From: Candidatus Eremiobacterota bacterium
GTDB lineage: Bacteria; Vulcanimicrobiota; CADAWZ01; Ess09-12
DNA length: 61,279 bases
NCBI GenBank assembly: GCA_031082125.1
Contig: JAVHLM010000026.1
Span: 1-61,279 of the forward strand
Direction: 5' to 3'
The position numbers were made by a program, and so were the translations under genes. Positions 1-61,279 of this stretch are shown here, in pieces; within the stretch, counting starts at the first letter, position 1; each line of letters begins with the position of its first letter. Under the pieces are notes generated by a model that saw only the letters and a program-made list of their open reading frames with translations, was not told the DNA's origin and did not search any database.

Positions 1-180
1 GAATCAGTGATCGGCTTGCCCTGGAATTGGCGATCGATTATCTCTGGAATACGCATTCAGCGGAGGGAGTGCTCCAATTTATATGCACCAGGGTAAGGCC
101 CCTCCTGTGGAATCCGGAGCAGCCTGCGGAATTCATGGCAGGAGCATCGGGCGCAGGCCGGCCTATCCTTTTCTCCATCA
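1..180. other. Left edge, no supported gene
   Basis: This stretch lies downstream of the stop of the minus-strand gene that ends at 181. Short open frames cross it on both strands, but none has a ribosome site or recognisable protein. I see nothing to annotate here. Confidence 0.5.
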
Positions 181-1656
181 TCAGAACCAGGAAGCAGCCC
201 AGCTCCAGGTGCCTTTCGCGGCATTTGCCACCGACGACGCTGCTGCCGCGACGTTCTCTTTTGCCTTGTCGATATTCTCTGACACGGCCTTTTTGACGCT
301 TTGTGCCTTCTCGAGCACCGCATCCTTGATTTCCGAGGCTTTCTGCATTCCCGAATCGATAAGCTGCCCTGTCTTTTCCTTTATCTGGGCTGCTTTCTCA
401 CTTACCTTATCTGCGACATTACCGGCGAATTCTTTCGTGGCCCTGACCCCGGTCTTGATACCATCCGCTGCGGTATTACAGGCTTGTCTGCCGAAATCCG
501 CGATTGCCTCCCGGTTCTCATAGACAAGAGCGCCGGTATATGCTGCCGCACCTCCTGCAACAAGAAATGGATTGCCGGTGCACGCTCCGGCAATCATCGC
601 CGCACCCGCTCCTGCTTTGATGCCGCCTACCACACCCTTCTCAAGATTTTTCTCCTTGATGCCCTGGTAAATATCTCCGGCGCCATCGGCCAGGGCAACC
701 ACTCCTCCTCCCACACCGGCCACTGTGGAGAGACCGACTCCCGCCACTGACGTCGCAGAGGTATAGGCAGAAGCGGTTGTAGCGGCGCCACTCACCGTTG
801 CACCGGTTCCTCCCACTATATCAAGGGAGCCTTCCACGATATTCCCATTACTCAGCTTATCTACTCCCTGTGCTATACCCAGGGATCCTGCAACCACAGC
901 TGCCGGTCCCAGCCCTTTATTGAGGTTTCGCATGGCACTTCCAAACTTACCTGCCTCTGCACCTTCCTTGAGAGCATTTCCGGCATCTGCTGCAGCTTCA
1001 GTGGTGCTCCCCCCATTTCCCGCGAGAGCCTGCTTTGCAGCATCATAGCTCTTCTTCCCGAATTCCACTGTTTTCTTCGCATTGGCCGACGTTTTTACTG
1101 CTTCCTGAAAAGAATCTATCTTTCCATTGATATCATCCCTGCTCCAGGGTGCCGCCTCCCTGTCATCCTGCTTTTCCCCGGAATTTATGGCTCCGCCGCC
1201 ATTTTCATTCTCACTGGCTGCCCCCTTTTGATTATTGCGGGATGGGTCTTTGCTATGGGAGCTGTAAGCTTTCTTCCCCTCTGACTTCGAGGTCCTGTCA
1301 GGATCATCGGGGGATTCCCGGGGGTCATCTTTTTCTGTACTTTGAGTGTTCAAGTCTGACGGAGGCTTCTTATTTCCATTATGCTGTTGTACTGCACCCT
1401 GCCAGGCCGACGCGAAGTCTGAGAGCTTCGCATCCTTGGAAGGCTCCCTGCCGCTTTTTGCATCTTCTGCCTCTCTGCCGGGGGAATATTTTGATTCATT
1501 TTGAGGCAGAGTCAGGGTCGGTTCCTGCTTCTGCGAGGTCTTGGAAGCCTTTTGGCTTTCGGAGATCTTTCCGGTCTCTGCCGGACTGATTTGAGCAGGA
1601 GTGGACCGGTCTCTGCTTCCTCTTATCTCCTGAACGCTGTCATCAGAATCTGCCAT
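181..1656 (-). CDS. Orphan Ala/Gly-rich protein with long polar N-terminus
   Basis: The product has 491 residues. Residues 1-180 are polar and low in complexity (Ser, Lys, Glu, Asp, Asn), as in a disordered region. Residues about 200-400 are Ala/Gly/Val-rich with GxxxG-like spacing and several weakly hydrophobic stretches. The C-terminal 100 residues are Lys/Ala/Glu-rich and should form long amphipathic helices, and the chain ends in Trp-Ser-Trp-Ala-Ala-Ser-Trp-Phe. The start has an AGAGGGGG ribosome site about 8 bases upstream. There is no signal peptide. The hydrophobic glycine-zipper centre recalls membrane-inserting effector proteins, but no family was recognised, so function is unknown. 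A TATAAT box sits in the upstream AT-rich region without a good -35. Confidence 0.75.
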   Translation of the reverse strand: MADSDDSVQEIRGSRDRSTPAQISPAETGKISESQKASKTSQKQEPTLTLPQNESKYSPGREAEDAKSGREPSKDAKLSDFASAWQGAVQQHNGNKKPPSDLNTQSTEKDDPRESPDDPDRTSKSEGKKAYSSHSKDPSRNNQKGAASENENGGGAINSGEKQDDREAAPWSRDDINGKIDSFQEAVKTSANAKKTVEFGKKSYDAAKQALAGNGGSTTEAAADAGNALKEGAEAGKFGSAMRNLNKGLGPAAVVAGSLGIAQGVDKLSNGNIVEGSLDIVGGTGATVSGAATTASAYTSATSVAGVGLSTVAGVGGGVVALADGAGDIYQGIKEKNLEKGVVGGIKAGAGAAMIAGACTGNPFLVAGGAAAYTGALVYENREAIADFGRQACNTAADGIKTGVRATKEFAGNVADKVSEKAAQIKEKTGQLIDSGMQKASEIKDAVLEKAQSVKKAVSENIDKAKENVAAAASSVANAAKGTWSWAASWF

Positions 1657-1880
1657 GGTGCCAACCCCCTCTGAAAAGAGCCTTCTTCTCCACTTTAATT
1701 ATATCTGCTTCAGGCTCAAAAGTTATGAACATTATGCTGCAAAAGGAGAATTATATTACAAAAGAGTGAGAATTTTGTTAACATTATATGACATAAGTGA
1801 GCATTGCACTGTGATGGCGTGAGGTATGCTCCTGAGCATAAATAGACTGTTTTATTCAATTTCAGAAGATTCCGGAGGTT

Positions 1881-2441
1881 TTACTCCCACACCTTCGAGA
1901 GGGGGATCACGAGGCCGGGGAAGAGCCCGGGGTGAAAGTCTTCGTCTGCTGATGCTTTCCTGACAAGCCTGAATGAGCCTTTTTCGTTGTGGTACTCTTC
2001 AATGGTCTTTTCCTTGTGATCCACTATCCAGTACCACTCTACGCCGCGCTTCCCGTAGATCTGCATTTTGCTCACCCTGTCGTACTTTGCGGTACCGGGA
2101 GAAAGGATCTCCACAATGAGATCGGGGGCTCCTTCTATGCCTCTTTCAGAGATAAGGGAGGCTCTCTGCTGAGCGACAAAGAGTATGTCCGGCACCACCA
2201 CCGAAATGTCGCTGAGCAGCACGTCTACAGGAGCATGATACAAGGACCCGACAGGGTGCTCCCTCAAGTATGATATGATGATAAATTCAAGATTCTGAGA
2301 GACTTTCTGGTGGACAGTCGTGGGCGAAGGCGTCATGACAAGCTCTCCTTCCAGGATTTCATAGCGGTTCCTGTCGTTGGGGAGCGTGAGATAGTCCTCG
2401 TAGGTGAGCACAATTCTGTCGTGCTTTACGGAGTCTGCCAT
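1881..2441 (-). CDS. Uma2-family (DUF820) PD-(D/E)XK nuclease-like protein
   Basis: This 186-residue protein matches the Uma2 family, predicted PD-(D/E)XK nucleases of unknown substrate that are often multicopy. The hallmark segments are visible: an N-terminal TYEDYLTLP and YEILEGELV, then VPDILFV and PDLIVEILSPGT, which carry the acidic residues of the nuclease fold. MQIYGKRGVEWYWIVD follows. I place the start at the ATG at 2441, 5 bases after AAGGTGG, rather than at the in-frame GTG three codons earlier, because that GTG is part of the ribosome site. A TTGACC-18-TACAAT promoter lies just upstream. A truncated relative sits at 3434-3760, in the same orientation, on the other side of hicAB. 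Confidence 0.85.
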   Translation of the reverse strand: MADSVKHDRIVLTYEDYLTLPNDRNRYEILEGELVMTPSPTTVHQKVSQNLEFIIISYLREHPVGSLYHAPVDVLLSDISVVVPDILFVAQQRASLISERGIEGAPDLIVEILSPGTAKYDRVSKMQIYGKRGVEWYWIVDHKEKTIEEYHNEKGSFRLVRKASADEDFHPGLFPGLVIPLSKVWE

Positions 2442-2459
2442 ATAGTCCACCTTCCCTTC

Positions 2460-2489
2460 ATTGTACTACAGAAGCTTCGATAAGGTCAA
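2460..2489 (-). promoter_or_regulatory. Sigma70-type promoter of the Uma2 gene
   Basis: On the minus strand a TTGACC -35 box (2489-2484) and a TACAAT -10 box (2465-2460) are separated by 18 bp. Transcription would begin near 2453, giving a very short leader before the ATG at 2441. Confidence 0.6.
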
Positions 2490-2593
2490 TGTTTTTGATG
2501 CGTGAGAGGTGATTCACTTTCCCCTGAGTGCTCTTATGGCACAGGAACATGAGAGAAGTGAAGAAGCTTATCCTGCTTCACGATTCCGGTTCT

Positions 2594-3019
2594 CTATTTT
2601 ATCACTATTTCAAGCTCTTTCCCGAGCGCCCTGCTTATGCGCTTCAGGTTTTTCACCGTGGCATTGAACTTCCCGGGGTTTTCGAACCTCTGGTATGTTT
2701 GATACTTAATCCCGATGGCATCGGCTATTTCCTTCTGAGAGAGCCCTTTATCAATCCTTATTTTGCGAATCATTATGGGAATCTCTATTTCTGGCTCAGG
2801 GGCTACATAATAGATGCCATTCCCTTTGATATCAGAGGGATCGGGTATTTTAAGCTCCCTGCTGTAAACTGATTCAAGCCATCCCGTGAGGGCCTCCTTC
2901 GCCATAGCCTTTGCTTCCTCCAATGTGTCGCCTTCCGTGTGGCATCCTGGAAGATCGGGAAATTCAACGATAAAGCCGCCTTCCTCTGCGGGAATGAAAC
3001 GGGCAGGATACCTCAGCAT
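2594..3019 (-). CDS. hicB: HicB-type antitoxin with C-terminal HTH
   Basis: This 141-residue protein is the antitoxin of a HicAB pair. Residues 1-65 show the HicB partial RNase-H-like fold (ARFIPAEEGGFIVEFPDLPGC, then the EAKAMAKEAL helix). Residues 82-141 form an XRE-type helix-turn-helix (MIRKIRIDKGLSQKEIADAIG). HicB proteins neutralise the HicA ribonuclease and usually repress their own operon through the C-terminal DNA-binding domain. The ATG begins directly after the hicA stop codon and has a strong AAGGAGGT site inside the hicA end, so the two are translationally coupled. A likely operator is annotated at 3226-3245. Confidence 0.92.
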   Translation of the reverse strand: MLRYPARFIPAEEGGFIVEFPDLPGCHTEGDTLEEAKAMAKEALTGWLESVYSRELKIPDPSDIKGNGIYYVAPEPEIEIPIMIRKIRIDKGLSQKEIADAIGIKYQTYQRFENPGKFNATVKNLKRISRALGKELEIVIK

Positions 3020-3202
3020 TTAATCGACCTCCTTCAGCCTTTTAAGAAGCGCCTTCTCCATGCCCTTTTTAAGTTCTCTGCTTCCGTGAACAGGGATCGA
3101 TTCCGTGTGCTCACCCTTCCTCATGATATGGTGGCTTCCTTTGATCCTGTCAAGCTCCCATCTATTTTCTTCAAACAGTTTTTTCATCTGCTTGCCGGTC
3201 AT
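3020..3202 (-). CDS. hicA: HicA-type mRNA interferase toxin
   Basis: This 60-residue protein has the HicA double-stranded-RNA-binding-like fold. It shows a GSHHIM segment with the catalytic histidine, followed by a basic strand and SIPVHGSRELKKGM. HicA toxins cut mRNA to arrest growth until HicB neutralises them. A longer frame could begin at TTG 3223, but that codon overlaps the -10 box. The ATG at 3202 has a GAGGGAG ribosome site 9 bases upstream and is the real start. The gene leads a two-gene operon with hicB immediately downstream. Confidence 0.92.
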   Translation of the reverse strand: MTGKQMKKLFEENRWELDRIKGSHHIMRKGEHTESIPVHGSRELKKGMEKALLKRLKEVD

Positions 3203-3222
3203 GAGAAAGTGCTCCCTCTTCA

Positions 3223-3251
3223 ATGATACAGTATTTATGCTGTATTGTCAA
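3223..3251 (-). promoter_or_regulatory. hicAB promoter with overlapping palindromic operator
   Basis: On the minus strand TTGACA (3251-3246) and TATCAT (3228-3223) are exactly 17 bp apart. A perfect inverted repeat ATACAG-N8-CTGTAT occupies 3226-3245, so it fills the spacer and enters the -10 box. Binding there would block RNA polymerase, which fits autorepression by the HTH of HicB. The link to HicB is inferred from position. Confidence 0.8.
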
Positions 3252-3433
3252 TAATTTCTTTCAGGTATCAGCGCGGGCTCGAAACGGCAGAAACGCTGTC
3301 TCACCTTCAGTAATTCAAGTATAGAGGGTTACTGTTGCAGCGGGATGTCCCCCGTGTTAAATAAGGGCGCATTATTGTAAATAATTTGATCAAACAAGTG
3401 CATGGATTTCTATCATTCAGTGCAGGTAAGATT

Positions 3434-3760
3434 CTAGTGCCTCCCCTCCCACACCTTCGAGAGGGGAATCACAAGCCCGTGGAAAAGCTTGGGGGAAAAC
3501 TCACTGTCACCTGAAGCTTTCTCGATGAGCACGAAAGAGCCATTTTCATTATGAAACTCTTCCAGGGTCTTCTCCCGGGGGTCCGCTATCCAGTACCACT
3601 CCACGCCGAACCTGGCATAGAGCTGCATCTTGCCCACCCTGTCGTACCTGGCAGTGCTCTCTGAGAGTATCTCTATCAGGAGATCAGGGGCGCCTTCTAT
3701 GCCGCGCTTTGAGACCGAGCCGCAGGTCAATGAGTTCCGGCTTCGAGGAGTAAGGCACAT
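3434..3760 (-). pseudogene. Truncated Uma2-family gene
   Basis: From about 3720 down to the stop at 3434 the frame matches the C-terminal half of the intact Uma2 protein at 1881-2441 almost residue for residue (RGIEGAPDLLIEIL, then GVEWYWIADPREKT, then GLVIPLSKVWE). The N-terminal half with the first acidic motif is missing. The upstream codons in this frame, and in the other two, do not resemble the family, so this looks like a deletion rather than a frameshift. No ribosome site precedes the possible starts. It lies in direct orientation with the intact copy, flanking hicAB. Confidence 0.75.
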
Positions 3761-3914
3761 CCTTCTGCGGGGTTGCCGATCCTGACGACAGTTTACATAC
3801 TTGTTACAACTCCGCGCCCATTGTCTCTTTTTTTACAGGCTCTTCTGCGGTATAATGAGAAAAAGTAATGACGGCGCTCCCCTCAGGCGTCGTTGTGGAG
3901 AGCAGGAGGACACG

Positions 3915-4808
3915 ATGCCGATTCAGAGTATTCCCCCGGTGGCGCGGCCTGTATTTGAAAAAGCGCGCCTGTCGTCGGAATCGTCCCCGTCCTTTTCAGT
4001 GCAGGACTCTGTGGAGCTCTCACAGGCGTCAAGCTCTGACAGTTGCGGCCTCATCCCGCCAAGGGCGCGCTTCGCGGGGGGACCTGCAGTCCGCTCGTCT
4101 CTTCAATCCCCGGAGGCGCCGGAAAAGAAAAGTGTCACTGTCGAGATTAATGAATGGCTCGTCGGAGAGGATAACACCTCCTATATAATCGAAACGGCCG
4201 GCTGCGGGGCGATCAAGATCTTTGTCGATTGCGGAGAATCGAGTTACTTCATAATATTTCACAGTTTCGGCACTCAGGATTCCAAGGATGCCGCAGCACA
4301 GATAGGCGATTTTATCCTCGGCAGCAAAAAAAGGCCCGAATCGGTGAAAATACTCGATATTCAGCCCTATGCGATCAGCGGTGATGTGAAGGACACAGTG
4401 GCCGTGATCCATGAAATGCTTTCGGCACAGGGCAGCATAAAAATTGACGGGCGCACGGTCTGCCTGAACAATATCGATGGCGAGAAGCACTCGAATTTCG
4501 TCCGCCTGGATCTTGAGGGAACAGAAAGGGAGATTCTCGATCGGTATGATCACCTTATCCTGAAAAGCCGGACCATGAGTGACGATGAGCGCGCAATGAA
4601 AATCCGGCTCTTTCAGACCCTCCCCCTCAGCGTCAGAACGCCAGAATTCCTGAGGAAATGGGCCCCGCTCTCCCTGGAAGAAGCACGGCGGCTCGTCGAT
4701 GGCCTTCAGAGCAGGAAGGAAAAGAAATCCCCGGGGAGTCTCGGGGACAAGCTGAAAAGCGTCCTTGCAAAGGCCCGCAAAAGCCTGCATTTACACTCCG
4801 GAGCATGA
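3915..4808 (+). CDS. Orphan protein, 297 residues
   Basis: The start is the ATG at 3915, 6 bases after AGGAGG. An earlier in-frame start at 3801 has no ribosome site and precedes the TATAAT box at 3851-3856. The first 75 residues are Ser/Pro/Ala-rich and include VQDSVELSQ. From about residue 75 a compact alpha/beta domain follows (VTVEINEWLVGEDNTSYIIE, then CGAIKIFVDCG). The C-terminus is Lys-rich. No signal peptide or known domain was recognised. The nearest neighbours are unrelated, so no role can be given. Confidence 0.8.
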   Translation: MPIQSIPPVARPVFEKARLSSESSPSFSVQDSVELSQASSSDSCGLIPPRARFAGGPAVRSSLQSPEAPEKKSVTVEINEWLVGEDNTSYIIETAGCGAIKIFVDCGESSYFIIFHSFGTQDSKDAAAQIGDFILGSKKRPESVKILDIQPYAISGDVKDTVAVIHEMLSAQGSIKIDGRTVCLNNIDGEKHSNFVRLDLEGTEREILDRYDHLILKSRTMSDDERAMKIRLFQTLPLSVRTPEFLRKWAPLSLEEARRLVDGLQSRKEKKSPGSLGDKLKSVLAKARKSLHLHSGA

Positions 4809-4967
4809 GTGACGGGGGAAGCCGACGCTCCTCCCGTGCTGATTCAGATACTCTCTCCGTTAGGTTGTTTTGGTGATTGCCGCGACGAAAACGTTGGCCA
4901 GGCAGTGCCAGAAGCACGTATTGCTGCCGACGCCGTTACAGTCTCCCGCGTAAATCCTGTTAATCAT

Positions 4968-5060
4968 CTCGTTCATCTCCCTTCCCTCATTGAGAGAGAT
5001 GAGCGTGCCTCACGCATTGGTTTCATCCTCTGCAAGGCAACAAGAGGCCGCCCTGACCGC
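4968..5060 (+). pseudogene. Remnant of a DUF222/HNH gene N-terminus
   Basis: Translated in the plus frame, about 25 codons read IERDERASRIGFILCKATRG. This closely resembles residues 79-99 of the DUF222/HNH protein at 52443-54983 (IDRDERAERIDFLLCEAVRG). The similarity stops on both sides. This suggests a decayed copy of a multicopy family. The match is short and was judged by eye. Confidence 0.4.
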
Positions 5061-5133
5061 AAGAATCAGCACAAGGAAAGGGGAGAGGAGCAACAGTATC
5101 TATGCCGCGAGGGAGAGAAGCAAAAAGATCAGA

Positions 5134-5161
5134 TTGACAGTCCCCATACCCTTATTATAAG
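5134..5161 (+). promoter_or_regulatory. Promoter-like pair in gene-free region
   Basis: TTGACA at 5134-5139 and TATAAG at 5156-5161 are 16 bp apart on the plus strand. No coding sequence follows in this orientation before the convergent gene end at 5330. Confidence 0.4.
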
Positions 5162-5329
5162 GGCTGACCGGAGAAGAGTCTGTGACTTTTTCACAGCAAG
5201 AAAACCGCCGGAGAACTCTCCGGACGTCTCTGTCCCTTCTCCGTGGAGAATTGAAATCGCCTGCAGGAACCCTTGGTGCAGGTTTCTGCAGGGAAAGCGG
5301 TCACGCGGAGAACCGTCAGGGCTCCGGCA

Positions 5330-6457
5330 TTATGCGCTCAGTTGTGACAGCCATTCCCCGGCTCTCACTATTTGAATATCATTTATTTCTCTGTCATAGT
5401 GGAGATTGTGCACCAACTGCACTGAATGAATTGAGGGATATCTCTCTTTGAAATATTTCAGAAATCGCCCCGGTGAACCCTCAGAGAGCTTCACTTCAAT
5501 GAAACAAGATGCAACACCGTTCTCGGCCAGTGCGAAATCGACTTCCTTTCCATCCCTGGTGCGAATATAATGGAGAGCTGTTTCCGTGCCTTTTGCATCT
5601 TGGAGATACTGCACATGTTTAAGCAGGCACACAGCCACTGTATTTTCAAGGCGTACGCCCTCATCTCCGTCAACATAGCCGCTGTCAAAAAAATATATTT
5701 TCGGTTCCTTCAGGAGTGAACGTGCGATATTGCGGTGCAGGGGCCTGATGATGAAAATAATATTCAGGCTTTCCAGAACATCGATATATTTCCGGACCGT
5801 ATTCGGTGCCAGCTGGAGATCTTCTGCCAGTGAGGAATAAGATACCGGGGAACCGACACGCCTTCTGAGCATTTCAAGCATGAGGCGGATTGAGCGGATT
5901 TCATTTATACGGCTGAAATCCATTATATCTTCCCGCACAATATCTGTGTAATATTGCTTTCGCCAGCGTCCGGCGTGATCGTCGGATGCCGAAAGAAATG
6001 GTTCGGGAAAGCCTCCCAGCCTGTTCAATGCAGAGACGATCTCATAAGGCGCCATGCTGCCCGACAGTTCCTTTACCGAAAGAGGGTTGAGATGGTAGAG
6101 AAAGTATCTGCCAGCGAGTGAATCGCCGGTTTGTCTGAAAGTATCCAATCTGGCGCTTCCTGTGACAAGAAATTTCTGTATGTCTCTTCTTGTGTCAAAA
6201 GTGCCCTTCAGGTAGTTTTTCCAGTCCTTCAGCTTGTGAATCTCGTCGAGGACTATCAGTTCCGTGTTTAATGGCCATTCACGGTTTCTAATGGCTCTCG
6301 CATCATCGATATCATCATTGTTCAGATATATTGACCTGTTGAAGTTCTTTTCAATATCTCTGGCAAGAAAGGTCTTTCCCACCTGACGGGGACCTGTCAC
6401 AAAGACCATTTTCCTGGTTAAATCTTTGAGTATGGCTTCATAGAGGTATCTTTTCAT
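5330..6457 (-). CDS. AAA-family ATPase with DUF4143 domain
   Basis: This 375-residue protein belongs to the ATP-binding AAA_14/DUF4143 group, widespread proteins of uncertain role often carried as accessory genes. It has a Walker A motif GPRQVGKT near residue 22, a Walker B LIVLDEIHKL near residue 70 and a sensor VTGSARLD. A winged-helix segment follows (LAEDLQLAPNTVRKYIDVLE), and the DUF4143 region ends in the nuclease-like core EVDFALAENG and IEVKLSEG. The start chosen is the ATG at 6457. A frame could begin 18 codons earlier, but a TTGACT-17-AATAAT promoter lies there and places transcription at or next to the ATG, so the mRNA is probably leaderless. Confidence 0.88.
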   Translation of the reverse strand: MKRYLYEAILKDLTRKMVFVTGPRQVGKTFLARDIEKNFNRSIYLNNDDIDDARAIRNREWPLNTELIVLDEIHKLKDWKNYLKGTFDTRRDIQKFLVTGSARLDTFRQTGDSLAGRYFLYHLNPLSVKELSGSMAPYEIVSALNRLGGFPEPFLSASDDHAGRWRKQYYTDIVREDIMDFSRINEIRSIRLMLEMLRRRVGSPVSYSSLAEDLQLAPNTVRKYIDVLESLNIIFIIRPLHRNIARSLLKEPKIYFFDSGYVDGDEGVRLENTVAVCLLKHVQYLQDAKGTETALHYIRTRDGKEVDFALAENGVASCFIEVKLSEGSPGRFLKYFKERYPSIHSVQLVHNLHYDREINDIQIVRAGEWLSQLSA

Positions 6458-6464
6458 ATCTGTA

Positions 6465-6493
6465 ATTATTGCACGATTTTGCAAAATAGTCAA
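6465..6493 (-). promoter_or_regulatory. Promoter of the DUF4143 gene, likely leaderless
   Basis: On the minus strand TTGACT (6493-6488) and AATAAT (6470-6465) are 17 bp apart, and only 7 bases separate the -10 from the ATG at 6457. The spacer holds a perfect 12-bp palindrome, ATTTTGCAAAAT (6475-6486), a plausible operator. No ribosome site fits between promoter and start. Confidence 0.6.
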
Positions 6494-6592
6494 GACATTT
6501 TTGCAATACAATAAACATTTGCCTGAACCATCTGCCAGATGGGTGAATCATCCATATGAGTATTCGTATGGTCTGCGAGTCAGGACTGCTTG

Positions 6593-6627
6593 AAAAATCA
6601 GGGACAGACCGGAAGATCTGTCCCTGA
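6593..6627 (-). terminator. Rho-independent terminator of the vWA operon
   Basis: An 11-bp perfect stem (TCAGGGACAGA pairing with TCTGTCCCTGA, 8-base loop) is followed by TTTTT on the minus strand. It sits 50 bases after the stop of the vWA gene. Confidence 0.75.
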
Positions 6628-6675
6628 CGCTTCTGCGATGGTTACCATTTTGTAAATATGAGAGTCTGTCCCCGA

Positions 6676-7464
6676 TTATGCGGCAAAGCCGCCCAGGGAG
6701 ACCTGGCCGAAGGACCCCGAAGCCTTGCTTGCGGCGACTACCGAGCGGGAGAAGAGGTTGAAGGCTCTCCTGATCTCCTCCTGGCTGTTGCCCGCGGTGA
6801 GGATCCAGCGGTCCTCGATGCCCATGCTTTTGAAGACCTTTCTGAAGTCGGTGCTGCCGTCATCGACTCCGAGAGCGGCTATGATGTGGTTCTCCGTGAC
6901 AAGCATGTCCTTCACGAGGGATTTCACCGTCTTTTCCGTGGCCCTTGTGGAGTGCGCATCGGCGCCGTCGGTAAGGATGAGCGTGACGGTTCTTGCGGGG
7001 ATGCCGTTGTCGATGAAGGACTGGGCTTTAGCGATGACGGTGCCGAGGACCACGACGGCCTGGTCATAAAGGGGCGTGCCCAGCGAGGGATCGTAATTCT
7101 TGTTGTTCATTCTTTTTGCCTTTTCCACGGGGCAGTAGGGGTAGAGCACATAGCCGTTCAGGTAGCGCGTGTGGACCAGGATGCTGTCCCTGGTCTGGGT
7201 CCTCTCGAGGGCCTCGAGGGTCATGTTGTGCCCGTCCCTTATGAGCTGGGCATTCTGGCTGAATCTGATGGAGCCTGAGTCATCGACGAGCATGGTGACA
7301 AGCACGATCTCGCTTGCCGGCACCTGCGTGAGGGTGACGCCCATGGCGGCGGCAATCTGCTCCCCGATGTCCACCACGTCAAGGGCCTGTGACGAAGCCT
7401 GCGAGAGCCGTCCCTCATTTTTTGCGTTCTGAAAGAGATCGTTGATATTCACTGATTCACTCAT
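6676..7464 (-). CDS. vWA-domain protein (TerY-like)
   Basis: This 262-residue protein is a von Willebrand factor A domain with an intact metal site. DDSGS at residues 61-65 gives the DxSxS motif, GTPLYD supplies the threonine, and LILTDGADAHS supplies the later aspartate. There is no signal peptide or membrane segment, so it should be cytoplasmic. GGCTTACA follows a GAAAGGAGG site before the ATG. It is the last gene of an operon that begins with a YegI/TerY-P-type kinase and includes an isochorismatase-fold hydrolase. vWA proteins in such clusters are thought to scaffold or be phosphorylated by the kinase; that role is inferred here. Confidence 0.88.
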   Translation of the reverse strand: MSESVNINDLFQNAKNEGRLSQASSQALDVVDIGEQIAAAMGVTLTQVPASEIVLVTMLVDDSGSIRFSQNAQLIRDGHNMTLEALERTQTRDSILVHTRYLNGYVLYPYCPVEKAKRMNNKNYDPSLGTPLYDQAVVVLGTVIAKAQSFIDNGIPARTVTLILTDGADAHSTRATEKTVKSLVKDMLVTENHIIAALGVDDGSTDFRKVFKSMGIEDRWILTAGNSQEEIRRAFNLFSRSVVAASKASGSFGQVSLGGFAA

Positions 7465-7538
7465 TGTAAGCCTCCTTTCCCTGCTTTCTCATCATTATTT
7501 TAAATGCCATCATTTTTTCCAAAGGCGGATCCGGGCTT

Positions 7539-8588
7539 CTAGGCTGCAGCGGGAAGTGAGATGCCGGGCCACGCGGCAATGTCCTCGGTGGAGCGCACAA
7601 TATTCATCCCGGCGTCACGGAAGCGGCGGAAGGCCGCGTCGGCCTCGTCCGAGAAATCCACGATGCCGGGCACCACCACCGGCGAGGTGCAGTCCTCAAG
7701 CAGGTAGACCTTGCGGGCGAGTTTTTCATCCTGGAGGACCAGCTCGCCCAGGAGGTCGTCAATGGTCCAGGCGACGCAGTGGCTTTTTGCCTGCCCCGCG
7801 ATGATTACGGCGTCGAATTCCAGGAGCTTCTTGATGAACCTGGCGTTTTTCTGGGCAACGGAGCTCCCGTCGGCGCCGTCAAGCACTTCGGGGCGGAGCA
7901 CCGAGTAGTTTTCCGTGAGAGGGTTTCCTCCCTTGATCTCGAAGCCCGTCTGGCTTCCCCGGGCCACGGCATGGAAAAACAAGGCTTCCTCAAGCGATGC
8001 CACGAGGCAATGGCCGATCCCCCCGAGCATTGCGTGATAGGGCCATATCATGAGCTGGTATTTTCCCCCCTCGCTGAGCTTCCTCGCATAATGGAGGAGA
8101 TGCCTCTGGAGGGCCAGGTAGTTGCCTTTCGCCACGCTGTGGGCGATGGCGGGATTCACCTTCCACAGGCCTTTTTCAATGTCCTCAACTGATATGGCCG
8201 TCATAGGCGCGGGATTTTTCCCTTCATCGTTGACGAGGAAGAAAGGGTGAAAAATCTGCATGGCCGTGTGAGTGTCGAGTGTCGGCGCGATTTCGGTGAT
8301 GAAAGGGAGGTTGCGGTAAATGAACTCGCAGAGCCTTACGTTGTCGTCAACAGCGCCGCTGCCTGAGCGCCCGCCCACGAAGAGCTCAAAACCAGGAATG
8401 CAGAAGGTGTTCTGGGCATCAATGACCATGAGGCAGATGCGGAACCTGTCTTTTGCCGCCGGGTCCACATGGTGCCTCCGGGCCCACTCGAGTGCCTCGG
8501 TAAAGCGCTGCTGGTAAGGGACTCTCCATACTTCGCCTACCTTGTTCCTGTCAAAGTGCGAGGGGAGTGGTAACACGCTCTTTCTCAT
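7539..8588 (-). CDS. Isochorismatase/nicotinamidase-fold hydrolase
   Basis: This 349-residue protein belongs to the cysteine-hydrolase superfamily of nicotinamidase and isochorismatase. The pieces of the active site are visible: nucleophile-activating D57 (LMVIDAQNTF), a metal-binding set D105, H107 and H114 (TLDTHTAMQIFHP), and the catalytic cysteine C261 in AGQAKSHCVAWT. It is longer than PncA (about 210 residues), with extra N-terminal and central segments. The start is the ATG at 8588, 7 bases after AAAGGAG; an ATG six codons earlier lacks a ribosome site. Its position between a kinase and a vWA gene is unusual. The substrate could be nicotinamide or another amide, and the sequence does not decide. 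Confidence 0.85.
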   Translation of the reverse strand: MRKSVLPLPSHFDRNKVGEVWRVPYQQRFTEALEWARRHHVDPAAKDRFRICLMVIDAQNTFCIPGFELFVGGRSGSGAVDDNVRLCEFIYRNLPFITEIAPTLDTHTAMQIFHPFFLVNDEGKNPAPMTAISVEDIEKGLWKVNPAIAHSVAKGNYLALQRHLLHYARKLSEGGKYQLMIWPYHAMLGGIGHCLVASLEEALFFHAVARGSQTGFEIKGGNPLTENYSVLRPEVLDGADGSSVAQKNARFIKKLLEFDAVIIAGQAKSHCVAWTIDDLLGELVLQDEKLARKVYLLEDCTSPVVVPGIVDFSDEADAAFRRFRDAGMNIVRSTEDIAAWPGISLPAAA

Positions 8589-8695
8589 TTTATTTGCTCC
8601 TTTCATTTTCTATGAGGAATGACTCCTCGCGGTAAACCCGGATTTTCATCAATCCTTTACTATCGGGACCTTCCCCCTTTCTGAGGCGCTTTCTC

Positions 8696-10564
8696 CTACC
8701 TGATCCTTATGAATGACACAGAGTGCCTGCTCACCACGAAGATGCCTCCCTTGCCAGAAAAGAGCGATGACTCATCATCAAGGGCGCCCTCGGTGTCGGG
8801 GAATTCCCTGGTCATTGCAATGCCGCCGTGGCGGGGCTCGCACCTGACAATGCCATCGTCGGTGGGAGAGAGCAGGAAAGAGCCATACGCGCATTTCCCG
8901 TATATGCCGGAGAGCCAGGAGCCGTCACCGCTCTCTGCCTCTGCAAGTGCCTCAATGTCGCCGTTTCGTAAGATTACGGCGCAGCTGTTCACGGTTTTTC
9001 CGCCTTCCTGCCTTGCCACAATGAACCAGCAGCGCTCGTCGGTGAAATAGCACCTTGCGTCGATGATTTTCCCTCTCAGGAAGGGTATTTTCACCCTGTC
9101 ATTGATGCCGGGCTTCTCGGTGTCAAAAACGAAGGCCACCGACAAGGTGCCGGCCCTGTAGAAGCCGAAGCCGAAGGAGGGCCCTGCCCAGAAGTCGGTG
9201 CCGCCCTCAAGGACATCGCCGAGGTACTGGTGGCCTTCCTCCCTTTTCCTCAGAAGCTGTCCATGGGAGCACCAGAAGAGAGATTTCCCGTTGGTGGCAA
9301 ATGTGGGCCCCCACTGGCCCACGTCTGCCACGATCTGCTCAGGTTTTTTCCCCTGGGCAAGCAGAATCACCCTGTTTCCCTGCCCTATGACGGTAGTCTC
9401 CCTGCAGAGGCCGAAGCGCATCGTCGGCGCCACTGTTCCCTCCGTGACTCCCTTCCCCTCTTCTCTGACGAACCGGCCGGCCTCGTGGCAGAGCCACAGG
9501 AGGCGGCCGTCGAAAGACACTGCAGCGAGCAGCTCGCCCCTGGTGGAGAAAAGGCGGGTGACTGTCACGTCGCCGCGGACTGTCACTGCAGGCTGTGAAG
9601 CTGCGCCTGGAGAGTGCATGCACTGCGGGCATGCTGTCCTTGCGTGCTCCATTCCGCAGGAAGGGCATTGTTTCCATTCCAGGGCTCTGAGGAGCCCCAG
9701 CGGGAACTCGCCGCGGCGGTCAAAGAGAAAGACCTGCTGGAAGTATTGTACCACCTCGTCGGGAAGGGCCGAGTAGTGGATGGAGGACCTGGGATAGCGC
9801 ACTTCAGGGTCGAAGACGGTGATCCGCTTGAGAGGCCGGGCATCCTGGGAGAGGCGCATTGAAGGATCGGCAGGGGTATAGACGCCCCCGTAAGGATCGA
9901 CAAGAAGCAGTGACTGGAAGAGAAGGACCGAATAGGCATACCAGTCCGATGATACCGTGAAGGGCTTCACGGGGAATAGCGATGATTTCAGAGGGTCGCA
10001 AATAAGGGGATCGACAAACCTTGAGGTGAAAACCGTGCAGGGGAAGGGCCCGTACTGAAAGCTGTCAGCGTCGATAATAAAGGCCTTGTCACCTTTCACG
10101 AGAACGTTCAGATCGTTGAAGTCCCCTATGATTATCCCGGCCCGGTGGATTGCCGCCACTGCGCGATGGAGTCCCGTGAAGATTTCAATGAGAGAGCGCC
10201 GGTCTGTCCCCGGGGGAAGCGATGCCCGTGAGGAGAATCTTTTGAGGGGCAGGGCGTCATTGATAAGCTTCATGGTGTAACCGAAAATAAATCCTGTTAA
10301 GGGGTCACTTACAAGGTCACCGGGGGACACGACAGACTCGGGGAGTCCCTGGGGAAAAGAGGGGAGCTTCTGCTGGTGGAGAAGAAGCCTCATTCTTGCT
10401 GCTTCCTGTTCCATCGGCAGACCGTCGTAGTCGGGATGGGAAGGATCCTTGAAGAGCTTGAGGGCCAGGCCCGAGCCGATATCATACACATCGGCCTCAC
10501 CGCCTTTCCCGATGCACTTCATGCCGTTCAGGGCTACCTGGTGACCGTTGACAAGGACGTTCAT
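8696..10564 (-). CDS. TerY-P/YegI-type protein kinase with zinc ribbon and propeller-like C-terminus
   Basis: This 622-residue protein starts with a kinase domain (about 12-290). It has a glycine loop GKGGEADVY, a lysine at 36 (LALKLF), a catalytic segment IIGDFNDLNVLV (D148, N153) and a metal site IIDADSFQ (D165 or D167 in place of DFG). This HxD-less GDxN plus DxDSFQ pattern is typical of the kinases in TerY-P clusters and E. coli YegI, not of Hanks kinases. A CPSC...CPQC zinc ribbon follows near 299-316. The last 290 residues look like repeated beta strands (FSTRGELLAAVSFDGRLLWL and later), as in a beta propeller. The gene leads the three-gene operon with the hydrolase and the vWA protein. 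AGAGGTGG precedes the ATG. Confidence 0.88.
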   Translation of the reverse strand: MNVLVNGHQVALNGMKCIGKGGEADVYDIGSGLALKLFKDPSHPDYDGLPMEQEAARMRLLLHQQKLPSFPQGLPESVVSPGDLVSDPLTGFIFGYTMKLINDALPLKRFSSRASLPPGTDRRSLIEIFTGLHRAVAAIHRAGIIIGDFNDLNVLVKGDKAFIIDADSFQYGPFPCTVFTSRFVDPLICDPLKSSLFPVKPFTVSSDWYAYSVLLFQSLLLVDPYGGVYTPADPSMRLSQDARPLKRITVFDPEVRYPRSSIHYSALPDEVVQYFQQVFLFDRRGEFPLGLLRALEWKQCPSCGMEHARTACPQCMHSPGAASQPAVTVRGDVTVTRLFSTRGELLAAVSFDGRLLWLCHEAGRFVREEGKGVTEGTVAPTMRFGLCRETTVIGQGNRVILLAQGKKPEQIVADVGQWGPTFATNGKSLFWCSHGQLLRKREEGHQYLGDVLEGGTDFWAGPSFGFGFYRAGTLSVAFVFDTEKPGINDRVKIPFLRGKIIDARCYFTDERCWFIVARQEGGKTVNSCAVILRNGDIEALAEAESGDGSWLSGIYGKCAYGSFLLSPTDDGIVRCEPRHGGIAMTREFPDTEGALDDESSLFSGKGGIFVVSRHSVSFIRIR

Positions 10565-10580
10565 GTCTTGCCACCTCTTT

Positions 10581-10599
10581 ATGCTCCAATAATGAGCAT
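10581..10599. repeat. Inverted repeat upstream of the kinase gene
   Basis: ATGCTC-N7-GAGCAT lies 17 bases upstream of the kinase start. It could be an operator or a 5' leader hairpin. On the plus strand it is followed by T-rich sequence like a terminator, but no plus-strand gene precedes it. Confidence 0.45.
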
Positions 10600-10757
10600 T
10601 TTTTATTTTACTTCAGATTAGTAAGTGTCTTCTATACACATACTAGCATAAAAAATATGAAATGTCAAGGGAAATTATTGAGGCGGCCTGTCTTGAAATA
10701 CAAGGCAAGGGAGCGGCAGGAGGGAGATTGATCAGGGGGAAACGGCCAGTGGGAGAA

Positions 10758-11450
10758 TCATGGTCTGAGACCGTGGAGCATGAGGACTTCCACGGCGTCC
10801 ATGTGGCGCTCCTGCAGGGCGAACCTCATAGGGCTCTCTCCGTCAATGGTTTCCAGGGCGGCATCGGCTCCATGAGAGAGAAGAAGGGAGATAATCTCCT
10901 TTCTCCCTTTCCAGGCGGCGTTATGAAGGGGAGTCCAGCCCCAGTTGTTGGAGGCATCGGGATCGGCACCGTTCCCGAGGAGGCTCTCGGCGATATGGAA
11001 ATAGCCTTCATAGCAGGCAGTGTGGAGAGGTGTGTTTCCCTCGCTGTTGTTCAGGTTGATGTCGGCCCTGCTTTTGATGAGCAGATCGACAACCTCGTCT
11101 CTCCCGAAATTTGATGCCATGAGAAGGGGTGTGGAGCCAAAATAATCTTTTGCATTCTTGTCTGCACCGGAGGAGATGAGGAGCTCCACCATGGCAGTCT
11201 TCCCGATTCTTGCGGCGTGATGGAGGGGAGTGGCGCCGTACTTGTCCTCCCTGGCATTCAGATCAATCCCTTTCCGGATAAAGGCTTTTACCGCGTCCTC
11301 ATTGCTGTTGTCAACAGCCTTGAAGATGTTCTGATAGCTCTCGGCGGTATCGCGGCTTCCGGAGGGGATGTCGATAAGGATTTTCCCGCAGTAATAGCAT
11401 CTCAGGGTATCTTCATGGAGCATTTCCCTGCAAAAAGGGCATTCCTTCAT
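10758..11450 (-). CDS. Zinc-ribbon ankyrin-repeat protein
   Basis: This 230-residue protein begins with a short zinc ribbon (CPFC at 4-7, CYYC at 18-21). About five ankyrin repeats follow from residue 40, each with the TPLHxAAxxG signature (YGATPLHHAARIGKTAMVEL, GNTPLHTACYEGY, GWTPLHNAAWKG). There is no signal peptide, so it should be cytoplasmic and mediate protein contacts; the partner is unknown. A GGAGGTGAAAGGC ribosome site precedes the ATG. It may follow a promoter in the gap shared with the divergent lipoprotein gene. Confidence 0.88.
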   Translation of the reverse strand: MKECPFCREMLHEDTLRCYYCGKILIDIPSGSRDTAESYQNIFKAVDNSNEDAVKAFIRKGIDLNAREDKYGATPLHHAARIGKTAMVELLISSGADKNAKDYFGSTPLLMASNFGRDEVVDLLIKSRADINLNNSEGNTPLHTACYEGYFHIAESLLGNGADPDASNNWGWTPLHNAAWKGRKEIISLLLSHGADAALETIDGESPMRFALQERHMDAVEVLMLHGLRP

Positions 11451-11539
11451 TGCCTTTCACCTCCTTTTCGTGGCGTACGTGATATGATAAGAGTTATCCG
11501 CAGGAAAGAAATCCCCTTTTACCTGAATAACCCGGGGCA

Positions 11540-11568
11540 TTGAAAGGAGGGGTGACTTCTGGTAATAT
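11540..11568 (+). promoter_or_regulatory. Promoter of the sugar-binding lipoprotein gene
   Basis: TTGAAA (11540-11545) and TAATAT (11563-11568) are 17 bp apart on the plus strand, placing a start near 11575, 25 bases before the ATG at 11600. Confidence 0.55.
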
Positions 11569-11599
11569 AAGGAGGGGTCCATCTTTTCCGGGGGATGCC

Positions 11600-12559
11600 A
11601 TGAAAGCAAAAAGTCTTTTCCTTTTTTTTACGGCCGTTGCGCTCCTTGCCCTCTCGTGGGGCTGCGGCGGAACAGCCCGCGAGGTGAGCATCGCGGTGAT
11701 GTTCCGCGTCCAATACAACCCCTATTTCAAGATCATGGAGCAAGGCATAAGGGAGACTGCGCAAAAGCACAAGGCCAAGGTAATCATTCTTGAGACGGAG
11801 GAGTACCGCGACCATGAGAAGGAGCTTGTATTCAAGAGGCTCGTGGATTACAAGATCAAGGCCCTCCTTGTGGTCCCCGAGAACCGGGATCGGGCGAAGA
11901 AATACCTGATCCCCATTATACTTCAGGCCAACCGCCTCAAGATACCCGTGGTTTTCATCCATGGCCTCATGGAAGATGAGCTTATCAAAGAAAGCGGCGC
12001 AAAAGTCGAGACTGTCGTGTCGTGCGACAACAGCAAGGGCGGCGGGCTTGCCGCTGATTATATTGCCAAGAATATCGGCGCCAGGGGCAAGGTGCTGATG
12101 CTGGAGGGAGACAGTGCGAGCCTTTCCAGCAAGCTGAGGGGAGGTGGATTCATGGATGCCCTGGCAAAATATCCCGGCATTGAGCTGCTCACCGCTCCCC
12201 ATGCAAAATGGCAGCGCGACAATGCCTTCCAGGTGACAAGGGACGTGATAAAAAATAATACCGATATCGCGGCGGTTTTTGCCTACAACGATCTCATGAT
12301 TTTAGGAGCCTCCGACGCGGTGCAGTTCTCAAGGATCAAGAGGCCCGTCATGGTAGGTTTTGATGGCACAGAGGAAGGGATAAAGGCCATCAAGGAAGAC
12401 AGGATAGATGCCACGGTGGATCAGAGCCCCTATGAGATTGGGCAGATTGGCGTAGAATCAGTGTTGAAAGTGCTCAAAGGTGAGAAGGTCCCCCCCAGGA
12501 TTTACACCAGGACCGAGCTTATCAGCAGGCAGAGCCTTGATCTCCCCTTCGGCCATTAA
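11600..12559 (+). CDS. Periplasmic sugar-binding-like lipoprotein (RbsB/LacI fold)
   Basis: This 319-residue protein has a lipoprotein signal peptide with a lipobox LSWGC (Cys22). It then has the type I periplasmic-binding fold typical of ribose-type binding proteins: IAVMFRVQYNPYFKIMEQGI, IKALLVVPENRD, VSCDNSKGGGLAADYI, GKVLMLEGD, AAVFAYNDLMILGA and VMVGFDGTEEGIKAI. The start at 11600 is where the signal peptide begins. A start 20 codons earlier would lie upstream of the predicted transcript start. No permease or ATPase gene is adjacent, so it may be an orphan sensor or use a transporter encoded elsewhere. It is convergent with the diguanylate cyclase gene, with 10 bases between stops. Confidence 0.88.
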   Translation: MKAKSLFLFFTAVALLALSWGCGGTAREVSIAVMFRVQYNPYFKIMEQGIRETAQKHKAKVIILETEEYRDHEKELVFKRLVDYKIKALLVVPENRDRAKKYLIPIILQANRLKIPVVFIHGLMEDELIKESGAKVETVVSCDNSKGGGLAADYIAKNIGARGKVLMLEGDSASLSSKLRGGGFMDALAKYPGIELLTAPHAKWQRDNAFQVTRDVIKNNTDIAAVFAYNDLMILGASDAVQFSRIKRPVMVGFDGTEEGIKAIKEDRIDATVDQSPYEIGQIGVESVLKVLKGEKVPPRIYTRTELISRQSLDLPFGH

Positions 12560-12569
12560 GGGGGACCAC

Positions 12570-14267
12570 TTATGCGGGCTCCTCGTTGTGGGCTTTTTCG
12601 TAGCGCATCACGTCATCAAAGGAGCATGACTTGTTTCTCCCGTCGCGCTTCGCCTTGTAAAGGGAGAGGTCGGCCCTCCTGATCAGCTCCTGCATGTCGT
12701 CGGCATGGTCGGGGAAGGTGGCTATCCCGAGGCTTATGGTTTTTCTGATGAGGATGTCCTTGTAAGTGAATTCATAGTCTTCGATCTTTTTCCTCAGGCG
12801 CTCACAGAACACCGAGGCCCCTGCAAGCCCCGTTTCGGGGAGGGCAAAGGAAAACTCCTCGCCGCCGTAGCGTCCTACAAAATCAGAGCTTCTCACGAAC
12901 TTCTTGAAGATTCTCCCCACATCCATAAGGACCTTGTCACCAGCAGGATGGCCGTAGGTGTCATTGATCTCCTTGAAATGATCAAAATCCACCATGACGA
13001 GGGAGAATTTATGGCCGTAGCGCTTGGCTCTCCTGACCTCGTCTTCGAGACGCTGCATGAAATGCCTCCTGATGAGGAGCTTGGTGATGCTGTCGGTGAC
13101 TGCCAGCTCGTAGAGCCTGGCGTTGTTGATCGCCACGGCAGCCTGGTTGGAAAGGGCCGCCACGATATGCACGTCGTTCTCGTTGAAGGGCTCGTCGTTT
13201 TTCTTGTTGGTGATATTGATGACGCCGATGGTTTCATCAAAAACCCTGAGGGGCACGCAGAGTATGTTGGCCACATAGGAGTCCATGGGTGCTATGAAAC
13301 GGGTGTCTTCCCTGGTGTTATTGATGATGAGGGGCTGCCCGCTCTCGAACACGCGGCCGGCGATGCCGTCGCCGGGCTTGATGCGGACGCATTGTATCTC
13401 GCCATGGAGGATCCTTTCCTCGGTGGCGCTGTCAAGACCTCTCACCACTCTCACCACGAGCTCATCGGTGTTTTCGTCATAGAGCATAAGGGAGCCTTTC
13501 TGGCTCTGTGCGATATCGATTGCCCTGTCCAGAATCATCTTGAGGAGCTTCGTGAGGTCATCTATGAAGTTGAGGGCCCGCCCCACGTCGTAAAGTATTG
13601 AAAGGTTGTGCATCTGCTTGGCAAGCTCGCTGTCCTGCTTTTTACGCTCAATGGCCCTTCCAATCACTTCAGAGGCGACACGGAGGATAGAGACGTCGTC
13701 TTCGGTCCACTCGGTGGTGCGCACGGCGCTGTCAAAGCCGATAAAGCCTGCCAGGCTCTGGTTCAGCCTCAGGGGAAGGAGGAGGAGGGATTTAATCCCC
13801 TGTTTTTCCAGGGCTTCCCTGTCGCTTTCGCTGGGGAGCTTCGACGCGGTCTTGATATGGACAGGCTCTCCGCGCCTGAGCTTGTCAAGACCTATGACAA
13901 AAAAATTGGTGGGGAGGTTCTGCATCTTCTCCTTCTGGGGGGGATTGTCGGGAGCGCACCACTCGTGGGTGTTGCTCACAAGAGCTCCGTCTTCGCTGAA
14001 CATGAAAATGTAAGCCCTCACTGCATTGCGGAGTACCGCCATCTCCTGGAGAGACTGCTCAATTGCATTGTCGATGTCGCAGTCGCCGAGAAAACGTGCC
14101 GAGATCATTGAGACAGTCTTCTCAAACTCCAGGCGCCTTTTTATCATCTCCTCGATGCGGGTTCTCTCGGCGGCGAGGGCACAGAGCTCCTCGTTCTTCT
14201 TCCTCAGCTCGTCAAGCTCTTTCCTGAATTGCTCTTCCTGATTTTCACCGGTAATCATAGGCATCAT
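12570..14267 (-). CDS. GAF-GAF-GGDEF diguanylate cyclase
   Basis: This 565-residue cytoplasmic enzyme makes cyclic di-GMP from two GTP. The order is a coiled coil (10-50), a GAF domain (about 50-210), a second GAF domain (about 225-385, with the typical PLRVFDETIGVINITNK strand) and a GGDEF domain (about 395-555). The active motif is GGEEF near residue 467. It is preceded five residues earlier by RSSD, the RxxD inhibitory site, so product feedback is expected. No transmembrane segment is seen, so it senses intracellular or small-molecule cues. It could supply c-di-GMP degraded by the HD-GYP regulator at 41122-43668, though no direct link is visible. Confidence 0.93.
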   Translation of the reverse strand: MMPMITGENQEEQFRKELDELRKKNEELCALAAERTRIEEMIKRRLEFEKTVSMISARFLGDCDIDNAIEQSLQEMAVLRNAVRAYIFMFSEDGALVSNTHEWCAPDNPPQKEKMQNLPTNFFVIGLDKLRRGEPVHIKTASKLPSESDREALEKQGIKSLLLLPLRLNQSLAGFIGFDSAVRTTEWTEDDVSILRVASEVIGRAIERKKQDSELAKQMHNLSILYDVGRALNFIDDLTKLLKMILDRAIDIAQSQKGSLMLYDENTDELVVRVVRGLDSATEERILHGEIQCVRIKPGDGIAGRVFESGQPLIINNTREDTRFIAPMDSYVANILCVPLRVFDETIGVINITNKKNDEPFNENDVHIVAALSNQAAVAINNARLYELAVTDSITKLLIRRHFMQRLEDEVRRAKRYGHKFSLVMVDFDHFKEINDTYGHPAGDKVLMDVGRIFKKFVRSSDFVGRYGGEEFSFALPETGLAGASVFCERLRKKIEDYEFTYKDILIRKTISLGIATFPDHADDMQELIRRADLSLYKAKRDGRNKSCSFDDVMRYEKAHNEEPA

Positions 14268-14415
14268 TTTTATCGTCTCTGCTCAACATCCACTTTCCTG
14301 GTACGGACCGCGGGTCCCCTCCTTTTATTCAACCAGGTGGCAGACCTTTCCTCCAATGTTATGGAGTGGGGCCAGGCCATGGGATTAAACGGGAGATTTT
14401 TCTGTTGCCGATGCA

Positions 14416-14446
14416 ATAAAAGAGCACGGAATTTTTCATCCGTGCT
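14416..14446 (-). terminator. Terminator of the XRE-PilN-PilO operon
   Basis: On the minus strand AGCACGG pairs with CCGTGCT around a 10-base loop and is followed by CTTTTATT. It lies about 40 bases after the PilO-like stop. Confidence 0.6.
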
Positions 14447-14483
14447 GTGCATGCTGCAGATTGTGCAACGAAGCGCCGGCATT

Positions 14484-15089
14484 CTACTGCCTCAGGTATG
14501 CCGTCACTGGGATAGTTGCGCGAACGAGGGGGCCAAACCCCGCTTTTTTCCACCTTGCCGGTGAGAGCGAGAGCCTTTCTATGGTGACGAGCCTTTCCTG
14601 CTTTCCGAAATGCTTGAGGAACTCAAGCAGAGACTCCCAGGTGCCTGTAAGCTGCACCTGAAAAGAGCATGCGGGGTACTCTGCGAGAAAGGCCTCTTTG
14701 CTCTCCCTTTGGGCGCCTGGAATCATTGTGCCTTCTGATACCCGGGAAACAAGGAGATGACGGGCCCCGGTGATTCCCCTGAGGCGCGCAGCCTCTCTTT
14801 CAACGGCGGCGATATGGGAAGGGATGAGCTCAGCTTCCCTTTCCGGAGTAAGATCTTCCAGCAGAAGAATACGGAGCTCCCTTTTCCGGCTCTCTACCAT
14901 AAGCTGCATATCTGCAAGCTCACCTGCGCAGTCCTTTATCCTTGCAAGCTGCTTCAGCCTGTCGCTCTTTGCGGCTTCAAGCTGGCTGCATTCCGAGGAC
15001 TTTTCCCTTATGAGGCTGCTCTGAAAGCATGCGCAGCAGATTGCCAGGACTGTAAGCAGAGCGGTTATGGCTTTTACCGGCGCCTTCAT
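14484..15089 (-). CDS. PilO-like inner-membrane protein
   Basis: This 201-residue protein has one N-terminal transmembrane helix (residues about 8-24), a coiled coil (about 28-75) and a C-terminal alpha/beta domain with the SFQVQLTGTWESLLEFLKHF strand-helix element seen in PilO/GspM-like proteins. PilO partners PilN in the inner-membrane alignment complex of type IV pili and type II secretion systems. It follows the PilN-like gene by 5 bases. No PilM, PilP or PilQ gene is nearby, so this pair may serve a non-standard assembly. The family call rests on layout and context rather than strong motifs. Confidence 0.65.
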   Translation of the reverse strand: MKAPVKAITALLTVLAICCACFQSSLIREKSSECSQLEAAKSDRLKQLARIKDCAGELADMQLMVESRKRELRILLLEDLTPEREAELIPSHIAAVEREAARLRGITGARHLLVSRVSEGTMIPGAQRESKEAFLAEYPACSFQVQLTGTWESLLEFLKHFGKQERLVTIERLSLSPARWKKAGFGPLVRATIPVTAYLRQ

Positions 15090-15094
15090 AAGAT

Positions 15095-15859
15095 TCAGCT
15101 CCTCTTCCCGGCATTTGTCAAGAAGCCTGTGGGGCCTTTCTTGGGATTGATGCCGGTGGGGCCTTTTGTGAGATTATGCCCTGCGGGACTTTTCGTGAGA
15201 TTGAGGCCTGCGGGGCTTTTCATGAAATTGAGGCCTGTGGGGCCTTTCTCGGGACCTGAGGTTCCTGGTGAAGACTGTTCCGCAGCCTTGGGATCATAGG
15301 TGAGATCAATGCCCCATGAGTAACTTACGTAGCTCGTCCCGTTCACGCTTGTGGTTCCCCTGGAAGTGCTCGAGAGGGTCGCACCTCTGAAATACTTGGA
15401 TTTCTGGACATTTTTCATGAATCCCGAAATGGATTCCAAAGGCCTTATACCCGGCATCTCCGTAGCGGTGCCTGAAAGGGCTACCTTTGCCTGGCCCGGC
15501 TCAATGGAGATGCTGCTTACCCACATGTTCGACGGCATCAGTGTCGAGAGCTCGTCAAGCAGGTTACTGTAGCGGATTGGGTCATAGCGGAGACTCTTCA
15601 CGGTGTTGATCTGCGTCTCAATGTCCTGGTTCTCCTTCTTGAGCTTGTCTATGATGGGAAGCTGGCTCTGAAGGCCCTGGATGTCCTGTTCGACGCGTGT
15701 GATCTCCTGGCGCTTCACTTCGATGTCCTTGTCCAGCTTGATGCCGAAATAGTAAAATACTACCACCGAAGCGGCGATGAGCACAATCATGATCGCGATG
15801 ACGGGATCAAAGCCGAATTTCTTGCGCTCCGTGGGGAGCAGGTCCACTTTAATTGCCAT
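15095..15859 (-). CDS. PilN-like inner-membrane protein with tandem C-terminal repeats
   Basis: This 254-residue protein starts MAIKVDLLPTERKK, matching the conserved N-terminal INLLP segment by which PilN binds PilM. It continues with a transmembrane helix (about 20-40), a coiled coil (about 42-85) and a ferredoxin-like domain. The last 50 residues hold five 9-residue repeats (KGPTGLNFM, KSPAGLNLT and similar), which are not part of normal PilN. The start is the ATG at 15859, 7 bases after AAAGGAGGT. The reading frame opens three codons earlier with a GTG that belongs to the ribosome site. The upstream XRE gene overlaps its first 11 bases. Confidence 0.78.
   Translation of the reverse strand: MAIKVDLLPTERKKFGFDPVIAIMIVLIAASVVVFYYFGIKLDKDIEVKRQEITRVEQDIQGLQSQLPIIDKLKKENQDIETQINTVKSLRYDPIRYSNLLDELSTLMPSNMWVSSISIEPGQAKVALSGTATEMPGIRPLESISGFMKNVQKSKYFRGATLSSTSRGTTSVNGTSYVSYSWGIDLTYDPKAAEQSSPGTSGPEKGPTGLNFMKSPAGLNLTKSPAGHNLTKGPTGINPKKGPTGFLTNAGKRS
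15113..15247 (-). repeat. Five 27-bp tandem repeats in the PilN-like gene
   Basis: Five in-frame 27-bp units encode variants of K-(G/S)-P-(T/A)-G-x-N-x-x. At DNA level the units share a core like GGGGCCTTT or GGGACTTTT. Such short identical units expand and contract easily by slippage. Confidence 0.85.
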
Positions 15860-16157
15860 ATGGTTCACCTCCTTTTTTTCTGCCGCCCGCTGCTGTCACC
15901 AGTGCCCTGCGGCACAGGCACGGTGACCCTTCTTTCTCTTCACCTCCTTTCCTCAGTGGTCCGGGAAGGATTATAAGCTCATCGGGGCTGAGCCTCGTCG
16001 CCTGGCATATCCTGGCGATAGTGCGGGCTCCGGGGTCGATGAGCCCGCTTATAATCCTGCTGACGGTTGACTGCTCAATGCCGGACATCCTCGCGAAGCG
16101 GTACTGAGTAATTCCTTTTTCATCGAGCCAGTTGAGAAGTTTTTCGCAGTTGAACAT
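15849..16157 (-). CDS. Small XRE-type HTH protein leading the pil-like operon
   Basis: This 102-residue protein has an N-terminal helix-turn-helix (LLNWLDEKGITQYRFARMSG, then IEQSTVSRIISGL) and a Cys/Gly/Lys-rich tail of about 35 residues (CLCRRA) without an obvious fold. Its stop lies 11 bases inside the PilN-like gene, so the two are probably coupled. The upstream region is AT-rich with a TATAAT box. It is divergent from another HTH gene at 16292, so each may control the shared region; that is inferred. Confidence 0.8.
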   Translation of the reverse strand: MFNCEKLLNWLDEKGITQYRFARMSGIEQSTVSRIISGLIDPGARTIARICQATRLSPDELIILPGPLRKGGEEKEGSPCLCRRALVTAAGGRKKGGEPYGN

Positions 16158-16229
16158 TTTATGATTATAATCCTAAATTTGATACTTTAATTATAAATGA
16201 ATAAAATCATAAAGTCAAGAGTATAATAC

Positions 16230-16258
16230 TTGCATAGATGCATAATTTGTGATATAAT
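16230..16258 (+). promoter_or_regulatory. Promoter of the HTH/S24-like regulator
   Basis: TTGCAT (16230-16235) and TATAAT (16253-16258) are 17 bp apart on the plus strand. The region between 16160 and 16290 is strongly AT-rich and is shared with the divergent XRE gene. Confidence 0.65.
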
Positions 16259-16291
16259 TCATACAATCCATAAAGAAGGCGAGGAGAGCCC

Positions 16292-17095
16292 ATGCTGGGA
16301 TCAAGGCTGAGATTTTCAAGAGAGCGGCTCGGCCACTCAAGGAGAGACCTTTCGGAATTATCGGGAATCGATCAGACCACTATCTACAAGATAGAGACGG
16401 AGAAGATCAAAAACCCCAACCTGTCAACTATTGAGCATCTTGCCCAGGCTCTGGATGTTGACGTGTTCTACCTGCTGGGGGCCACCGATGATCCCTCGAA
16501 GAAAAAGGCGGGCCATACTTCCATCAAGGTGGAGAAACCCCTCAAGGTGCAGCAGCTCAAGGAGGTGCTCCATGATTTCAAGGAAGTCTCTGCAAGGCTG
16601 AAGAAGGCCCGCATAGACCATGCCATGAAGGAAAGGCCCTATTACCCCATTCTGCTGGATGTGCCGCTTGACGGGGGGGAAGTGGACCTGTCCGATATCT
16701 CCGAGGAGCATATAAGGGGCCATATCAACATGGTGTACCATGAAAAAGTTGATTATATCTTTGAAGTCAAGGGAAATGCCATGGAGCCTTTTGTGGGGGA
16801 CGGCGCCCTCGTGATGGTGAGGGCATTTGAGCCTGGAATGGTCAAGGATGATGACGTGGCAGTCTTTCACCTCAAGGAGAAAAAAATCACCACCATAAGG
16901 CAGGCCTTTTTTCACCGGGTGCAGCAGAAGCTCAACGTGGGCCTCCGCTCTTTCAATCCCCCCGGGACCGACTGGTATCACTTTGTCCCTGAAATCATCA
17001 CCTGTGAAGGCAAGGTAATCGGCACGGAGACGGAGAAAAAGGCCATAAAGGCTCTCATTGAGAACCTTGAGCCCCGCAGCCCCCACCATAAATGA
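16292..17095 (+). CDS. HTH repressor with degenerate S24/LexA-like domain
   Basis: This 267-residue protein resembles phage CI/LexA-type repressors. It has an N-terminal XRE helix-turn-helix (LRFSRERLGHSRRDLSELSG, then IDQTTIYKIET), a linker and a C-terminal S24 peptidase-like beta fold (about 145-235). In active members the nucleophile lies in GxSM. Here the segment reads VKGNAMEPF, with Ala163 in place of serine, and the strand that carries the lysine (usually TVKR) reads TTIR. Both catalytic residues seem lost, so the protein should dimerise but not self-cleave. It would then be a repressor not directly induced by RecA. The start ATG follows GGCGAGGAGAGCCC. Confidence 0.85.
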   Translation: MLGSRLRFSRERLGHSRRDLSELSGIDQTTIYKIETEKIKNPNLSTIEHLAQALDVDVFYLLGATDDPSKKKAGHTSIKVEKPLKVQQLKEVLHDFKEVSARLKKARIDHAMKERPYYPILLDVPLDGGEVDLSDISEEHIRGHINMVYHEKVDYIFEVKGNAMEPFVGDGALVMVRAFEPGMVKDDDVAVFHLKEKKITTIRQAFFHRVQQKLNVGLRSFNPPGTDWYHFVPEIITCEGKVIGTETEKKAIKALIENLEPRSPHHK

Positions 17096-17113
17096 GAGGA
17101 CATATTTTTCATC

Positions 17114-19195
17114 ATGACACATCAACAGCAGCACACGACATCCCAGTCAGGCAGCAGGGCCCCCGTTCCCGCGGCCGGCAGGACCCCCAGAGAGCTGCTC
17201 CTCCACGGGGACAGGCGCATTGATGACTATTACTGGCTCAGGGACCGGGAGAATCCCGCGGTGACCGGTTATATCGAGGCGGAAAACCGCTATACCGGGG
17301 CGGTGATGGAAGATACGTCGGCCTTGCAGGAATCGCTTTACCGGGAGCTTGTGGGGAGAATCAGGGAGACCGATGTCTCGGCGCCGGTGAAGCGCGGCGG
17401 GTATTATTATTATTACCTCACCGAGGAGGGCAAAAGCTACCCTGTCTACTGCAGGAAAAAGGAGTCGCTTCTTGCCGGAGAGGAGGTGCTTCTTGACATG
17501 AACAGCCTTGCCGAAGGCCGTTCGTTCTGCGCCCTGGGGGCCTACGAGCCCTCACCGGATCACTCAAAGCTCCTTTATTCCGTGGATTTCAGCGGCAACG
17601 AGACCTATACGATCTGCGTGAAAGACCTCGAGAGAGGCGTCCTGCTTCCCGATGAGCTTGAGGCCACGGCGGGAAACTGCCAGTGGGGCGGCGATGGAGG
17701 CTCTTTCTATTACACGGTCCATGATGACGCCCACCGCCCCTTCAGGCTTTACCGCCACTTCCTGGGAACACCCCGCGCAGATGATGAGCTTCTTTACGAA
17801 GAGGGCGAGAAGGCTTTCAACCTGTTCATATCACGGTCAAGGAGCGGGAGGTTCCTGCTGCTGGATATTGCCGCCAATGACACCTCCGAGACCCGTTACA
17901 TTGACTTTTTGCAGCCGGGGAAGGCACCGGCCCTGCTTGCCCCGAGAAGAAAGGGCATAGAATACTTTGCGGAGCACTGGGAGGACCGCTTCTTCATCAG
18001 GACCAATGACAATGCGAAGAACTTCAGGGTCATGGAGGCGCCCCTTGACGCCCCCCCGGGGGAGCACTGGAAAGAGTTCATAGCCCACAGGGAGGACGTG
18101 CTGGTAGAGGACCTTGACGCCTTCAAGGGGCACCTGGTCGTCTATGAGCGAAAAGCAGGCCTCAGGCTTATAAGGATAATCTCTATGGAGAACCATGAGG
18201 AGCATTATATTGACTTCCCTGAGCCTGTCTATACCTTCAGGCCTGAAGGGAACAGAGAATACGGGAGCCAGAGCCTTCGGTTCACTTACGAGTCAATGGT
18301 CACGCCTGAATCGACGTGCCTTTACGGGATGAATACCCGCGAGCTGCAGGTCTTGAAGCAGAAGGAAGTCAAGGGTTATGACAAGAGCCTTTATGCTTCC
18401 GAAAGAATCAACGCCGTCTCCCATGACGGCACCCTGGTGCCCCTGTCGCTTGTTTACCGGAAGGACAGCCGGCGGGAGGGGGGGAATCCTCTGTACCTGC
18501 TGGGTTACGGCTCCTATGGCATCTGCCTGGAGCCTGTCTTCTCCCCGAACCGTCTCACCCTTCTGGACAGGGGATTTATCTTCGCCATCGCTCATATCCG
18601 CGGCGGTGAGGACCTGGGAAGGCCATGGTATGAAGAGGGTAAGCTCCTCAGGAAAAAAAATACCTTTCTCGATTTTATCGCCTGCGCGGAGCACCTGGTA
18701 AAGGAGCGCTACACGGTAAAAGAATCGCTTGTCATCTCAGGCAGGAGTGCCGGAGGGCTTCTTATGGGCGCCGTAATGGCCATGAGACCCGATCTCTGCC
18801 ATGCCATGGTGACTTATGTCCCCTTTGTGGATGTCCTGACCACCATGCTTGATGAGACTATTCCCCTCACCACGATAGAATATGCCGAGTGGGGAAATCC
18901 GAAGGAGAGGGAATATTACGAGTATATGAAATCATACTCGCCCTATGACAATCTGAAGCCGGCAGAGTATCCTCACGTACTTGTGTTTACGGGCCTTCAC
19001 GATACCAGGGTGATGTACTGGGAGCCCCTCAAGTTCGTGGCAAAGCTGCGCACCCTCAAAGAGGATGACCATCTTCTTCTCATCAAGATTGACTGCACTT
19101 CGGGCCATGGGGGCGCCTCGGGGAGATATGACCTGCTCAGGGAGATTGCCTTCGAGTTTGCTTTTCTCTTCAAAGTGATGGCGATTCCCGCCTGA
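17114..19195 (+). CDS. ptrB: Oligopeptidase B-type prolyl oligopeptidase (S9A)
   Basis: This 693-residue serine peptidase matches the usual length of oligopeptidase B, which cleaves small peptides after basic residues. The N-terminal half is the seven-bladed propeller, opening with RIDDYYWLRDRENPAV. The C-terminal alpha/beta-hydrolase domain has the catalytic set Ser545 in GRSAGGLLMGAV, Asp630 in GLHDTRV and His665 in SGHGG. The HIRGGEDLGRPWYEEGK segment is typical of the family. No signal peptide, so it is cytoplasmic. The ATG lies 18 bases after the previous stop and has only a distant AGAGGA site, so it may be co-transcribed with the upstream repressor gene. Confidence 0.93.
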   Translation: MTHQQQHTTSQSGSRAPVPAAGRTPRELLLHGDRRIDDYYWLRDRENPAVTGYIEAENRYTGAVMEDTSALQESLYRELVGRIRETDVSAPVKRGGYYYYYLTEEGKSYPVYCRKKESLLAGEEVLLDMNSLAEGRSFCALGAYEPSPDHSKLLYSVDFSGNETYTICVKDLERGVLLPDELEATAGNCQWGGDGGSFYYTVHDDAHRPFRLYRHFLGTPRADDELLYEEGEKAFNLFISRSRSGRFLLLDIAANDTSETRYIDFLQPGKAPALLAPRRKGIEYFAEHWEDRFFIRTNDNAKNFRVMEAPLDAPPGEHWKEFIAHREDVLVEDLDAFKGHLVVYERKAGLRLIRIISMENHEEHYIDFPEPVYTFRPEGNREYGSQSLRFTYESMVTPESTCLYGMNTRELQVLKQKEVKGYDKSLYASERINAVSHDGTLVPLSLVYRKDSRREGGNPLYLLGYGSYGICLEPVFSPNRLTLLDRGFIFAIAHIRGGEDLGRPWYEEGKLLRKKNTFLDFIACAEHLVKERYTVKESLVISGRSAGGLLMGAVMAMRPDLCHAMVTYVPFVDVLTTMLDETIPLTTIEYAEWGNPKEREYYEYMKSYSPYDNLKPAEYPHVLVFTGLHDTRVMYWEPLKFVAKLRTLKEDDHLLLIKIDCTSGHGGASGRYDLLREIAFEFAFLFKVMAIPA

Positions 19196-19209
19196 AGGCC
19201 CGGAGGATT

Positions 19210-19230
19210 AAATTCTCTCATAGAGAATTT
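19210..19230. repeat. Perfect inverted repeat between ptrB and zinc-ribbon gene
   Basis: AAATTCTCT-CAT-AGAGAATTT forms a 9-bp perfect inverted repeat just after the ptrB stop and 49 bases before the next start. There is no T-tract, so it is more likely an operator or RNA hairpin than a terminator. Confidence 0.5.
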
Positions 19231-19278
19231 CATGGAAGGTTTCGGGGGAGTGCCTGCATCTGCTGAGAGGGGGAGGCC

Positions 19279-20328
19279 ATGGGCAAGAGCTCAGATGATA
19301 CATCACTGTTCTGCATAGCCTGCGGGAAGCCTGTCATGGCTGACGCGCAGTTCTGCGGCGAATGCGGCGCTCCGGTAACGGCCGATACGGAGCATCCCGA
19401 TGCGCAGCCCTCTCTTTCCTGTGCTGTATGCGGGAAGAAGCTTGAGGGAGATTCCAGGTTCTGTGACGGGTGCGGCACAACAGTCTCGGTGACCGGCCCG
19501 CAGGGCAGGGGACCTCGCTGCAGCGCCTGCGGGAAAGAGCTTGAAGGGGATGCACAGTTCTGTGATGGATGCGGAAAAGCCTTGCAGCCTGCCATGCAGC
19601 CCCCTGCTCAGCCTGCCATGCAGCCCCCTGCTCAGCCCTCCGTTCTGCCTCCTGCTACCCCTTCCAATGGCGCGGGCTCAAGGGAAAAGGAGGCTGCAAA
19701 GCCCCGCCCGGCAGCAGTTCCAGTTTTCATTGCGGCAGGAGTCCTCGCAATTCTATATTTTATTGTGGCGCCTCACATAAAGATATTTAAGCCCCGCCCG
19801 TCGCCAGGAGCAGTCAGCTCCTCAGCGGAGCCGTCCCCGTCAGAGTCCTCATGGCCTCTGCCCGATGTGACTGAAACCCCCGGCGACGAGGTGACCGGCA
19901 CCCCGGGTAACGAGGTGACCGCCACCCCCGGCGGTGACTCCACTGGTGAGCCCCCGCCGCCTGACAGCGCTGACGCGACGGAATACCACCCTGCCATCGA
20001 TGTGGTCGAAAAGAATTTCAGGGCCATTCAGAACAAGAACTATCAGGAGCTTCTCGAGCTGCGCGCCGCCGCCGTGAAAAGCGGAAAAACCGCCCAGTAT
20101 TACGAGAATATTTATAAAAACAACATGTCGGTCGATCTGCTGGAAAAGGGCGTGCAGGTACTTGGCGAGAGCGAGGCAAGGGTGAACATCGTGGCACGCT
20201 TTACCGACGAGGTGAAGGGCGCCGAGGTCACCGAGGATTACGAGGGATGGTTTCTGCTGGTGAAAGAGGATGGGGAGTGGCGCATCAGTGACAACCACCT
20301 GGAGCTGGTAAAAGACAGCGCTCCCTAG
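19279..20328 (+). CDS. Triple zinc-ribbon membrane protein
   Basis: This 349-residue protein has three consecutive zinc ribbons in the first 110 residues (CIACGKPV...CGECG, CAVCGKKL...CDGCG, CSACGKEL...CDGCG). A Pro/Gln/Ala linker with a repeated PAMQPPAQ follows. Then come one transmembrane helix (about 148-168), a Pro/Thr/Ser-rich stretch with a TPG repeat and a C-terminal alpha/beta domain of about 110 residues resembling an NTF2/DUF4878-like fold (HPAIDVVEKNFRAIQNKNY, then DGEWRISDNHLEL). The ribbons should be cytoplasmic and the C-terminal domain periplasmic. Its stop codon overlaps the convergent kinase stop in the four bases CTAG. Its specific role is unknown. Confidence 0.85.
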   Translation: MGKSSDDTSLFCIACGKPVMADAQFCGECGAPVTADTEHPDAQPSLSCAVCGKKLEGDSRFCDGCGTTVSVTGPQGRGPRCSACGKELEGDAQFCDGCGKALQPAMQPPAQPAMQPPAQPSVLPPATPSNGAGSREKEAAKPRPAAVPVFIAAGVLAILYFIVAPHIKIFKPRPSPGAVSSSAEPSPSESSWPLPDVTETPGDEVTGTPGNEVTATPGGDSTGEPPPPDSADATEYHPAIDVVEKNFRAIQNKNYQELLELRAAAVKSGKTAQYYENIYKNNMSVDLLEKGVQVLGESEARVNIVARFTDEVKGAEVTEDYEGWFLLVKEDGEWRISDNHLELVKDSAP

Positions 20329-22466
20329 CGGATGAACTGGAAAGAGGTTATCACCTCGCGGAGTTTCCCCTTGAATATCTCGTCGCTGTCTTCAAACCCG
20401 CTGCGGGGCGAGGCGCCATACATCCCCTTGAGGTAGGCCATATCGCTCTCCTTTTCGCCCAGGAGGACGACCCTCAGCTGTGTCACTTCCGTATCGCTCG
20501 CTTTCCTGGCTTTCACTTCGATGGCGGCTTCGCAGCGGCTCAGTATAAGGGGAGCCTGCTGCAAGCGGGTAATACTCACGTTTTTTCTCTCGTCGCGGGA
20601 GATCCATTCTTCAAGATATGCAGAAGCGTCTTGCTTTCCTGGAGTCTGCGGGCTGATTTTCACTATCACATAGGCATCGGGATAGCGCGATTTCTTCTGG
20701 GGAGGGGGCATGTGTGCAAAGACGCCTACAGTCTGGGAGTCCTCTGCTGATGCCTTCTGGAGGGCGTAAGGATCGACAGTCCATCCCTTGGTGAGGACAA
20801 GCTGGTAATTGTGCTGTTCATCGCGGTAAAGTTTTGTCTTGGGGAGCAGTTCATGGGGGACTCCCTCGCCGGGGGTTATGGTGGGCAGGGTTCCATCGTT
20901 TACGAAGGCGGGCTTGCTTCGGCCTTCACCGTGAGCCCTTGTGGCTCCCGGCAGCTCAGGCGCATTCCTGGTGGGAATCACCTGGGGCGCATCCGTCGGC
21001 AGGATTGCTGCAGGGGGGGGAGGCGCCTCTGTTGACGCGGGAGGAGAAGATTGCACGCGGGCGGTGGGCTGCGGCGGCGAAGGCTCAGGGATACTGGCGG
21101 GCTGCGAGGCCTGCAGCAGGGAAGGCTCAGAAGGGGAAGCAGCCGCCAGGGAAGCCGAGGGCACAGGATTTTTGTGAGCCGCGGCCTCCACCTTGGTGGG
21201 CTTTGGTGAAGGCTTCCCGCCATGTGTTGAGGAAGGCGTGAGGGTGATAAGGGCTGCAAAAGGCTCTTCCTGAGAAGGTGAGGCTGCCATGGGAGTCATA
21301 AGAGATGGCGACGGGCCCAGGCGGGCCGTGCCCGAATCATGCCCGAGAATCCTGTTCACCAGGAAAAATCCCCCAATGACAATAAAAAGGCTTACAAGGG
21401 CTGCAGCCGCGACGGGAATGTAATCCTTCCTGCCCTGGGGCGGTGAGGTGCCTGCACCCTCTTCTTCAAGCCTGTTGGTTACCTGTGACCCCCCCTGGGC
21501 TCCTGCCCGGGAGGGGCCCTGCGAAGCTCCCTCCTCGAGGTCCCTTGTCTTTTGAGCCTTCGAAGTGTCCGGCGCCGGAGCGGCTTTTCCGTTTCCAAAA
21601 GGCTCGATGACGGGGAGAGGCACTTCCCTTGTATTGAGAAGGGCCTGCCTCATCTCCGAGATATTCTGGTACCGCTCCCTGGCGTCGAACTCCAGGGATT
21701 TCTTCACCACGCGCTCTATGTTCTCTGAAACCTTCGGGTTGATGGAGCGGACCGGCGCAAATGAAAAAGGCTCATCGCTCTGGCCCTGCCCGTTGGTTAT
21801 AAGATAGTGGAGCGTGGCGCCCAGGGTGTAGATGTCGGAGCGCTGATCGGTCTGAGCGCCGCCGTAATGCTCGGGTGATGCCGTGAGGGCCGAGCCCAGG
21901 GCTTCCGTATCCCTGGACTTTCCCTCTTTATAAATGCGTGCGATGCCGAAATCAATGAGGTGGATCTTCCCTTCCGTGCTCTTCACGAGGTTTCTCGGCT
22001 TGAGGTCCCTGTAAATAATGGGAGGATTCTGGCGGTGGAGGTATTCAAAGATATCGCAGATCTGCAGTGCCCAGCCCAGAATCACCTTCTCCTGGATGAA
22101 AGTCCCCGGGAAGGGCGATATGAGCTTATCCATGCTCGTTCCCTCGATAAAGTCAAGGACCAGATAGTAAAACCCATCTTCCTCGAATAGATCATAGCAT
22201 TTTACTATGAAGGGGTGGCTGAGGCGCTCCAGTATGGCTTTTTCCTGCGTGAGAGCGATAACCTTCCGGGAATCGCCCGCCTCTACCTCCTTGAGGAGGA
22301 ATTTCTGGCCGCGTCGCAAGCCCACATAGACAATGCTCATTCCTCCCGAGTCAAGAAAGCGTGCCACGTCGTAGATTCCCTTAAGGGGTGTCCCTTCGGG
22401 GAGCACGAGCAGGGGGAGGCCGTCAGAGCCCTTGGTGCCGTCCGGTGCAGGTACGCGGAATGCCAT
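20325..22466 (-). CDS. Hanks-type Ser/Thr protein kinase, transmembrane
   Basis: This 713-residue receptor-like kinase has a full active set: glycine loop GGMSIVYVG near 41, Lys59 in FLLKEVE, catalytic YRDLKPRN with Asp154 and Asn159, and DFG at 172-174. The kinase domain ends near residue 290. A polar linker, one transmembrane helix (about 351-373) and a Pro/Ser-rich extracytoplasmic spacer (about 380-540) follow. A C-terminal globular domain of about 160 residues (YQLVLTKGWTVDPYALQ and onward) resembles a lipoprotein-like or PsbP-like fold. It lies convergent to the zinc-ribbon protein, a possible partner. CAGGAG precedes the ATG; the upstream region has a TATAAT box. Confidence 0.92.
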   Translation of the reverse strand: MAFRVPAPDGTKGSDGLPLLVLPEGTPLKGIYDVARFLDSGGMSIVYVGLRRGQKFLLKEVEAGDSRKVIALTQEKAILERLSHPFIVKCYDLFEEDGFYYLVLDFIEGTSMDKLISPFPGTFIQEKVILGWALQICDIFEYLHRQNPPIIYRDLKPRNLVKSTEGKIHLIDFGIARIYKEGKSRDTEALGSALTASPEHYGGAQTDQRSDIYTLGATLHYLITNGQGQSDEPFSFAPVRSINPKVSENIERVVKKSLEFDARERYQNISEMRQALLNTREVPLPVIEPFGNGKAAPAPDTSKAQKTRDLEEGASQGPSRAGAQGGSQVTNRLEEEGAGTSPPQGRKDYIPVAAAALVSLFIVIGGFFLVNRILGHDSGTARLGPSPSLMTPMAASPSQEEPFAALITLTPSSTHGGKPSPKPTKVEAAAHKNPVPSASLAAASPSEPSLLQASQPASIPEPSPPQPTARVQSSPPASTEAPPPPAAILPTDAPQVIPTRNAPELPGATRAHGEGRSKPAFVNDGTLPTITPGEGVPHELLPKTKLYRDEQHNYQLVLTKGWTVDPYALQKASAEDSQTVGVFAHMPPPQKKSRYPDAYVIVKISPQTPGKQDASAYLEEWISRDERKNVSITRLQQAPLILSRCEAAIEVKARKASDTEVTQLRVVLLGEKESDMAYLKGMYGASPRSGFEDSDEIFKGKLREVITSFQFIR

Positions 22467-22637
22467 AGCGATCTCCTGAATGGGTGCTCCCCCTATTATA
22501 ATAGAATTTATTCAATAATAAAAGCTCTCCCTCCCCTGTGCATCTTACCGCCCCAAAATTACCTGTTGGCGGTCATGGATTTATAAAATCTCTCCCATGG
22601 TGCATACTGGAAGAAAATCAATGATGAGAGGTGCACC

Positions 22638-23162
22638 ATGATCAACAGGCTTACCGTCACCCCCGATACAAAATACTCCCGGCTCACCGAGGAGCAGAAG
22701 GACCTTCTTGAGCGCTCCCACGAAAGCGCCAGCATGGTTTCCGCCATTGCGAGGTCCATTTATCCTGCCGACAATGTGGACGGCGTGGATCTGAACCCGG
22801 AAAAAGGAAAGATCGAGATGGCAGGCCAGAAGGACAGCACTGTCATGATGCAAAAGATGTCCATCAAGGATCCCGATAAAAAGACCTTTGAGCTCAGGAA
22901 CGTGGAATCATTCGAGATGAAGGCCGTCGATCGCAGCAGCGGCCAGTTCTCCATGATGGCCCTTCAGAACGACGCGGCCTTTGATGCCGATGGTGATGGG
23001 AAAAAAGAACAGGGCATGCTCTGCACCCTGGCAGACGGTATCGTCAATCCTTACACGAAAAAGCCCGAGCTCAACGGCAGGCTTCAGGTCTTTGTGAACG
23101 AGGGATCCCAGTCAGTGACGGTAATCGAAGAGGTTCCCAGCCAGATCTGGACACCCCAGTAA
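22638..23162 (+). CDS. Orphan protein, 174 residues
   Basis: This hypothetical protein has no recognised domain. It begins MINRLTVTPDTKYSRLTEEQ. It holds a DADGDGKKEQG loop near residue 118 that resembles a calcium-binding EF-hand loop but lacks the flanking helices. There is no signal peptide. The start has a GAGAGGTGCACC ribosome site. It lies divergent from the Ser/Thr kinase gene at 22466. Its composition (Met, Asp, Ser, Lys) is like that of the small proteins at 27-33 kb, but it has no TTGAG-repeat promoter. Confidence 0.75.
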   Translation: MINRLTVTPDTKYSRLTEEQKDLLERSHESASMVSAIARSIYPADNVDGVDLNPEKGKIEMAGQKDSTVMMQKMSIKDPDKKTFELRNVESFEMKAVDRSSGQFSMMALQNDAAFDADGDGKKEQGMLCTLADGIVNPYTKKPELNGRLQVFVNEGSQSVTVIEEVPSQIWTPQ

Positions 23163-23267
23163 GAGACGGCACATAATCAGGCATAAAGGCAGGAGAGAAG
23201 TTCGTTACCACGAATTCTCTCTTGATTTATTTATGAGGTTCCTATCCTGCTCCCTGGAGCTCTCGGC

Positions 23268-24575
23268 GTGAACAAGGCAGTTTTTTTCCTCCTCCTTCTC
23301 TGGTCCGCCACTCTTTTAGCCGCCTGGGGAAGTGATATGCATCAAGCCGCACAGTCCGGCGATCTCGAAAAGGTGAAGGCTCTCCTCTCTAAAAAGCCCC
23401 GGCTTCTCAATGAAAAGGATTCCACCCTGCTCCATGACGCATCGCGGAGCGGTTCACTGCCCCTCGTGAAATACCTTCTCGTCGAAGGCGCCGATGTGAA
23501 CGCGAGGGACAGGCATGGGAGAACGGCCATTTTTTATGCAGGCAATGCCGATGTGGCGGCTCTTCTTATCTCAAAAGGCGCGAAGCTGGCTCTCAGGGAT
23601 GAAAAGGGGATGACAGCCCTTCATGTTACCTCCTGCCCCGATGTCGCCGGAAAGCTTGCCTCCTTTGGAGCCTCCCTTAACGCCAAGGACGGGAGCGGGG
23701 AGACGCCCCTTCACTCAGCGGCAATGAGGGGAGACCTTGAGATGGTCCGTAAGCTGATCTCTCTTGGTGAAAGCCTCAATATCAAGGCTGAGGACGGCCA
23801 TACCCCTCTCCACAATGCTATCAGGGGAGGAAAGACCGATGTCTCCCTATTACTCATAAGCCGCGGAGCTGACGTGAACGCCGAGGATGAGTGTGGAAGA
23901 ACCCCTCTCCATGATGCGGCTTCCTCAGGCGATGAGGGGTTTGTGGCGCTGCTGGTAAAAAATGGCGCAATGGTGAATGCCCGGGCATATGACGGTGTAA
24001 CCCCTCTTCACTGCGCCGTTGAAGGGGGAAAGGAGGGTATCGTAGCCCTCCTGCTCTCGCGGAATGCCGATGTAAATGCGGCGACGGGAGCGGATCTCAG
24101 GCCTCTCCACATTGCGGCCCTCTCGGGGAGCCTCGGCTCCGCAAAGCTTCTGGCCGCAAGGGGTGCCCTTCTTGAGGCGAAGAACAGGGAGGGGTACACC
24201 CCCCTTGCCCTTGCCGCCTCGGGGCATAAGTGGGACGTGGCGGAGTTCCTGATTGAGAGCGGCGCCAGCCCTGCCGTACGGTGCACCGACGGCCTGCCGG
24301 TGCTCCACAAGGCCGCAGCGGCAGGCACCAGGGAAACACTGGCACTGCTGGTGAAGAAAGGTGCCGATATCAATGCAGGTGACGGCTTTGAAGGGTACAC
24401 CCCTCTTTTCTGGGCCATCCAGGCAGGGAGATACGGCATGGTGGAGTACCTCATTTCCCTCGGAGCCGATCTCAACAACAGGAGCAACAGGAGCGGGATT
24501 TCGCCTCTCGAGGCAGCCCTGGGAAAAAAGTCCAGGACCATGGCGGAACTACTCAAAAAAAGCGGTGCTCGTTGA
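23268..24575 (+). CDS. Exported ankyrin-repeat protein
   Basis: This 435-residue protein starts with a signal peptide (hydrophobic residues 4-19, Ala-Ala-Trp-Gly after it). About eleven or twelve ankyrin repeats follow up to the end, with consensus such as GETPLHSAAMRGDLEMVRKL and GADVNAEDECGRTPLHDAAS. The start codon is GTG at 23268, with GGAG about 8 bases upstream; no better ATG exists. It should act in the periplasm or outside, binding other proteins. It is followed closely by another exported protein gene (48 bases), so the two may be an operon. Confidence 0.88.
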   Translation: MNKAVFFLLLLWSATLLAAWGSDMHQAAQSGDLEKVKALLSKKPRLLNEKDSTLLHDASRSGSLPLVKYLLVEGADVNARDRHGRTAIFYAGNADVAALLISKGAKLALRDEKGMTALHVTSCPDVAGKLASFGASLNAKDGSGETPLHSAAMRGDLEMVRKLISLGESLNIKAEDGHTPLHNAIRGGKTDVSLLLISRGADVNAEDECGRTPLHDAASSGDEGFVALLVKNGAMVNARAYDGVTPLHCAVEGGKEGIVALLLSRNADVNAATGADLRPLHIAALSGSLGSAKLLAARGALLEAKNREGYTPLALAASGHKWDVAEFLIESGASPAVRCTDGLPVLHKAAAAGTRETLALLVKKGADINAGDGFEGYTPLFWAIQAGRYGMVEYLISLGADLNNRSNRSGISPLEAALGKKSRTMAELLKKSGAR

Positions 24576-24623
24576 AGACCTTGAGGCCATGAAGCAGTAT
24601 TATCCTGAAAGAGAGATAAAACT

Positions 24624-25976
24624 ATGATATTCAACCCGTCCAGAACAATGCTCCTGAGGTTTTTCTCACTTCTGGCGCTTTTTTTCTTTTCCCTGGCAGT
24701 GAAGGGCTGGACTCTTGATAGAATAGAAGAGGGCACTGCCCCATGGAAGGATATAAAAACAGCTATTCTGCTGATCGGAGAGATGGGTGATTCCGGAAGT
24801 GCATTGATCCTTGAGGAAAAACTGAAGGGAGGCCTCATATGCCTCGGCCGGGAGAAGGATATAGAGGTTTTCGGCCTGCAGATTGCCATATCTCCCATTC
24901 TCGTCGGCTCCGCTGATGGGAAAGTCGGCCTGAAGCGCTCCGATTCGAAAGATTTCAAGAGGATCGCCCCGCTGGCAGTCGCACTTTATCACAAGCTGAT
25001 GCGCTCAATGCAGGCTCCTGTAGTGCGTTCAGCAAGTGCAGTCTCCTATGCGTACGGCGGCCCTCACATGGCCGAGCCTGATGCCGTTGCCCGGACGGCC
25101 TGCGCGGTTCTGAAATGGCTTCAATCATCTTCTCTTAACGCATCGGAGCGTAAAGAGCTTTTAACTGGCTGCCGTACTCTCGTGACAGCCTTCATGGCCG
25201 CGAAGTGTGGTGATATCTCCCTCACTGATGCAAAGGGCGCCGCGCTGGGAGCCAAGGGGCTTGATGATCTGCTGGCTGAAGGTGAGAAAACTGGCACCAT
25301 TCCTGCCGGCCTCCCGGGAATAAAGGCCGGGGAGACGGGGATTCCCCTTGAGAGCGAGCTTGCCGTGTCATGGCGTGGAAAAGGCATTGCCGCCGGCGAA
25401 GCCCTTGACCTGCGCGTGGAGAACACAGGTTCCAGGCCTGTCGTCTTCTGGCTTATTAAAGGAATGGTCGTGACGCCTGAAGATGACAAGAGCCAGCAGA
25501 TGGGCCTCATGCTCAATGAAGACGAGAAGATAACTCTTGCCCCCGGCGAGGTCTTCAGCAGGACTGTAAGAGCCTTCTGCCTGGAATATGAAAAACCCCT
25601 GCCTCCCAAGAGCGAGATAAAATATCAATTTGTCTCCCGCTTTGAAAAATACGTCCCTCTCATCGAGATCCTCCGCGCTGGGGCGAGGCTCTCAATTGAG
25701 AAAAAGTATCAGCCGGCAGTCTTTCCGCCGGCCCAGTATGACACCATTGTCATACAACGCACCATCTGGAGAGAGAACCAGAAGCTCTCAAAAAGGCCCC
25801 ATACCAGGGAAATCATACTTGAGGATCTCTTCTTTGAAATGGAGCGCATGCGCAAAGATAACATTCCCCAGGTACAGGTTGACAAGTTCTCCGATAATAT
25901 CTGGAAGGACATTGTCGCCACCCAGGACGAGGCTCCCAGGGAAAAGCCCGTGAGGGCCTTTTCCATTGAGGAGTGA
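24624..25976 (+). CDS. Exported protein of unknown function, 450 residues
   Basis: The protein has an N-terminal signal peptide (MLLRFFSLLALFFFSLAVKG). No family was recognised. A middle stretch (about 240-330) looks beta-rich and immunoglobulin-like (ELAVSWRGKGIAAGEALDL, then ENTGSRPVVFWL). The C-terminus is charged and helical. The start ATG at 24624 has GAGAGATAAAACT upstream. It follows the exported ankyrin gene in the same direction, suggesting joint export and function. Confidence 0.78.
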   Translation: MIFNPSRTMLLRFFSLLALFFFSLAVKGWTLDRIEEGTAPWKDIKTAILLIGEMGDSGSALILEEKLKGGLICLGREKDIEVFGLQIAISPILVGSADGKVGLKRSDSKDFKRIAPLAVALYHKLMRSMQAPVVRSASAVSYAYGGPHMAEPDAVARTACAVLKWLQSSSLNASERKELLTGCRTLVTAFMAAKCGDISLTDAKGAALGAKGLDDLLAEGEKTGTIPAGLPGIKAGETGIPLESELAVSWRGKGIAAGEALDLRVENTGSRPVVFWLIKGMVVTPEDDKSQQMGLMLNEDEKITLAPGEVFSRTVRAFCLEYEKPLPPKSEIKYQFVSRFEKYVPLIEILRAGARLSIEKKYQPAVFPPAQYDTIVIQRTIWRENQKLSKRPHTREIILEDLFFEMERMRKDNIPQVQVDKFSDNIWKDIVATQDEAPREKPVRAFSIEE

Positions 25977-26054
25977 GCCCGATGCCTGTTTCAGTACCGT
26001 CTGGAAATAGCAGCTTCCCAGGCACGCCTGGCAGGGAACCATTTTCAGGAATTA

Positions 26055-26083
26055 TTGCCAGAAACGCCTTTATATGCTATAAT
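26055..26083 (+). promoter_or_regulatory. Promoter of the gene at 26165
   Basis: TTGCCA (26055-26060) and TATAAT (26078-26083) are 17 bp apart. Confidence 0.65.
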
Positions 26084-26164
26084 AGCCCGAAGAGAAAAGC
26101 ACATCACACTTATCGTTCTGCCCCGCAGCTCTCCTAGAATCAACTGAATGCAAGCGAGGTATCC

Positions 26165-27307
26165 ATGATTTCTGCAAAGTACAATAAGTTCAGGACAGCC
26201 GTGAGAAACAAGCTCCATATTTTTAAAAAGGGTAAGAAGATTACCGAGGATAAGCTGGATCAGTTTACCGAAAGCCTTATGGCTGACAGGTCATTTGACC
26301 TTGACGGCAAGATATACTGCCGAGACGGCTTTGCTTACATCAACAGGATCGGCAAGGGGCTTTTCCAGCTGGTGGCATTCCAGGTGAACTCCTTTGGCAA
26401 GGATATTTTCACCGATTCCATTACCCGGTTCGTTACCCCCCTTCTCCTCACGGTGAGAATACACAGCAAACACATGGTTTTCCAGCATAGTTTCAAGGAA
26501 TTACTGATTTCCATAGAAGAATATTATCTTGGCAGGCATTATTGCGGCAGCAAGGGGCCGTTATGCATCCGTGACAAATTCAATGACTTTGCACAGAAGT
26601 TGTTCAAGAACCCTGAGAGTGCCCCGATGCCCCTCCAGCAGCTTGTTTACAAGCTGATAAACTCCAATTATATCTGCCATCACATTGCGGAGACCACGGG
26701 CTATGCATTCGGGGCGCTCCATAATTATGCGCTGCACAAGGATGAAATATCTTTCATGTCTTCAGGATCATCCCTCAATGAAGCCCGGAAAATTCTCCGC
26801 ATCGATATTGTCTCCGACTTTTCCGGGAGAAAAGTCACCAGCAGATTCAAAGTTCCCCGCTATGAGAAAATAACGGGGGAGGTAAGTAAATTTGCCGAGG
26901 AATTTGACGTGCTGGAGTGGGAAGTCTTCATAGAAGGGGAAAGGGAGAAGTTCCTGCTGCCGTCGGGGTACCAGAAGGCCCAGCTCAGGAAGTTCTCAAA
27001 GGGCGTCAATGTGGTCACCAGCCAGCACATGATAGAGTTCATACTTGATGACTATTACAAGCTGATCAATATCTTTGTCACCGCGAGCACCTTCCAGACG
27101 CTGGAATATCTCTCACGGGCAATGGTAGCCAAGAGAGAAAAGCATCTTGATGAATTTTCCGCCTATATGAAAACAGCCACCTTCTGTATGGGATATTATC
27201 CCGACAGAGATCTTGAAGGTGTGCTGAACAAGAAAATAGAGCAGTTCCCGGAATTCAAGAAGGAGTTCTTCTATTCGATGTTCTTCCGGCCGCCGGTTTT
27301 AAAATAA
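26165..27307 (+). CDS. Orphan protein, 380 residues
   Basis: This hypothetical protein has a basic N-terminus (KLHIFKKGKKITEDK), a mixed alpha/beta body and several aromatic-rich stretches (IEEYYLGRHYCG, then NYICHHIAETTGYAFGALHN). There is no signal peptide or clear membrane helix. No domain was recognised. It has its own TTGCCA-17-TATAAT promoter and a strong terminator, so it is a single-gene unit directly before the TTGAG-repeat gene block. Confidence 0.78.
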   Translation: MISAKYNKFRTAVRNKLHIFKKGKKITEDKLDQFTESLMADRSFDLDGKIYCRDGFAYINRIGKGLFQLVAFQVNSFGKDIFTDSITRFVTPLLLTVRIHSKHMVFQHSFKELLISIEEYYLGRHYCGSKGPLCIRDKFNDFAQKLFKNPESAPMPLQQLVYKLINSNYICHHIAETTGYAFGALHNYALHKDEISFMSSGSSLNEARKILRIDIVSDFSGRKVTSRFKVPRYEKITGEVSKFAEEFDVLEWEVFIEGEREKFLLPSGYQKAQLRKFSKGVNVVTSQHMIEFILDDYYKLINIFVTASTFQTLEYLSRAMVAKREKHLDEFSAYMKTATFCMGYYPDRDLEGVLNKKIEQFPEFKKEFFYSMFFRPPVLK

Positions 27308-27345
27308 TGCATAGTCAATAATCTGAGGAGCAGTCAGGTAGTGTG

Positions 27346-27377
27346 AAAAAAGGTAACCTCGTGGTTACCTTTTTTTG
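27346..27377 (+). terminator. Strong rho-independent terminator
   Basis: The sequence AGGTAACC-TCGT-GGTTACCT forms an 8-bp stem extended by A/T pairs and ends in seven T residues. It ends the 26165 unit; its GTTAC half at 27364 also lies 9 bp before the first repeat of the next promoter. Confidence 0.85.
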
Positions 27378-27426
27378 TTTTATTTGATTTCCCCGTGAGA
27401 TTTTTCTGAATACTTCACGCTACTAT
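27373..27426 (+). promoter_or_regulatory. TTGAG-repeat (SARP-like) promoter 1
   Basis: The 11-bp-spaced pentamers are TTTTG (27373, weak), TTGAT (27384), GTGAG (27395) and CTGAA (27406). The -10 box TACTAT starts at 27421, so the repeats sit at -48, -37, -26 and -15 from it. No -35 box is present. The start codon follows at 27461. Confidence 0.65.
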
Positions 27427-27460
27427 AGAGAGAAAGAGAGATTCCAGGGAGGAGTTCAGA

Positions 27461-27988
27461 ATGTCAGCAATAGCGCTCAGCAGCTTCACACCGCAAGGCT
27501 CATATCTCCAGGGGACCTCCGCCGTCCCCGCGGGATTTCAGGAATCTTCAGCTTCCCCGGGATCAGCGGCGGCTGACCAGGGCGCCCTCATGCGGGAGCT
27601 TGTATCGCTGGCCGAATCATTCGCGAACCTGGGCGGGATGTTCGGCAGTAATGAAGGAACGGCCACTTTCGGGACGCTCCTCGCTTTCAGCGGTCTTCGG
27701 GGAGAGAACAGCGAGCCGGGCGAATACCAGGACTCAGACGATGACCGGGGCTTCCAGGAAGATTCAGGCTTTGGCGCTTCTGTGGGATTCAGCGGCCTTC
27801 CCGGCTGGGAAGGTACCATGGATACCTCAGGGCTCTCAGAGTTCTCCCGCTATATGAGCACCTATGCTGATTATTTCAACAGCCTTGGCTTCGGCGCTCC
27901 CGTGGGCTTCAGCGGAGAATTTGACACCCTCACCAGTGACGCTGCAGGCTGGTTCTCCCAGGGATGGGATGAGAAAGAAGCCGCCTAG
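27461..27988 (+). CDS. Small Gly/Ser-rich protein with GFSG motifs (regulon member)
   Basis: This 175-residue protein is rich in Gly, Ser, Phe and acidic residues. It contains repeated FSG segments: LLAFSGLRG, VGFSGLPGWEG and VGFSGEFD. The first two resemble the GFSGLDGWG units of the protein at 31972-33108. There is no signal peptide or membrane segment. GGAGGAG lies 7 bases before the ATG. Transcription is from the TTGAG-repeat promoter at 27373-27426, and a hairpin terminator follows at 28198. No known family; possibly a structural or exported protein. Confidence 0.75.
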   Translation: MSAIALSSFTPQGSYLQGTSAVPAGFQESSASPGSAAADQGALMRELVSLAESFANLGGMFGSNEGTATFGTLLAFSGLRGENSEPGEYQDSDDDRGFQEDSGFGASVGFSGLPGWEGTMDTSGLSEFSRYMSTYADYFNSLGFGAPVGFSGEFDTLTSDAAGWFSQGWDEKEAA

Positions 27989-28395
27989 CCACCTTATCCC
28001 TCTGAAACATAAACCCCTCACCGCCCTTCTCCTCCTGTATCCAGTCCCCTTCACGGTTATGCACTTTCATGGGCATCACGGTAATTCTCATTGTTGAATG
28101 GCCTGGAGGTGCCCATGTTTCCAGATTATGTCCGCCATGTTACCCGTTTGTAAACAAAGGAGGCCTCCCTTGGCTCTTCCATGAGGCTTAAAAATGGCAT
28201 TCATGGTCTCTGCCGTGCCATGAATGAGGTCTTTTTCTATTCAATCCTTCACCCGCAGGTGGAAAGCTTCTTTTGAATCCCTTCTCACCTCTCTGTATAA
28301 GCCAGGACCGAAATGTTAACAGAGAAACCCAGATGTTACATGTGTGAATAAAGATTTACAGAAGTGAAAAGATCTTTAACATGAAACTTACTAAT
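27989..28395. other. Gene-free leader and spacer
   Basis: No convincing gene. It holds a stem-loop terminator at 28198 and AT-rich sequence before promoter 2. A 12-codon frame at 28115-28153 has a GGAGGT site but no other support. Confidence 0.5.
28198..28238 (+). terminator. Likely terminator of the 27461 unit
   Basis: CATTCATGG pairs with CCATGAATG around an 11-base loop, followed shortly by CTTTTTCT. It lies about 210 bases after the stop, so a long 3' untranslated region is implied. Confidence 0.55.
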
Positions 28396-28449
28396 TTGAG
28401 ATTCTCTTGAGAGGTATTTGAGATCCCTTTGAAGGGCGCCGTCTATCAT
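28396..28449 (+). promoter_or_regulatory. TTGAG-repeat (SARP-like) promoter 2
   Basis: This is the clearest example. TTGAG occurs at 28396, 28407 and 28418 and TTGAA at 28429, each exactly 11 bp apart. The -10 TATCAT begins at 28444. The place of a -35 box (about 28421-28426) reads AGATCC, so the promoter should need an activator. Confidence 0.85.
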
Positions 28450-28511
28450 GAAATCAGAAGCAAGGGTCCAGGCGCCCGGCTTCATATACAAAAGAGAAAG
28501 GGGGGAGAACA

Positions 28512-29282
28512 ATGAATATGAGCATGAACCTGCAGAACAAGTTTCTTCTCAACTCCTCCATCGCCGGTATCAGCCAGCAGCAGCCTCAGCAGCACCGGAA
28601 GCCCCTCAGGGAAGCACAGAGTGATCGGGCTTTCGCTGAGCTCTGCGACACCCAGGAAACGGCAGCGCTTTTTGATGACTCCGCGAAAGCGCTCCACCAT
28701 ACCGGCGGTAACCGCGGAACCAGAGAGGCATATCATGAGCAGGCTGAAGCTCTCAGCCGCCGTTATGTCAGCGAGGAGAGTGAGACGGGAGCCGAAGGCG
28801 CTGAGATAGGGGGGAACGCCGAGACGCCGGGCGAGAGTGAGGAGACTCCTTATTACGGAAAGCTGGGCAAACTCTTTTACGACACCACGACCCTCATCAA
28901 CGCAAAATTTACCAGGCTTCTGGCTGGCAGGCCTGAAGGCCAGGCACTCCAGCAGCCGCCGGTGAAGGAGAGCATACTGCAGAAGCTCCAGCTCGACAAC
29001 CTCAAGAAAATGATAGACATCGATCTCGCTCAGTATAACAAGGGGGCCCTTCCCTATTCAAAGGTCCAGCTTGCCATGCTGAGCTCCGAGCTGGGTCCCT
29101 GGCAGAATCCCATTGCGAAGAAGACCAGGAATGAAGATGTCCACAGCATATGGGAGAGGGAAGAAAATGAAAAGGAGTCTTCGGAAATGCCCGTGGATCG
29201 TTTCAGCATGGGGCTCCTGGCAAATGCCCTTTCCCTTTTTGAGAAACCGGCCCACAGGATGCAGCTGAACATGGTGGCATAG
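28512..29282 (+). CDS. Orphan protein, 256 residues (regulon member)
   Basis: The N-terminal 120 residues are polar and Gln/Glu/Ser-rich. The C-terminal half is helical and contains LKKMIDIDLAQYNKGALPYSK and LAMLSSELG. A matching segment (LKKMMSIEFRQYKSREGLYSK, LAGILGLIE) occurs in the protein at 45605-46222, so the two are paralogues that share a C-terminal helical domain. There is no signal peptide. AGAAAGGGGGGAG precedes the ATG. It has the best TTGAG-repeat promoter and is followed by a strong terminator at 29302. Function is unknown. Confidence 0.78.
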   Translation: MNMSMNLQNKFLLNSSIAGISQQQPQQHRKPLREAQSDRAFAELCDTQETAALFDDSAKALHHTGGNRGTREAYHEQAEALSRRYVSEESETGAEGAEIGGNAETPGESEETPYYGKLGKLFYDTTTLINAKFTRLLAGRPEGQALQQPPVKESILQKLQLDNLKKMIDIDLAQYNKGALPYSKVQLAMLSSELGPWQNPIAKKTRNEDVHSIWEREENEKESSEMPVDRFSMGLLANALSLFEKPAHRMQLNMVA

Positions 29283-29301
29283 CCTGAAGCCCTGCCAAAA
29301 G

Positions 29302-29337
29302 AAAGAGCCCCTTCCCGGCGGGAGAGGGGCTCTTTTT
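29302..29337 (+). terminator. Strong rho-independent terminator
   Basis: AAAGAGCCCCT pairs with AGGGGCTCTTT, followed by further T residues, 20 bases after the stop of the 28512 gene. Confidence 0.85.
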
Positions 29338-29415
29338 ATGAGCCCGGGCCTTACAGAGGTGTGGGAGGACCTTCGGAGAATATATCAAGGTGAACTAGAG
29401 AGCGGGAGGACCATC

Positions 29416-29847
29416 ATGGAAAGAGAAGAACTGAGGAATGCCCTTGAGGCTGTTGCAGCGCAGATTACCCTGGGAAACAAGCTCTATCTCTCCACGAAGA
29501 TGCACAGGCTTCTCAGTGAAGGCGCCATAGGCGAAGAGGGGGGCCTGGAGAAAGTGCTGGCAGCAATCTCCGGGCGCATCGCCGAGGTGGAGCAGCTTCT
29601 GGTGCAGTACGAGCAGGCTCCCCGGATGCCCGGCACTGAGGAGGTGCTCGGGCATTTTATGACGGGCTTTTCACTTTACCACCAGGGCCTTACGGCTCTG
29701 ATAGACTGCCTGAAAAGAGATGACCTTTCCCCTCTGCCCGATGCCTTCGCATCCCTCCACGAAGGTGATCTCCATGTCAAGGAGACAGAGCGCCTGGGGA
29801 AGAAATATACCGAAGAGACCGATGATGAGCTGAATTTCTCGATATGA
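29416..29847 (+). CDS. Small all-helical protein, 143 residues
   Basis: The start is the ATG at 29416 with GGGAGGA upstream; an earlier in-frame ATG lies in the terminator of the previous gene. The protein is predicted all-helical (ALEAVAAQITLGNKLYLSTK, ISGRIAEVEQLLVQYEQA). Its second half resembles the zinc-ribbon helical protein at 45020-45505 in spacing of hydrophobic residues and in a D-L/P-S-x-L turn. No known family. It has no TTGAG-repeat promoter of its own. Confidence 0.72.
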   Translation: MEREELRNALEAVAAQITLGNKLYLSTKMHRLLSEGAIGEEGGLEKVLAAISGRIAEVEQLLVQYEQAPRMPGTEEVLGHFMTGFSLYHQGLTALIDCLKRDDLSPLPDAFASLHEGDLHVKETERLGKKYTEETDDELNFSI

Positions 29848-29955
29848 TTTCATGTATCCCTGCCCCCCCTTCCCATAATCTTTCACCGGGCACTGCCGGG
29901 GAAGCAGCGGGAATTTAATAAATCACCCCTGAAAATTAACGACACTGTTACTTCT

Positions 29956-30009
29956 TTGAATTTCTTTTGAGCGCTTTTTTAGTATTTTATGGAGAAAGCC
30001 CGGTATCAT
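29956..30009 (+). promoter_or_regulatory. TTGAG-repeat (SARP-like) promoter 3
   Basis: The pentamers are TTGAA (29956), TTGAG (29967), TTTAG (29978) and ATGGA (29989), spaced by 11 bp. The -10 TATCAT begins at 30004. GTTAC lies 9 bp upstream of the first repeat (29947). Confidence 0.75.
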
Positions 30010-30045
30010 GAAAGCAAGCCAAGAGAACAGAGGAGGTAACAAGAA

Positions 30046-30576
30046 ATGTCAACGTCAATCCAGTGGTCATATTCGAGCATAAGCATCAATGGAGGCGCGC
30101 CGCCGCTTCCCCATCCCCACCATCCCCAGCACGGCCCCCGCCGCCCCGGCGATCACGGCCCTATCGGACCCCGCGGCGATGACGGCCCTCGCGGCCCCCG
30201 CGGCGATGCCCCCTGGGAAGGCCCAGGCCACGGCCCGCGCCCTGGTAATCATCATGGCAAGCCGCCTATAGATCCCCGCCCCGGTGATCAAGGCCCCAAA
30301 GGGCCGGCTGGCGATGCACCATGGGAGCCGGAAGTTTATGGCCGCCATGGCCAGGAGCTCCAGGGCCCCGAGGGAGGGCCTGACTGCCCGAACTGCGGCT
30401 GGAGCCCCGAGGAAGGCCCGCCAATGGGAGGCATGAACGGGATGAACGGCATGAACGGCATGAATGGCATGAATGGCCAGCAGAACCCGATGATGTTCCT
30501 GATGAAGATGCTTGGCGATATCTGCCGCTTCATGGGCGGGTCCATGATGGGTGGCTCGATGATGGGCAGCATGTAA
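30046..30576 (+). CDS. Collagen-like Gly/Pro/His-rich protein with Met-rich tail (regulon member)
   Basis: This 176-residue protein has a central collagen-like part with G-x-y triplets (GPIGPRGDDGPRGPRGD), many His and Pro residues, a Cys pair in PDCPNCGW and a C-terminal third rich in Met and Gly. That part includes a perfect GMN repeat and SMMGGSMMGSM. No signal peptide is seen. The collagen-like part and Met-rich tail suggest an elongated, surface or secreted structural protein, but this is inference. A GAGGAGGTAAC site precedes the ATG. It is expressed from a TTGAG-repeat promoter and followed by a GC hairpin at 30603. Confidence 0.78.
   Translation: MSTSIQWSYSSISINGGAPPLPHPHHPQHGPRRPGDHGPIGPRGDDGPRGPRGDAPWEGPGHGPRPGNHHGKPPIDPRPGDQGPKGPAGDAPWEPEVYGRHGQELQGPEGGPDCPNCGWSPEEGPPMGGMNGMNGMNGMNGMNGQQNPMMFLMKMLGDICRFMGGSMMGGSMMGSM
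30430..30477 (+). repeat. GMN tandem repeat
   Basis: Five 9-bp units of GGCATGAAC type encode Gly-Met-Asn in a row inside the collagen-like gene, a likely site of length variation. Confidence 0.8.
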
Positions 30577-30602
30577 GATCTTCAGTCCGGCTTGTTCTTG
30601 AG

Positions 30603-30625
30603 GGGGCTGCCGTGAAGGCAGCCCC
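30603..30625 (+). terminator. GC-rich hairpin after the collagen-like gene
   Basis: GGGGCTGCC pairs with GGCAGCCCC around GTGAA. It lacks a T-tract, so termination would be weak or rho-assisted. Confidence 0.5.
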
Positions 30626-30689
30626 CCCTGCGGGCATCCTGCAGCAAAAAAGCTGATCGTCAGGAAAAATTTACCTGATGTTCAGTTTT

Positions 30690-30743
30690 TTTGGTTTTCT
30701 CTGAGAGATTTTAGGATAATTCATGAGCCAGGCAGGCTATAAT
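30690..30743 (+). promoter_or_regulatory. TTGAG-repeat (SARP-like) promoter 4, degenerate
   Basis: CTGAG (30701) and ATGAG (30723) are at -37 and -15 from the TATAAT at 30738. The -48 (TTTGG) and -26 (TAGGA) positions match poorly. TTTAC lies 20 bp upstream of the first repeat position (30670). Confidence 0.6.
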
Positions 30744-30784
30744 AGGAATATAGAGAGTTACAGGATTTCGAGGAGGGGACTGCA

Positions 30785-31051
30785 ATGTCGATGGAAAGAA
30801 TAGGAGCAATCGGAGGCCGGCCCGGAGGCGATGCCCTCCAGGGCCTCGGTACAGAAAACAACGCCCGCCTGGAAAGAAGTTATAATGAAGGCTCCCTTGC
30901 GGAGCTCCTGGACAGCATCATCGATGAAGGCGACGATGAGACCCTCGATGCCTTCATGGAATGCCTGGAGCCCCAGCAGGAAGAGGCTGGTGACTCCGAA
31001 GGAGAAGGGGACACCTGGCAGTTTTATAACTACCTTGACACCGAGACGTAA
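30785..31051 (+). CDS. Small acidic protein with DDETL motif (regulon member)
   Basis: This 88-residue protein has a Gly-rich start and an acidic helical core. The core AELLDSIIDEGDDETLDAFM reappears in the next gene product as LELLDSLAEDNDDETLESLL. The two are therefore a paralogous pair. No signal peptide. GAGGAGGGGACTGC precedes the ATG. It is a single-gene unit between promoter 4 and the terminator at 31076. Confidence 0.72.
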   Translation: MSMERIGAIGGRPGGDALQGLGTENNARLERSYNEGSLAELLDSIIDEGDDETLDAFMECLEPQQEEAGDSEGEGDTWQFYNYLDTET

Positions 31052-31075
31052 GCAGAGGAAGACGAGAAGACCGGG

Positions 31076-31104
31076 AGCCAGGCAGAAATGCCTGGCTTTT
31101 TTAT
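31076..31104 (+). terminator. Strong rho-independent terminator
   Basis: AGCCAGGCA pairs with TGCCTGGCT around GAAA and is followed by TTTTTTATT, 25 bases after the stop. Confidence 0.85.
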
Positions 31105-31229
31105 TGGAGAGTGAGTCCTGGGGATATGCTCCCGGCAGGCAGGCAGCCGTTCCCAGTTTTCCCCGGTGTTCCGGGGCCTCTCGAAAAAATTACAAGAGCA
31201 TGGAAAAATGTTACCTTCCGTTCACCTAT

Positions 31230-31283
31230 TTGAGCTTCCCTTGAGGGATATTTCACTTTTTCATGAGTTCCGTCACCTATAAT
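31230..31283 (+). promoter_or_regulatory. TTGAG-repeat (SARP-like) promoter 5
   Basis: TTGAG (31230), TTGAG (31241), TTCAC (31252) and ATGAG (31263) are 11 bp apart. The -10 TATAAT begins at 31278, 48 bp after the first repeat. GTTAC at 31210 lies 20 bp before the first repeat. Confidence 0.75.
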
Positions 31284-31322
31284 GGAGCCAGAGAACAAAA
31301 TACAAGCGAGGAGGAAACAGAA

Positions 31323-31754
31323 ATGTCAAACAATTATGCAGGTGCAACAGGTGCCATAGGACAGGACAACGGGATGAAGCAGGTCATTGCCTCTTATGTG
31401 GAGTCCAAGTATGGCTATGACCTCAAGGAGATGAAGGATGAGCAGGGCTACGACGACGCCCAGATCCTCGAGCTGCTGGACAGCCTTGCCGAAGATAACG
31501 ATGACGAAACCCTTGAGAGCCTTCTTGAAGGAATAGAGACAGACTCAACTTCCGATGATTCAGATACCTCATATACCGATGATGCCACCGACACTATAGA
31601 CGATACAGAGACTGTCGATGATACTACCGATGATACCGATATTGAAGACCAGATGGCCGAAGATGCCAACGGGCCGCGCCCCGAGTTCAACAACACCGAT
31701 GACGGGCCCGAGGGGGCGGAAGGCGATGCCCCGGGCGAATACCAGCCCCAGTAA
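31323..31754 (+). CDS. Acidic Asp/Thr-rich protein with DDETL motif (regulon member)
   Basis: This 143-residue protein starts MSNNYAGATGAIGQDNGMKQ. A frame could begin at 31263, but that is inside promoter 5; the ATG at 31323 has GAGGAGG upstream. It shares the LLDS...DDETL helix pair with the preceding gene product. The C-terminal half is almost all Asp, Thr, Glu and Ser (DDTDIEDQMAEDANGPRPE), so it is highly negative and probably disordered. Calcium binding is possible but no motif shows it. Single-gene unit with terminator at 31817. Confidence 0.75.
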   Translation: MSNNYAGATGAIGQDNGMKQVIASYVESKYGYDLKEMKDEQGYDDAQILELLDSLAEDNDDETLESLLEGIETDSTSDDSDTSYTDDATDTIDDTETVDDTTDDTDIEDQMAEDANGPRPEFNNTDDGPEGAEGDAPGEYQPQ

Positions 31755-31816
31755 GAAAAACAGCCCTCCTCCTGCGGTGTATTTGACAAGATATGCTGCA
31801 GAATAAGATAAAGAGC

Positions 31817-31843
31817 AGGCCCCGCCAAGGGGCCTTTTTTTTG
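31817..31843 (+). terminator. Strong rho-independent terminator
   Basis: AGGCCCC pairs with GGGGCCT and is followed by eight T residues, about 60 bases after the stop. Confidence 0.8.
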
Positions 31844-31880
31844 CCATGAAAGCCCATTTGTGCACAGTATTTTAATTTTT

Positions 31881-31934
31881 TTGAGTTTTCTTTGACCGCT
31901 CATTGAGAAATTCATGAGATAGATATGGTATACT
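31881..31934 (+). promoter_or_regulatory. TTGAG-repeat (SARP-like) promoter 6
   Basis: TTGAG (31881), TTGAC (31892), TTGAG (31903) and ATGAG (31914) are all 11 bp apart. The -10 TATACT begins at 31929. Confidence 0.8.
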
Positions 31935-31971
31935 TATACCAAAGAAAAAGGCGACAAGGGAGGAGTAAGCG

Positions 31972-33108
31972 ATGTCAATCAATATCAGCCAGTTCCTTTC
32001 AAGCTCGAGCTACAGCTCATATTACAGCAGCGCTTCCCCAGCGCTCACAGGATCGGGCGGCGGCGCTTCGGGGGCTTCATCGTATTTTTCCCAGAGAATG
32101 GCCATGATGAATTTCATGCTGCTGGCCAAGATGTTCCAGTCCTCGGCGTCGATGGGAGGCCTCCAGGGGACAGGCTTCGGAATGCCCATGGGCTTCAGCG
32201 GCCTCGACGGATGGGGGAGCGGCGCTTCCGGTCTGGGGAGCGGCTTTACGGGGCTCTCCGATTATTCAAGCCTTTTCGGGAATTCCGGCTTCGGCTCATC
32301 GCTGGGCTTCAGCGGCCTCGACGGATGGGGCGTCTCGTCGGGGCTTGAAGGTCTCTCCAGTTCCCTGGGAGGCAGCTCTTTCTCCAACCAGCTCTCCTTC
32401 AGCAATGATGTCGATATCATCAACAACATCATCAATATCTACATGGATGACTCATCGTCGCAGGGCCTGGGGATGCTGGGAGCGGCCTCCTATCTCGGTA
32501 TGCCGGGGCCTTTCGCCATGGGCGTCGTGGGAATGTCGGGCTCGGGCTCCATCGCCATGGATGACAACACTATAGAGGTGGCAGGCACGGGGATGGGCCA
32601 GGACAAAAGCTACAAGATGCTTCCCGGCGAGATGCTCGCCGTCTATTCTGTCCTCAACGAGGCGACCAATGAAGGGGAGACAAGCCTGAGCCTCGAGGAC
32701 ATGCAGGAGGATCTCCTCGATGAGTACGGCATAGAGGCGGAAATAAAGACCGATGAAGAGACCGGCATGCAGACCCTGGTGAACAAGTCAACGGGCAACA
32801 CCATTATCTCCGATTCAAATGGCAATAACCTCATGGAGTCAACAGACATGGACTTTACCTCGGCCTTCGAGGAACTGGGCCTCAATATAGAGGATTACCA
32901 GGGGGAAGAGGGGCAGGAAGACCTTGAGCGGCTCCTTTCCAGGATGGGCATCGATGAAAGCGGGATGAGCTCCATCGGCTCCAATCCCTTCGAGTCCTCG
33001 GGTTACGGGGGCATCATGGGGAACTCGCAGCAGATGGAGCAGCAGGCCAAAATCTTCGCCATGGCGATATACTACTCAATGATGATGGAGCAGTATGGAT
33101 ACAATTAA
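31972..33108 (+). CDS. Ser/Gly-rich protein with GFSGLDGWG repeats (regulon member)
   Basis: This 378-residue protein opens with a Ser/Tyr/Ala-rich stretch. The next 100 residues are Gly/Ser/Phe-rich with two copies of GFSGLDGWG, like the GFSGLPGWEG of the 27461 product. A C-terminal acidic domain follows (about 190-345), including LSLEDMQEDLLDEYGIEAEI and a YQGEEGQEDLERLLSRMGI helix. The end is MAIYYSMMMEQYGYN. No signal peptide. AGGGAGGAG precedes the ATG. Expressed from promoter 6 and ended at the terminator at 33133. Probably a structural or exported protein; no family recognised. Confidence 0.77.
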   Translation: MSINISQFLSSSSYSSYYSSASPALTGSGGGASGASSYFSQRMAMMNFMLLAKMFQSSASMGGLQGTGFGMPMGFSGLDGWGSGASGLGSGFTGLSDYSSLFGNSGFGSSLGFSGLDGWGVSSGLEGLSSSLGGSSFSNQLSFSNDVDIINNIINIYMDDSSSQGLGMLGAASYLGMPGPFAMGVVGMSGSGSIAMDDNTIEVAGTGMGQDKSYKMLPGEMLAVYSVLNEATNEGETSLSLEDMQEDLLDEYGIEAEIKTDEETGMQTLVNKSTGNTIISDSNGNNLMESTDMDFTSAFEELGLNIEDYQGEEGQEDLERLLSRMGIDESGMSSIGSNPFESSGYGGIMGNSQQMEQQAKIFAMAIYYSMMMEQYGYN

Positions 33109-33132
33109 GAGGTGAGGCACTGAGCAGAAGAG

Positions 33133-33162
33133 AAGGAGAGGGCAGCACCTCTCCTTTTTTTT
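33133..33162 (+). terminator. Strong rho-independent terminator
   Basis: GGAGAGG pairs with CCTCTCC around a 6-base loop, followed by eight T residues. Confidence 0.85.
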
Positions 33163-33234
33163 GCGTGGAGAGGGATAGAGGAAAAATGAGAGAATTTCAT
33201 TAGAGCAAGATCTATGAGAGGGACCGGTGCCAAG

Positions 33235-33519
33235 ATGAAACTCTACCGACGGGAAGAAATACAGAAAAAAATCGTGGAATACCAGGCTTTGCTCTCCCGC
33301 GAGAAAAACCTGCAGGAGGAGCTCCTGTCCCTTAACCTCCATGGCGATGCCGAGACGGTGAAAAGAAACCTGAAGCGCCACAACGAGATAATCGCCGAGA
33401 TCAGGGAAATCCGCATGAACCAGGTCATGCCGATCATGAGAGAGATGGCCCAGTTTATCAAAGAATGCCGCAGGATAGAAAAGGAGCGGGCAGATTCAGG
33501 CGGCAAGGGAAGCCCTTGA
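33235..33519 (+). CDS. Small coiled-coil protein
   Basis: This protein of about 94 residues is rich in Glu, Lys and Arg and is predicted as a two-helix coiled coil (MKLYRREEIQKKIVEYQALL, then HNEIIAEIREIRMNQVMPI). I chose the ATG at 33235; another in-frame ATG seven codons earlier is possible and neither has a strong ribosome site. It precedes the radical SAM gene by 5 bases and is likely co-transcribed with it. No family recognised. Confidence 0.65.
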   Translation: MKLYRREEIQKKIVEYQALLSREKNLQEELLSLNLHGDAETVKRNLKRHNEIIAEIREIRMNQVMPIMREMAQFIKECRRIEKERADSGGKGSP

Positions 33520-33524
33520 AGGAG

Positions 33525-35378
33525 ATGAGCGGAAAAAGCACCGGATTTACCACGCTCCTTGTCTTCCCTCCCCAGTGGACGCCGCAGAACCCCCATTATG
33601 TACTGACCGGCCTTGGCGGGCACCTGCGGAGTAAAGGCCACGCGGTCATCCTCAAAGATCTGAATGTCGAGTTCTATGATGACATCCTCACCCCTGAATA
33701 CCTGGGCCAGTCCCTCAGGAAAATCGCCATGAACCATCAGCACCTTGTCTCAAAGCGCATGCTGGCTCCCCTTGTCGGAAGCACCGCATCGGCAATACAC
33801 AGGATTGAGAAGATGAAGCTCGAGAGGCTCAAGGAGTTCCAGGAGAAAGAGCTGAAAAATTCCGATGCCGTCATAAGGGGCGTACTTGACGCAAAGGAGA
33901 CTTTCAGGGACAGAAGGCGGTTCTATAATCCCCAGTACCTCATTGAAGCCTTCTCCATAATAGACAGAGCACTGGAGATCGTGTCGCTCCCTTATTACCC
34001 AGCAAAACTCACCTTCAGCGGCTTCGATCAGCCCCACTGCCTCTTTGCCACCCACAGCCTCATCGTCCATGCAAAGACCCCCGGGCTCAACATGTTTTAT
34101 CACTATTTCAGGCAGAAGCTCCCGGAGCTGATGAAGCCTGAGCCTTCTCTTGTGGCCATCTCCATCAACTCCTTCTCCCAGGTGCTCCCGGGCCTTACGC
34201 TCGCCATGATGATGAAATCCGGGCTGCCACCTGGAAGCCTCGTCGCCATCGGGGGTAACTTCTTCACAAGGGTCAAGGACGCACTTCTGAAGCGCCCCGA
34301 ATTTTTCGAGAATTTCGCCGATGTCGTGGCCCTGGGTGAGGGCGAGAAGACCATGGAGCACCTTGTTGCCTGCCGGCAGGAGGGGAAAAGCCTTGCAAAG
34401 GTGCCCAGCATTCTCTATCACAAGGATGGAAAAGTCCGCCATTCCTTTGAGGAGCAGCCTGAAAAGCTTGACAGCCTCGGCTTTCAGGACTATGAGGGCC
34501 TTCCACTGAAAAAATACTTCACGCCGGAGCTTGTATGCTGCATACAGTCAAGCAAGGGATGCTACTGGGGCAAATGCACTTTCTGTGATTCCGACTTTGG
34601 AGTCCACAAAGATGTGAAGTCCCTTGACAGGCTTGTGGCAGAGATAAAGCACCTGAGTGGCAGGTTCGGCATACTCCACTATGAATTCATCGATGAGTCA
34701 ATAAAGCCCGTTACCATGAAGGCAATGGCGGAAAGGTTCATCGATGAGAAGCTCGAGATACGCTGGTTCAGCAACGGTCGGCTTGAGGAGGCCTTTGACG
34801 GGCCTCTGCTGGAGCGCCTGCACCAGTCAGGCATTACCATGATCCTCTGGGGATTTGAATCAGGCTGTGAGCGCATCCTGGAGCTCATCAACAAGGGCGT
34901 CGATGCAGTGAAAAGGTACGAGGTCTTGAAGAACTCGAGTGAGGCCTCCATCTGGAACTTCGCCTACCTCTTCTTCGGCTTTCCTACTGAGACAGAGGAA
35001 GAGGCCATGGAGACCATCAGGGCCATATGCGATCACAAGGACATTATCCATTCATACGGACGGTCAGTCTTCACGCTTGGGAGACACAGCCTTCTCTACC
35101 TTGATGCAGAAAAATACGGCATATTCGACGTGACTGAGGAGGGGGAGGAGCTTTCAACCTTCACGACTTACAGGAGCAGAGGGGGAATGGAGAGCGACGA
35201 GATACATGCCCTGATGAAGCGGTGCACCAGCATCTGTGCCGCCAGTTACGGCTATACCCTGTGGTATTATCTCCGCCTGAGGGAGAATATTCACCTCTAC
35301 CTGGCAAGGCATGGCCTTGAATACGTGAGAGATTTCAGCCTGGAGGCTCCAAGGGGCACGGAAGTGGAGGCCTGGTAA
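33525..35378 (+). CDS. B12-binding-type radical SAM enzyme
   Basis: This 617-residue protein has the layout of cobalamin-dependent radical SAM enzymes. An N-terminal half carries a B12-binding-like Rossmann domain (TTLLVFPPQWTPQNPHYVLT, and later VAIGGNFFTR, ADVVALGEGE). The radical SAM barrel follows, with cluster cysteines at 346, 351 and 354 in GCYWGKCTFC. The spacing C-x4-C-x2-C differs from the classical C-x3-C-x2-C. Later signatures are LHYEFIDESIKP and GFESGCERILELINKG. Relatives methylate or modify peptides and small molecules; the substrate here is not known. The ATG abuts a GAAGGAG site, so the exact start is uncertain. It follows a coiled-coil gene and the regulon block. Confidence 0.85.
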   Translation: MSGKSTGFTTLLVFPPQWTPQNPHYVLTGLGGHLRSKGHAVILKDLNVEFYDDILTPEYLGQSLRKIAMNHQHLVSKRMLAPLVGSTASAIHRIEKMKLERLKEFQEKELKNSDAVIRGVLDAKETFRDRRRFYNPQYLIEAFSIIDRALEIVSLPYYPAKLTFSGFDQPHCLFATHSLIVHAKTPGLNMFYHYFRQKLPELMKPEPSLVAISINSFSQVLPGLTLAMMMKSGLPPGSLVAIGGNFFTRVKDALLKRPEFFENFADVVALGEGEKTMEHLVACRQEGKSLAKVPSILYHKDGKVRHSFEEQPEKLDSLGFQDYEGLPLKKYFTPELVCCIQSSKGCYWGKCTFCDSDFGVHKDVKSLDRLVAEIKHLSGRFGILHYEFIDESIKPVTMKAMAERFIDEKLEIRWFSNGRLEEAFDGPLLERLHQSGITMILWGFESGCERILELINKGVDAVKRYEVLKNSSEASIWNFAYLFFGFPTETEEEAMETIRAICDHKDIIHSYGRSVFTLGRHSLLYLDAEKYGIFDVTEEGEELSTFTTYRSRGGMESDEIHALMKRCTSICAASYGYTLWYYLRLRENIHLYLARHGLEYVRDFSLEAPRGTEVEAW

Positions 35379-35437
35379 CCGCGAGCAATATTTCTGCAAG
35401 AGAAGGGAGGGAGCCGGGAGCACGCCCGGCGCAGCGT

Positions 35438-36256
35438 ATGGACAGCAATCTTAAATCAAGCGTTCACATTGAAAGCATCGAGGATCTTTTCAGGGAAATC
35501 GAGAGGCTCACCGTGAAGGTCCGCCATTTCAGGACGGGAAAGATGGACTACTACGGCCATGTGGTGGGAATAAAGGAGTGCCCCGAGGGGAAGGTGCCTT
35601 TTGTGCACCAGGACCATTTTTATGACGAAAAAGGCCGGGTCATCAAGATGGAAAAATATGAGAACGATTTTTCCAAGCCCACAAAGAGGATTTACTTTTA
35701 TGCCGGCGATGATCCCCATGTGGCGGAGTCGGTATGGTTTGACCGTTACGACAGGATAGACAACATTCACCGCTATCTTTACGACAAGGCCGCGGGCCTC
35801 ATGGTCGGCAGGGCCGAGTATACCAAGGAAGGCCGGATATTCTATACCATCACCTCGAAATACGACAGGTCCGATCCTCCCCTCCTCGTCCAGGAAATCT
35901 GGAATGATCTAAAGGGAACGGTGCTCAAGGACATGCTCTACCAGTATGACGGGCAGGGGAGGATGACGGAGGAGCGCCTCTTCGGAAGCGGGGGGATCTT
36001 CAAGGGGATAAACCGTTTTGCCTATGATGACAGGGGACTCCTTGTGGAGCGGAAGTGGCAGAACAGCAGGGGAATTACCAGCAGCACCTATCTCTACGAA
36101 TATGATGATGCGGAAGAGGTCACCAGGGTGACCATCCAGGACGGGGAAGGGAAGATCCGCTCCAGGCAGGAGTTTTTCCGCGACGAGGTGGGGAATGTCC
36201 TCGAGGAGCGCTGGTATGACAGGGACGGAAAGCTGATCCGCCACCTCAAGTACTGA
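35438..36256 (+). CDS. YD-repeat-like beta-rich protein
   Basis: This 272-residue protein consists of successive short beta strands with aromatic and Asp residues, such as DHFYDEKGRVIKMEKYEND, FAYDDRGLLVERKWQ and YDRDGKLIRHLKY. The pattern of YDxxGRL-like turns is like YD/RHS or MORN-type repeats, but it is shorter than RHS proteins. There is no signal peptide. It follows the radical SAM gene by 59 bases and could be a partner of it. The ribosome site is weak. Confidence 0.7.
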   Translation: MDSNLKSSVHIESIEDLFREIERLTVKVRHFRTGKMDYYGHVVGIKECPEGKVPFVHQDHFYDEKGRVIKMEKYENDFSKPTKRIYFYAGDDPHVAESVWFDRYDRIDNIHRYLYDKAAGLMVGRAEYTKEGRIFYTITSKYDRSDPPLLVQEIWNDLKGTVLKDMLYQYDGQGRMTEERLFGSGGIFKGINRFAYDDRGLLVERKWQNSRGITSSTYLYEYDDAEEVTRVTIQDGEGKIRSRQEFFRDEVGNVLEERWYDRDGKLIRHLKY

Positions 36257-36315
36257 GAGGCATCATCAACCCAATGAGCGATGGCGATAAAAGAATAGCC
36301 ATAGATAGTGTTGTG

Positions 36316-36343
36316 TTGACAATATTTAATAATATGCTATAAT
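36316..36343 (+). promoter_or_regulatory. Sigma70-type promoter of the TPR membrane protein
   Basis: TTGACA (36316-36321) and TATAAT (36338-36343) are 16 bp apart, both perfect consensus. Confidence 0.8.
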
Positions 36344-36384
36344 GGAAAAGAGGATTATTATATGAGGAATGAGGGGTGGAATCA

Positions 36385-38346
36385 ATGAACGGGGGCTCTC
36401 CTGAAAAGTGGATACATGAAGCCGAAGCCCTTCTTGAGCAAGGACAGGTTGAGAGGGCAGTGCAGTTCATCGGGGACTCTGTGGAAAAATCCGATGACGG
36501 GGATAAAGCCTGCGAGACGGCCGTGGCGCTCCTACAGCAATACAGCCTGTGGAATGAAAGCCTTGCGCTGCTTGAGAAGGCTGCCCGCAGCGGAGGAAAG
36601 AATCATATCATCTGGTTTCTCAAGGCCAATGCCCTCGATGCCCTCAATCCCGATCCTCCCGCTGCCAAGGGATCTCCTGAAGAGAGAAGCCTCAGGGAAT
36701 CACTCCAGTGTTATCAGAAATCCCTGGAGATAAAGAAGGATTTCCCTCTCACATGGTTTCATAAAGCCCTCGTGGAGGAAAAGCTTGGCCTCATTGACGA
36801 GGCAATGCGCTCATGGAAGGCTTTCATTGATCTTAATCCCGGGCCTGAGCTCAAGCCCCAGGCCGACTACGCGAGGCAGCGCCTCGGCCGAGCCCGGGGA
36901 TCGGCCCTTCCCCCGGCAGGCCCGCCGGGAACCGAATCGGAGACGTGGCTCGGGCGCCTGGCCCACGGAGATGCACAGGACGCCAGGGCATTCATCGATG
37001 CCGCCGAAAGGCTGAAAGCCCAGGGAGTCCCTCTGGAGCCCCGGCCCCGGGGGAAAACCTCCCTCTTCTCCATCCCTCTCGAGGTCATCCTGCTCTTCCT
37101 CTCCCTTCCCGTCATGGTGCCTTCCCTTCTCATCAACTTCATCACGGCCAAAAGGTGGGGAAGAATTGACTTCGTGCTCCTTGCCGTTGACGGATTCATA
37201 ATTCTTCTCTTTGCCCTGCGCTCAACGGTTGCCACCATTATTATCCTCATTGCCCTTGCAGCTTCGGCCCTTCTCCTCATATTGAGATATCAGAAGATAC
37301 CCTGCGGGATATTCCTCGGATACTCCAACCTGGTGGCAATGCTCCTGATGGGAGGAGGGCTTGTCTTCATGACAGGCGCCCATATGCTCATCCCATGGAC
37401 TGCACTTTCAGAGCTCACCGCAGCCATGGGGAGCGAGAAGAAAGTGAAGGCGGACCAGCTCATCACCCGCAGCATGGGATATGATTCTTACGTGACCCTG
37501 GAGAATGACTCGCTTGAGTGGGAATGGGCGATTTACCGCCTGGTATACAAGGACCATTACGAGTTTACCCGTTATAACCCTGAGATGGGTATTGTCATCA
37601 GCAAGGCCGATGAGCTCTGGGAGCGCCGGGAGGAGCTTGCAGGGAAGATTGTGACGCTTGCGGCCGTCAGGGTCTCACCGACGGTGATTGAAGGGAGCCA
37701 GCTCGAATATTCATTCACTGACAAGGGGACAAAGGAAAAGGACTATGAAAAACGCTACTTTGCCGCCGTTCCCGAGGCCAATGGCAGGGTATGGGTGCTG
37801 TCAAAGCCCGTCACTTCCCCGCTCGATCCTCCTCTCAAGGAGTTCCTCGCCCAGGAAAATTACCGGGGTCTCCTGGTAATCTCTTTCGCCACTGCCGACA
37901 TGGGGCGCTGGTACAGCTCCAGGTATGGCATGAACCTTCCCTATATGGGCGTGGCGATCATTCCCGATAAAAGCCCGGCCGTGGAGACAAAGAAGCCGCA
38001 GCGCATCGAGACCTGGGTCCCCGTGAAGGGCACGGGGAAAACACTGTGGCTGGCATACAGGGGACTTGCGACTTCAGGGACGGCACCCCGGGCTCTGAGC
38101 GGCCTTTACAAGGGAAGCATGGGCCCCATAAACGGCATCAGTGAGCTTTTGCCTGATATCAACTATTTCAAAGGGCCTCTGCAGAAACCCCTGGTGATCA
38201 TGGCGGCTTCTTCACGGGCTGCCTATATCAAGGAAAATGACCTTGCCGGTGAATTTCTGCGCGGCCTGAACTGGGGTGCCCTGCTCCTGGCACTTCCCGG
38301 CGCTCTTGTCATCGTGGGCGGCCTTTTCATATCGGCAAGGGAGTGA
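36385..38346 (+). CDS. TPR protein with central membrane segments
   Basis: This 653-residue protein has an N-terminal TPR-like region of about 170 residues (WIHEAEALLEQGQVERAVQF, ESLQCYQKSLEIKKDFPLTW). Four or five hydrophobic helices follow between about 225 and 345 (LEVILLFLSLPVMVPSLLIN and later). A large, probably extracytoplasmic C-terminal domain (about 350-625) and a final transmembrane helix before the last few residues complete it. The start chosen is the ATG at 36385 after GAGGGGTGG; a GTG three codons earlier is part of that site. Resembles the E3-ligase-like or GIDE-like membrane layout in outline, but no motif proves that. Function unknown. Confidence 0.8.
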   Translation: MNGGSPEKWIHEAEALLEQGQVERAVQFIGDSVEKSDDGDKACETAVALLQQYSLWNESLALLEKAARSGGKNHIIWFLKANALDALNPDPPAAKGSPEERSLRESLQCYQKSLEIKKDFPLTWFHKALVEEKLGLIDEAMRSWKAFIDLNPGPELKPQADYARQRLGRARGSALPPAGPPGTESETWLGRLAHGDAQDARAFIDAAERLKAQGVPLEPRPRGKTSLFSIPLEVILLFLSLPVMVPSLLINFITAKRWGRIDFVLLAVDGFIILLFALRSTVATIIILIALAASALLLILRYQKIPCGIFLGYSNLVAMLLMGGGLVFMTGAHMLIPWTALSELTAAMGSEKKVKADQLITRSMGYDSYVTLENDSLEWEWAIYRLVYKDHYEFTRYNPEMGIVISKADELWERREELAGKIVTLAAVRVSPTVIEGSQLEYSFTDKGTKEKDYEKRYFAAVPEANGRVWVLSKPVTSPLDPPLKEFLAQENYRGLLVISFATADMGRWYSSRYGMNLPYMGVAIIPDKSPAVETKKPQRIETWVPVKGTGKTLWLAYRGLATSGTAPRALSGLYKGSMGPINGISELLPDINYFKGPLQKPLVIMAASSRAAYIKENDLAGEFLRGLNWGALLLALPGALVIVGGLFISARE

Positions 38347-38353
38347 GACCCCC

Positions 38354-38383
38354 TTGACAGAGTGCCCCTTCATCCCTTATAAT
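38354..38383 (+). promoter_or_regulatory. Promoter of the EF-G operon
   Basis: TTGACA (38354-38359) and TATAAT (38378-38383) are 18 bp apart. The operon that follows holds the EF-G, secreted-protein and regulator genes. Confidence 0.75.
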
Positions 38384-38444
38384 GAAGCACTTCATCACAC
38401 GCAGCAATAGTCTGAATCCGCGGTGAAGGCGCAAGGAGACTCAC

Positions 38445-40514
38445 ATGGAGCTACAGAAACTCAGGAACATAGGCATCATTGCCCATATTGACGCCGGCAA
38501 GACCACGGTGACAGAGAGAATCCTCTTTTACACGGGAAACATCAGGACCATGGGCGAGGTCCACGATGGCGAGGCGACCATGGACTTCATGAAGCAGGAG
38601 CAGGAGCGGGGGATCACCATCGCCTCGGCTGCTATCTCATGCCAATGGAGAGACCACCGGATTAACCTCATTGATACGCCGGGCCACGTGGACTTCATGG
38701 TGGAAGTGGAGCGCTCCCTCAGAGTCCTTGACGGCGTGGTGGCAGTCTTCTGCGCCGTGAACGGCGTCGAGCCCCAGTCGGAGACCGTGTGGAACCAGGC
38801 CGAGCGCCACAACGTCCCGCGGATAGCCTTCGTGAACAAGATGGATATGGCCGGCGCAGATTTTTCCGCATGTGTCGATACCATGGCGGAGCGCCTTGAT
38901 GCAAGGCCGGTGAAATTCCAGGTCCCCCTTTTCCGTGATGATGAATTTGTCGGCGTGGTCGATCTCATCACTGCCAAAGCCTGGCTTTTCGCTGAAAGCG
39001 GACTCGAAGAGGCGCCCATCCCTCCCTCCTCCATGGAAGAGTTTACCGGAGCAAGGGGAAAGCTCCTGGAGGCCCTGGCGGAATGCGATGAGAGCCTTCT
39101 TGAAGATTACCTGAGCGACAGGGAGATTGACGCCGGAAGGCTCTATAAGGCGGCCCGCGGTGCTGTCCTGAAGACACTCATCACGCCGGTGTTCTGCGGC
39201 GCTGCCTATAAAAACAAGGGAATCGAGGCTCTCCTTGACGCCGTAGTCCATTATCTCCCTTCGCCGCTTGACAGGGGCTCCGTGGAAGGACTCTCTCCCG
39301 AAGGCGAGCCCATAGTGAGAAGTGCCTCGCCTGGCGAGCCCTTTTCCAGCCTTGCCTTCAAGATCATCCATGACCCGTACGTGGGACAGCAGACCTTCGT
39401 GAGGATCTATTCGGGGACCCTCAGGAGCGGGGATCATGTCTTCAACTCCATCAAGGAGAAAAAGGAGCGCGCAGGAAGAATCCTGCGCATTCACGCCAAG
39501 GAGCGGACCGATATCTCCGAGGCCTCGGCAGGCGATATCGTGGCCCTGATAGGGATGAAGTACACTACCACCGGCGACACGCTCTGTGCCCCCGATGGCC
39601 CCGTTCTCCTCGAAAAGATAAGAGTGCCGGAGTCGGTCATCAGTCTCAAGGCCACGGTGTCCTCACGCGATGAGCGCGACAAGCTCATGATCTCCCTCAA
39701 GAAGCTCTCCATGGAAGATCCCTCGATGCGCTTCCGCACTGACGAGGAGACGCGGGAGGTCATCATCTCCGGTATGGGGGAGCTTCACCTCGAGATAGCC
39801 GTTGACAGGCTCAGGACAGAGTTCGGCGTGAGGGCCGAGACAGGCGCCCCTTCCATCTCGTACCGTGAGACCATCACGAGTGCGGCTTCTTCCGACATGA
39901 GGTATGTGAAACAGTCGGGAGGGAAGGGCCACTATGCCCACTGCGTGCTCCGGATTGAGCCGAATCCCGGCGGAGGCTTCGAGTTCGGAGAGCGCGTCAA
40001 GGGCGGCGCCATCCCGCGCGAATACATTCCTGCCATAGAAAAAGGGGTGCGCGACGCCATCGAGGAAGGAGTGCTGGCCCGGTTCCCCGTGGTGGACGTG
40101 CGCTGCACGCTGCTGGACGGGTCTGCCCACGATGTTGACTCCTCGGAGATGGCCTTCAGGATTGCAGGATCCATGGCTTTCAAGGAGGCTTTCCGCAAAG
40201 CGGGCCCTGTGCTGCTTGAGCCGATGATGAAGCTTGAAGTCAACTCTCCTGACGAGTACCTGGGGGATATCCTGGGCGACATATCAAGGAGGCGCGGCAA
40301 GATACACGCCATGCGGCGCTTCAGGAAAGGCTCGCAGAAGATTGAGGGCCTGGTGCCCCTGAGGGAGATGTTCGGGTATGCCACGATGCTGCGCACCCAG
40401 TCGAGCGGGAGGGCCAACTTCTCGATGGAGTTCATGAGCTATGCGCGCCTCCCCGCTGAGACAGAGGAGCAGATCCTGAGCGAGCACAGGAGGCGCCTGG
40501 AAGACGTCGCTTGA
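38445..40514 (+). CDS. Accessory elongation factor G
   Basis: This 689-residue translational GTPase has all EF-G domains. The G domain has [11 protein letters not shown] (G1), the switch region [18 protein letters not shown] (G3) and NKMD (G4). Domains II to V follow, including SYRETI and the C-terminal [24 protein letters not shown] drives translocation and, in some paralogues, only ribosome recycling. No rpsL, rpsG or tuf is nearby, so this is likely a second, specialised EF-G (spdEFG-like) rather than the housekeeping copy in the str operon. It leads an operon with a secreted protein and the REC/HD-GYP/SARP regulator (gaps 14 and 8 bases). GCAAGGAGACTCAC precedes the ATG. Confidence 0.9.
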
Positions 40515-40528
40515 AAGGAGAGCACGGA

Positions 40529-41113
40529 ATGGAACGCACTGTCCTGTTCTGCAGCATCATGATAATCCTTATGATGGCCTGGAGTGGTCCGCCAGTGTCA
40601 GCTGAGGGGAAGATTACCATCACTGCCCAGGCCTGCAAGGTCCACAAGCTTCCACCTGTCAGCTTCAGCATCACCCCTCAGGGAGGTGCCTTCATCGCCA
40701 GCAGGTTTCCCGATAAAGCGACGTACTTGATGCTGAGCGGCCCCCCGGGAGGAGTGCTGAACATTGCTTTCATACCTTACCGGGACAATGGGGAAACCGA
40801 AGCATCCCTGAAAAGCGCCATAGAATCCCGCTTTAAGGCACACAGCACGACACCCCTCATCATGGGGAGAATCCGGGACATAGACCTGAAGGGGAGCCAG
40901 TATATGGCTTTACCCTTCATTGCCGGCACCGGCCCTGCCAGGGGGAACTGGATCGCGATACCGATCCCTGCCGAAGGTGAAGGTCTCGCATCGATGGTAA
41001 TCTTCTGCGGCGTGGCGGCTTCGATGAGGGATACCGAGCCGGAAATTCAGAAAGTCTTTCAAAATCCTGAAATCAGCAAGACGCTGCAGACACTTGAGCT
41101 CAAGACAAAGTGA
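40529..41113 (+). CDS. Secreted protein of unknown function
   Basis: This 194-residue protein has a signal peptide (VLFCSIMIILMMAWSGPPVSA, cleavage after Ala). A compact beta-rich domain follows (FIASRFPDKATYLMLSGPPG, GNWIAIPIPAEGEG). No family recognised. The start is the ATG at 40529 after AAAGGAG. It lies between the EF-G gene and the regulator gene in a tight operon, so it could be a signal-input or output partner of the regulator; that is inferred from position. Confidence 0.78.
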   Translation: MERTVLFCSIMIILMMAWSGPPVSAEGKITITAQACKVHKLPPVSFSITPQGGAFIASRFPDKATYLMLSGPPGGVLNIAFIPYRDNGETEASLKSAIESRFKAHSTTPLIMGRIRDIDLKGSQYMALPFIAGTGPARGNWIAIPIPAEGEGLASMVIFCGVAASMRDTEPEIQKVFQNPEISKTLQTLELKTK

Positions 41114-41121
41114 GGGATGCC

Positions 41122-43668
41122 ATGGAGCGCATTCTCATCGTTGATGATGACGAGTACATGCGGAGTAGTCTGCAGATAGAGCTGGAATCCGACGGTTTTG
41201 AGGTCTCTGTCGCGGAAAACGGCACGCAGGCCATAGAGATGGCAAAAAACAGCGCCTTCGACCTCATTCTCTGCGATGTGCGGATGCCGGGGTTGAGCGG
41301 CATTGAAACCATCTCCGCCATCAGGGATGTGCAGCCGGGCACGCGGAGCATCATCATCACGGGCTATGCAAGCCATGATACTCCCATTGCAGCTCTCAGG
41401 CTCAGGGTTGATGACTATCTCATGAAGCCCTTTTCCGGCGAGGAGCTTCTCCGGAGCATACGCTCGACGCTGGTGAGACTCAGGCAGAGTGTCTCTCAAA
41501 GCGAGGGCGTGGCACGGTACCGGAGGAATTTCCTGAAGCTCATCACGGGGATTCTATTCGAAGGGAAGGTCTCCCACCTCATCGGGCATTCCGAGAGGGT
41601 GGCCCATCTCGCTCTTCAGGTCGGCAGGAGCCTGGGGCTTTCGCCGGTGCGCCTCCAGAACCTCTATATCGCGGCGCTCCTCCACGACGTGGGCTATTTT
41701 GATCTTCCCGCACAGCTCATGGAGAAGAAGGAGTTCAGGCCCGAGGATTTTGACCTTGTGAAGAACCACCCTGCCCTTGCCCGCGATCTCCTTGAGCCCT
41801 TCAAGGAGCTTAAGGAAATCGCCACGGTGATCTCATACCACCACGAGCGCTGGGATGGTACCGGCTATCCTTCGGCTCTCGGCGGCGACATGATTCCCCT
41901 CGAGTCGAGGATAATCGCCGTGGCGGAAGCTTATGACAGCCTTGTGAGCGACCGTCCCCACCGCTCAAGGAAGGCAGTGAAAGAAGCCCTCGGCCGGATT
42001 GAAAGCGGCAGCGGCTCATATTTCGATCCGCGGATTGTGAAGCTCCTTCCCTCGGTGATAGAAGTCTATGAGGAGAAGCCCTTTTCCCCTGCTGCCTCAG
42101 AAACTGATGACCGGGAAAGAAGAACGTCGGTGCTTCTCAACCTTGCCGACATCCAGAGGGAGCAGAAAAACCTCGATGTGGCCTGGGAAGCTTACGAAAA
42201 AGCCCTTGAGCTCCTCGAAGGAAGTGAAGCCCACGAGCTGAAAGCCCGCGGGGAGCTCGGCAAGGTGCAGGTCCTTTCAGGGAGGGGATTGCACGAAGAG
42301 GCTCTCCGGAAGGCCCGTGACCTGATAGAATATGCAAAAAGCCATGCGCTCTCTTTCGTGAGGGCCCAGGCCGCCCTTCAGGCAGGCTATTCAGCAATGG
42401 TGCTGGGGCAGTATGAAGGGGTGGAGGGAGAGATTCTCTCGGCGAGGGAGATCTTTGAAGTCTGGGAGTCGGCATATCATATGTGCGAGGCGGACTTTCT
42501 TCTCTCGAATCTTCACTGCCTCAGGGGAGATGACCGCTCACCAGGGTCAATCGCGGCCTTCAATTCTTTTCTCCAGGCGATCCTCTCGAGGCGCTTTTTT
42601 GACATCCTTCAGAAATACCCTGATTTTTCCACGGTTTTTGTCAGGAGGCTCATCAGGCACTCCATAGAACATGGGCTTCTCATCGGGGAGATCACGGCCC
42701 TTTTCAGGGACCAGAAAAGGGCGCCCCTTTCAATTCTCGAGGGACTTGCCAACGACGAGGACCGCGCCGTGAGGCTCCGGGTCCTTGATATTCTCAATGA
42801 GGCGAGGGGAAGGGAAGCCAGGATCCCCGCCGCCGAAGGCAGGAAGGACTCTGCCGATGAGGCTCCGGCCGAAGCACCCGGGGCGGCGCCTCCCGTCAGG
42901 ATATTTTTCTTCGGCAAGTTCAGGGTAATGGCCGGTGAGACTCCTGTTGACGAGGAGGCGTGGGTCACCAGGAAGGCAAAGAGCCTTTTTGCCTATCTCG
43001 TGAGCCGCGGCGGCGAGGAGGTGAGCGAGGAGAGACTGATGGATATCTTCTGGCTCAAGGGGGGGCAGAAAGCCCTCCATTCCCTCCATAACAGCGTTTC
43101 TGTCATAAGAAAGATACTCACTCCCTTTCTGGGGCCACTGGCAAAGAATATCGTCCTTCACAGGAAAGCCAGCTATTATTTCAACAGCGCTCTGGGCTGC
43201 CAGGTGGACGTGGCGGATTTTGAAGAGCTCTTCCACAGGGGGAGGACTTTTTTTGAGCAGAACAGGTGGGACGAGGGCCTTGCGAGCCTGCAGAATGCCG
43301 AGCGGCTCTATATGGGTGATTTCATGGAGGGCTCTTATGATGAATGGAGCGACGAGCTCCGCCTGGCCCTGAGGAACCGTTATATCGAGCTTCTCACGCT
43401 CCTGGGCAAGTATTTCTTCAGGAAGGGCAAGCACGAGGTGAGTATCGACTATTGGAAAAAGCTCCTTGCCTGTGACAACTGCTGCGAAGATGCCTATATC
43501 GGCCTCATGCTCTGCTATGTGGCCATGGACAGGAAGAATGAGGCGGTAAGAGCATACCGCCAGTGCGCCAGGACCCTCCAGGCGGAGCTGGACCTCCCTG
43601 TGCCTGCAAAGGCTGCCGAGATTTACCTCCACCTCATGGAGGGGCAGACGGTGCCCCTCACGATGTGA
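41122..43668 (+). CDS. REC / HD-GYP / SARP-type transcriptional regulator
   Basis: This 848-residue regulator has an uncommon fusion. Residues 1-118 form a receiver with phospho-acceptor Asp52 (LILCDVRMPG), DDD at 8-10, the switch Thr (IIITGYA) and Lys (YLMKPF). Residues about 138-320 are an HD-GYP phosphodiesterase with HSERVAHLA, LLHDVGYFD, KNHP and HHERWDGTGYP, all metal ligands present, so c-di-GMP hydrolysis is expected. Residues 330-500 look TPR-like. Residues 591-690 form a winged helix (FGKFRV, the WVTRKAKSLFAYLVSRGGEE helix) and 694-840 a BTAD domain (VDVADFEELFHRGR), together the SARP/AfsR output. It likely activates the promoters with 11-bp TTGAG repeats nearby. The ATG at 41122 has GAGGGA upstream. 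Confidence 0.92.
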   Translation: MERILIVDDDEYMRSSLQIELESDGFEVSVAENGTQAIEMAKNSAFDLILCDVRMPGLSGIETISAIRDVQPGTRSIIITGYASHDTPIAALRLRVDDYLMKPFSGEELLRSIRSTLVRLRQSVSQSEGVARYRRNFLKLITGILFEGKVSHLIGHSERVAHLALQVGRSLGLSPVRLQNLYIAALLHDVGYFDLPAQLMEKKEFRPEDFDLVKNHPALARDLLEPFKELKEIATVISYHHERWDGTGYPSALGGDMIPLESRIIAVAEAYDSLVSDRPHRSRKAVKEALGRIESGSGSYFDPRIVKLLPSVIEVYEEKPFSPAASETDDRERRTSVLLNLADIQREQKNLDVAWEAYEKALELLEGSEAHELKARGELGKVQVLSGRGLHEEALRKARDLIEYAKSHALSFVRAQAALQAGYSAMVLGQYEGVEGEILSAREIFEVWESAYHMCEADFLLSNLHCLRGDDRSPGSIAAFNSFLQAILSRRFFDILQKYPDFSTVFVRRLIRHSIEHGLLIGEITALFRDQKRAPLSILEGLANDEDRAVRLRVLDILNEARGREARIPAAEGRKDSADEAPAEAPGAAPPVRIFFFGKFRVMAGETPVDEEAWVTRKAKSLFAYLVSRGGEEVSEERLMDIFWLKGGQKALHSLHNSVSVIRKILTPFLGPLAKNIVLHRKASYYFNSALGCQVDVADFEELFHRGRTFFEQNRWDEGLASLQNAERLYMGDFMEGSYDEWSDELRLALRNRYIELLTLLGKYFFRKGKHEVSIDYWKKLLACDNCCEDAYIGLMLCYVAMDRKNEAVRAYRQCARTLQAELDLPVPAKAAEIYLHLMEGQTVPLTM

Positions 43669-43712
43669 GCGATCCCGCTTCGGCCTTTCCGGTTCACAAT
43701 AATGTTACTTTC

Positions 43713-43766
43713 TTGACTTTTCCCTGAGCGCTTTTTGAGCCTTTGATGGTTCCTGTGGGTTATCAT
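43713..43766 (+). promoter_or_regulatory. TTGAG-repeat (SARP-like) promoter 7
   Basis: TTGAC (43713), CTGAG (43724), TTGAG (43735) and ATGGT (43746) are 11 bp apart, and the -10 TATCAT begins at 43761. GTTAC lies at 43704, 9 bp before the first repeat. It is directly downstream of the SARP-type regulator gene. Confidence 0.8.
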
Positions 43767-43796
43767 AAAGAGAGAAGCCTGAAAGGAGCATGATCC

Positions 43797-44600
43797 ATGG
43801 GAAACGTGAACCTCACAGCCATAAGGATTGTCATAAACGGCGCGGTGAATGCCCCGCTCCCCGCCCCTGTGATGCAGCCGGCATTACAGTTCAACCAGCG
43901 GCAGGGCGCAGGGTGTGAAGGCCAGGGAAGCGCCGGCCTGGAGCCCTATAACCTCATGCGGGAGCTTGCCGATTTTGGCGGCCCCGGCGGCCCTGCCGGA
44001 ATGAATCCTTCTATGACGGGGAATCAGCAGGCCATGATGGCACCGCTTCTCCAGATGATGATGCAGATGCTGCAGCAGATGATGCAGATGCTGCAGCAAT
44101 GCGGCATGGGCGGCGGCCAGGGAATGGGCTGCCCTGGAGCAGGAGGGGGGCAGGGATGTGCCCCGGGAGAGTCCGGTGGATTCGGTGGTCCCCAGGCTTC
44201 GGGAATGAGCGATCCTTCCAGCCAGGGTACGTCAGGCCTCGCGGACACTGCGGCACGCTGGGGCGGAAGAAGCTTCAAGCCGGGGCAGACCAAACGCTGC
44301 GCTGATTTCGTAAGCACCATGATAGAGCAGTCAGGGATGGCGCCAAGAGGATTCAACCACCCCACGAGCTGCGATCAGCTCCAGAAGTTTGGAGCGCCCG
44401 TGGGGAGGTCGGAGTTGAGGCCAGGCGACGTGGTCTTTTTCGGGAACACCTACCGGCGCGGAAAGTACACCCACACGGGCATCTACCTGGGGAACGGGCA
44501 GTTCGTGCACCGCCCCACTGCCAATAAGCCTGTGAGAATAGACAACATAAGCGACCGCTACTATGCGAGCCGTTTCTCCGGGGGGCGGCGCCTCCAGTGA
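43797..44600 (+). CDS. NlpC/P60 cell-wall hydrolase with Met/Gln- and Gly-rich N-terminus (regulon member)
   Basis: This 267-residue protein has a C-terminal NlpC/P60 peptidase (about 145-265). Its triad is Cys168 in KRCADFVSTMI, His226 in YTHTGIYLG and His238 in FVHRPT. Such enzymes cut the D-Glu to diaminopimelate bond of peptidoglycan. The first 140 residues are low in complexity: a Met/Gln helix with MMMQMLQQMMQMLQQ and a Gly/Cys-rich stretch. No signal peptide is seen, so export must use another route if it reaches the wall. GAAAGGAG precedes the ATG. Transcribed from promoter 7 and followed 63 bases later by a small gene, likely its operon partner. Confidence 0.88.
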   Translation: MGNVNLTAIRIVINGAVNAPLPAPVMQPALQFNQRQGAGCEGQGSAGLEPYNLMRELADFGGPGGPAGMNPSMTGNQQAMMAPLLQMMMQMLQQMMQMLQQCGMGGGQGMGCPGAGGGQGCAPGESGGFGGPQASGMSDPSSQGTSGLADTAARWGGRSFKPGQTKRCADFVSTMIEQSGMAPRGFNHPTSCDQLQKFGAPVGRSELRPGDVVFFGNTYRRGKYTHTGIYLGNGQFVHRPTANKPVRIDNISDRYYASRFSGGRRLQ

Positions 44601-44663
44601 CGCCCGGGGCAGCCCCTTTCAGGAGTGAAGCCTTATGGAAAAGTGCATGCAGGGGAGAAAACA

Positions 44664-45035
44664 ATGAATACAGGGATATCGGCAGAAAACCTCGCGGTGA
44701 ACGGTTTCAAGATAGTCGAGGAGTTTTTCTCCCGTGTCAATGTCGAAGAGGGCAGTAAGGGGACGCCCGGGGCATGGAGCAGGGAGGGCCTTGATTACGT
44801 CGAGTACACCCTTGTGCCGGACATGATGAGAGACGGGAAAACCTCCATAAGGGAAAGCACCTATGACGACCAGACCCTTGAGTATGCCCTGGCTCCCCTC
44901 AGGCCTCACGATATAAACGATCCGGAGACCGTAGAGGATATGATAAGGCAGCATTTCGTTCTTGCCGTCACTGACAATGTCGATCTCACCCTGAGAGGCT
45001 ATGAGTCAATGAGGCATCATCAGGGGTCCACGTAG
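44664..45035 (+). CDS. Small orphan protein downstream of the NlpC/P60 gene
   Basis: This 123-residue protein starts MNTGISAENLAVNGFKIVEE with CAGGGGAG upstream; an earlier in-frame start at 44625 has no ribosome site. It has no signal peptide and no known fold. It sits 63 bases after the peptidase and in the same direction. An immunity or chaperone role for the NlpC/P60 protein is possible but unproved. Its last 16 bases overlap the end of the convergent gene at 45020. Confidence 0.7.
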   Translation: MNTGISAENLAVNGFKIVEEFFSRVNVEEGSKGTPGAWSREGLDYVEYTLVPDMMRDGKTSIRESTYDDQTLEYALAPLRPHDINDPETVEDMIRQHFVLAVTDNVDLTLRGYESMRHHQGST

Positions 45036-45505
45036 AAGTCTATCTTTTTGTAAACGTGGACTATTTTGTTTTCCACATCGCTGAGGGCAGCCTGGAATTT
45101 AATATCCGCACCTTCTGCGATTTCCATTCCTCTCTCAAGGTGAGAGGGGTCCCCGTCTTCCAGGAAGCGCTTCATTTCATAGACGCCCTCAAGGAACTCG
45201 TCAATGGCCTCGAGAGTTCCCTTCTGCTGATCCTCGGCGCCCGGAGCAGCCTGGACCTGGCTCTGGGCGAGAAACTTCTCCCTGATACCTTCAAGATGGC
45301 CTGTCACCTTGCTGAAAGAGAGCTCAATGTTCTCGCCGGCAATCACTCCTGTAAGAATTCCTGATCTCACGCTCCTGAGAAAGGTGAGAAGGGCTGTGGC
45401 GGGCTTTACTATAACTTCTTCGATGACCTGGGGGAGACGGCAGTTGCAGCAGGAACAGAAGCGGCGATCGCCGGGGTTTTCAGTGCCGCACCTGATACAG
45501 ATCAT
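45020..45505 (-). CDS. Zinc-ribbon helical protein
   Basis: This 161-residue protein opens with a zinc ribbon (CIRCG at 3-7, then CSCCNC) and continues with long amphipathic helices (VTGHLEGIREKFLAQSQVQ, IDEFLEGVYEMKRFLEDGD). I place the start at the ATG at 45505, which follows GGAGGGC. An ATG 14 codons earlier is also possible. It is downstream of the gene at 45605 on the same strand and may share promoter 9. Its helical part resembles the protein at 29416-29847. Function unknown. Confidence 0.7.
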   Translation of the reverse strand: MICIRCGTENPGDRRFCSCCNCRLPQVIEEVIVKPATALLTFLRSVRSGILTGVIAGENIELSFSKVTGHLEGIREKFLAQSQVQAAPGAEDQQKGTLEAIDEFLEGVYEMKRFLEDGDPSHLERGMEIAEGADIKFQAALSDVENKIVHVYKKIDFYVDP

Positions 45506-45604
45506 CCTGCCCTCCGCCTGATCAATCTCACGGAAGCTTTTCTCCATGCATCCCGTTATACCTTCAGGGACCGGCAGGGCAAGGCCGGCAATCAATGGCA
45601 GTTC

Positions 45605-46222
45605 TTATGACAGGAAGTGGTTCATGCACCTTATGAGCTCACTGAGCTTCCTCATCTCGGGCGTTTCCTGGCTTACCGCCGGTGAAGCCCCGTTTTCTTC
45701 GCCCCTGGCCATAAGGCTCAACTGCTCGGCGTTTTTTTCAGATTCCTCAATTAGACCGAGGATTCCGGCAAGGTGAGCCTTGGAATAGAGTCCCTCGCGG
45801 GATTTATACTGGCGAAATTCGATGCTCATCATTTTCTTCAGGCTCTTCATGAGCTCCATGCATCTCAAGGTGCTTTTCGGAAGGGGTGCGGCACCGATAT
45901 TCTTATGTTTTTCAGGGTTTTTCGTCGTGAGGAAGTACGCGTCGCATTGTGCAGTACTGTCATACGCCGGCATGATTGTGGAGTGCCTTGGATCTGCCTG
46001 GCCTCTGTCAGTACCTGCCCAGAGGCTGCGGCTCCTGCAGAGATGAGGCTTCGGTGAAGAGTGCATGCTGCCTGGCGGGCTTTCTTCAGGCTCGAAGAAG
46101 TCGGCGGCACAGTAAGTCTTGAGATGCTTTTTCCTGGTGCCTGCCTTTTTTTTCTGGTCAGGCGTCTCTGTGCCGTACGACGGGTGATAGGAATAGGTAA
46201 GATCGATGTGGTGGCTCTCCAT
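45605..46222 (-). CDS. Orphan protein with LKKM helical domain (regulon member)
   Basis: This 205-residue protein starts MESHHIDLTYSYHPSYGTET, with AAGGAGGAGAAGG upstream of the ATG at 46222. The reading frame extends further upstream but into the promoter. The N-terminal 120 residues are basic, polar and probably disordered. The C-terminal part carries LKKMMSIEFRQYKSREGLYSK, paralogous to the 28512 product. No signal peptide. It has a near-perfect TTGAG-repeat promoter on the minus strand, showing that the element is not limited to the plus-strand block. Confidence 0.77.
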   Translation of the reverse strand: MESHHIDLTYSYHPSYGTETPDQKKKAGTRKKHLKTYCAADFFEPEESPPGSMHSSPKPHLCRSRSLWAGTDRGQADPRHSTIMPAYDSTAQCDAYFLTTKNPEKHKNIGAAPLPKSTLRCMELMKSLKKMMSIEFRQYKSREGLYSKAHLAGILGLIEESEKNAEQLSLMARGEENGASPAVSQETPEMRKLSELIRCMNHFLS

Positions 46223-46258
46223 GAATACCCTTCTCCTCCTTATATGTCTCTTGTACCT

Positions 46259-46312
46259 ATTGTAGCGGAGCGGGACCATAACGATCTCAAAGCGATCTCA
46301 AACATTTCTCAA
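46259..46312 (-). promoter_or_regulatory. TTGAG-repeat (SARP-like) promoter 9 (minus strand)
   Basis: Read on the minus strand, TTGAG starts at 46312, 46301 and 46290 and ATGGT at 46279, each 11 bp apart. The -10 TACAAT starts at 46264, exactly 48 bp after the first repeat. Confidence 0.85.
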
Positions 46313-46425
46313 AAATATTGCACTGGTGTGTAAAAAATGTTGCCATTCTGTTTCTCCCTGGGGTATCCCCCCTGGAGGGAGAAATTTAACAGAATGGCAA
46401 AAAAGTTTCTCTCCCGGACACATTT

Positions 46426-46479
46426 TTGAGAATTATATGGGCTCTTTTTGGGCTTTTTGTAAGCAGACCCTGGTATTAT
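46426..46479 (+). promoter_or_regulatory. TTGAG-repeat (SARP-like) promoter 8, degenerate
   Basis: TTGAG (46426), ATGGG (46437), TTGGG (46448) and GTAAG (46459) fall at the same spacings before TATTAT (46474). Two of four pentamers are poor, so this is the weakest member. Confidence 0.55.
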
Positions 46480-46529
46480 TGAGGTGGATAGAGGACAAGC
46501 AAGCTTTAAAATAAGGAGGTAATGGTAAA

Positions 46530-47150
46530 ATGGATGCAATCAAACTGGTAGGTTCGGGCGGCGGGTTCACGAGCGGCATGCCTTCAGGCCTCGGCTCCCT
46601 CTCAGGCATGGGCTCCATGGGGATGGGAGGCGGAATGAGCGGCCTCGATTCACTTCTCGGCTCCTCGGGGAAGCAGGGCGGCAGCGAGAACGAGCTTCTC
46701 ATGATGCTGCTCCAGATGCTTATGCAGATGCAGCAGCAGCAGCCTTCAGGCTCAGGCGGAGGCGGCGGGGAATCAGGCGGAGGAGGCGGCGGAGAGTCGG
46801 GCGGCGCGGCGCCGGTGGGGGAAGCAGGCTCACAGCCGCCCGAGTGCTCGCGGCCTGGTGATAATGGCCCGCAGGGTCCTGCAGGCGATGACGGCCCTCC
46901 TGGCCCCGCCGGAGACAAACCCGGCGAAGGTCCCGGGCGCGGTAATCCTCCGGGTCCCGCGGGAGGCCCCGGCCACGGCAATCCTCCGGGTCCCGCGGGA
47001 GGCCCCGGCCACGGCAATCCTCCGGGTCCCGCAGGCGGCCCCGGCCACGGCAATCCTCCGGGCCCCAAGGGCGGTCCCGGCCATGGCAACCCTCCTGGCC
47101 CTAAGGGCGGCCCCGGTGGCGGACCCCCTCCTCCGCCGAAGAAGGATTAA
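46530..47150 (+). CDS. Collagen-like Gly/Pro protein with Met/Gln helix (likely regulon member)
   Basis: This 206-residue protein has a Gly/Ser/Met-rich start and a hydrophobic helix ENELLMMLLQMLMQMQQQQ. A poly-Gly/Glu stretch and a collagen-like second half follow, with five 12-residue units (GNPPGPAGGPGH) and a PPPPPKKD end. The helix matches those of the NlpC/P60 protein and the next gene product. No signal peptide. TAAGGAGGTAATGG precedes the ATG. Probably an elongated structural protein; there is no sequence proof of location. Confidence 0.78.
   Translation: MDAIKLVGSGGGFTSGMPSGLGSLSGMGSMGMGGGMSGLDSLLGSSGKQGGSENELLMMLLQMLMQMQQQQPSGSGGGGGESGGGGGGESGGAAPVGEAGSQPPECSRPGDNGPQGPAGDDGPPGPAGDKPGEGPGRGNPPGPAGGPGHGNPPGPAGGPGHGNPPGPAGGPGHGNPPGPKGGPGHGNPPGPKGGPGGGPPPPPKKD
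46941..47120 (+). repeat. Five 36-bp tandem repeats
   Basis: Five in-frame 36-bp units encode GNPPGPAGGPGH and close variants. The first three are almost identical in DNA, so unit number may vary between strains. Confidence 0.88.
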
Positions 47151-47269
47151 GGCTTCAGGGGTTCGAGGTTTACCGGCTTTGGGTTCCTCGGACCCTTTTT
47201 GAGTCTGCAGATTTCAACGATTGGCGCAATAAGGAGTGAAGTTTAACAGCCAGAAAGGGAGGCATGGAA

Positions 47270-47533
47270 ATGTCAGGATTATTTGACGGGATTGGTGAAA
47301 TCGGGGCAATGGGCTCCGGAGGGTGCAGCGCAGGAAGCTGCGCCGGGAGTTCATGCGGTTCTGCCTCGGCCCTCTCAGGCCTGGGAGGCACAAATGGCAT
47401 TGATTCGCTTACGGGCGGAAGCAAGTCCTCTTCAGGAGGCTCGGATTCTCAGACAGCGGAACTTCTCATGGTGATTATGCAACTTCTCCAGCAGGCACAG
47501 CAGAACCCGGCACAGAATGGGGGCCAGGGCTAG
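47270..47533 (+). CDS. Small Gly/Ser/Cys-rich protein with LLQQ helix
   Basis: This 87-residue protein starts MSGLFDGIGEIGAMGSGGCS. The ATG at 47270 is 7 bases after GGGAGG; an ATG two codons earlier is too close to that site. The middle is Gly/Ser/Cys-rich. The end has TAELLMVIMQLLQQAQQ, the same helix type as in the previous gene and the NlpC/P60 protein. A weak hairpin separates it from the previous gene, so it may be co-transcribed. A terminator follows at 47587. Confidence 0.72.
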   Translation: MSGLFDGIGEIGAMGSGGCSAGSCAGSSCGSASALSGLGGTNGIDSLTGGSKSSSGGSDSQTAELLMVIMQLLQQAQQNPAQNGGQG

Positions 47534-47586
47534 GAACAGGCGGGTGCCGCCTTGACACAAGGCGGAGAACCGGAGAGTGCAGCGAA

Positions 47587-47628
47587 GGAAGGTCCTTCTC
47601 AAGAAATATTGAAGGGCCTTCCTGTTTT
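47587..47628 (+). terminator. Likely terminator after the small Gly-rich gene
   Basis: GGAAGGTCCTTC pairs with GAAGGGCCTTCC around a 12-base loop with one mismatch, followed by TGTTTT. Confidence 0.65.
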
Positions 47629-47693
47629 CATTCCTGCAGAGGGCCCGGCTTTAAAGGCTTTCCTGAAGGGCATCGAGGGTATCTGTCTTTTTC

Positions 47694-47741
47694 TTGACAT
47701 GACGATGCTCTTGTGGTAAAATATATGCAACTAACATATAT
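47694..47741 (+). promoter_or_regulatory. PadR gene promoter with palindromic operator
   Basis: TTGACA (47694-47699) and TAAAAT (47717-47722) are 17 bp apart. A perfect inverted repeat ATATATG-N7-CATATAT covers 47721-47741, overlapping the start of transcription. PadR proteins bind this kind of AT-rich palindrome, so autorepression is likely. Confidence 0.8.
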
Positions 47742-47757
47742 ATGGAGAAAAAGATTG

Positions 47758-48168
47758 ATGGGCAGGCGCCAGTGCAGGGCAAGAAATGAAGGCCGTCACT
47801 GTTCGTGCGAGATGGGGAACCTTTACCGGTATGCCGAGCCCATCATACTTCTCTCGCTGGCTACGCTGGGTGAAGCTCATGGATATGTCATCGCGAGGGA
47901 GTCACAGAAGCATGCGGTGACCCATGGCGGTCTGGATGTGGCGGTAGTGTACAGGACGCTCCAGAGGCTTGAGGCCGCCGGCAGGATAGATTCGTCATGG
48001 GATATGGAGGGTACGGGCCCGGCACGGCATATCTACCGGCTCACCGAGTCAGGGTGGGAGCACCTTGCCGAGTGGAGCGCCCTTCTTTCAGATATTGCCC
48101 TCTCACTGAAAAGGTTACAGTCAGGCTGTGCTGCTGCCTGCCGGGGCCGGGCCGAGAGAGGTGCCTGA
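47758..48168 (+). CDS. PadR-family regulator with Cys-rich N-terminus
   Basis: This 136-residue protein has the PadR winged helix (YAEPIILLSLATLGEAHGYV, then VVYRTLQRLEAAGRI, then IYRLTESGWEHL). Residues 1-20 contain a CxxxRNxxxHCSC cluster that could bind a metal or an Fe-S cluster, and the C-terminus has two more cysteines. PadR proteins are usually repressors that release DNA on binding a ligand. The ATG at 47758 has GGAG about 10 bases upstream. The gene lies just before a NifX-like gene, so it may sense the same metal or cluster. Confidence 0.88.
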   Translation: MGRRQCRARNEGRHCSCEMGNLYRYAEPIILLSLATLGEAHGYVIARESQKHAVTHGGLDVAVVYRTLQRLEAAGRIDSSWDMEGTGPARHIYRLTESGWEHLAEWSALLSDIALSLKRLQSGCAAACRGRAERGA

Positions 48169-48271
48169 CCTGAGGACAGGCTGGTGCGAAGGCAAGGAGA
48201 AGAATGCAGGTTATGAAAAGTCCGACGGGTGATTCCATTGAATCAGCAAAGCACATGAAAGGAGCACTGTA

Positions 48272-48655
48272 ATGAAAATAGCACTTCCCACTGCAGGACA
48301 CGAGGTGGACAGCCATTTCGGCCACTGCGAGCAATTCACCATTTTCACTATTGACGAAAAGAAAGTCATCACGGGCGAGGAGAATCTTGTTCCCCCGCCG
48401 GGGTGCGGCTGCAAGAGCGAGCTTGTGCCTCATCTTGTCGAAAGGGGCGTTAAAGTCATGCTGGCAGGCAACATGGGAGAAGGAGCCCGCATGATCCTCG
48501 AGCGCCATGGGATCAGCGTGGTGCGGGGTCTCTCAGGCGACGTGCGCCATGTGACGGAAGCCTGGCTCCAGGGCAAGGCCGAGGATTCCGGTCTCGGATG
48601 TGGCGGCCATAATCACCATGGCTGCGGCCATCATCATACGCCAGAGCATAACTGA
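48272..48655 (+). CDS. NifX/NafY-type (FeMo-co biosynthesis) domain protein
   Basis: This 127-residue protein has the dinitrogenase iron-molybdenum cofactor biosynthesis fold: KIALPTAGHEVDSHFGHCEQ, then GVKVMLAGNMGEGARMILE. Proteins of this type bind Fe-S or Fe-Mo clusters, but many small members occur in organisms without nitrogenase. A CGC motif (PPPGCGCK) and a His/Cys-rich tail (GLGCGGHNHHGCGHHH) suggest a further metal site. AAAGGAG precedes the ATG. It follows the PadR gene by about 100 bases and is probably controlled by it. No nif genes are seen here. Confidence 0.88.
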   Translation: MKIALPTAGHEVDSHFGHCEQFTIFTIDEKKVITGEENLVPPPGCGCKSELVPHLVERGVKVMLAGNMGEGARMILERHGISVVRGLSGDVRHVTEAWLQGKAEDSGLGCGGHNHHGCGHHHTPEHN

Positions 48656-48722
48656 CGACATAATCACCACTGGAGGACCTCCCGGGGGACCGCCGAATAA
48701 AAGGATAAACGGGAGGTGTGAG

Positions 48723-49268
48723 ATGAGGAGCAGAACCTTTTTTCTCTTTGTGGCACTTTCCTTTGCATTGTTATGGCTTGGACTTGCCCGTGCCTGTCCC
48801 GCCGCTGCAGAGGATCTCAAGCTTGACAAGGACACGGCCCTTCCCATAGCGGGGAAAGGCACGAAGCTGATGTTCGCCGGCGGCACGAAAGTGAAACTCA
48901 ATGGGGAGAGGCAGGTCGAACAGGGAGTAATTGCACAGGATACGGCCCTCGGTGTTCCCGGGATAGCCCCGGGCCCTACCTTCAAAAAGGGCACCAAGGT
49001 CACTTTCGCCTGGCAGGGTATTGTGAAAGAGGGGACCCTCGCTGATGACGCGGTGCTCAAGGTGGAAGGGACCGGTCAGTCCATCAGGTTCAAGGGGGGC
49101 TGCAAGGTCATATTCGGCGATTCGGGCCTCCTCTGCGGCACGCTGGCTGAGAGCCTGTCACTTCCCAACCCGGCCAGGAGATGGGTTCCCGAGACCTTCC
49201 CTGCAGGGACTTACGTGATGTTCACCGCGATCACGGGCCATGTTTACCTGGTGGTGCCTCCAAAGTAG
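48723..49268 (+). CDS. Exported beta-rich repeat protein
   Basis: This 181-residue protein has a signal peptide (RTFFLFVALSFALLWLGLARACPAAA). Three or four related beta units of about 40 residues follow (KGTKLMFAGGTKVKLNG, KGTKVTFAWQGIVKEGTLAD, RFKGGCKVIFGDSGLLCGTLA). No family recognised. The start is the ATG at 48723 with GGGAGGTGTG upstream; the frame is open much further upstream but that part is not protein-like. Its end overlaps the convergent TMTC-like gene by 38 bases. Confidence 0.8.
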   Translation: MRSRTFFLFVALSFALLWLGLARACPAAAEDLKLDKDTALPIAGKGTKLMFAGGTKVKLNGERQVEQGVIAQDTALGVPGIAPGPTFKKGTKVTFAWQGIVKEGTLADDAVLKVEGTGQSIRFKGGCKVIFGDSGLLCGTLAESLSLPNPARRWVPETFPAGTYVMFTAITGHVYLVVPPK

Positions 49269-51465
49269 GGCGGCTTTTCTTCAGGTTGCTTTCAATGTCT
49301 CTGAGGAGACGGGGGTCCGCCTTGCCGCCAAGCTTTATGAATGCGGCGATATCCTCATGGGCCCGCGTAAAATCCCCGACCTGGAAATAGGTGATGGCGC
49401 GGTTCCTGAAGGCATCGGCCAGGCGGGGATTGAGCTCCAGGGCTTTGCTGAAGTCATCGATAGCCGGGCGATAGTTCTTCCGGGCGCCATGGACTGTACC
49501 CCTGCCGTTGTATGCCTCGGCCCTACGGGGATCAAGTGCGAGGGCCCTCGCATAGTCTGTAAGGGCAGCTTCGGCGTCGCCTGCCGCTCTCCACGCATCA
49601 CCGCGCCTTGTAAAGGCAATGGCGGACTCCGGTTCCAGTTTTATCACGGCGGAATAGTGGCTGAGAGCTTTTTCAGGCCTGCCTCCTGCAAGGCAGATAT
49701 TCCCGCAGTTGAAATGCACCTCCGCTTCATCTTTTCCCAAGGCTATGGCCTTTTCGTAGTCAGAGAGGGCCCTGTCATATTCGCCCCTCCCATAGAAGAG
49801 ATTCCCGCGGCTCTTGAGGGCTGCAGGGAATGACGGGTCAAGCTCAAGGGCTTTCCCGTAATCGACGAGGGCTTCATCATGCCTCGCCAGGCTTCTCAGG
49901 CAGTCGCCCCGGATGCAGTATCCCTCGGGCCTGCGGGGGGCAATGGCGATGATCCTGCTGAAGTCCTCCAGGGCCTTTTCCCCTTCTCCCTGCCGTGAGA
50001 GGAGATTCCCCCTCTCGAAATATGCCTCGGCGAAATCCGGCCTGAGCGTTATTGCCTCATTGAAGTCCGCGAGGGCCCTGGCGCTGTCTCCCTTCATCAC
50101 GTATACCTTCCCGCGGGCAAGGAACGGCTCAGGGTTGGCAGGTGCCACCGCCACGGCATTATCGAAATCTTTCAGCGCCTCATCGAGGTTCCCCTGGTTC
50201 ACATGCCAGGTACCGCGGAAGTGATGGCCTATGAAGCTCCGGGGATAGCAGCGCACCACTTCGGACCAGAGGGTGAGGCCGTTCTTCCAGACCGCGCACA
50301 TGTGCCAGGTCATGGATCCGAAGAGGCAAATCACCGCGAGTACCGCAATCGTAAGGGCCGCCCTGAGGGCTCTGCCCCGTGGAGCTGCGGTGGCATAAAG
50401 CCATGTAAGGCCCTCGCATGCAAGGTAGATAATCCCGATTGAGGGGATATAGGTATTCCTGTCGGCCGTGAGCTCGCGGCCCAGGGTGGGCACGAGCTGG
50501 AGGACGGGAAAGATGGTGATGAGGAAAAAGAGCCACCCGAAGACCAGGCGCCTGGAACGTCCCGCCGCGATGAGGATCAGCACGGTGGCTGACAATGAGA
50601 TGGCGAAATAAAGGCCGCAGTGAGGGGGAAGAATCTGCTCTATGCTTTCATGATAGGGATACACGGGGGAGAGCCCCAGGGGGAGCATGATCTTCCCGAG
50701 ATAGAAAAGCAGAAGGTAGCCGGCAAGCAGCATATTATGGGCCGCGTTAAAGACCATTTTCTCCTTCACCGCACTGCCGGAATAGAGGGAATGGACCAGA
50801 AGTGCCGCCAGGGCCCCTGCCAGCACGAGGTAGGGGATTTTCTCCACAAGGGTTTTTCTCCCGATCTTTCTCTGGAACAGGTAATCCAGCAGCAGCAGCA
50901 GGAAAGGGAGCGTGACGCTCATGGTCTTGGAAAGAAGGGAGAAAAGAAAAAATACCAGCGAGAGGGCATACCAGATCCCTTTCTGCTCCTTCAGCCAGAG
51001 GACGTACCAGATCAGGGAGGCCAGGAAAAACAGGCCGTAAAGGAGGTCCTTTCTCTCCGAGACCCAGGCTACCGACTCGACGCGGAGGGGATGGATGCCG
51101 AAGAGCATGGCGGCAAGGAAAGCCGTGAGGACTCTGCCGTCGAGCAGCCAGATCAGGAAAAAGACGAGCACGATGTTGATCAGGTGCAGGATCACGTTCG
51201 TGAGATGGTAATAAAAGGGATTCAGCCCGAAAAAATGATGCTCAACAGAGAAAGAGAGAAGGATCATGGGGATGTAGTGCTGCCCTGCCATGGGAGTGAA
51301 GAGGGCGGTGATGTTTTTCAGGGAGAGATCCCTGATGAGGGGGTTCTCGGTGACAAGGAACTCGTCGTCCCAGTTGATGAACCCGTTGCCCAGCGACGGC
51401 GAAAAGGCGATGAAGTTCACAAGGACGAGGAGCAGAAGGGCGAGCACTATTCCGCGGTGTTTCAT
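49231..51465 (-). CDS. TMTC-like membrane glycosyltransferase with TPR repeats
   Basis: This 744-residue protein resembles eukaryote TMTC O-mannosyltransferases (DUF1736). The N-terminal half has a conserved acidic loop (GFINWDDEFLV, two adjacent Asp typical of GT-C enzymes), GIHPLRVESVAWVSERKDLLY and about ten transmembrane helices. The C-terminal half has about nine TPR repeats (GNLDEALKDFDNAVAVAPAN, GEYDRALSDYEKAIALGKDE). Such bacterial proteins are presumed to transfer sugars from a lipid carrier to proteins at the periplasmic face, but the substrate is unknown. AGGAGG lies only 2 bases before the ATG. It overlaps the exported protein gene at its 3' end. Confidence 0.87.
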   Translation of the reverse strand: MKHRGIVLALLLLVLVNFIAFSPSLGNGFINWDDEFLVTENPLIRDLSLKNITALFTPMAGQHYIPMILLSFSVEHHFFGLNPFYYHLTNVILHLINIVLVFFLIWLLDGRVLTAFLAAMLFGIHPLRVESVAWVSERKDLLYGLFFLASLIWYVLWLKEQKGIWYALSLVFFLFSLLSKTMSVTLPFLLLLLDYLFQRKIGRKTLVEKIPYLVLAGALAALLVHSLYSGSAVKEKMVFNAAHNMLLAGYLLLFYLGKIMLPLGLSPVYPYHESIEQILPPHCGLYFAISLSATVLILIAAGRSRRLVFGWLFFLITIFPVLQLVPTLGRELTADRNTYIPSIGIIYLACEGLTWLYATAAPRGRALRAALTIAVLAVICLFGSMTWHMCAVWKNGLTLWSEVVRCYPRSFIGHHFRGTWHVNQGNLDEALKDFDNAVAVAPANPEPFLARGKVYVMKGDSARALADFNEAITLRPDFAEAYFERGNLLSRQGEGEKALEDFSRIIAIAPRRPEGYCIRGDCLRSLARHDEALVDYGKALELDPSFPAALKSRGNLFYGRGEYDRALSDYEKAIALGKDEAEVHFNCGNICLAGGRPEKALSHYSAVIKLEPESAIAFTRRGDAWRAAGDAEAALTDYARALALDPRRAEAYNGRGTVHGARKNYRPAIDDFSKALELNPRLADAFRNRAITYFQVGDFTRAHEDIAAFIKLGGKADPRLLRDIESNLKKSRPTLEAPPGKHGP

Positions 51466-51673
51466 GGCCTCCTGGAAGCGTGAGGGATTGCTTGCATTCC
51501 AACGGGAGCACGACGCACCTTATACCGGGGGATATAATGATGGGTCATTTCTGCTCCGGAGTATATTGTAGCAGAAAGATGCATTTTTGTGAATACGGCG
51601 GGAGCCTCGTTCCAGGTAAGGCCGGTTTTCTGTCGAACACTCCATGAAACATGACCTTTGGGGTGGCGGTGCC

Positions 51674-52354
51674 ATGCTTTACGGAGTCTTTTTCGCCGCG
51701 GTCTCTCTTCTCTGCGCAGTCTATGCCTTCAATCCCGGCGGCGTCTCGATGCTTCTCCTGTGGCCTTCCGCATCGTTCATGACCGTCGCAGTGGCATATT
51801 TCACGAGAAACGGCTTCATATTCGGCAAGAGGCGCGACGGGAGGCTCGGTGCTTTCAGGGTTATCGTGCTTCTTCCCTTTCTGCTCACTATCTGGCTCAT
51901 GTGGCATATCCTCAGGGCACTGCGGCCCGAGCCGCCCTGCCACGAGGTGGCTCCCGGCCTGTTCCTGGGGAGGCTTCCGCTCCCCGGCGAGGTGCCTGAG
52001 GAGGTCAGGGTCATCGTCGATATGACGGCGGAGCATTATGAGCATGCCGAGGTGATGAAGGGAAGAGAGTATATTCTGATACCCACGCTTGACGGCTCTG
52101 CGCCGGGGACCGATCATTTCGTGGCAGCCATGAGGCATGTCCTGCCGGCCGGGGGGGCCATGCTGGTCCACTGCGCGGAAGGCTACGGCCGCTCAGCGAT
52201 GTGCGCCGCCGTCATCATGGTCCTGAAGGGCGCCGCGAAGAACATAGAGGAAGCCGAGGAGATAATGAGGCGCTCACGGAGCCGCGTGGCAATAAGGTCC
52301 TCGCAGAGTGAGTGCGCCAGGAAAGCGATAAGGGCCCTCGCCGAAGGCCTGTGA
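51674..52354 (+). CDS. Membrane-anchored dual-specificity phosphatase
   Basis: This 226-residue protein has two hydrophobic segments at the N-terminus (LYGVFFAAVSLLCAVYAF and a second near residue 60), then a tyrosine/dual-specificity phosphatase domain. The active site is HCAEGYGRSAM, matching the HCxxGxxRS loop with Cys and Arg. The general-acid Asp would be in TLDGSAPGT. PTEN-like and PTPMT-like bacterial enzymes of this type dephosphorylate lipids or proteins. The start could also be the ATG at 51644; only 51674 has a GGGGTGG site upstream. Confidence 0.85.
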   Translation: MLYGVFFAAVSLLCAVYAFNPGGVSMLLLWPSASFMTVAVAYFTRNGFIFGKRRDGRLGAFRVIVLLPFLLTIWLMWHILRALRPEPPCHEVAPGLFLGRLPLPGEVPEEVRVIVDMTAEHYEHAEVMKGREYILIPTLDGSAPGTDHFVAAMRHVLPAGGAMLVHCAEGYGRSAMCAAVIMVLKGAAKNIEEAEEIMRRSRSRVAIRSSQSECARKAIRALAEGL

Positions 52355-52442
52355 AGAGTGACCGCTCCCCTTTTCCCCTGGCCTCCTGCTGGGAAGCCTT
52401 CCTCAAGAGCGCGGCATAGTCCCATGCAATACGGGCTTTTGC

Positions 52443-54983
52443 TCAGAGCCGCTTTCTTGTGCCGTTCCCATACACCAGGAAGGGCGTCCCTTCCGAGGGG
52501 GAGCCGAAGGTGAAGGTAAGGTCATGGGGCGCCCTGCCCCGCACGGTGAGGGTCCGAAGGCCGTGGAGAAGGTGGAGGTGGCAGGCCTCGCAGAGCACGA
52601 TGAGGTTCCACTCGTCATCGGTGCCCCCCTGGGAGCGCCTGATGATATGGTGCACATGGAGGTTTTTGCGGCAGCGGCAGCCCGGGGCCTGGCAGCGGAA
52701 CCGGTCACGCTTGAGGATCCTGTGATGATGTGCCGCTTTTTTCAAGCTTCCCTCAGTGACAAGGTAGTCCGCCAGGAGGGCGGCAAGAAATTTCTCTTCA
52801 GGGCTGATGAGGCTCCCGGCGCCTTCCGCCTGGGAGAGGCGGCTGAGAAAGGCATGGGCCGCGAGGTTCCAGACCTCATAGAGCTCCCGGGGGAGGAAGA
52901 ACTTGATCGTCATGGCGCCCTTCACTGCACGGGAGGGGTCCAGTGAAGAGATGACGTCCCTGAGAAATACCTCCTCGGGGCTCTCGCCGCGAGGAATGGT
53001 GCAGATCCGCAGGGCTTTTTCCAGTGACTGATGGCAGGAGCACATGGGATTCTGGCACCCATGGGGTGCCTGCTCCTTCCCATTGCATGCCCCTGCATAC
53101 CGATGATCACTCCCCGCCTGGTCTCCGAGGCCCGCACACAGGCGCGAATTTTTTTCAATTTTCATCTGGGCCTCGGAGGCCATCATCTCTTCCACATCGC
53201 CGAAATATTTCCAGGGCTTCTCAAAGCGCCTGTCCCGGGAAGCGACGAGCTCCTCATCGTCTGCCCGAAGAGGCCACGAAGGATTGAGCGAGGGGCCTGT
53301 GTACCAGGACCCGCTCATTATGAGGACCTGCACCTCCGAAGAGAGGTCATGGAATCTCTCGTCGGTGACATAGCGGAATCCGGGAAGAATCTTATAATTG
53401 TGTGAGGCAAGGCAGTCATACTCCAGGATCCTGGCGATGCGCCCCGCCTCTTCCCTGAGGTCAACGGTGGGGACGCTCGCCGCATAGGCAATCCACTGGG
53501 ATTCGTTTCTGGAGTCCACCACGGGGAGGATGAGGCGGGCCTGCTCCCTGGTGATGACGCCTTGCTTGAAGGCATCCTCGGTGAGGGAATGGCGGCGGAA
53601 GCCCTCGGCGAGCTTAATGAGCTGGCGGGTCTGGGCCATCGAGAAGCCGCACCGCTCCCCGGCGTAGTCCTCGATGAACTCATAGCCGAGAAGGCGTTGG
53701 AGCTGCCTCGCATCCATCGCCCGCAGGAGCATCCCCGTGGCCACGTCGAGCCTCTGGCGGATTGAGGCGGCCTTGATGAGGCGGTCCGCAACAGCCCTGG
53801 CGGAGACCCCGGCGCCTCTTCCCGGCCGGGCCTCTTCCAGCCACGACGGGAAGAAGATGCTCCAGGGTGATGACCACGGAGTCTCACCGGCCCCTCCCTC
53901 GCCGCCCTGCCCGGTGATCTCGTCGGGATCGCTGATGCGGCGGTTGCCCATCCGCTTCTTTAAAAGAGGCACCCGGGAGAAGAGGGGGCGGCTCCCCTCG
54001 GCATCAAGCGCCGGAAGCTCTGGAGCGATTTTCCCTGAGGCCATGAAGTTCGCGAGGAGCGCCTCGACAAACCCAGAAAGGGGCCCGTCATAGTGCTCCC
54101 TGTCCCGGAAAAGCGAGAGGGCGAAGTCCCAGGTGAGGGCAAGTGATGGTGACACGCTGAAATGCATCATCGTGCCCTCGTCCCCGGTGCATTGCGATTC
54201 ATCGCTCAGTGGGCCGCAAGCGGAATCCGCCGCGCCTGATGCTGAATCCATCGCTCCCTCAGCACAAGAGCCATGAGCCGCTGCAGTATTCTCACCGGCC
54301 TCGAAGGCCTGCCCGCCCGCCATGCTCACGCCGGAAGGGGCAGTCGAGCCGGCTTTCCCTTCGGCGAGCGACTTCTTCACCTCCCTCTCGAGGCCGCAGA
54401 GTGAGCGCCCCTCTGCAATGGCGAGCCACCAGGACTCATTCTCAGGGGTGATGACCCTTGAGAGCTGCCTTAAGGCGCTCTTCGCGATTTTTCCCTGCAG
54501 ATAAGCCTCCCGGGTGAGAGGCAGGTTCCGAAGAAGCTCATAATTGTGCATCAGCTCCGACGCGGTGCGCCCCGAGAACGAGAGATGCTCCGTGGCGAAG
54601 GTCCCCATGGAGCGGTATCCCAACTCCCCAACCCCTTTCGTTTTCAGAGTGACGAGAAGGCCACCGAGTGTAAGGTCAAGCGCCAGGCGGCCGCGGACTG
54701 CCTCACAAAGTAGAAAATCGATGCGCTCTGCCCGCTCATCCCTGTCGATGGAGCCGAAGGAGATCTCCTCCGTGAGCTTTTCGGCTTCGGGGATGAGGCC
54801 TTCCCTTGTGATCTTGACCAGGTGCTCCGGCCTGCATGAGGTTTTCTCGGGGAACTCATAAGGCTCCGGGAGGAGGAGCATATCCTCGCAGTCCTGAGAA
54901 GACAAAGAATCATTGAAGTAAAGAAGCTCCTCTTCATCGGGGAGAAACAGATCACAGATTGTTTGGGTCTCATGTGTATCCAT
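52443..54983 (-). CDS. DUF222-like / HNH endonuclease with duplicated domain
   Basis: This 846-residue protein ends in an HNH nuclease (about 755-805): FRCQAPGCRCRKNLHVHHII, a GGTDDEWNLIVLC segment and a final CHLHLLHG. It is long for the family because a DUF222-like helical domain occurs twice (about 101-202 and 413-520). Both copies follow the same order: ALDLTLGGLL and DVATGMLLRA, LGYRSMGTFATEHLSFS and LGYEFIEDYAGERCGFS, NESWWLAIAEG and NESQWIAYAAS. Such proteins are multicopy, possibly homing or restriction-like nucleases. A TTGATA-17-TACAAT promoter puts the transcript start at the ATG, so the mRNA is likely leaderless. Confidence 0.87.
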   Translation of the reverse strand: MDTHETQTICDLFLPDEEELLYFNDSLSSQDCEDMLLLPEPYEFPEKTSCRPEHLVKITREGLIPEAEKLTEEISFGSIDRDERAERIDFLLCEAVRGRLALDLTLGGLLVTLKTKGVGELGYRSMGTFATEHLSFSGRTASELMHNYELLRNLPLTREAYLQGKIAKSALRQLSRVITPENESWWLAIAEGRSLCGLEREVKKSLAEGKAGSTAPSGVSMAGGQAFEAGENTAAAHGSCAEGAMDSASGAADSACGPLSDESQCTGDEGTMMHFSVSPSLALTWDFALSLFRDREHYDGPLSGFVEALLANFMASGKIAPELPALDAEGSRPLFSRVPLLKKRMGNRRISDPDEITGQGGEGGAGETPWSSPWSIFFPSWLEEARPGRGAGVSARAVADRLIKAASIRQRLDVATGMLLRAMDARQLQRLLGYEFIEDYAGERCGFSMAQTRQLIKLAEGFRRHSLTEDAFKQGVITREQARLILPVVDSRNESQWIAYAASVPTVDLREEAGRIARILEYDCLASHNYKILPGFRYVTDERFHDLSSEVQVLIMSGSWYTGPSLNPSWPLRADDEELVASRDRRFEKPWKYFGDVEEMMASEAQMKIEKNSRLCAGLGDQAGSDHRYAGACNGKEQAPHGCQNPMCSCHQSLEKALRICTIPRGESPEEVFLRDVISSLDPSRAVKGAMTIKFFLPRELYEVWNLAAHAFLSRLSQAEGAGSLISPEEKFLAALLADYLVTEGSLKKAAHHHRILKRDRFRCQAPGCRCRKNLHVHHIIRRSQGGTDDEWNLIVLCEACHLHLLHGLRTLTVRGRAPHDLTFTFGSPSEGTPFLVYGNGTRKRL

Positions 54984-54989
54984 AACCCC

Positions 54990-55018
54990 ATTGTATCATA
55001 TCAAAGAAAAAATATCAA
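54990..55018 (-). promoter_or_regulatory. Promoter of the HNH gene, likely leaderless
   Basis: On the minus strand TTGATA (55018-55013) and TACAAT (54995-54990) are 17 bp apart, with only six bases between the -10 and the ATG at 54983. Confidence 0.6.
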
Positions 55019-55517
55019 ACAGGTCACCCATCAAAAACCCATTCACCGCAAAGATAAAACGACGTCGCAGGATGGCCTCCTGAGGGCCTGGAAGGGGCGA
55101 AGAGGGTAAAAATGACTCTGAAGGCCCTTAGGCTCAAGCCAGCGAAGGACCGGGCCCCTTTCCATGGGCTTCAGCTCCCGTCTGCCGCCGGGAGCCTCCA
55201 TGCTAAAACTTCCGATATCTTTTAATCTACGTGGAGATGTCAGATATCTTTAACCTGCCCCCGGCATGCCAGCGTTTCCCGTGAGTTACGCAGGCATAAT
55301 TCACGTCAATTGCTATGTCATCAAAAAGGGCTTTCTCCCCGGGGCCCACGGCAAGCACCTTGGCTTCACTGATATTCACCGATACCACTTTCCCCCGGCC
55401 CATCAGAACTCAACCTCCCTCGCGCTGGTAAAGGCGCCGCTTTTCCCGCCCCGCTTCTCATGCCGGAGGGTGAGTGAAAGACGCTGCTCCCTGGCGGAAG
55501 ATGCCTGGTGCGGCGGC

Positions 55518-55550
55518 AAAAAAAAAGAAGAGCCTCCCGGGCTCCTCTTC
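55518..55550 (-). terminator. Terminator of the giant adhesin-like gene
   Basis: On the minus strand GAAGAG pairs with CTCTTC (with further G/C pairs inside) and is followed by nine T residues, about 20 bases after the stop. Confidence 0.8.
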
Positions 55551-55570
55551 ATGTATCTTTTCTTCGCTCC

Positions 55571-58500
55571 TTACCTCCCCGAGGTCTGCGTGTTCTCCGC
55601 TTCCTTGGGGATTGTTCTCTTCCTGAGGAGGAAGTCTTTGTAGATCGAGTAGTCACCGTCGTGGACCTGCGACTTATCGACAAGCGGGATAATCACGAAG
55701 GGCATGTTTCCCGCCGAGAGGACCGTCCCTGCATAGGCGCTGTAATTGGCCTCGCTGCCGTAGAGGGTCGTTATCATATACTGGACGTAGTCGCCGGTGT
55801 TGAGGAGATCGGTCGGGTAGAGGAGCTGGTTGATCTCGTACTCAATCGTCGAGAGCGTGATGATGAGCTGCTCAAGCGGGTAGGGGAACGGGTTCAGGTT
55901 CCCGTTGTCGGGCACAGGCGTGGGCGGCACCGGCGGGATGGGCTCCGGCGGGTTCGGAGTGGGCGGTACCGGCGGAGTGGGCTCCGGCGGGTTCGGAGTG
56001 GGAGGCACCGGCGGGGTGGGCGTCGGCGGCTCGGGAGGAATGGGTCCCGGCCCTGGGCCTGGTGCGACAATCACGAGATAGACATTGCCTGTTCCGCCGT
56101 CTGACGTGGCCGTGACAGTGCCGCCGGGGATATAGACGATCATGGGCTGTGCTGCCGTGCCCACTGAGCCGCCATTGGCCTCGAGGGTGATATTGTTCAC
56201 GTGATGATCGGAATTGATGGCTATCTGGCCCGGCGTGGCGTTCAGGATGGAGCCGTTCTGCGTCGTCACCGTCACGTCGTGATTGGCGTTGAGGTCGCTT
56301 ATCGTGAGATCTCCGCTTTCCGCCGCAAGGTTGATGTCGGTGCCGGCGGTGACACCGCCCAGAGGGTAGTTCCAGGAGGTCATGACCACAGGGCCTACGG
56401 TGAGGCCGTCACCGGTCGTGGTGTCCAGCTCGTTGGTGTAGACGCTCCCTGTCGTGGCCACAGCCGCCATGTTGGTCACATCGGTCTCGATAGGATCAGC
56501 GGGCGTGACGTCATCGCCGGGAGTGCCTATATCGTTCTGCGCCTCGAAGGTCACATCGGCGGCCGTCACGTTCACCGCGTCGCCGTTCCCGTCAACAATC
56601 GAACCGCCGAAGGCGTGGAGGCTCACGGTCTGCCCTGCGGCGCTTATCTCGTTGGTGAGCGTGATATCGCCCAAGGTGCAGTTGATGCCCACGTCCCCGC
56701 TGGCGGTGATGCCGGTGCTACCGTCGCCGATGGTAAGGCCGTCGGCTTCATCGACAAAGACGGTGCCGGGGGTTCCGGGGACGCCGTTTGCGTTTGCCGT
56801 GAGGATGTTCACGTTGGTGTTGATATGGTTCGCTACCGTGCCGACATCGCCGTTGGTGGCGTTAAGGTGCACCGTGTCTGTTGTGATAGCAGCGGCGGCA
56901 TTGTCCTGGGTGATGGAGTCATCGGCGTTGATGGTGACGGTGTCGCCTTCGGCGGTGATGCTGCCGCCCAGGGTCACGTTCGCATCGGAGTTCAGGGTCA
57001 CGTTGCCGGTTCCTCCGCCTGCTCCTGCGGTGATAGAGTTGTTCACGTCAATGTCGCCGCCTGCGTTGGTCGTAAGGGTGACATCGCCGTTTCCTCCGGG
57101 CACCGCGTTCCCTGCCGACACTGCGGTGTCGATGGTGAGTGTGCCGCCCGTGGCGATCTCGATGTCGGTACCTGCCGTGACGCCGCCTGCGGGGATGCAG
57201 GTCGTGGCCGTTATCGTGAGGCCGTTGCCCGCGAGATCGATGTCATTGACAAAGACGCCGCCAGTGCCGCCATCAGCGGCAAGGGTGGTGATGTCCACTA
57301 TGAGAGGCGCGATGCCGCTTCCCACGCCGGTACCTGCCGTGGCGCCCAGGATGGACGAGGTGACCTGGCCGCCGCCGTTGGTGATGGAGCCCGCGGCGTT
57401 CAGGCACACGCCGTCATTTTCGGCGGTGACCATGCCGTTCACGTTGATGTCGCCAGAGGCGGTGGTGACAGAGATGTTGCCGTCGCCGCTTCCTCCGGGT
57501 GAGCCTGCCGTGACGGTGGCAAGGTCGGCCTGCCCAGCCGAATTGAGAGTGATATTGCCGTCGGCCGTGGTGACGCTGGTGGCGTTCATGGTGCCGCCTG
57601 CGGTGGTGGTGAGGTCGATGTCGCTTCCCGCCCCTGCGGTGGTGACGGAAGTCGCTGTCATGTTCCCGCCGGCGCTGATGGCGATGACGCTTCCCGCCCC
57701 GGTTGTTGAGACACTGGTAAGGGTCACCGCGTTGGCCTCGTCGATGGTGATACCGCCCGTGGCGGTGGTGGCCGTGATGCTGTCCACATTGGTGTTGATG
57801 TCGTTGCCGCTGCCGATGCCTGTCGTCGCCGTGAGTTCTGCCGTGGCTGCCGTGATGTTGTTGCCGGTGCCTGTAGAGGCGATGGCTCCGGCGGCATTCA
57901 CGGTGACGGTGTCGTTCTGCGCGGTGAGGGAGCCGCCGAGAGTCACGTCACCGTTGGAGGTGACGGTCACATCGCCGTTTCCGACGCCTGCGCCGCCTGA
58001 GGTGACGGTGGAGCCTTCGTTGACGGTGACACTGCCGCCGCTGGTGGTGGTGATGCCCACGTTGCCGGAGGCTCCCGTGGCGTTATTGGCCGTGACGTTT
58101 GCGTTGTTGGCAATGGTGATATCGCCGCCGTTGCCGGTGGTGAGGGTGACGTCTCCGCCTCCGCTCGCGGCGTTGGTCCCCGCGGTGACGTTGGCGTTCA
58201 CGTTGACGCTGCCTCCGTTGGTGGTGGTGAGGGTCACTTCGCCCGCGGCGCCCGTGGCGTTGTTTCCTGCGGTGACGGCGCTGTTCACGGTGAGGGTTGA
58301 GCCGGTGGAGATGACGGCATCGGTGCCTGCGCTCACGCCGTTGACGCCGCAGGTCGTGTTGATGATGGTGAGGCCGTTTCCATTGCTGTCAACGTCGGTG
58401 ATATACACGCCGCCGGCCGTGCTCTGGGCTCCCATCTGCGCCACGTCCACCTTGAGCGGTGCGCCGCCTGCGCCTATGTCATCCTGAGTGGAGATGCCCA

Positions 58501-61279
58501 GCGTGTTTGAGAGGACCGCTGCACCGCCGTTATTGTTGATGAAGGCGCCGTTGGCCGCGCTGAGGCACACGCCGTCATTCTGGGCGGTGATCTTGCCTGT
58601 ATTGTCAACGGTGATGTCGCCTGTTGACGAGGTGATGGAGATATTGCCGTTGCCGGCCCCGGGCCCGCCCGTTCCCGCGGTCACGAGGTGAATATTTGCA
58701 TCGCCGGCTGAGTTGAGACCAATATCGCCATCAGCGGTGGTGACGGACGTCGCCGTCAAGGTGCCGCCTGCTGTCGTGGTGAGGGCGATATCGCTTCCCG
58801 CACCAGAGGTGGTGACGCTTGTGGCTGTCATGTTTCCGCCGGCGCTTATTGTGATGCCGCTTCCGGCGCCTGTCGTCGAGACGCTGGTGAGGGTCACGGT
58901 ATTGGCTTCATCGATGGTGATGCCGCCGGTGCCGGTGGTGGCCGTTATGCTGTCCACGCTGGTGTTGAGGGCGTTGCCGTTGCCGATGCCTGTCGTCGCC
59001 GTGAGGTCTGCCGTGGCGGCGGTGATGTTGTTGCCGGTGCCTGTCGAATTGATGGCTCCCGCCGCGTTGACGGTGACGGTGTCATTCTGGGCATTGAGGG
59101 AGCCGCCGAGGGTCACGTCGCCATCTGAGGTGACGGTCACATCGCCGTTTCCTATCCCTGCGCCGCCCGCGGTGACGGCCGATCCGGAGTTGACGGTGAC
59201 GCTGCCGCCGCTGGTGGTAGTGATGCCCACGTTGCCGGAGGCTCCCGTGGCGTTGTTGGCCGTGACATTCGCGTTGTTTGCAATGGTGATGTCGCCGCCG
59301 TTGCCGGTACCAAGAGAAACATCGCCGCCGCCGCTTGCCGCGTTGGCTCCCGCGGTGACGTTGGCGTTCACGTTGACGCTGCCGCCCGAGGTGGTGGTGA
59401 GATTGACATCGCCTGCGGCGCCCGTGGCGTTGTTTCCTGCGGTGACGGCGCTGTTCACGGTGAGTGTGGCGCCTGTCTGTATGGTCACATCGGTTCCGGC
59501 GGAGACGCCGTTTATGCCGCAGGGCGTGTTGATGATGGTAAGGCCGTTTGAGTCGGTGTCCAGGTCGGTGACGAAGACTCCGCTTGTGCCGCCTTGTGCT
59601 CCCATGTTCGCGGCGTCAATGGTGAGGGCCGCAAGGGCCGTTCCCACTCCCGTGTCGGAGTCAAGGCCGACGGTTTCCGCGGTGACTTTTCCGCCGCCGT
59701 TGGTTATTGCGCCGCCCGCGTTAAGGCACACGCCGTCATTGAGTGCGGTGACATTGCCGTTCACGTTGATGTCGCCTGTCGTGGTGGTGACGGAGATGTT
59801 GCCGTCACCGGTGCCTCCGGCCGTGCCGGCCGTGACGGTGGTAAGGTCAGCCTGCCCTGCTGAATTGAGGGTGATATTGCCGTTCACCGTCGTCACTGAA
59901 GTGGCAGCCATCGTGCCGCCTGCAGTGGTGGTGAGGGCGATGTCGCTTCCGGCACCGGCGGTGGTAACGCTGGTGGCCGTCATGTTCCCGCCGGCCGATA
60001 TAGTGATGCCGCTGCTGTCGCCGGTGGTGGAAACGCTGGTAAGGGTCACGGCATTGGCTTCATCGATGGTGATGCCGCCGGTGCCGGTGGTGGCGGTGAT
60101 GGAATCCACGCTGGTGTTGAGGGCATTGCCATTGCCTATGCCGGCATCTGCCGTGAGGTCTGCCGTGGCTGCCGTGATGTTGTTGCCGGTGCCTGTTGAG
60201 GCGATGGCTCCCGCCGCGTTGACGGTGACGGTGTCATTCTGGGCATTGAGGGAGCCGCCGAGGGTCACGTCGCCATCTGAGGTGACGGTCACATCGCCGT
60301 TTCCTATCCCTGCGCCGCCCGCGGTGACGGCCGATCCGGAGTTGACGGTGACGCTGCCGCCGCTGGTGGTAGTGATGCCCACGTTGCCGGAGGCTCCCGT
60401 GGCGTTGTTGGCCGTGACATTCGCGTTGTTTGCGATGGTGATGTCGCCGCCGTTTCCGGTGGTGAGGGTGACGTCTCCGCCTCCGCTCGCGGCGTTGGTC
60501 CCCGCGGTGACGTTGGCGTTCACGTTGACGCTGCCTCCGTTGGTGGTGGTGAGGGTCACTTCGCCCGCGGCGCCCGTGGCGTTGTTTCCTGCGGTGACGG
60601 CGCTGTTCACGGTGAGGGTTGAGCCGGTGGAGATGACGGCATCGGTGCCTGCGCTCACGCCGTTGACGCCGCAGGTCGTGTTGATGATGGTGAGGCCGTT
60701 TCCATTGCTGTCAACGTCGGTGATATACACGCCGCCGGCCGTGCTCTGGGCTCCCATCTGCGCCACGTCCACCTTGAGCGGTGCGCCGCCTGCGCCTATA
60801 TCATCCTGAGTGGAGATGCCCAGCGTGTTCGAGAGGACTGCTGCGCCGCCGTTGTTGTTGATGACTGCGCCGTTTGCCGCGCTGAGGCACACGCCGTCGT
60901 TTTCCGCTGTTATCTTGCCGGTGTTGTCAACGGTGATGTCGCCTGTTGACGAGGTGATGGAGATGTTGCCGTCGCCGGTGACTCCCGGTGAGCCTGCGGT
61001 GACGAGGTGGATATTCGCGTCGCCGGCCGAGCTGAGACCGATATTGCCATTGGTGGTGGTGACCGATGTCGCCGTCATGGTGCCGCCCGCCGTGGTGGTG
61101 AGAGCGATATCACTTCCCGTGCCCGAGGTGGTGACGCTTGTGGCCGTCATGTTCCCGCCTGCGCTGATGGCGATATCGCTGTTGTTCCCACCAGCGGAGA
61201 CATTATTGAGGGTCACGCCGTTTGCCTCGTTGATCCAGATGCCGCCGTTGGTGGTGGCGGCGTTGAGGGTGCCCACGCT
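55571..61279 (-). CDS. Giant repetitive adhesin-like (beta-helix) protein, partial
   Basis: At least 1901 residues are present and the N-terminus lies beyond the right edge. The bulk is low-complexity Thr/Asn/Gly/Val with segments such as VTLTTTNGGSVNVNANVTAG and SGNVGITTTSGGSVTVNSG. These look like stacked beta-helix turns, as in filamentous haemagglutinin or other large exoproteins. The sequence repeats in units of about 385-390 residues that pair into a 774-residue dimer. Near the C-terminus a Pro-rich stretch (PTPPVPPTPNPPEP) leads to a final domain of about 130 residues. No autotransporter barrel is seen. It probably sits at the cell surface. A terminator follows at 55518. Confidence 0.85.
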   Translation of the reverse strand, partial: SVGTLNAATTNGGIWINEANGVTLNNVSAGGNNSDIAISAGGNMTATSVTTSGTGSDIALTTTAGGTMTATSVTTTNGNIGLSSAGDANIHLVTAGSPGVTGDGNISITSSTGDITVDNTGKITAENDGVCLSAANGAVINNNGGAAVLSNTLGISTQDDIGAGGAPLKVDVAQMGAQSTAGGVYITDVDSNGNGLTIINTTCGVNGVSAGTDAVISTGSTLTVNSAVTAGNNATGAAGEVTLTTTNGGSVNVNANVTAGTNAASGGGDVTLTTGNGGDITIANNANVTANNATGASGNVGITTTSGGSVTVNSGSAVTAGGAGIGNGDVTVTSDGDVTLGGSLNAQNDTVTVNAAGAIASTGTGNNITAATADLTADAGIGNGNALNTSVDSITATTGTGGITIDEANAVTLTSVSTTGDSSGITISAGGNMTATSVTTAGAGSDIALTTTAGGTMAATSVTTVNGNITLNSAGQADLTTVTAGTAGGTGDGNISVTTTTGDINVNGNVTALNDGVCLNAGGAITNGGGKVTAETVGLDSDTGVGTALAALTIDAANMGAQGGTSGVFVTDLDTDSNGLTIINTPCGINGVSAGTDVTIQTGATLTVNSAVTAGNNATGAAGDVNLTTTSGGSVNVNANVTAGANAASGGGDVSLGTGNGGDITIANNANVTANNATGASGNVGITTTSGGSVTVNSGSAVTAGGAGIGNGDVTVTSDGDVTLGGSLNAQNDTVTVNAAGAINSTGTGNNITAATADLTATTGIGNGNALNTSVDSITATTGTGGITIDEANTVTLTSVSTTGAGSGITISAGGNMTATSVTTSGAGSDIALTTTAGGTLTATSVTTADGDIGLNSAGDANIHLVTAGTGGPGAGNGNISITSSTGDITVDNTGKITAQNDGVCLSAANGAFINNNGGAAVLSNTLGISTQDDIGAGGAPLKVDVAQMGAQSTAGGVYITDVDSNGNGLTIINTTCGVNGVSAGTDAVISTGSTLTVNSAVTAGNNATGAAGEVTLTTTNGGSVNVNANVTAGTNAASGGGDVTLTTGNGGDITIANNANVTANNATGASGNVGITTTSGGSVTVNEGSTVTSGGAGVGNGDVTVTSNGDVTLGGSLTAQNDTVTVNAAGAIASTGTGNNITAATAELTATTGIGSGNDINTNVDSITATTATGGITIDEANAVTLTSVSTTGAGSVIAISAGGNMTATSVTTAGAGSDIDLTTTAGGTMNATSVTTADGNITLNSAGQADLATVTAGSPGGSGDGNISVTTASGDINVNGMVTAENDGVCLNAAGSITNGGGQVTSSILGATAGTGVGSGIAPLIVDITTLAADGGTGGVFVNDIDLAGNGLTITATTCIPAGGVTAGTDIEIATGGTLTIDTAVSAGNAVPGGNGDVTLTTNAGGDIDVNNSITAGAGGGTGNVTLNSDANVTLGGSITAEGDTVTINADDSITQDNAAAAITTDTVHLNATNGDVGTVANHINTNVNILTANANGVPGTPGTVFVDEADGLTIGDGSTGITASGDVGINCTLGDITLTNEISAAGQTVSLHAFGGSIVDGNGDAVNVTAADVTFEAQNDIGTPGDDVTPADPIETDVTNMAAVATTGSVYTNELDTTTGDGLTVGPVVMTSWNYPLGGVTAGTDINLAAESGDLTISDLNANHDVTVTTQNGSILNATPGQIAINSDHHVNNITLEANGGSVGTAAQPMIVYIPGGTVTATSDGGTGNVYLVIVAPGPGPGPIPPEPPTPTPPVPPTPNPPEPTPPVPPTPNPPEPIPPVPPTPVPDNGNLNPFPYPLEQLIITLSTIEYEINQLLYPTDLLNTGDYVQYMITTLYGSEANYSAYAGTVLSAGNMPFVIIPLVDKSQVHDGDYSIYKDFLLRKRTIPKEAENTQTSGR
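55920..56045 (-). repeat. Pro-rich tandem repeat
   Basis: Near-identical units of 42-45 bp encode PTPPVPPTPNPPEP-like turns before the C-terminal domain of the adhesin-like protein. Confidence 0.75.
57900..61200 (-). repeat. Large direct repeats, about 1.15-1.17 kb units in 2.32-kb dimers
   Basis: The same landmark sequence occurs at 57931, 59101 and 60252, giving units of 1170 and 1151 bp. Blocks one dimer apart are almost identical. Bases 58139-58469 match 60461-60791 with a single difference seen by eye, offset 2322 bp (774 codons). Bases about 59055-59285 match about 60206-60436, offset 1151 bp. The pattern suggests recent duplication or gene conversion. Confidence 0.8.

Follow-up and report, generated by a model that had tools for sequence, protein, structure and literature searches.

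A SARP-type response regulator with an HD-GYP domain, and the TTGAG-repeat promoters that it may read, in an uncultured bacterial phylum

Architecture of the regulator and state of its HD-GYP site

SAPR-type response regulators combine a receiver (REC), a winged helix, and a BTAD domain (COG3947). AfsR and the other large SARPs of Streptomyces carry an N-terminal SARP module extended by TPR and signal domains, the signal domain of AfsR being a NOD ATPase. In EmbR of Mycobacterium tuberculosis, the DNA-binding and BTAD fold is fused to an FHA domain that reads phospho-Thr, whereas REC-HD-GYP regulators such as RpfG and PA4781 place a receiver before HD-GYP and have no DNA-binding domain. SARP promoters follow a published rule: direct repeats recur every 11 or 22 bp, and 8 bp separate the 3′ copy from the −10 element (PMC10936776, PMC7040171).

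Here, we analyzed a stretch of 61,279 nt (the window), which is contig 26 of a 7.43-Mb genome in 69 contigs (G000) from a phylum that counts Eremiobacterota among its named members. The gene at 41122..43668 (+ strand; ATG at 41122, stop at 43668) encodes a SARP-type response regulator of 848 aa that runs from REC through HD-GYP, TPR, and winged helix to BTAD in one chain. The domain search proposed in a preliminary description of this DNA matched Response_reg (PF00072; residues 4 to 113, 2.4e-29; 41131..41460), HD_5 (PF13487; residues 149 to 305, 4.5e-39; 41566..42036), and BTAD (PF03704; residues 695 to 826, 3.5e-20; 43204..43599), and Trans_reg_C at residues 611 to 686 with a score (9e-4) below the Pfam curated cutoff. 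Between HD-GYP and the winged helix lies a helical TPR-like linker (42100..42801; TPR_2/TPR_12), with Pfam repeats at about residues 337 to 406 and helices in the model. The winged helix and BTAD output claimed earlier was borne out by structure prediction as well as by the Pfam BTAD match: the AlphaFold2 model of residues 591 to 848 (pLDDT, 94.2; pTM, 0.88) contains both domains, with the winged helix at 42892..43191 (pLDDT, 94) and HSLHNSVSVIRK as its recognition helix, located by helix comparison. The best solved Foldseek matches of this C-terminal model were the AfsR initiation complex (8k60 and 8hvr) and EmbR (2fez and 2ff4), with 254 to 262 aligned columns at 19% identity; 8k60 matched with an E value of 5e-11, and the TM scores of the AfsR and EmbR matches were about 0.8 over the whole C terminus. 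A full-length model returned the same top matches, its domain arrangement being unreliable (pTM, 0.38).

The order of an OmpR-like winged helix followed by BTAD places the protein among SARP-type regulators. Unlike in Streptomyces SARPs, where the DNA-binding module is typically N terminal, the module is C terminal here (residues 591 to 848), and REC and HD-GYP stand in place of the NOD ATPase of AfsR. Nor does the protein follow the OmpR/PhoB plan, in which REC is joined directly to a winged helix without BTAD. It shares with EmbR the fusion to a phospho-signaling domain, but that domain is a His-Asp relay receiver, accompanied by HD-GYP, rather than FHA. With SAPR-type regulators it has in common a receiver and a SARP module in one chain, and it differs from them in the HD-GYP and TPR block in between. 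A literature search found no HD-GYP fusions to BTAD or SARP, which is weak evidence.

The receiver is intact, as first described for Asp52: its signature is complete (acidic pair D9 and D10, phospho-Asp D52, T80, and K102), and D9, D52, T80, and K102 are invariant across 11 homologs, with D10 changed to Glu in one. The HD-GYP domain had likewise been described as having an intact active site, a claim contradicted by the alignment with solved HD-GYP structures (4mcw, 4r8z, and 5z7c). H156, H188-D189, H216, H240-H241, and GYP are retained, so that HD, HH, and GYP are all present, but Tyr replaces the catalytic Lys of HDxGK (HDVGY) and Glu replaces the metal-site Asp of VAD (VAE). The Lys is absent from every HD-GYP-bearing homolog compared, and the Asp is retained only in G006:C258. 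Within G000, two paralogs are missing further metal residues: the contig 28 paralog has HN in place of HD, and the contig 11 paralog has LH in place of HH and lacks the His of the KNHP motif. Among relatives, G028:C434 retains HD-GYP, and G032:C3, which keeps its REC and SARP parts, has only a vestigial remnant. G028:C11 and G038:C129 have lost the core and kept REC, winged helix, and BTAD, which brings them near the SAPR plan; HD-GYP therefore does not seem to be needed for SARP output. The original model, in which an active phosphodiesterase lowers c-di-GMP while the same chain changes transcription, draws on the retained motif residues and on a core homologous to V-cGAP3 (5z7c) and PA4781 (4r8z). 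Given the two replaced canonical residues and the decay or disappearance of the domain in proteins whose REC and SARP parts stay, we regard this full model as unlikely, and its c-di-GMP component is weak.

TTGAG-repeat promoters of the window and their targets

TTGAG pairs in the window show a spacer peak at 6, corresponding to 11 bp from start to start. Alignment on the −10 element places the unit starts at −48, −37, −26, and −15, with frequent degeneration of the fourth unit, and so leaves 8 bp between the end of the last heptamer and the −10. A scan with a weight matrix extending over the −10 recovered exactly nine sites, compared with 0 to 1 per shuffled window, in agreement with the earlier count of the next gene plus eight further repeat genes nearby. 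The matrix was trained partly on window sites, so the three weak ones count as independent finds: 27373..27426, 30690..30743, and 46426..46479 (all + strand), which were located by the matrix scan in front of the gene starts at 27461, 30785, and 46530, respectively. Both the pattern search and the matrix scan identified the sites at 28396..28449 (three perfect units plus TTGAA; 28512 gene), 29956..30009 (30046 gene), 31230..31283 (31323 gene), and 31881..31934 (31972 gene) on the + strand, and at 46259..46312 on the − strand (three perfect units; gene starting at 46222). The ninth (43713..43766, + strand) belongs to the NlpC/P60 gene at 43797-44600, which, as noted at the outset, starts 128 bp past the regulator stop. 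All nine sites are followed, 36 to 68 nt downstream, by a gene start that has a ribosome site.

The published SARP rule is obeyed by each of the nine and by other G000 sites, as well as by most sites in G006, G028, G032, and G038. AfsR and Streptomyces SARPs share the 11-bp spacing of direct repeats and their 8-bp distance to the −10, and differ in having two units rather than three or four. Common to TTGAG promoters and to a second class described below (GTRAG; loci L160 and L164) is a GTTAC- or GGCAACA-like element that precedes the first unit by 5 to 9 bp, found in the window at 28387-28395, 29946-29955, and 43703-43712.

In contrast to those of Streptomyces SARPs, the window targets are not antibiotic genes. 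Judged by eye, the targets in G000 have no obvious signal peptide, and their sequences are rich in Gly, Ser, and Gln; they include proteins with collagen-like repeats (30046 and 46530), the NlpC/P60 enzyme (43797), and, on contig 20, a carboxypeptidase of family M14 and a protease of family S8. Two G032 targets begin with a signal-peptide-like stretch, and several G032 and G038 targets are alike. The targets of C1:79036 in G000 and of C120 in G032, which come from different families of the phylum, end in the same C-terminal domain (ITGDPHF...GWLQDQA). These features suggest that TTGAG targets are exported or surface proteins. Type III secretion was considered as a linked system and rejected, as FHIPEP (FlhA/SctV family) occurs in 94 of 98 genomes regardless of repeats. 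Across the phylum, many matches to FHIPEP (FlhA) were confined to its C-terminal half, and the open frames that hold them differ widely in length; in G000 these half-matches lie on C38, C31, C6 (58989), C56, C41, and C9, and many relatives have them too.

Evidence on the reader of the repeats

To relate repeats and regulators across 98 genomes of the phylum, we compared site counts with reversed-pattern controls and scored the closest winged-helix-BTAD relative in each. In these genome-wide counts, which rest on pattern searches, G000 had 10 matches to the pattern with a −10 (at most 2 mismatches) versus 0 in the reversed control, to which the three-unit sites of contig 20 add two. The five genomes ranked highest by regulator similarity to the window protein (G000, G028, G038, G032, and G006) held 26 of the 30 excess sites, a value not equaled in 200,000 permutations, although relatedness makes this figure optimistic. 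Among the 12 genomes of at least 5 Mb, the entire net excess fell in the four with the closest regulators (one of 495 possible choices, likewise inflated by relatedness). Although congeneric with G032 and G038, G018, G044, and G050 are without three-unit promoters of the right geometry. The same-order genomes G001 to G004 had no match to the SARP-type C terminus and background sites only. The co-occurrence anticipated in the preliminary description was found, and a check of the 98 genomes for repeat promoters in the absence of any SARP-type protein, which would have spoken against reading by such a protein, did not refute it.

Proximity points in the same direction. Repeat promoters lie at the 3′ ends of regulator genes at five loci in four genomes; the first TTGAG unit is 44 bp past the stop of the window regulator and 50 bp past that of the contig 20 paralog, and the chance expectation for such adjacency in G000 is about 0.0003 cases. 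The regulator 3′ end is overlapped by a two-unit site with a −10 at the right distance in G018:C12 and G050:C244, and the same holds for a site with two perfect units in G026:C73. G028:C434 has its site upstream of the regulator, G038:C129 has one that is divergent from the regulator gene, and G028:C11 has one 2.6 kb downstream; repeat sites also occur in G032 and G006, none of them within a few kilobases of the closest regulator. Regulators beside TTGAG sites have in common the residues H-S-L-H-N in the recognition helix and a turn that is shorter by one residue than in the usual RQSLYAALSHMR type; in G006:C258, H-x-L-H-N is retained but the turn is not shortened. We rejected the idea that the HSLHN helix is limited to genomes with three-unit sites, since G018, G050, and G026, each with a TTGAG site of two perfect units at a regulator 3′ end, carry it too. 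Shorter SARP-type regulators with a kinase-like or GAF-like start in place of the receiver and an HSLHN helix were observed in G018:C12, G050:C244, and G038:C114.

PhoB boxes are also 11-bp repeats near the −10, and OmpR/PhoB-type winged helices use 11-bp repeats. An ordinary regulator of that type, or a special sigma factor, might therefore read the TTGAG units, the SARP link being a by-product of shared ancestry, for which phylogeny is partly controlled here. Such a reader would have to be squared with the −10 spacing, with the adjacency to SARP-type genes in several genomes, with the match between closest regulators and site counts, and with the background-only counts of G001 to G004, and we consider it very improbable. 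Reading of the TTGAG repeats by the SARP-type end, which was the DNA-binding half of the earlier interpretation, is in our view well supported by these sequence comparisons.

Paralogs and a second repeat code

G000 encodes six full-length REC/HD-GYP/SARP proteins, on contigs 26, 20, 28, 19, 5, and 11; identity to the window copy is 46 to 49% for those on contigs 20, 28, and 19 and 30 to 35% for those on contigs 5 and 11. A single-sequence search of genome contigs with the window protein found no relative, whereas an alignment-based search returned eight loci, some of them in bacterium CPR1 and isolate SZAS-1 EREM-KAN-1. Upstream of the window regulator are an EF-G gene and the gene of a 200-aa protein that matched no Pfam family. 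No kinase was found among its neighboring genes, unlike for the contig 20 and 28 paralogs and several relatives: a GAF-HisKA-HATPase kinase (Pfam) precedes the contig 20 copy, kinase-like genes precede those on contigs 19 and 28, and similar genes adjoin the G028 and G038 regulators.

The recognition helices of the contig 20, contig 28, and perhaps contig 19 paralogs resemble that of the window copy. The contig 20 paralog (102488-105034) shares its helix core, HSLHNSVS, and has a perfect site of three TTGAG units at its 3′ end in addition to its own kinase. The window regulator was originally put forward as the best candidate for reading the repeats; geometry, fold, co-occurrence, and adjacency are in keeping with this role, but not with its uniqueness, as the contig 20 protein appears to be an equally good candidate and the window regulator need not be the sole reader. 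That a close paralog, mainly this one, reads TTGAG while the window protein serves another code or acts as a modulator would fit the existence of a second code in G000. We nevertheless judge it a rather unlikely arrangement, given the clustering of nine sites around the window copy, including the one next to its stop.

This second code emerged when the surroundings of the paralogs were scanned, without bias as to sequence, for repeats of 11-bp spacing whose −10 sits at the correct distance. Nearly all sites returned were TTGAG; the others were GTAAG beside the regulator on contig 11 and GTGAG in front of the operon of kinase and regulator on contig 28. GTRAG units with the geometry of TTGAG promoters (11-bp units and the same −10 placement) form eight promoters genome-wide in G000, at C11:48200, C18:79523, C27:40492, C30:76056, C45:46449, C25:117070, C36:57061, and C28:64973. 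Raw matches numbered 13 versus 1 in the control at up to 2 mismatches and 7 versus 0 at up to 1. Four of the targets, two of which are copies of each other, share the C-terminal end WTNKTTGESH...PPRP. The promoters and targets at C30:76056 and C45:46449 are identical, reflecting a recent duplication or an assembly overlap. Near the contig 18 promoter (locus L160, 77500-82500), a long masked or unknown run of N lies antisense to part of a 605-aa frame.

The GTRAG code, which is new in this analysis, hardly occurs in the other 97 genomes, and no close relative of the contig 11 regulator's DNA-binding half is present in any of them. Two of the eight GTRAG promoters adjoin other paralogs, and each paralog may read its own repeat. 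It is possible, at somewhat short of even odds, that duplicated regulators have split into separate codes, with the contig 26 and 20 proteins reading TTGAG, that on contig 11 and perhaps that on contig 28 reading GTRAG, and each governing its own leaderless family of surface or exported proteins. The assignment of paralogs to GTRAG is one that we infer from adjacency only.

From the computed architecture, fold, promoter geometry, and regulator-repeat link across genomes, we favor, with a probability of about 0.7, a phospho-switched SARP that activates TTGAG promoters and probably shares this code with the contig 20 paralog. Phosphorylation, DNA binding, activation, protomer number, and the role of the middle domains are what we infer in this scheme. 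A histidine kinase would phosphorylate Asp52 of the receiver, and the HD-GYP and TPR middle would relay the signal, mainly as a linker or allosteric module. Several protomers would then line up on three or four TTGAG units, 11 bp apart, in place of a −35 element, and their row of C-terminal winged-helix-BTAD modules would adapt sigma region 4, as AfsR does (PMC10936776), recruiting RNA polymerase to the −10 that lies 8 bp past the last heptamer. The nine window promoters, and others elsewhere in the genome, would thus be turned on, yielding leaderless Gly/Ser/Gln-rich, collagen-like, and wall-hydrolase proteins.

An uncultured phylum thereby gains a promoter code that can be read from sequence, along with a candidate for the protein that reads it, and two coherent regulons of uncharacterized, putatively exported proteins are named in one genome. 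The SARP promoter rule, known from Streptomyces, would extend to receiver-bearing proteins, to a distant phylum, and to four-unit operators, with the caution that HD-GYP in a fusion need not mean an active phosphodiesterase. The paired repeat codes among paralogs are the part most worth experiment; if they are real, paralogs with two codes would constitute a natural series for how SARP recognition helices choose their repeat.
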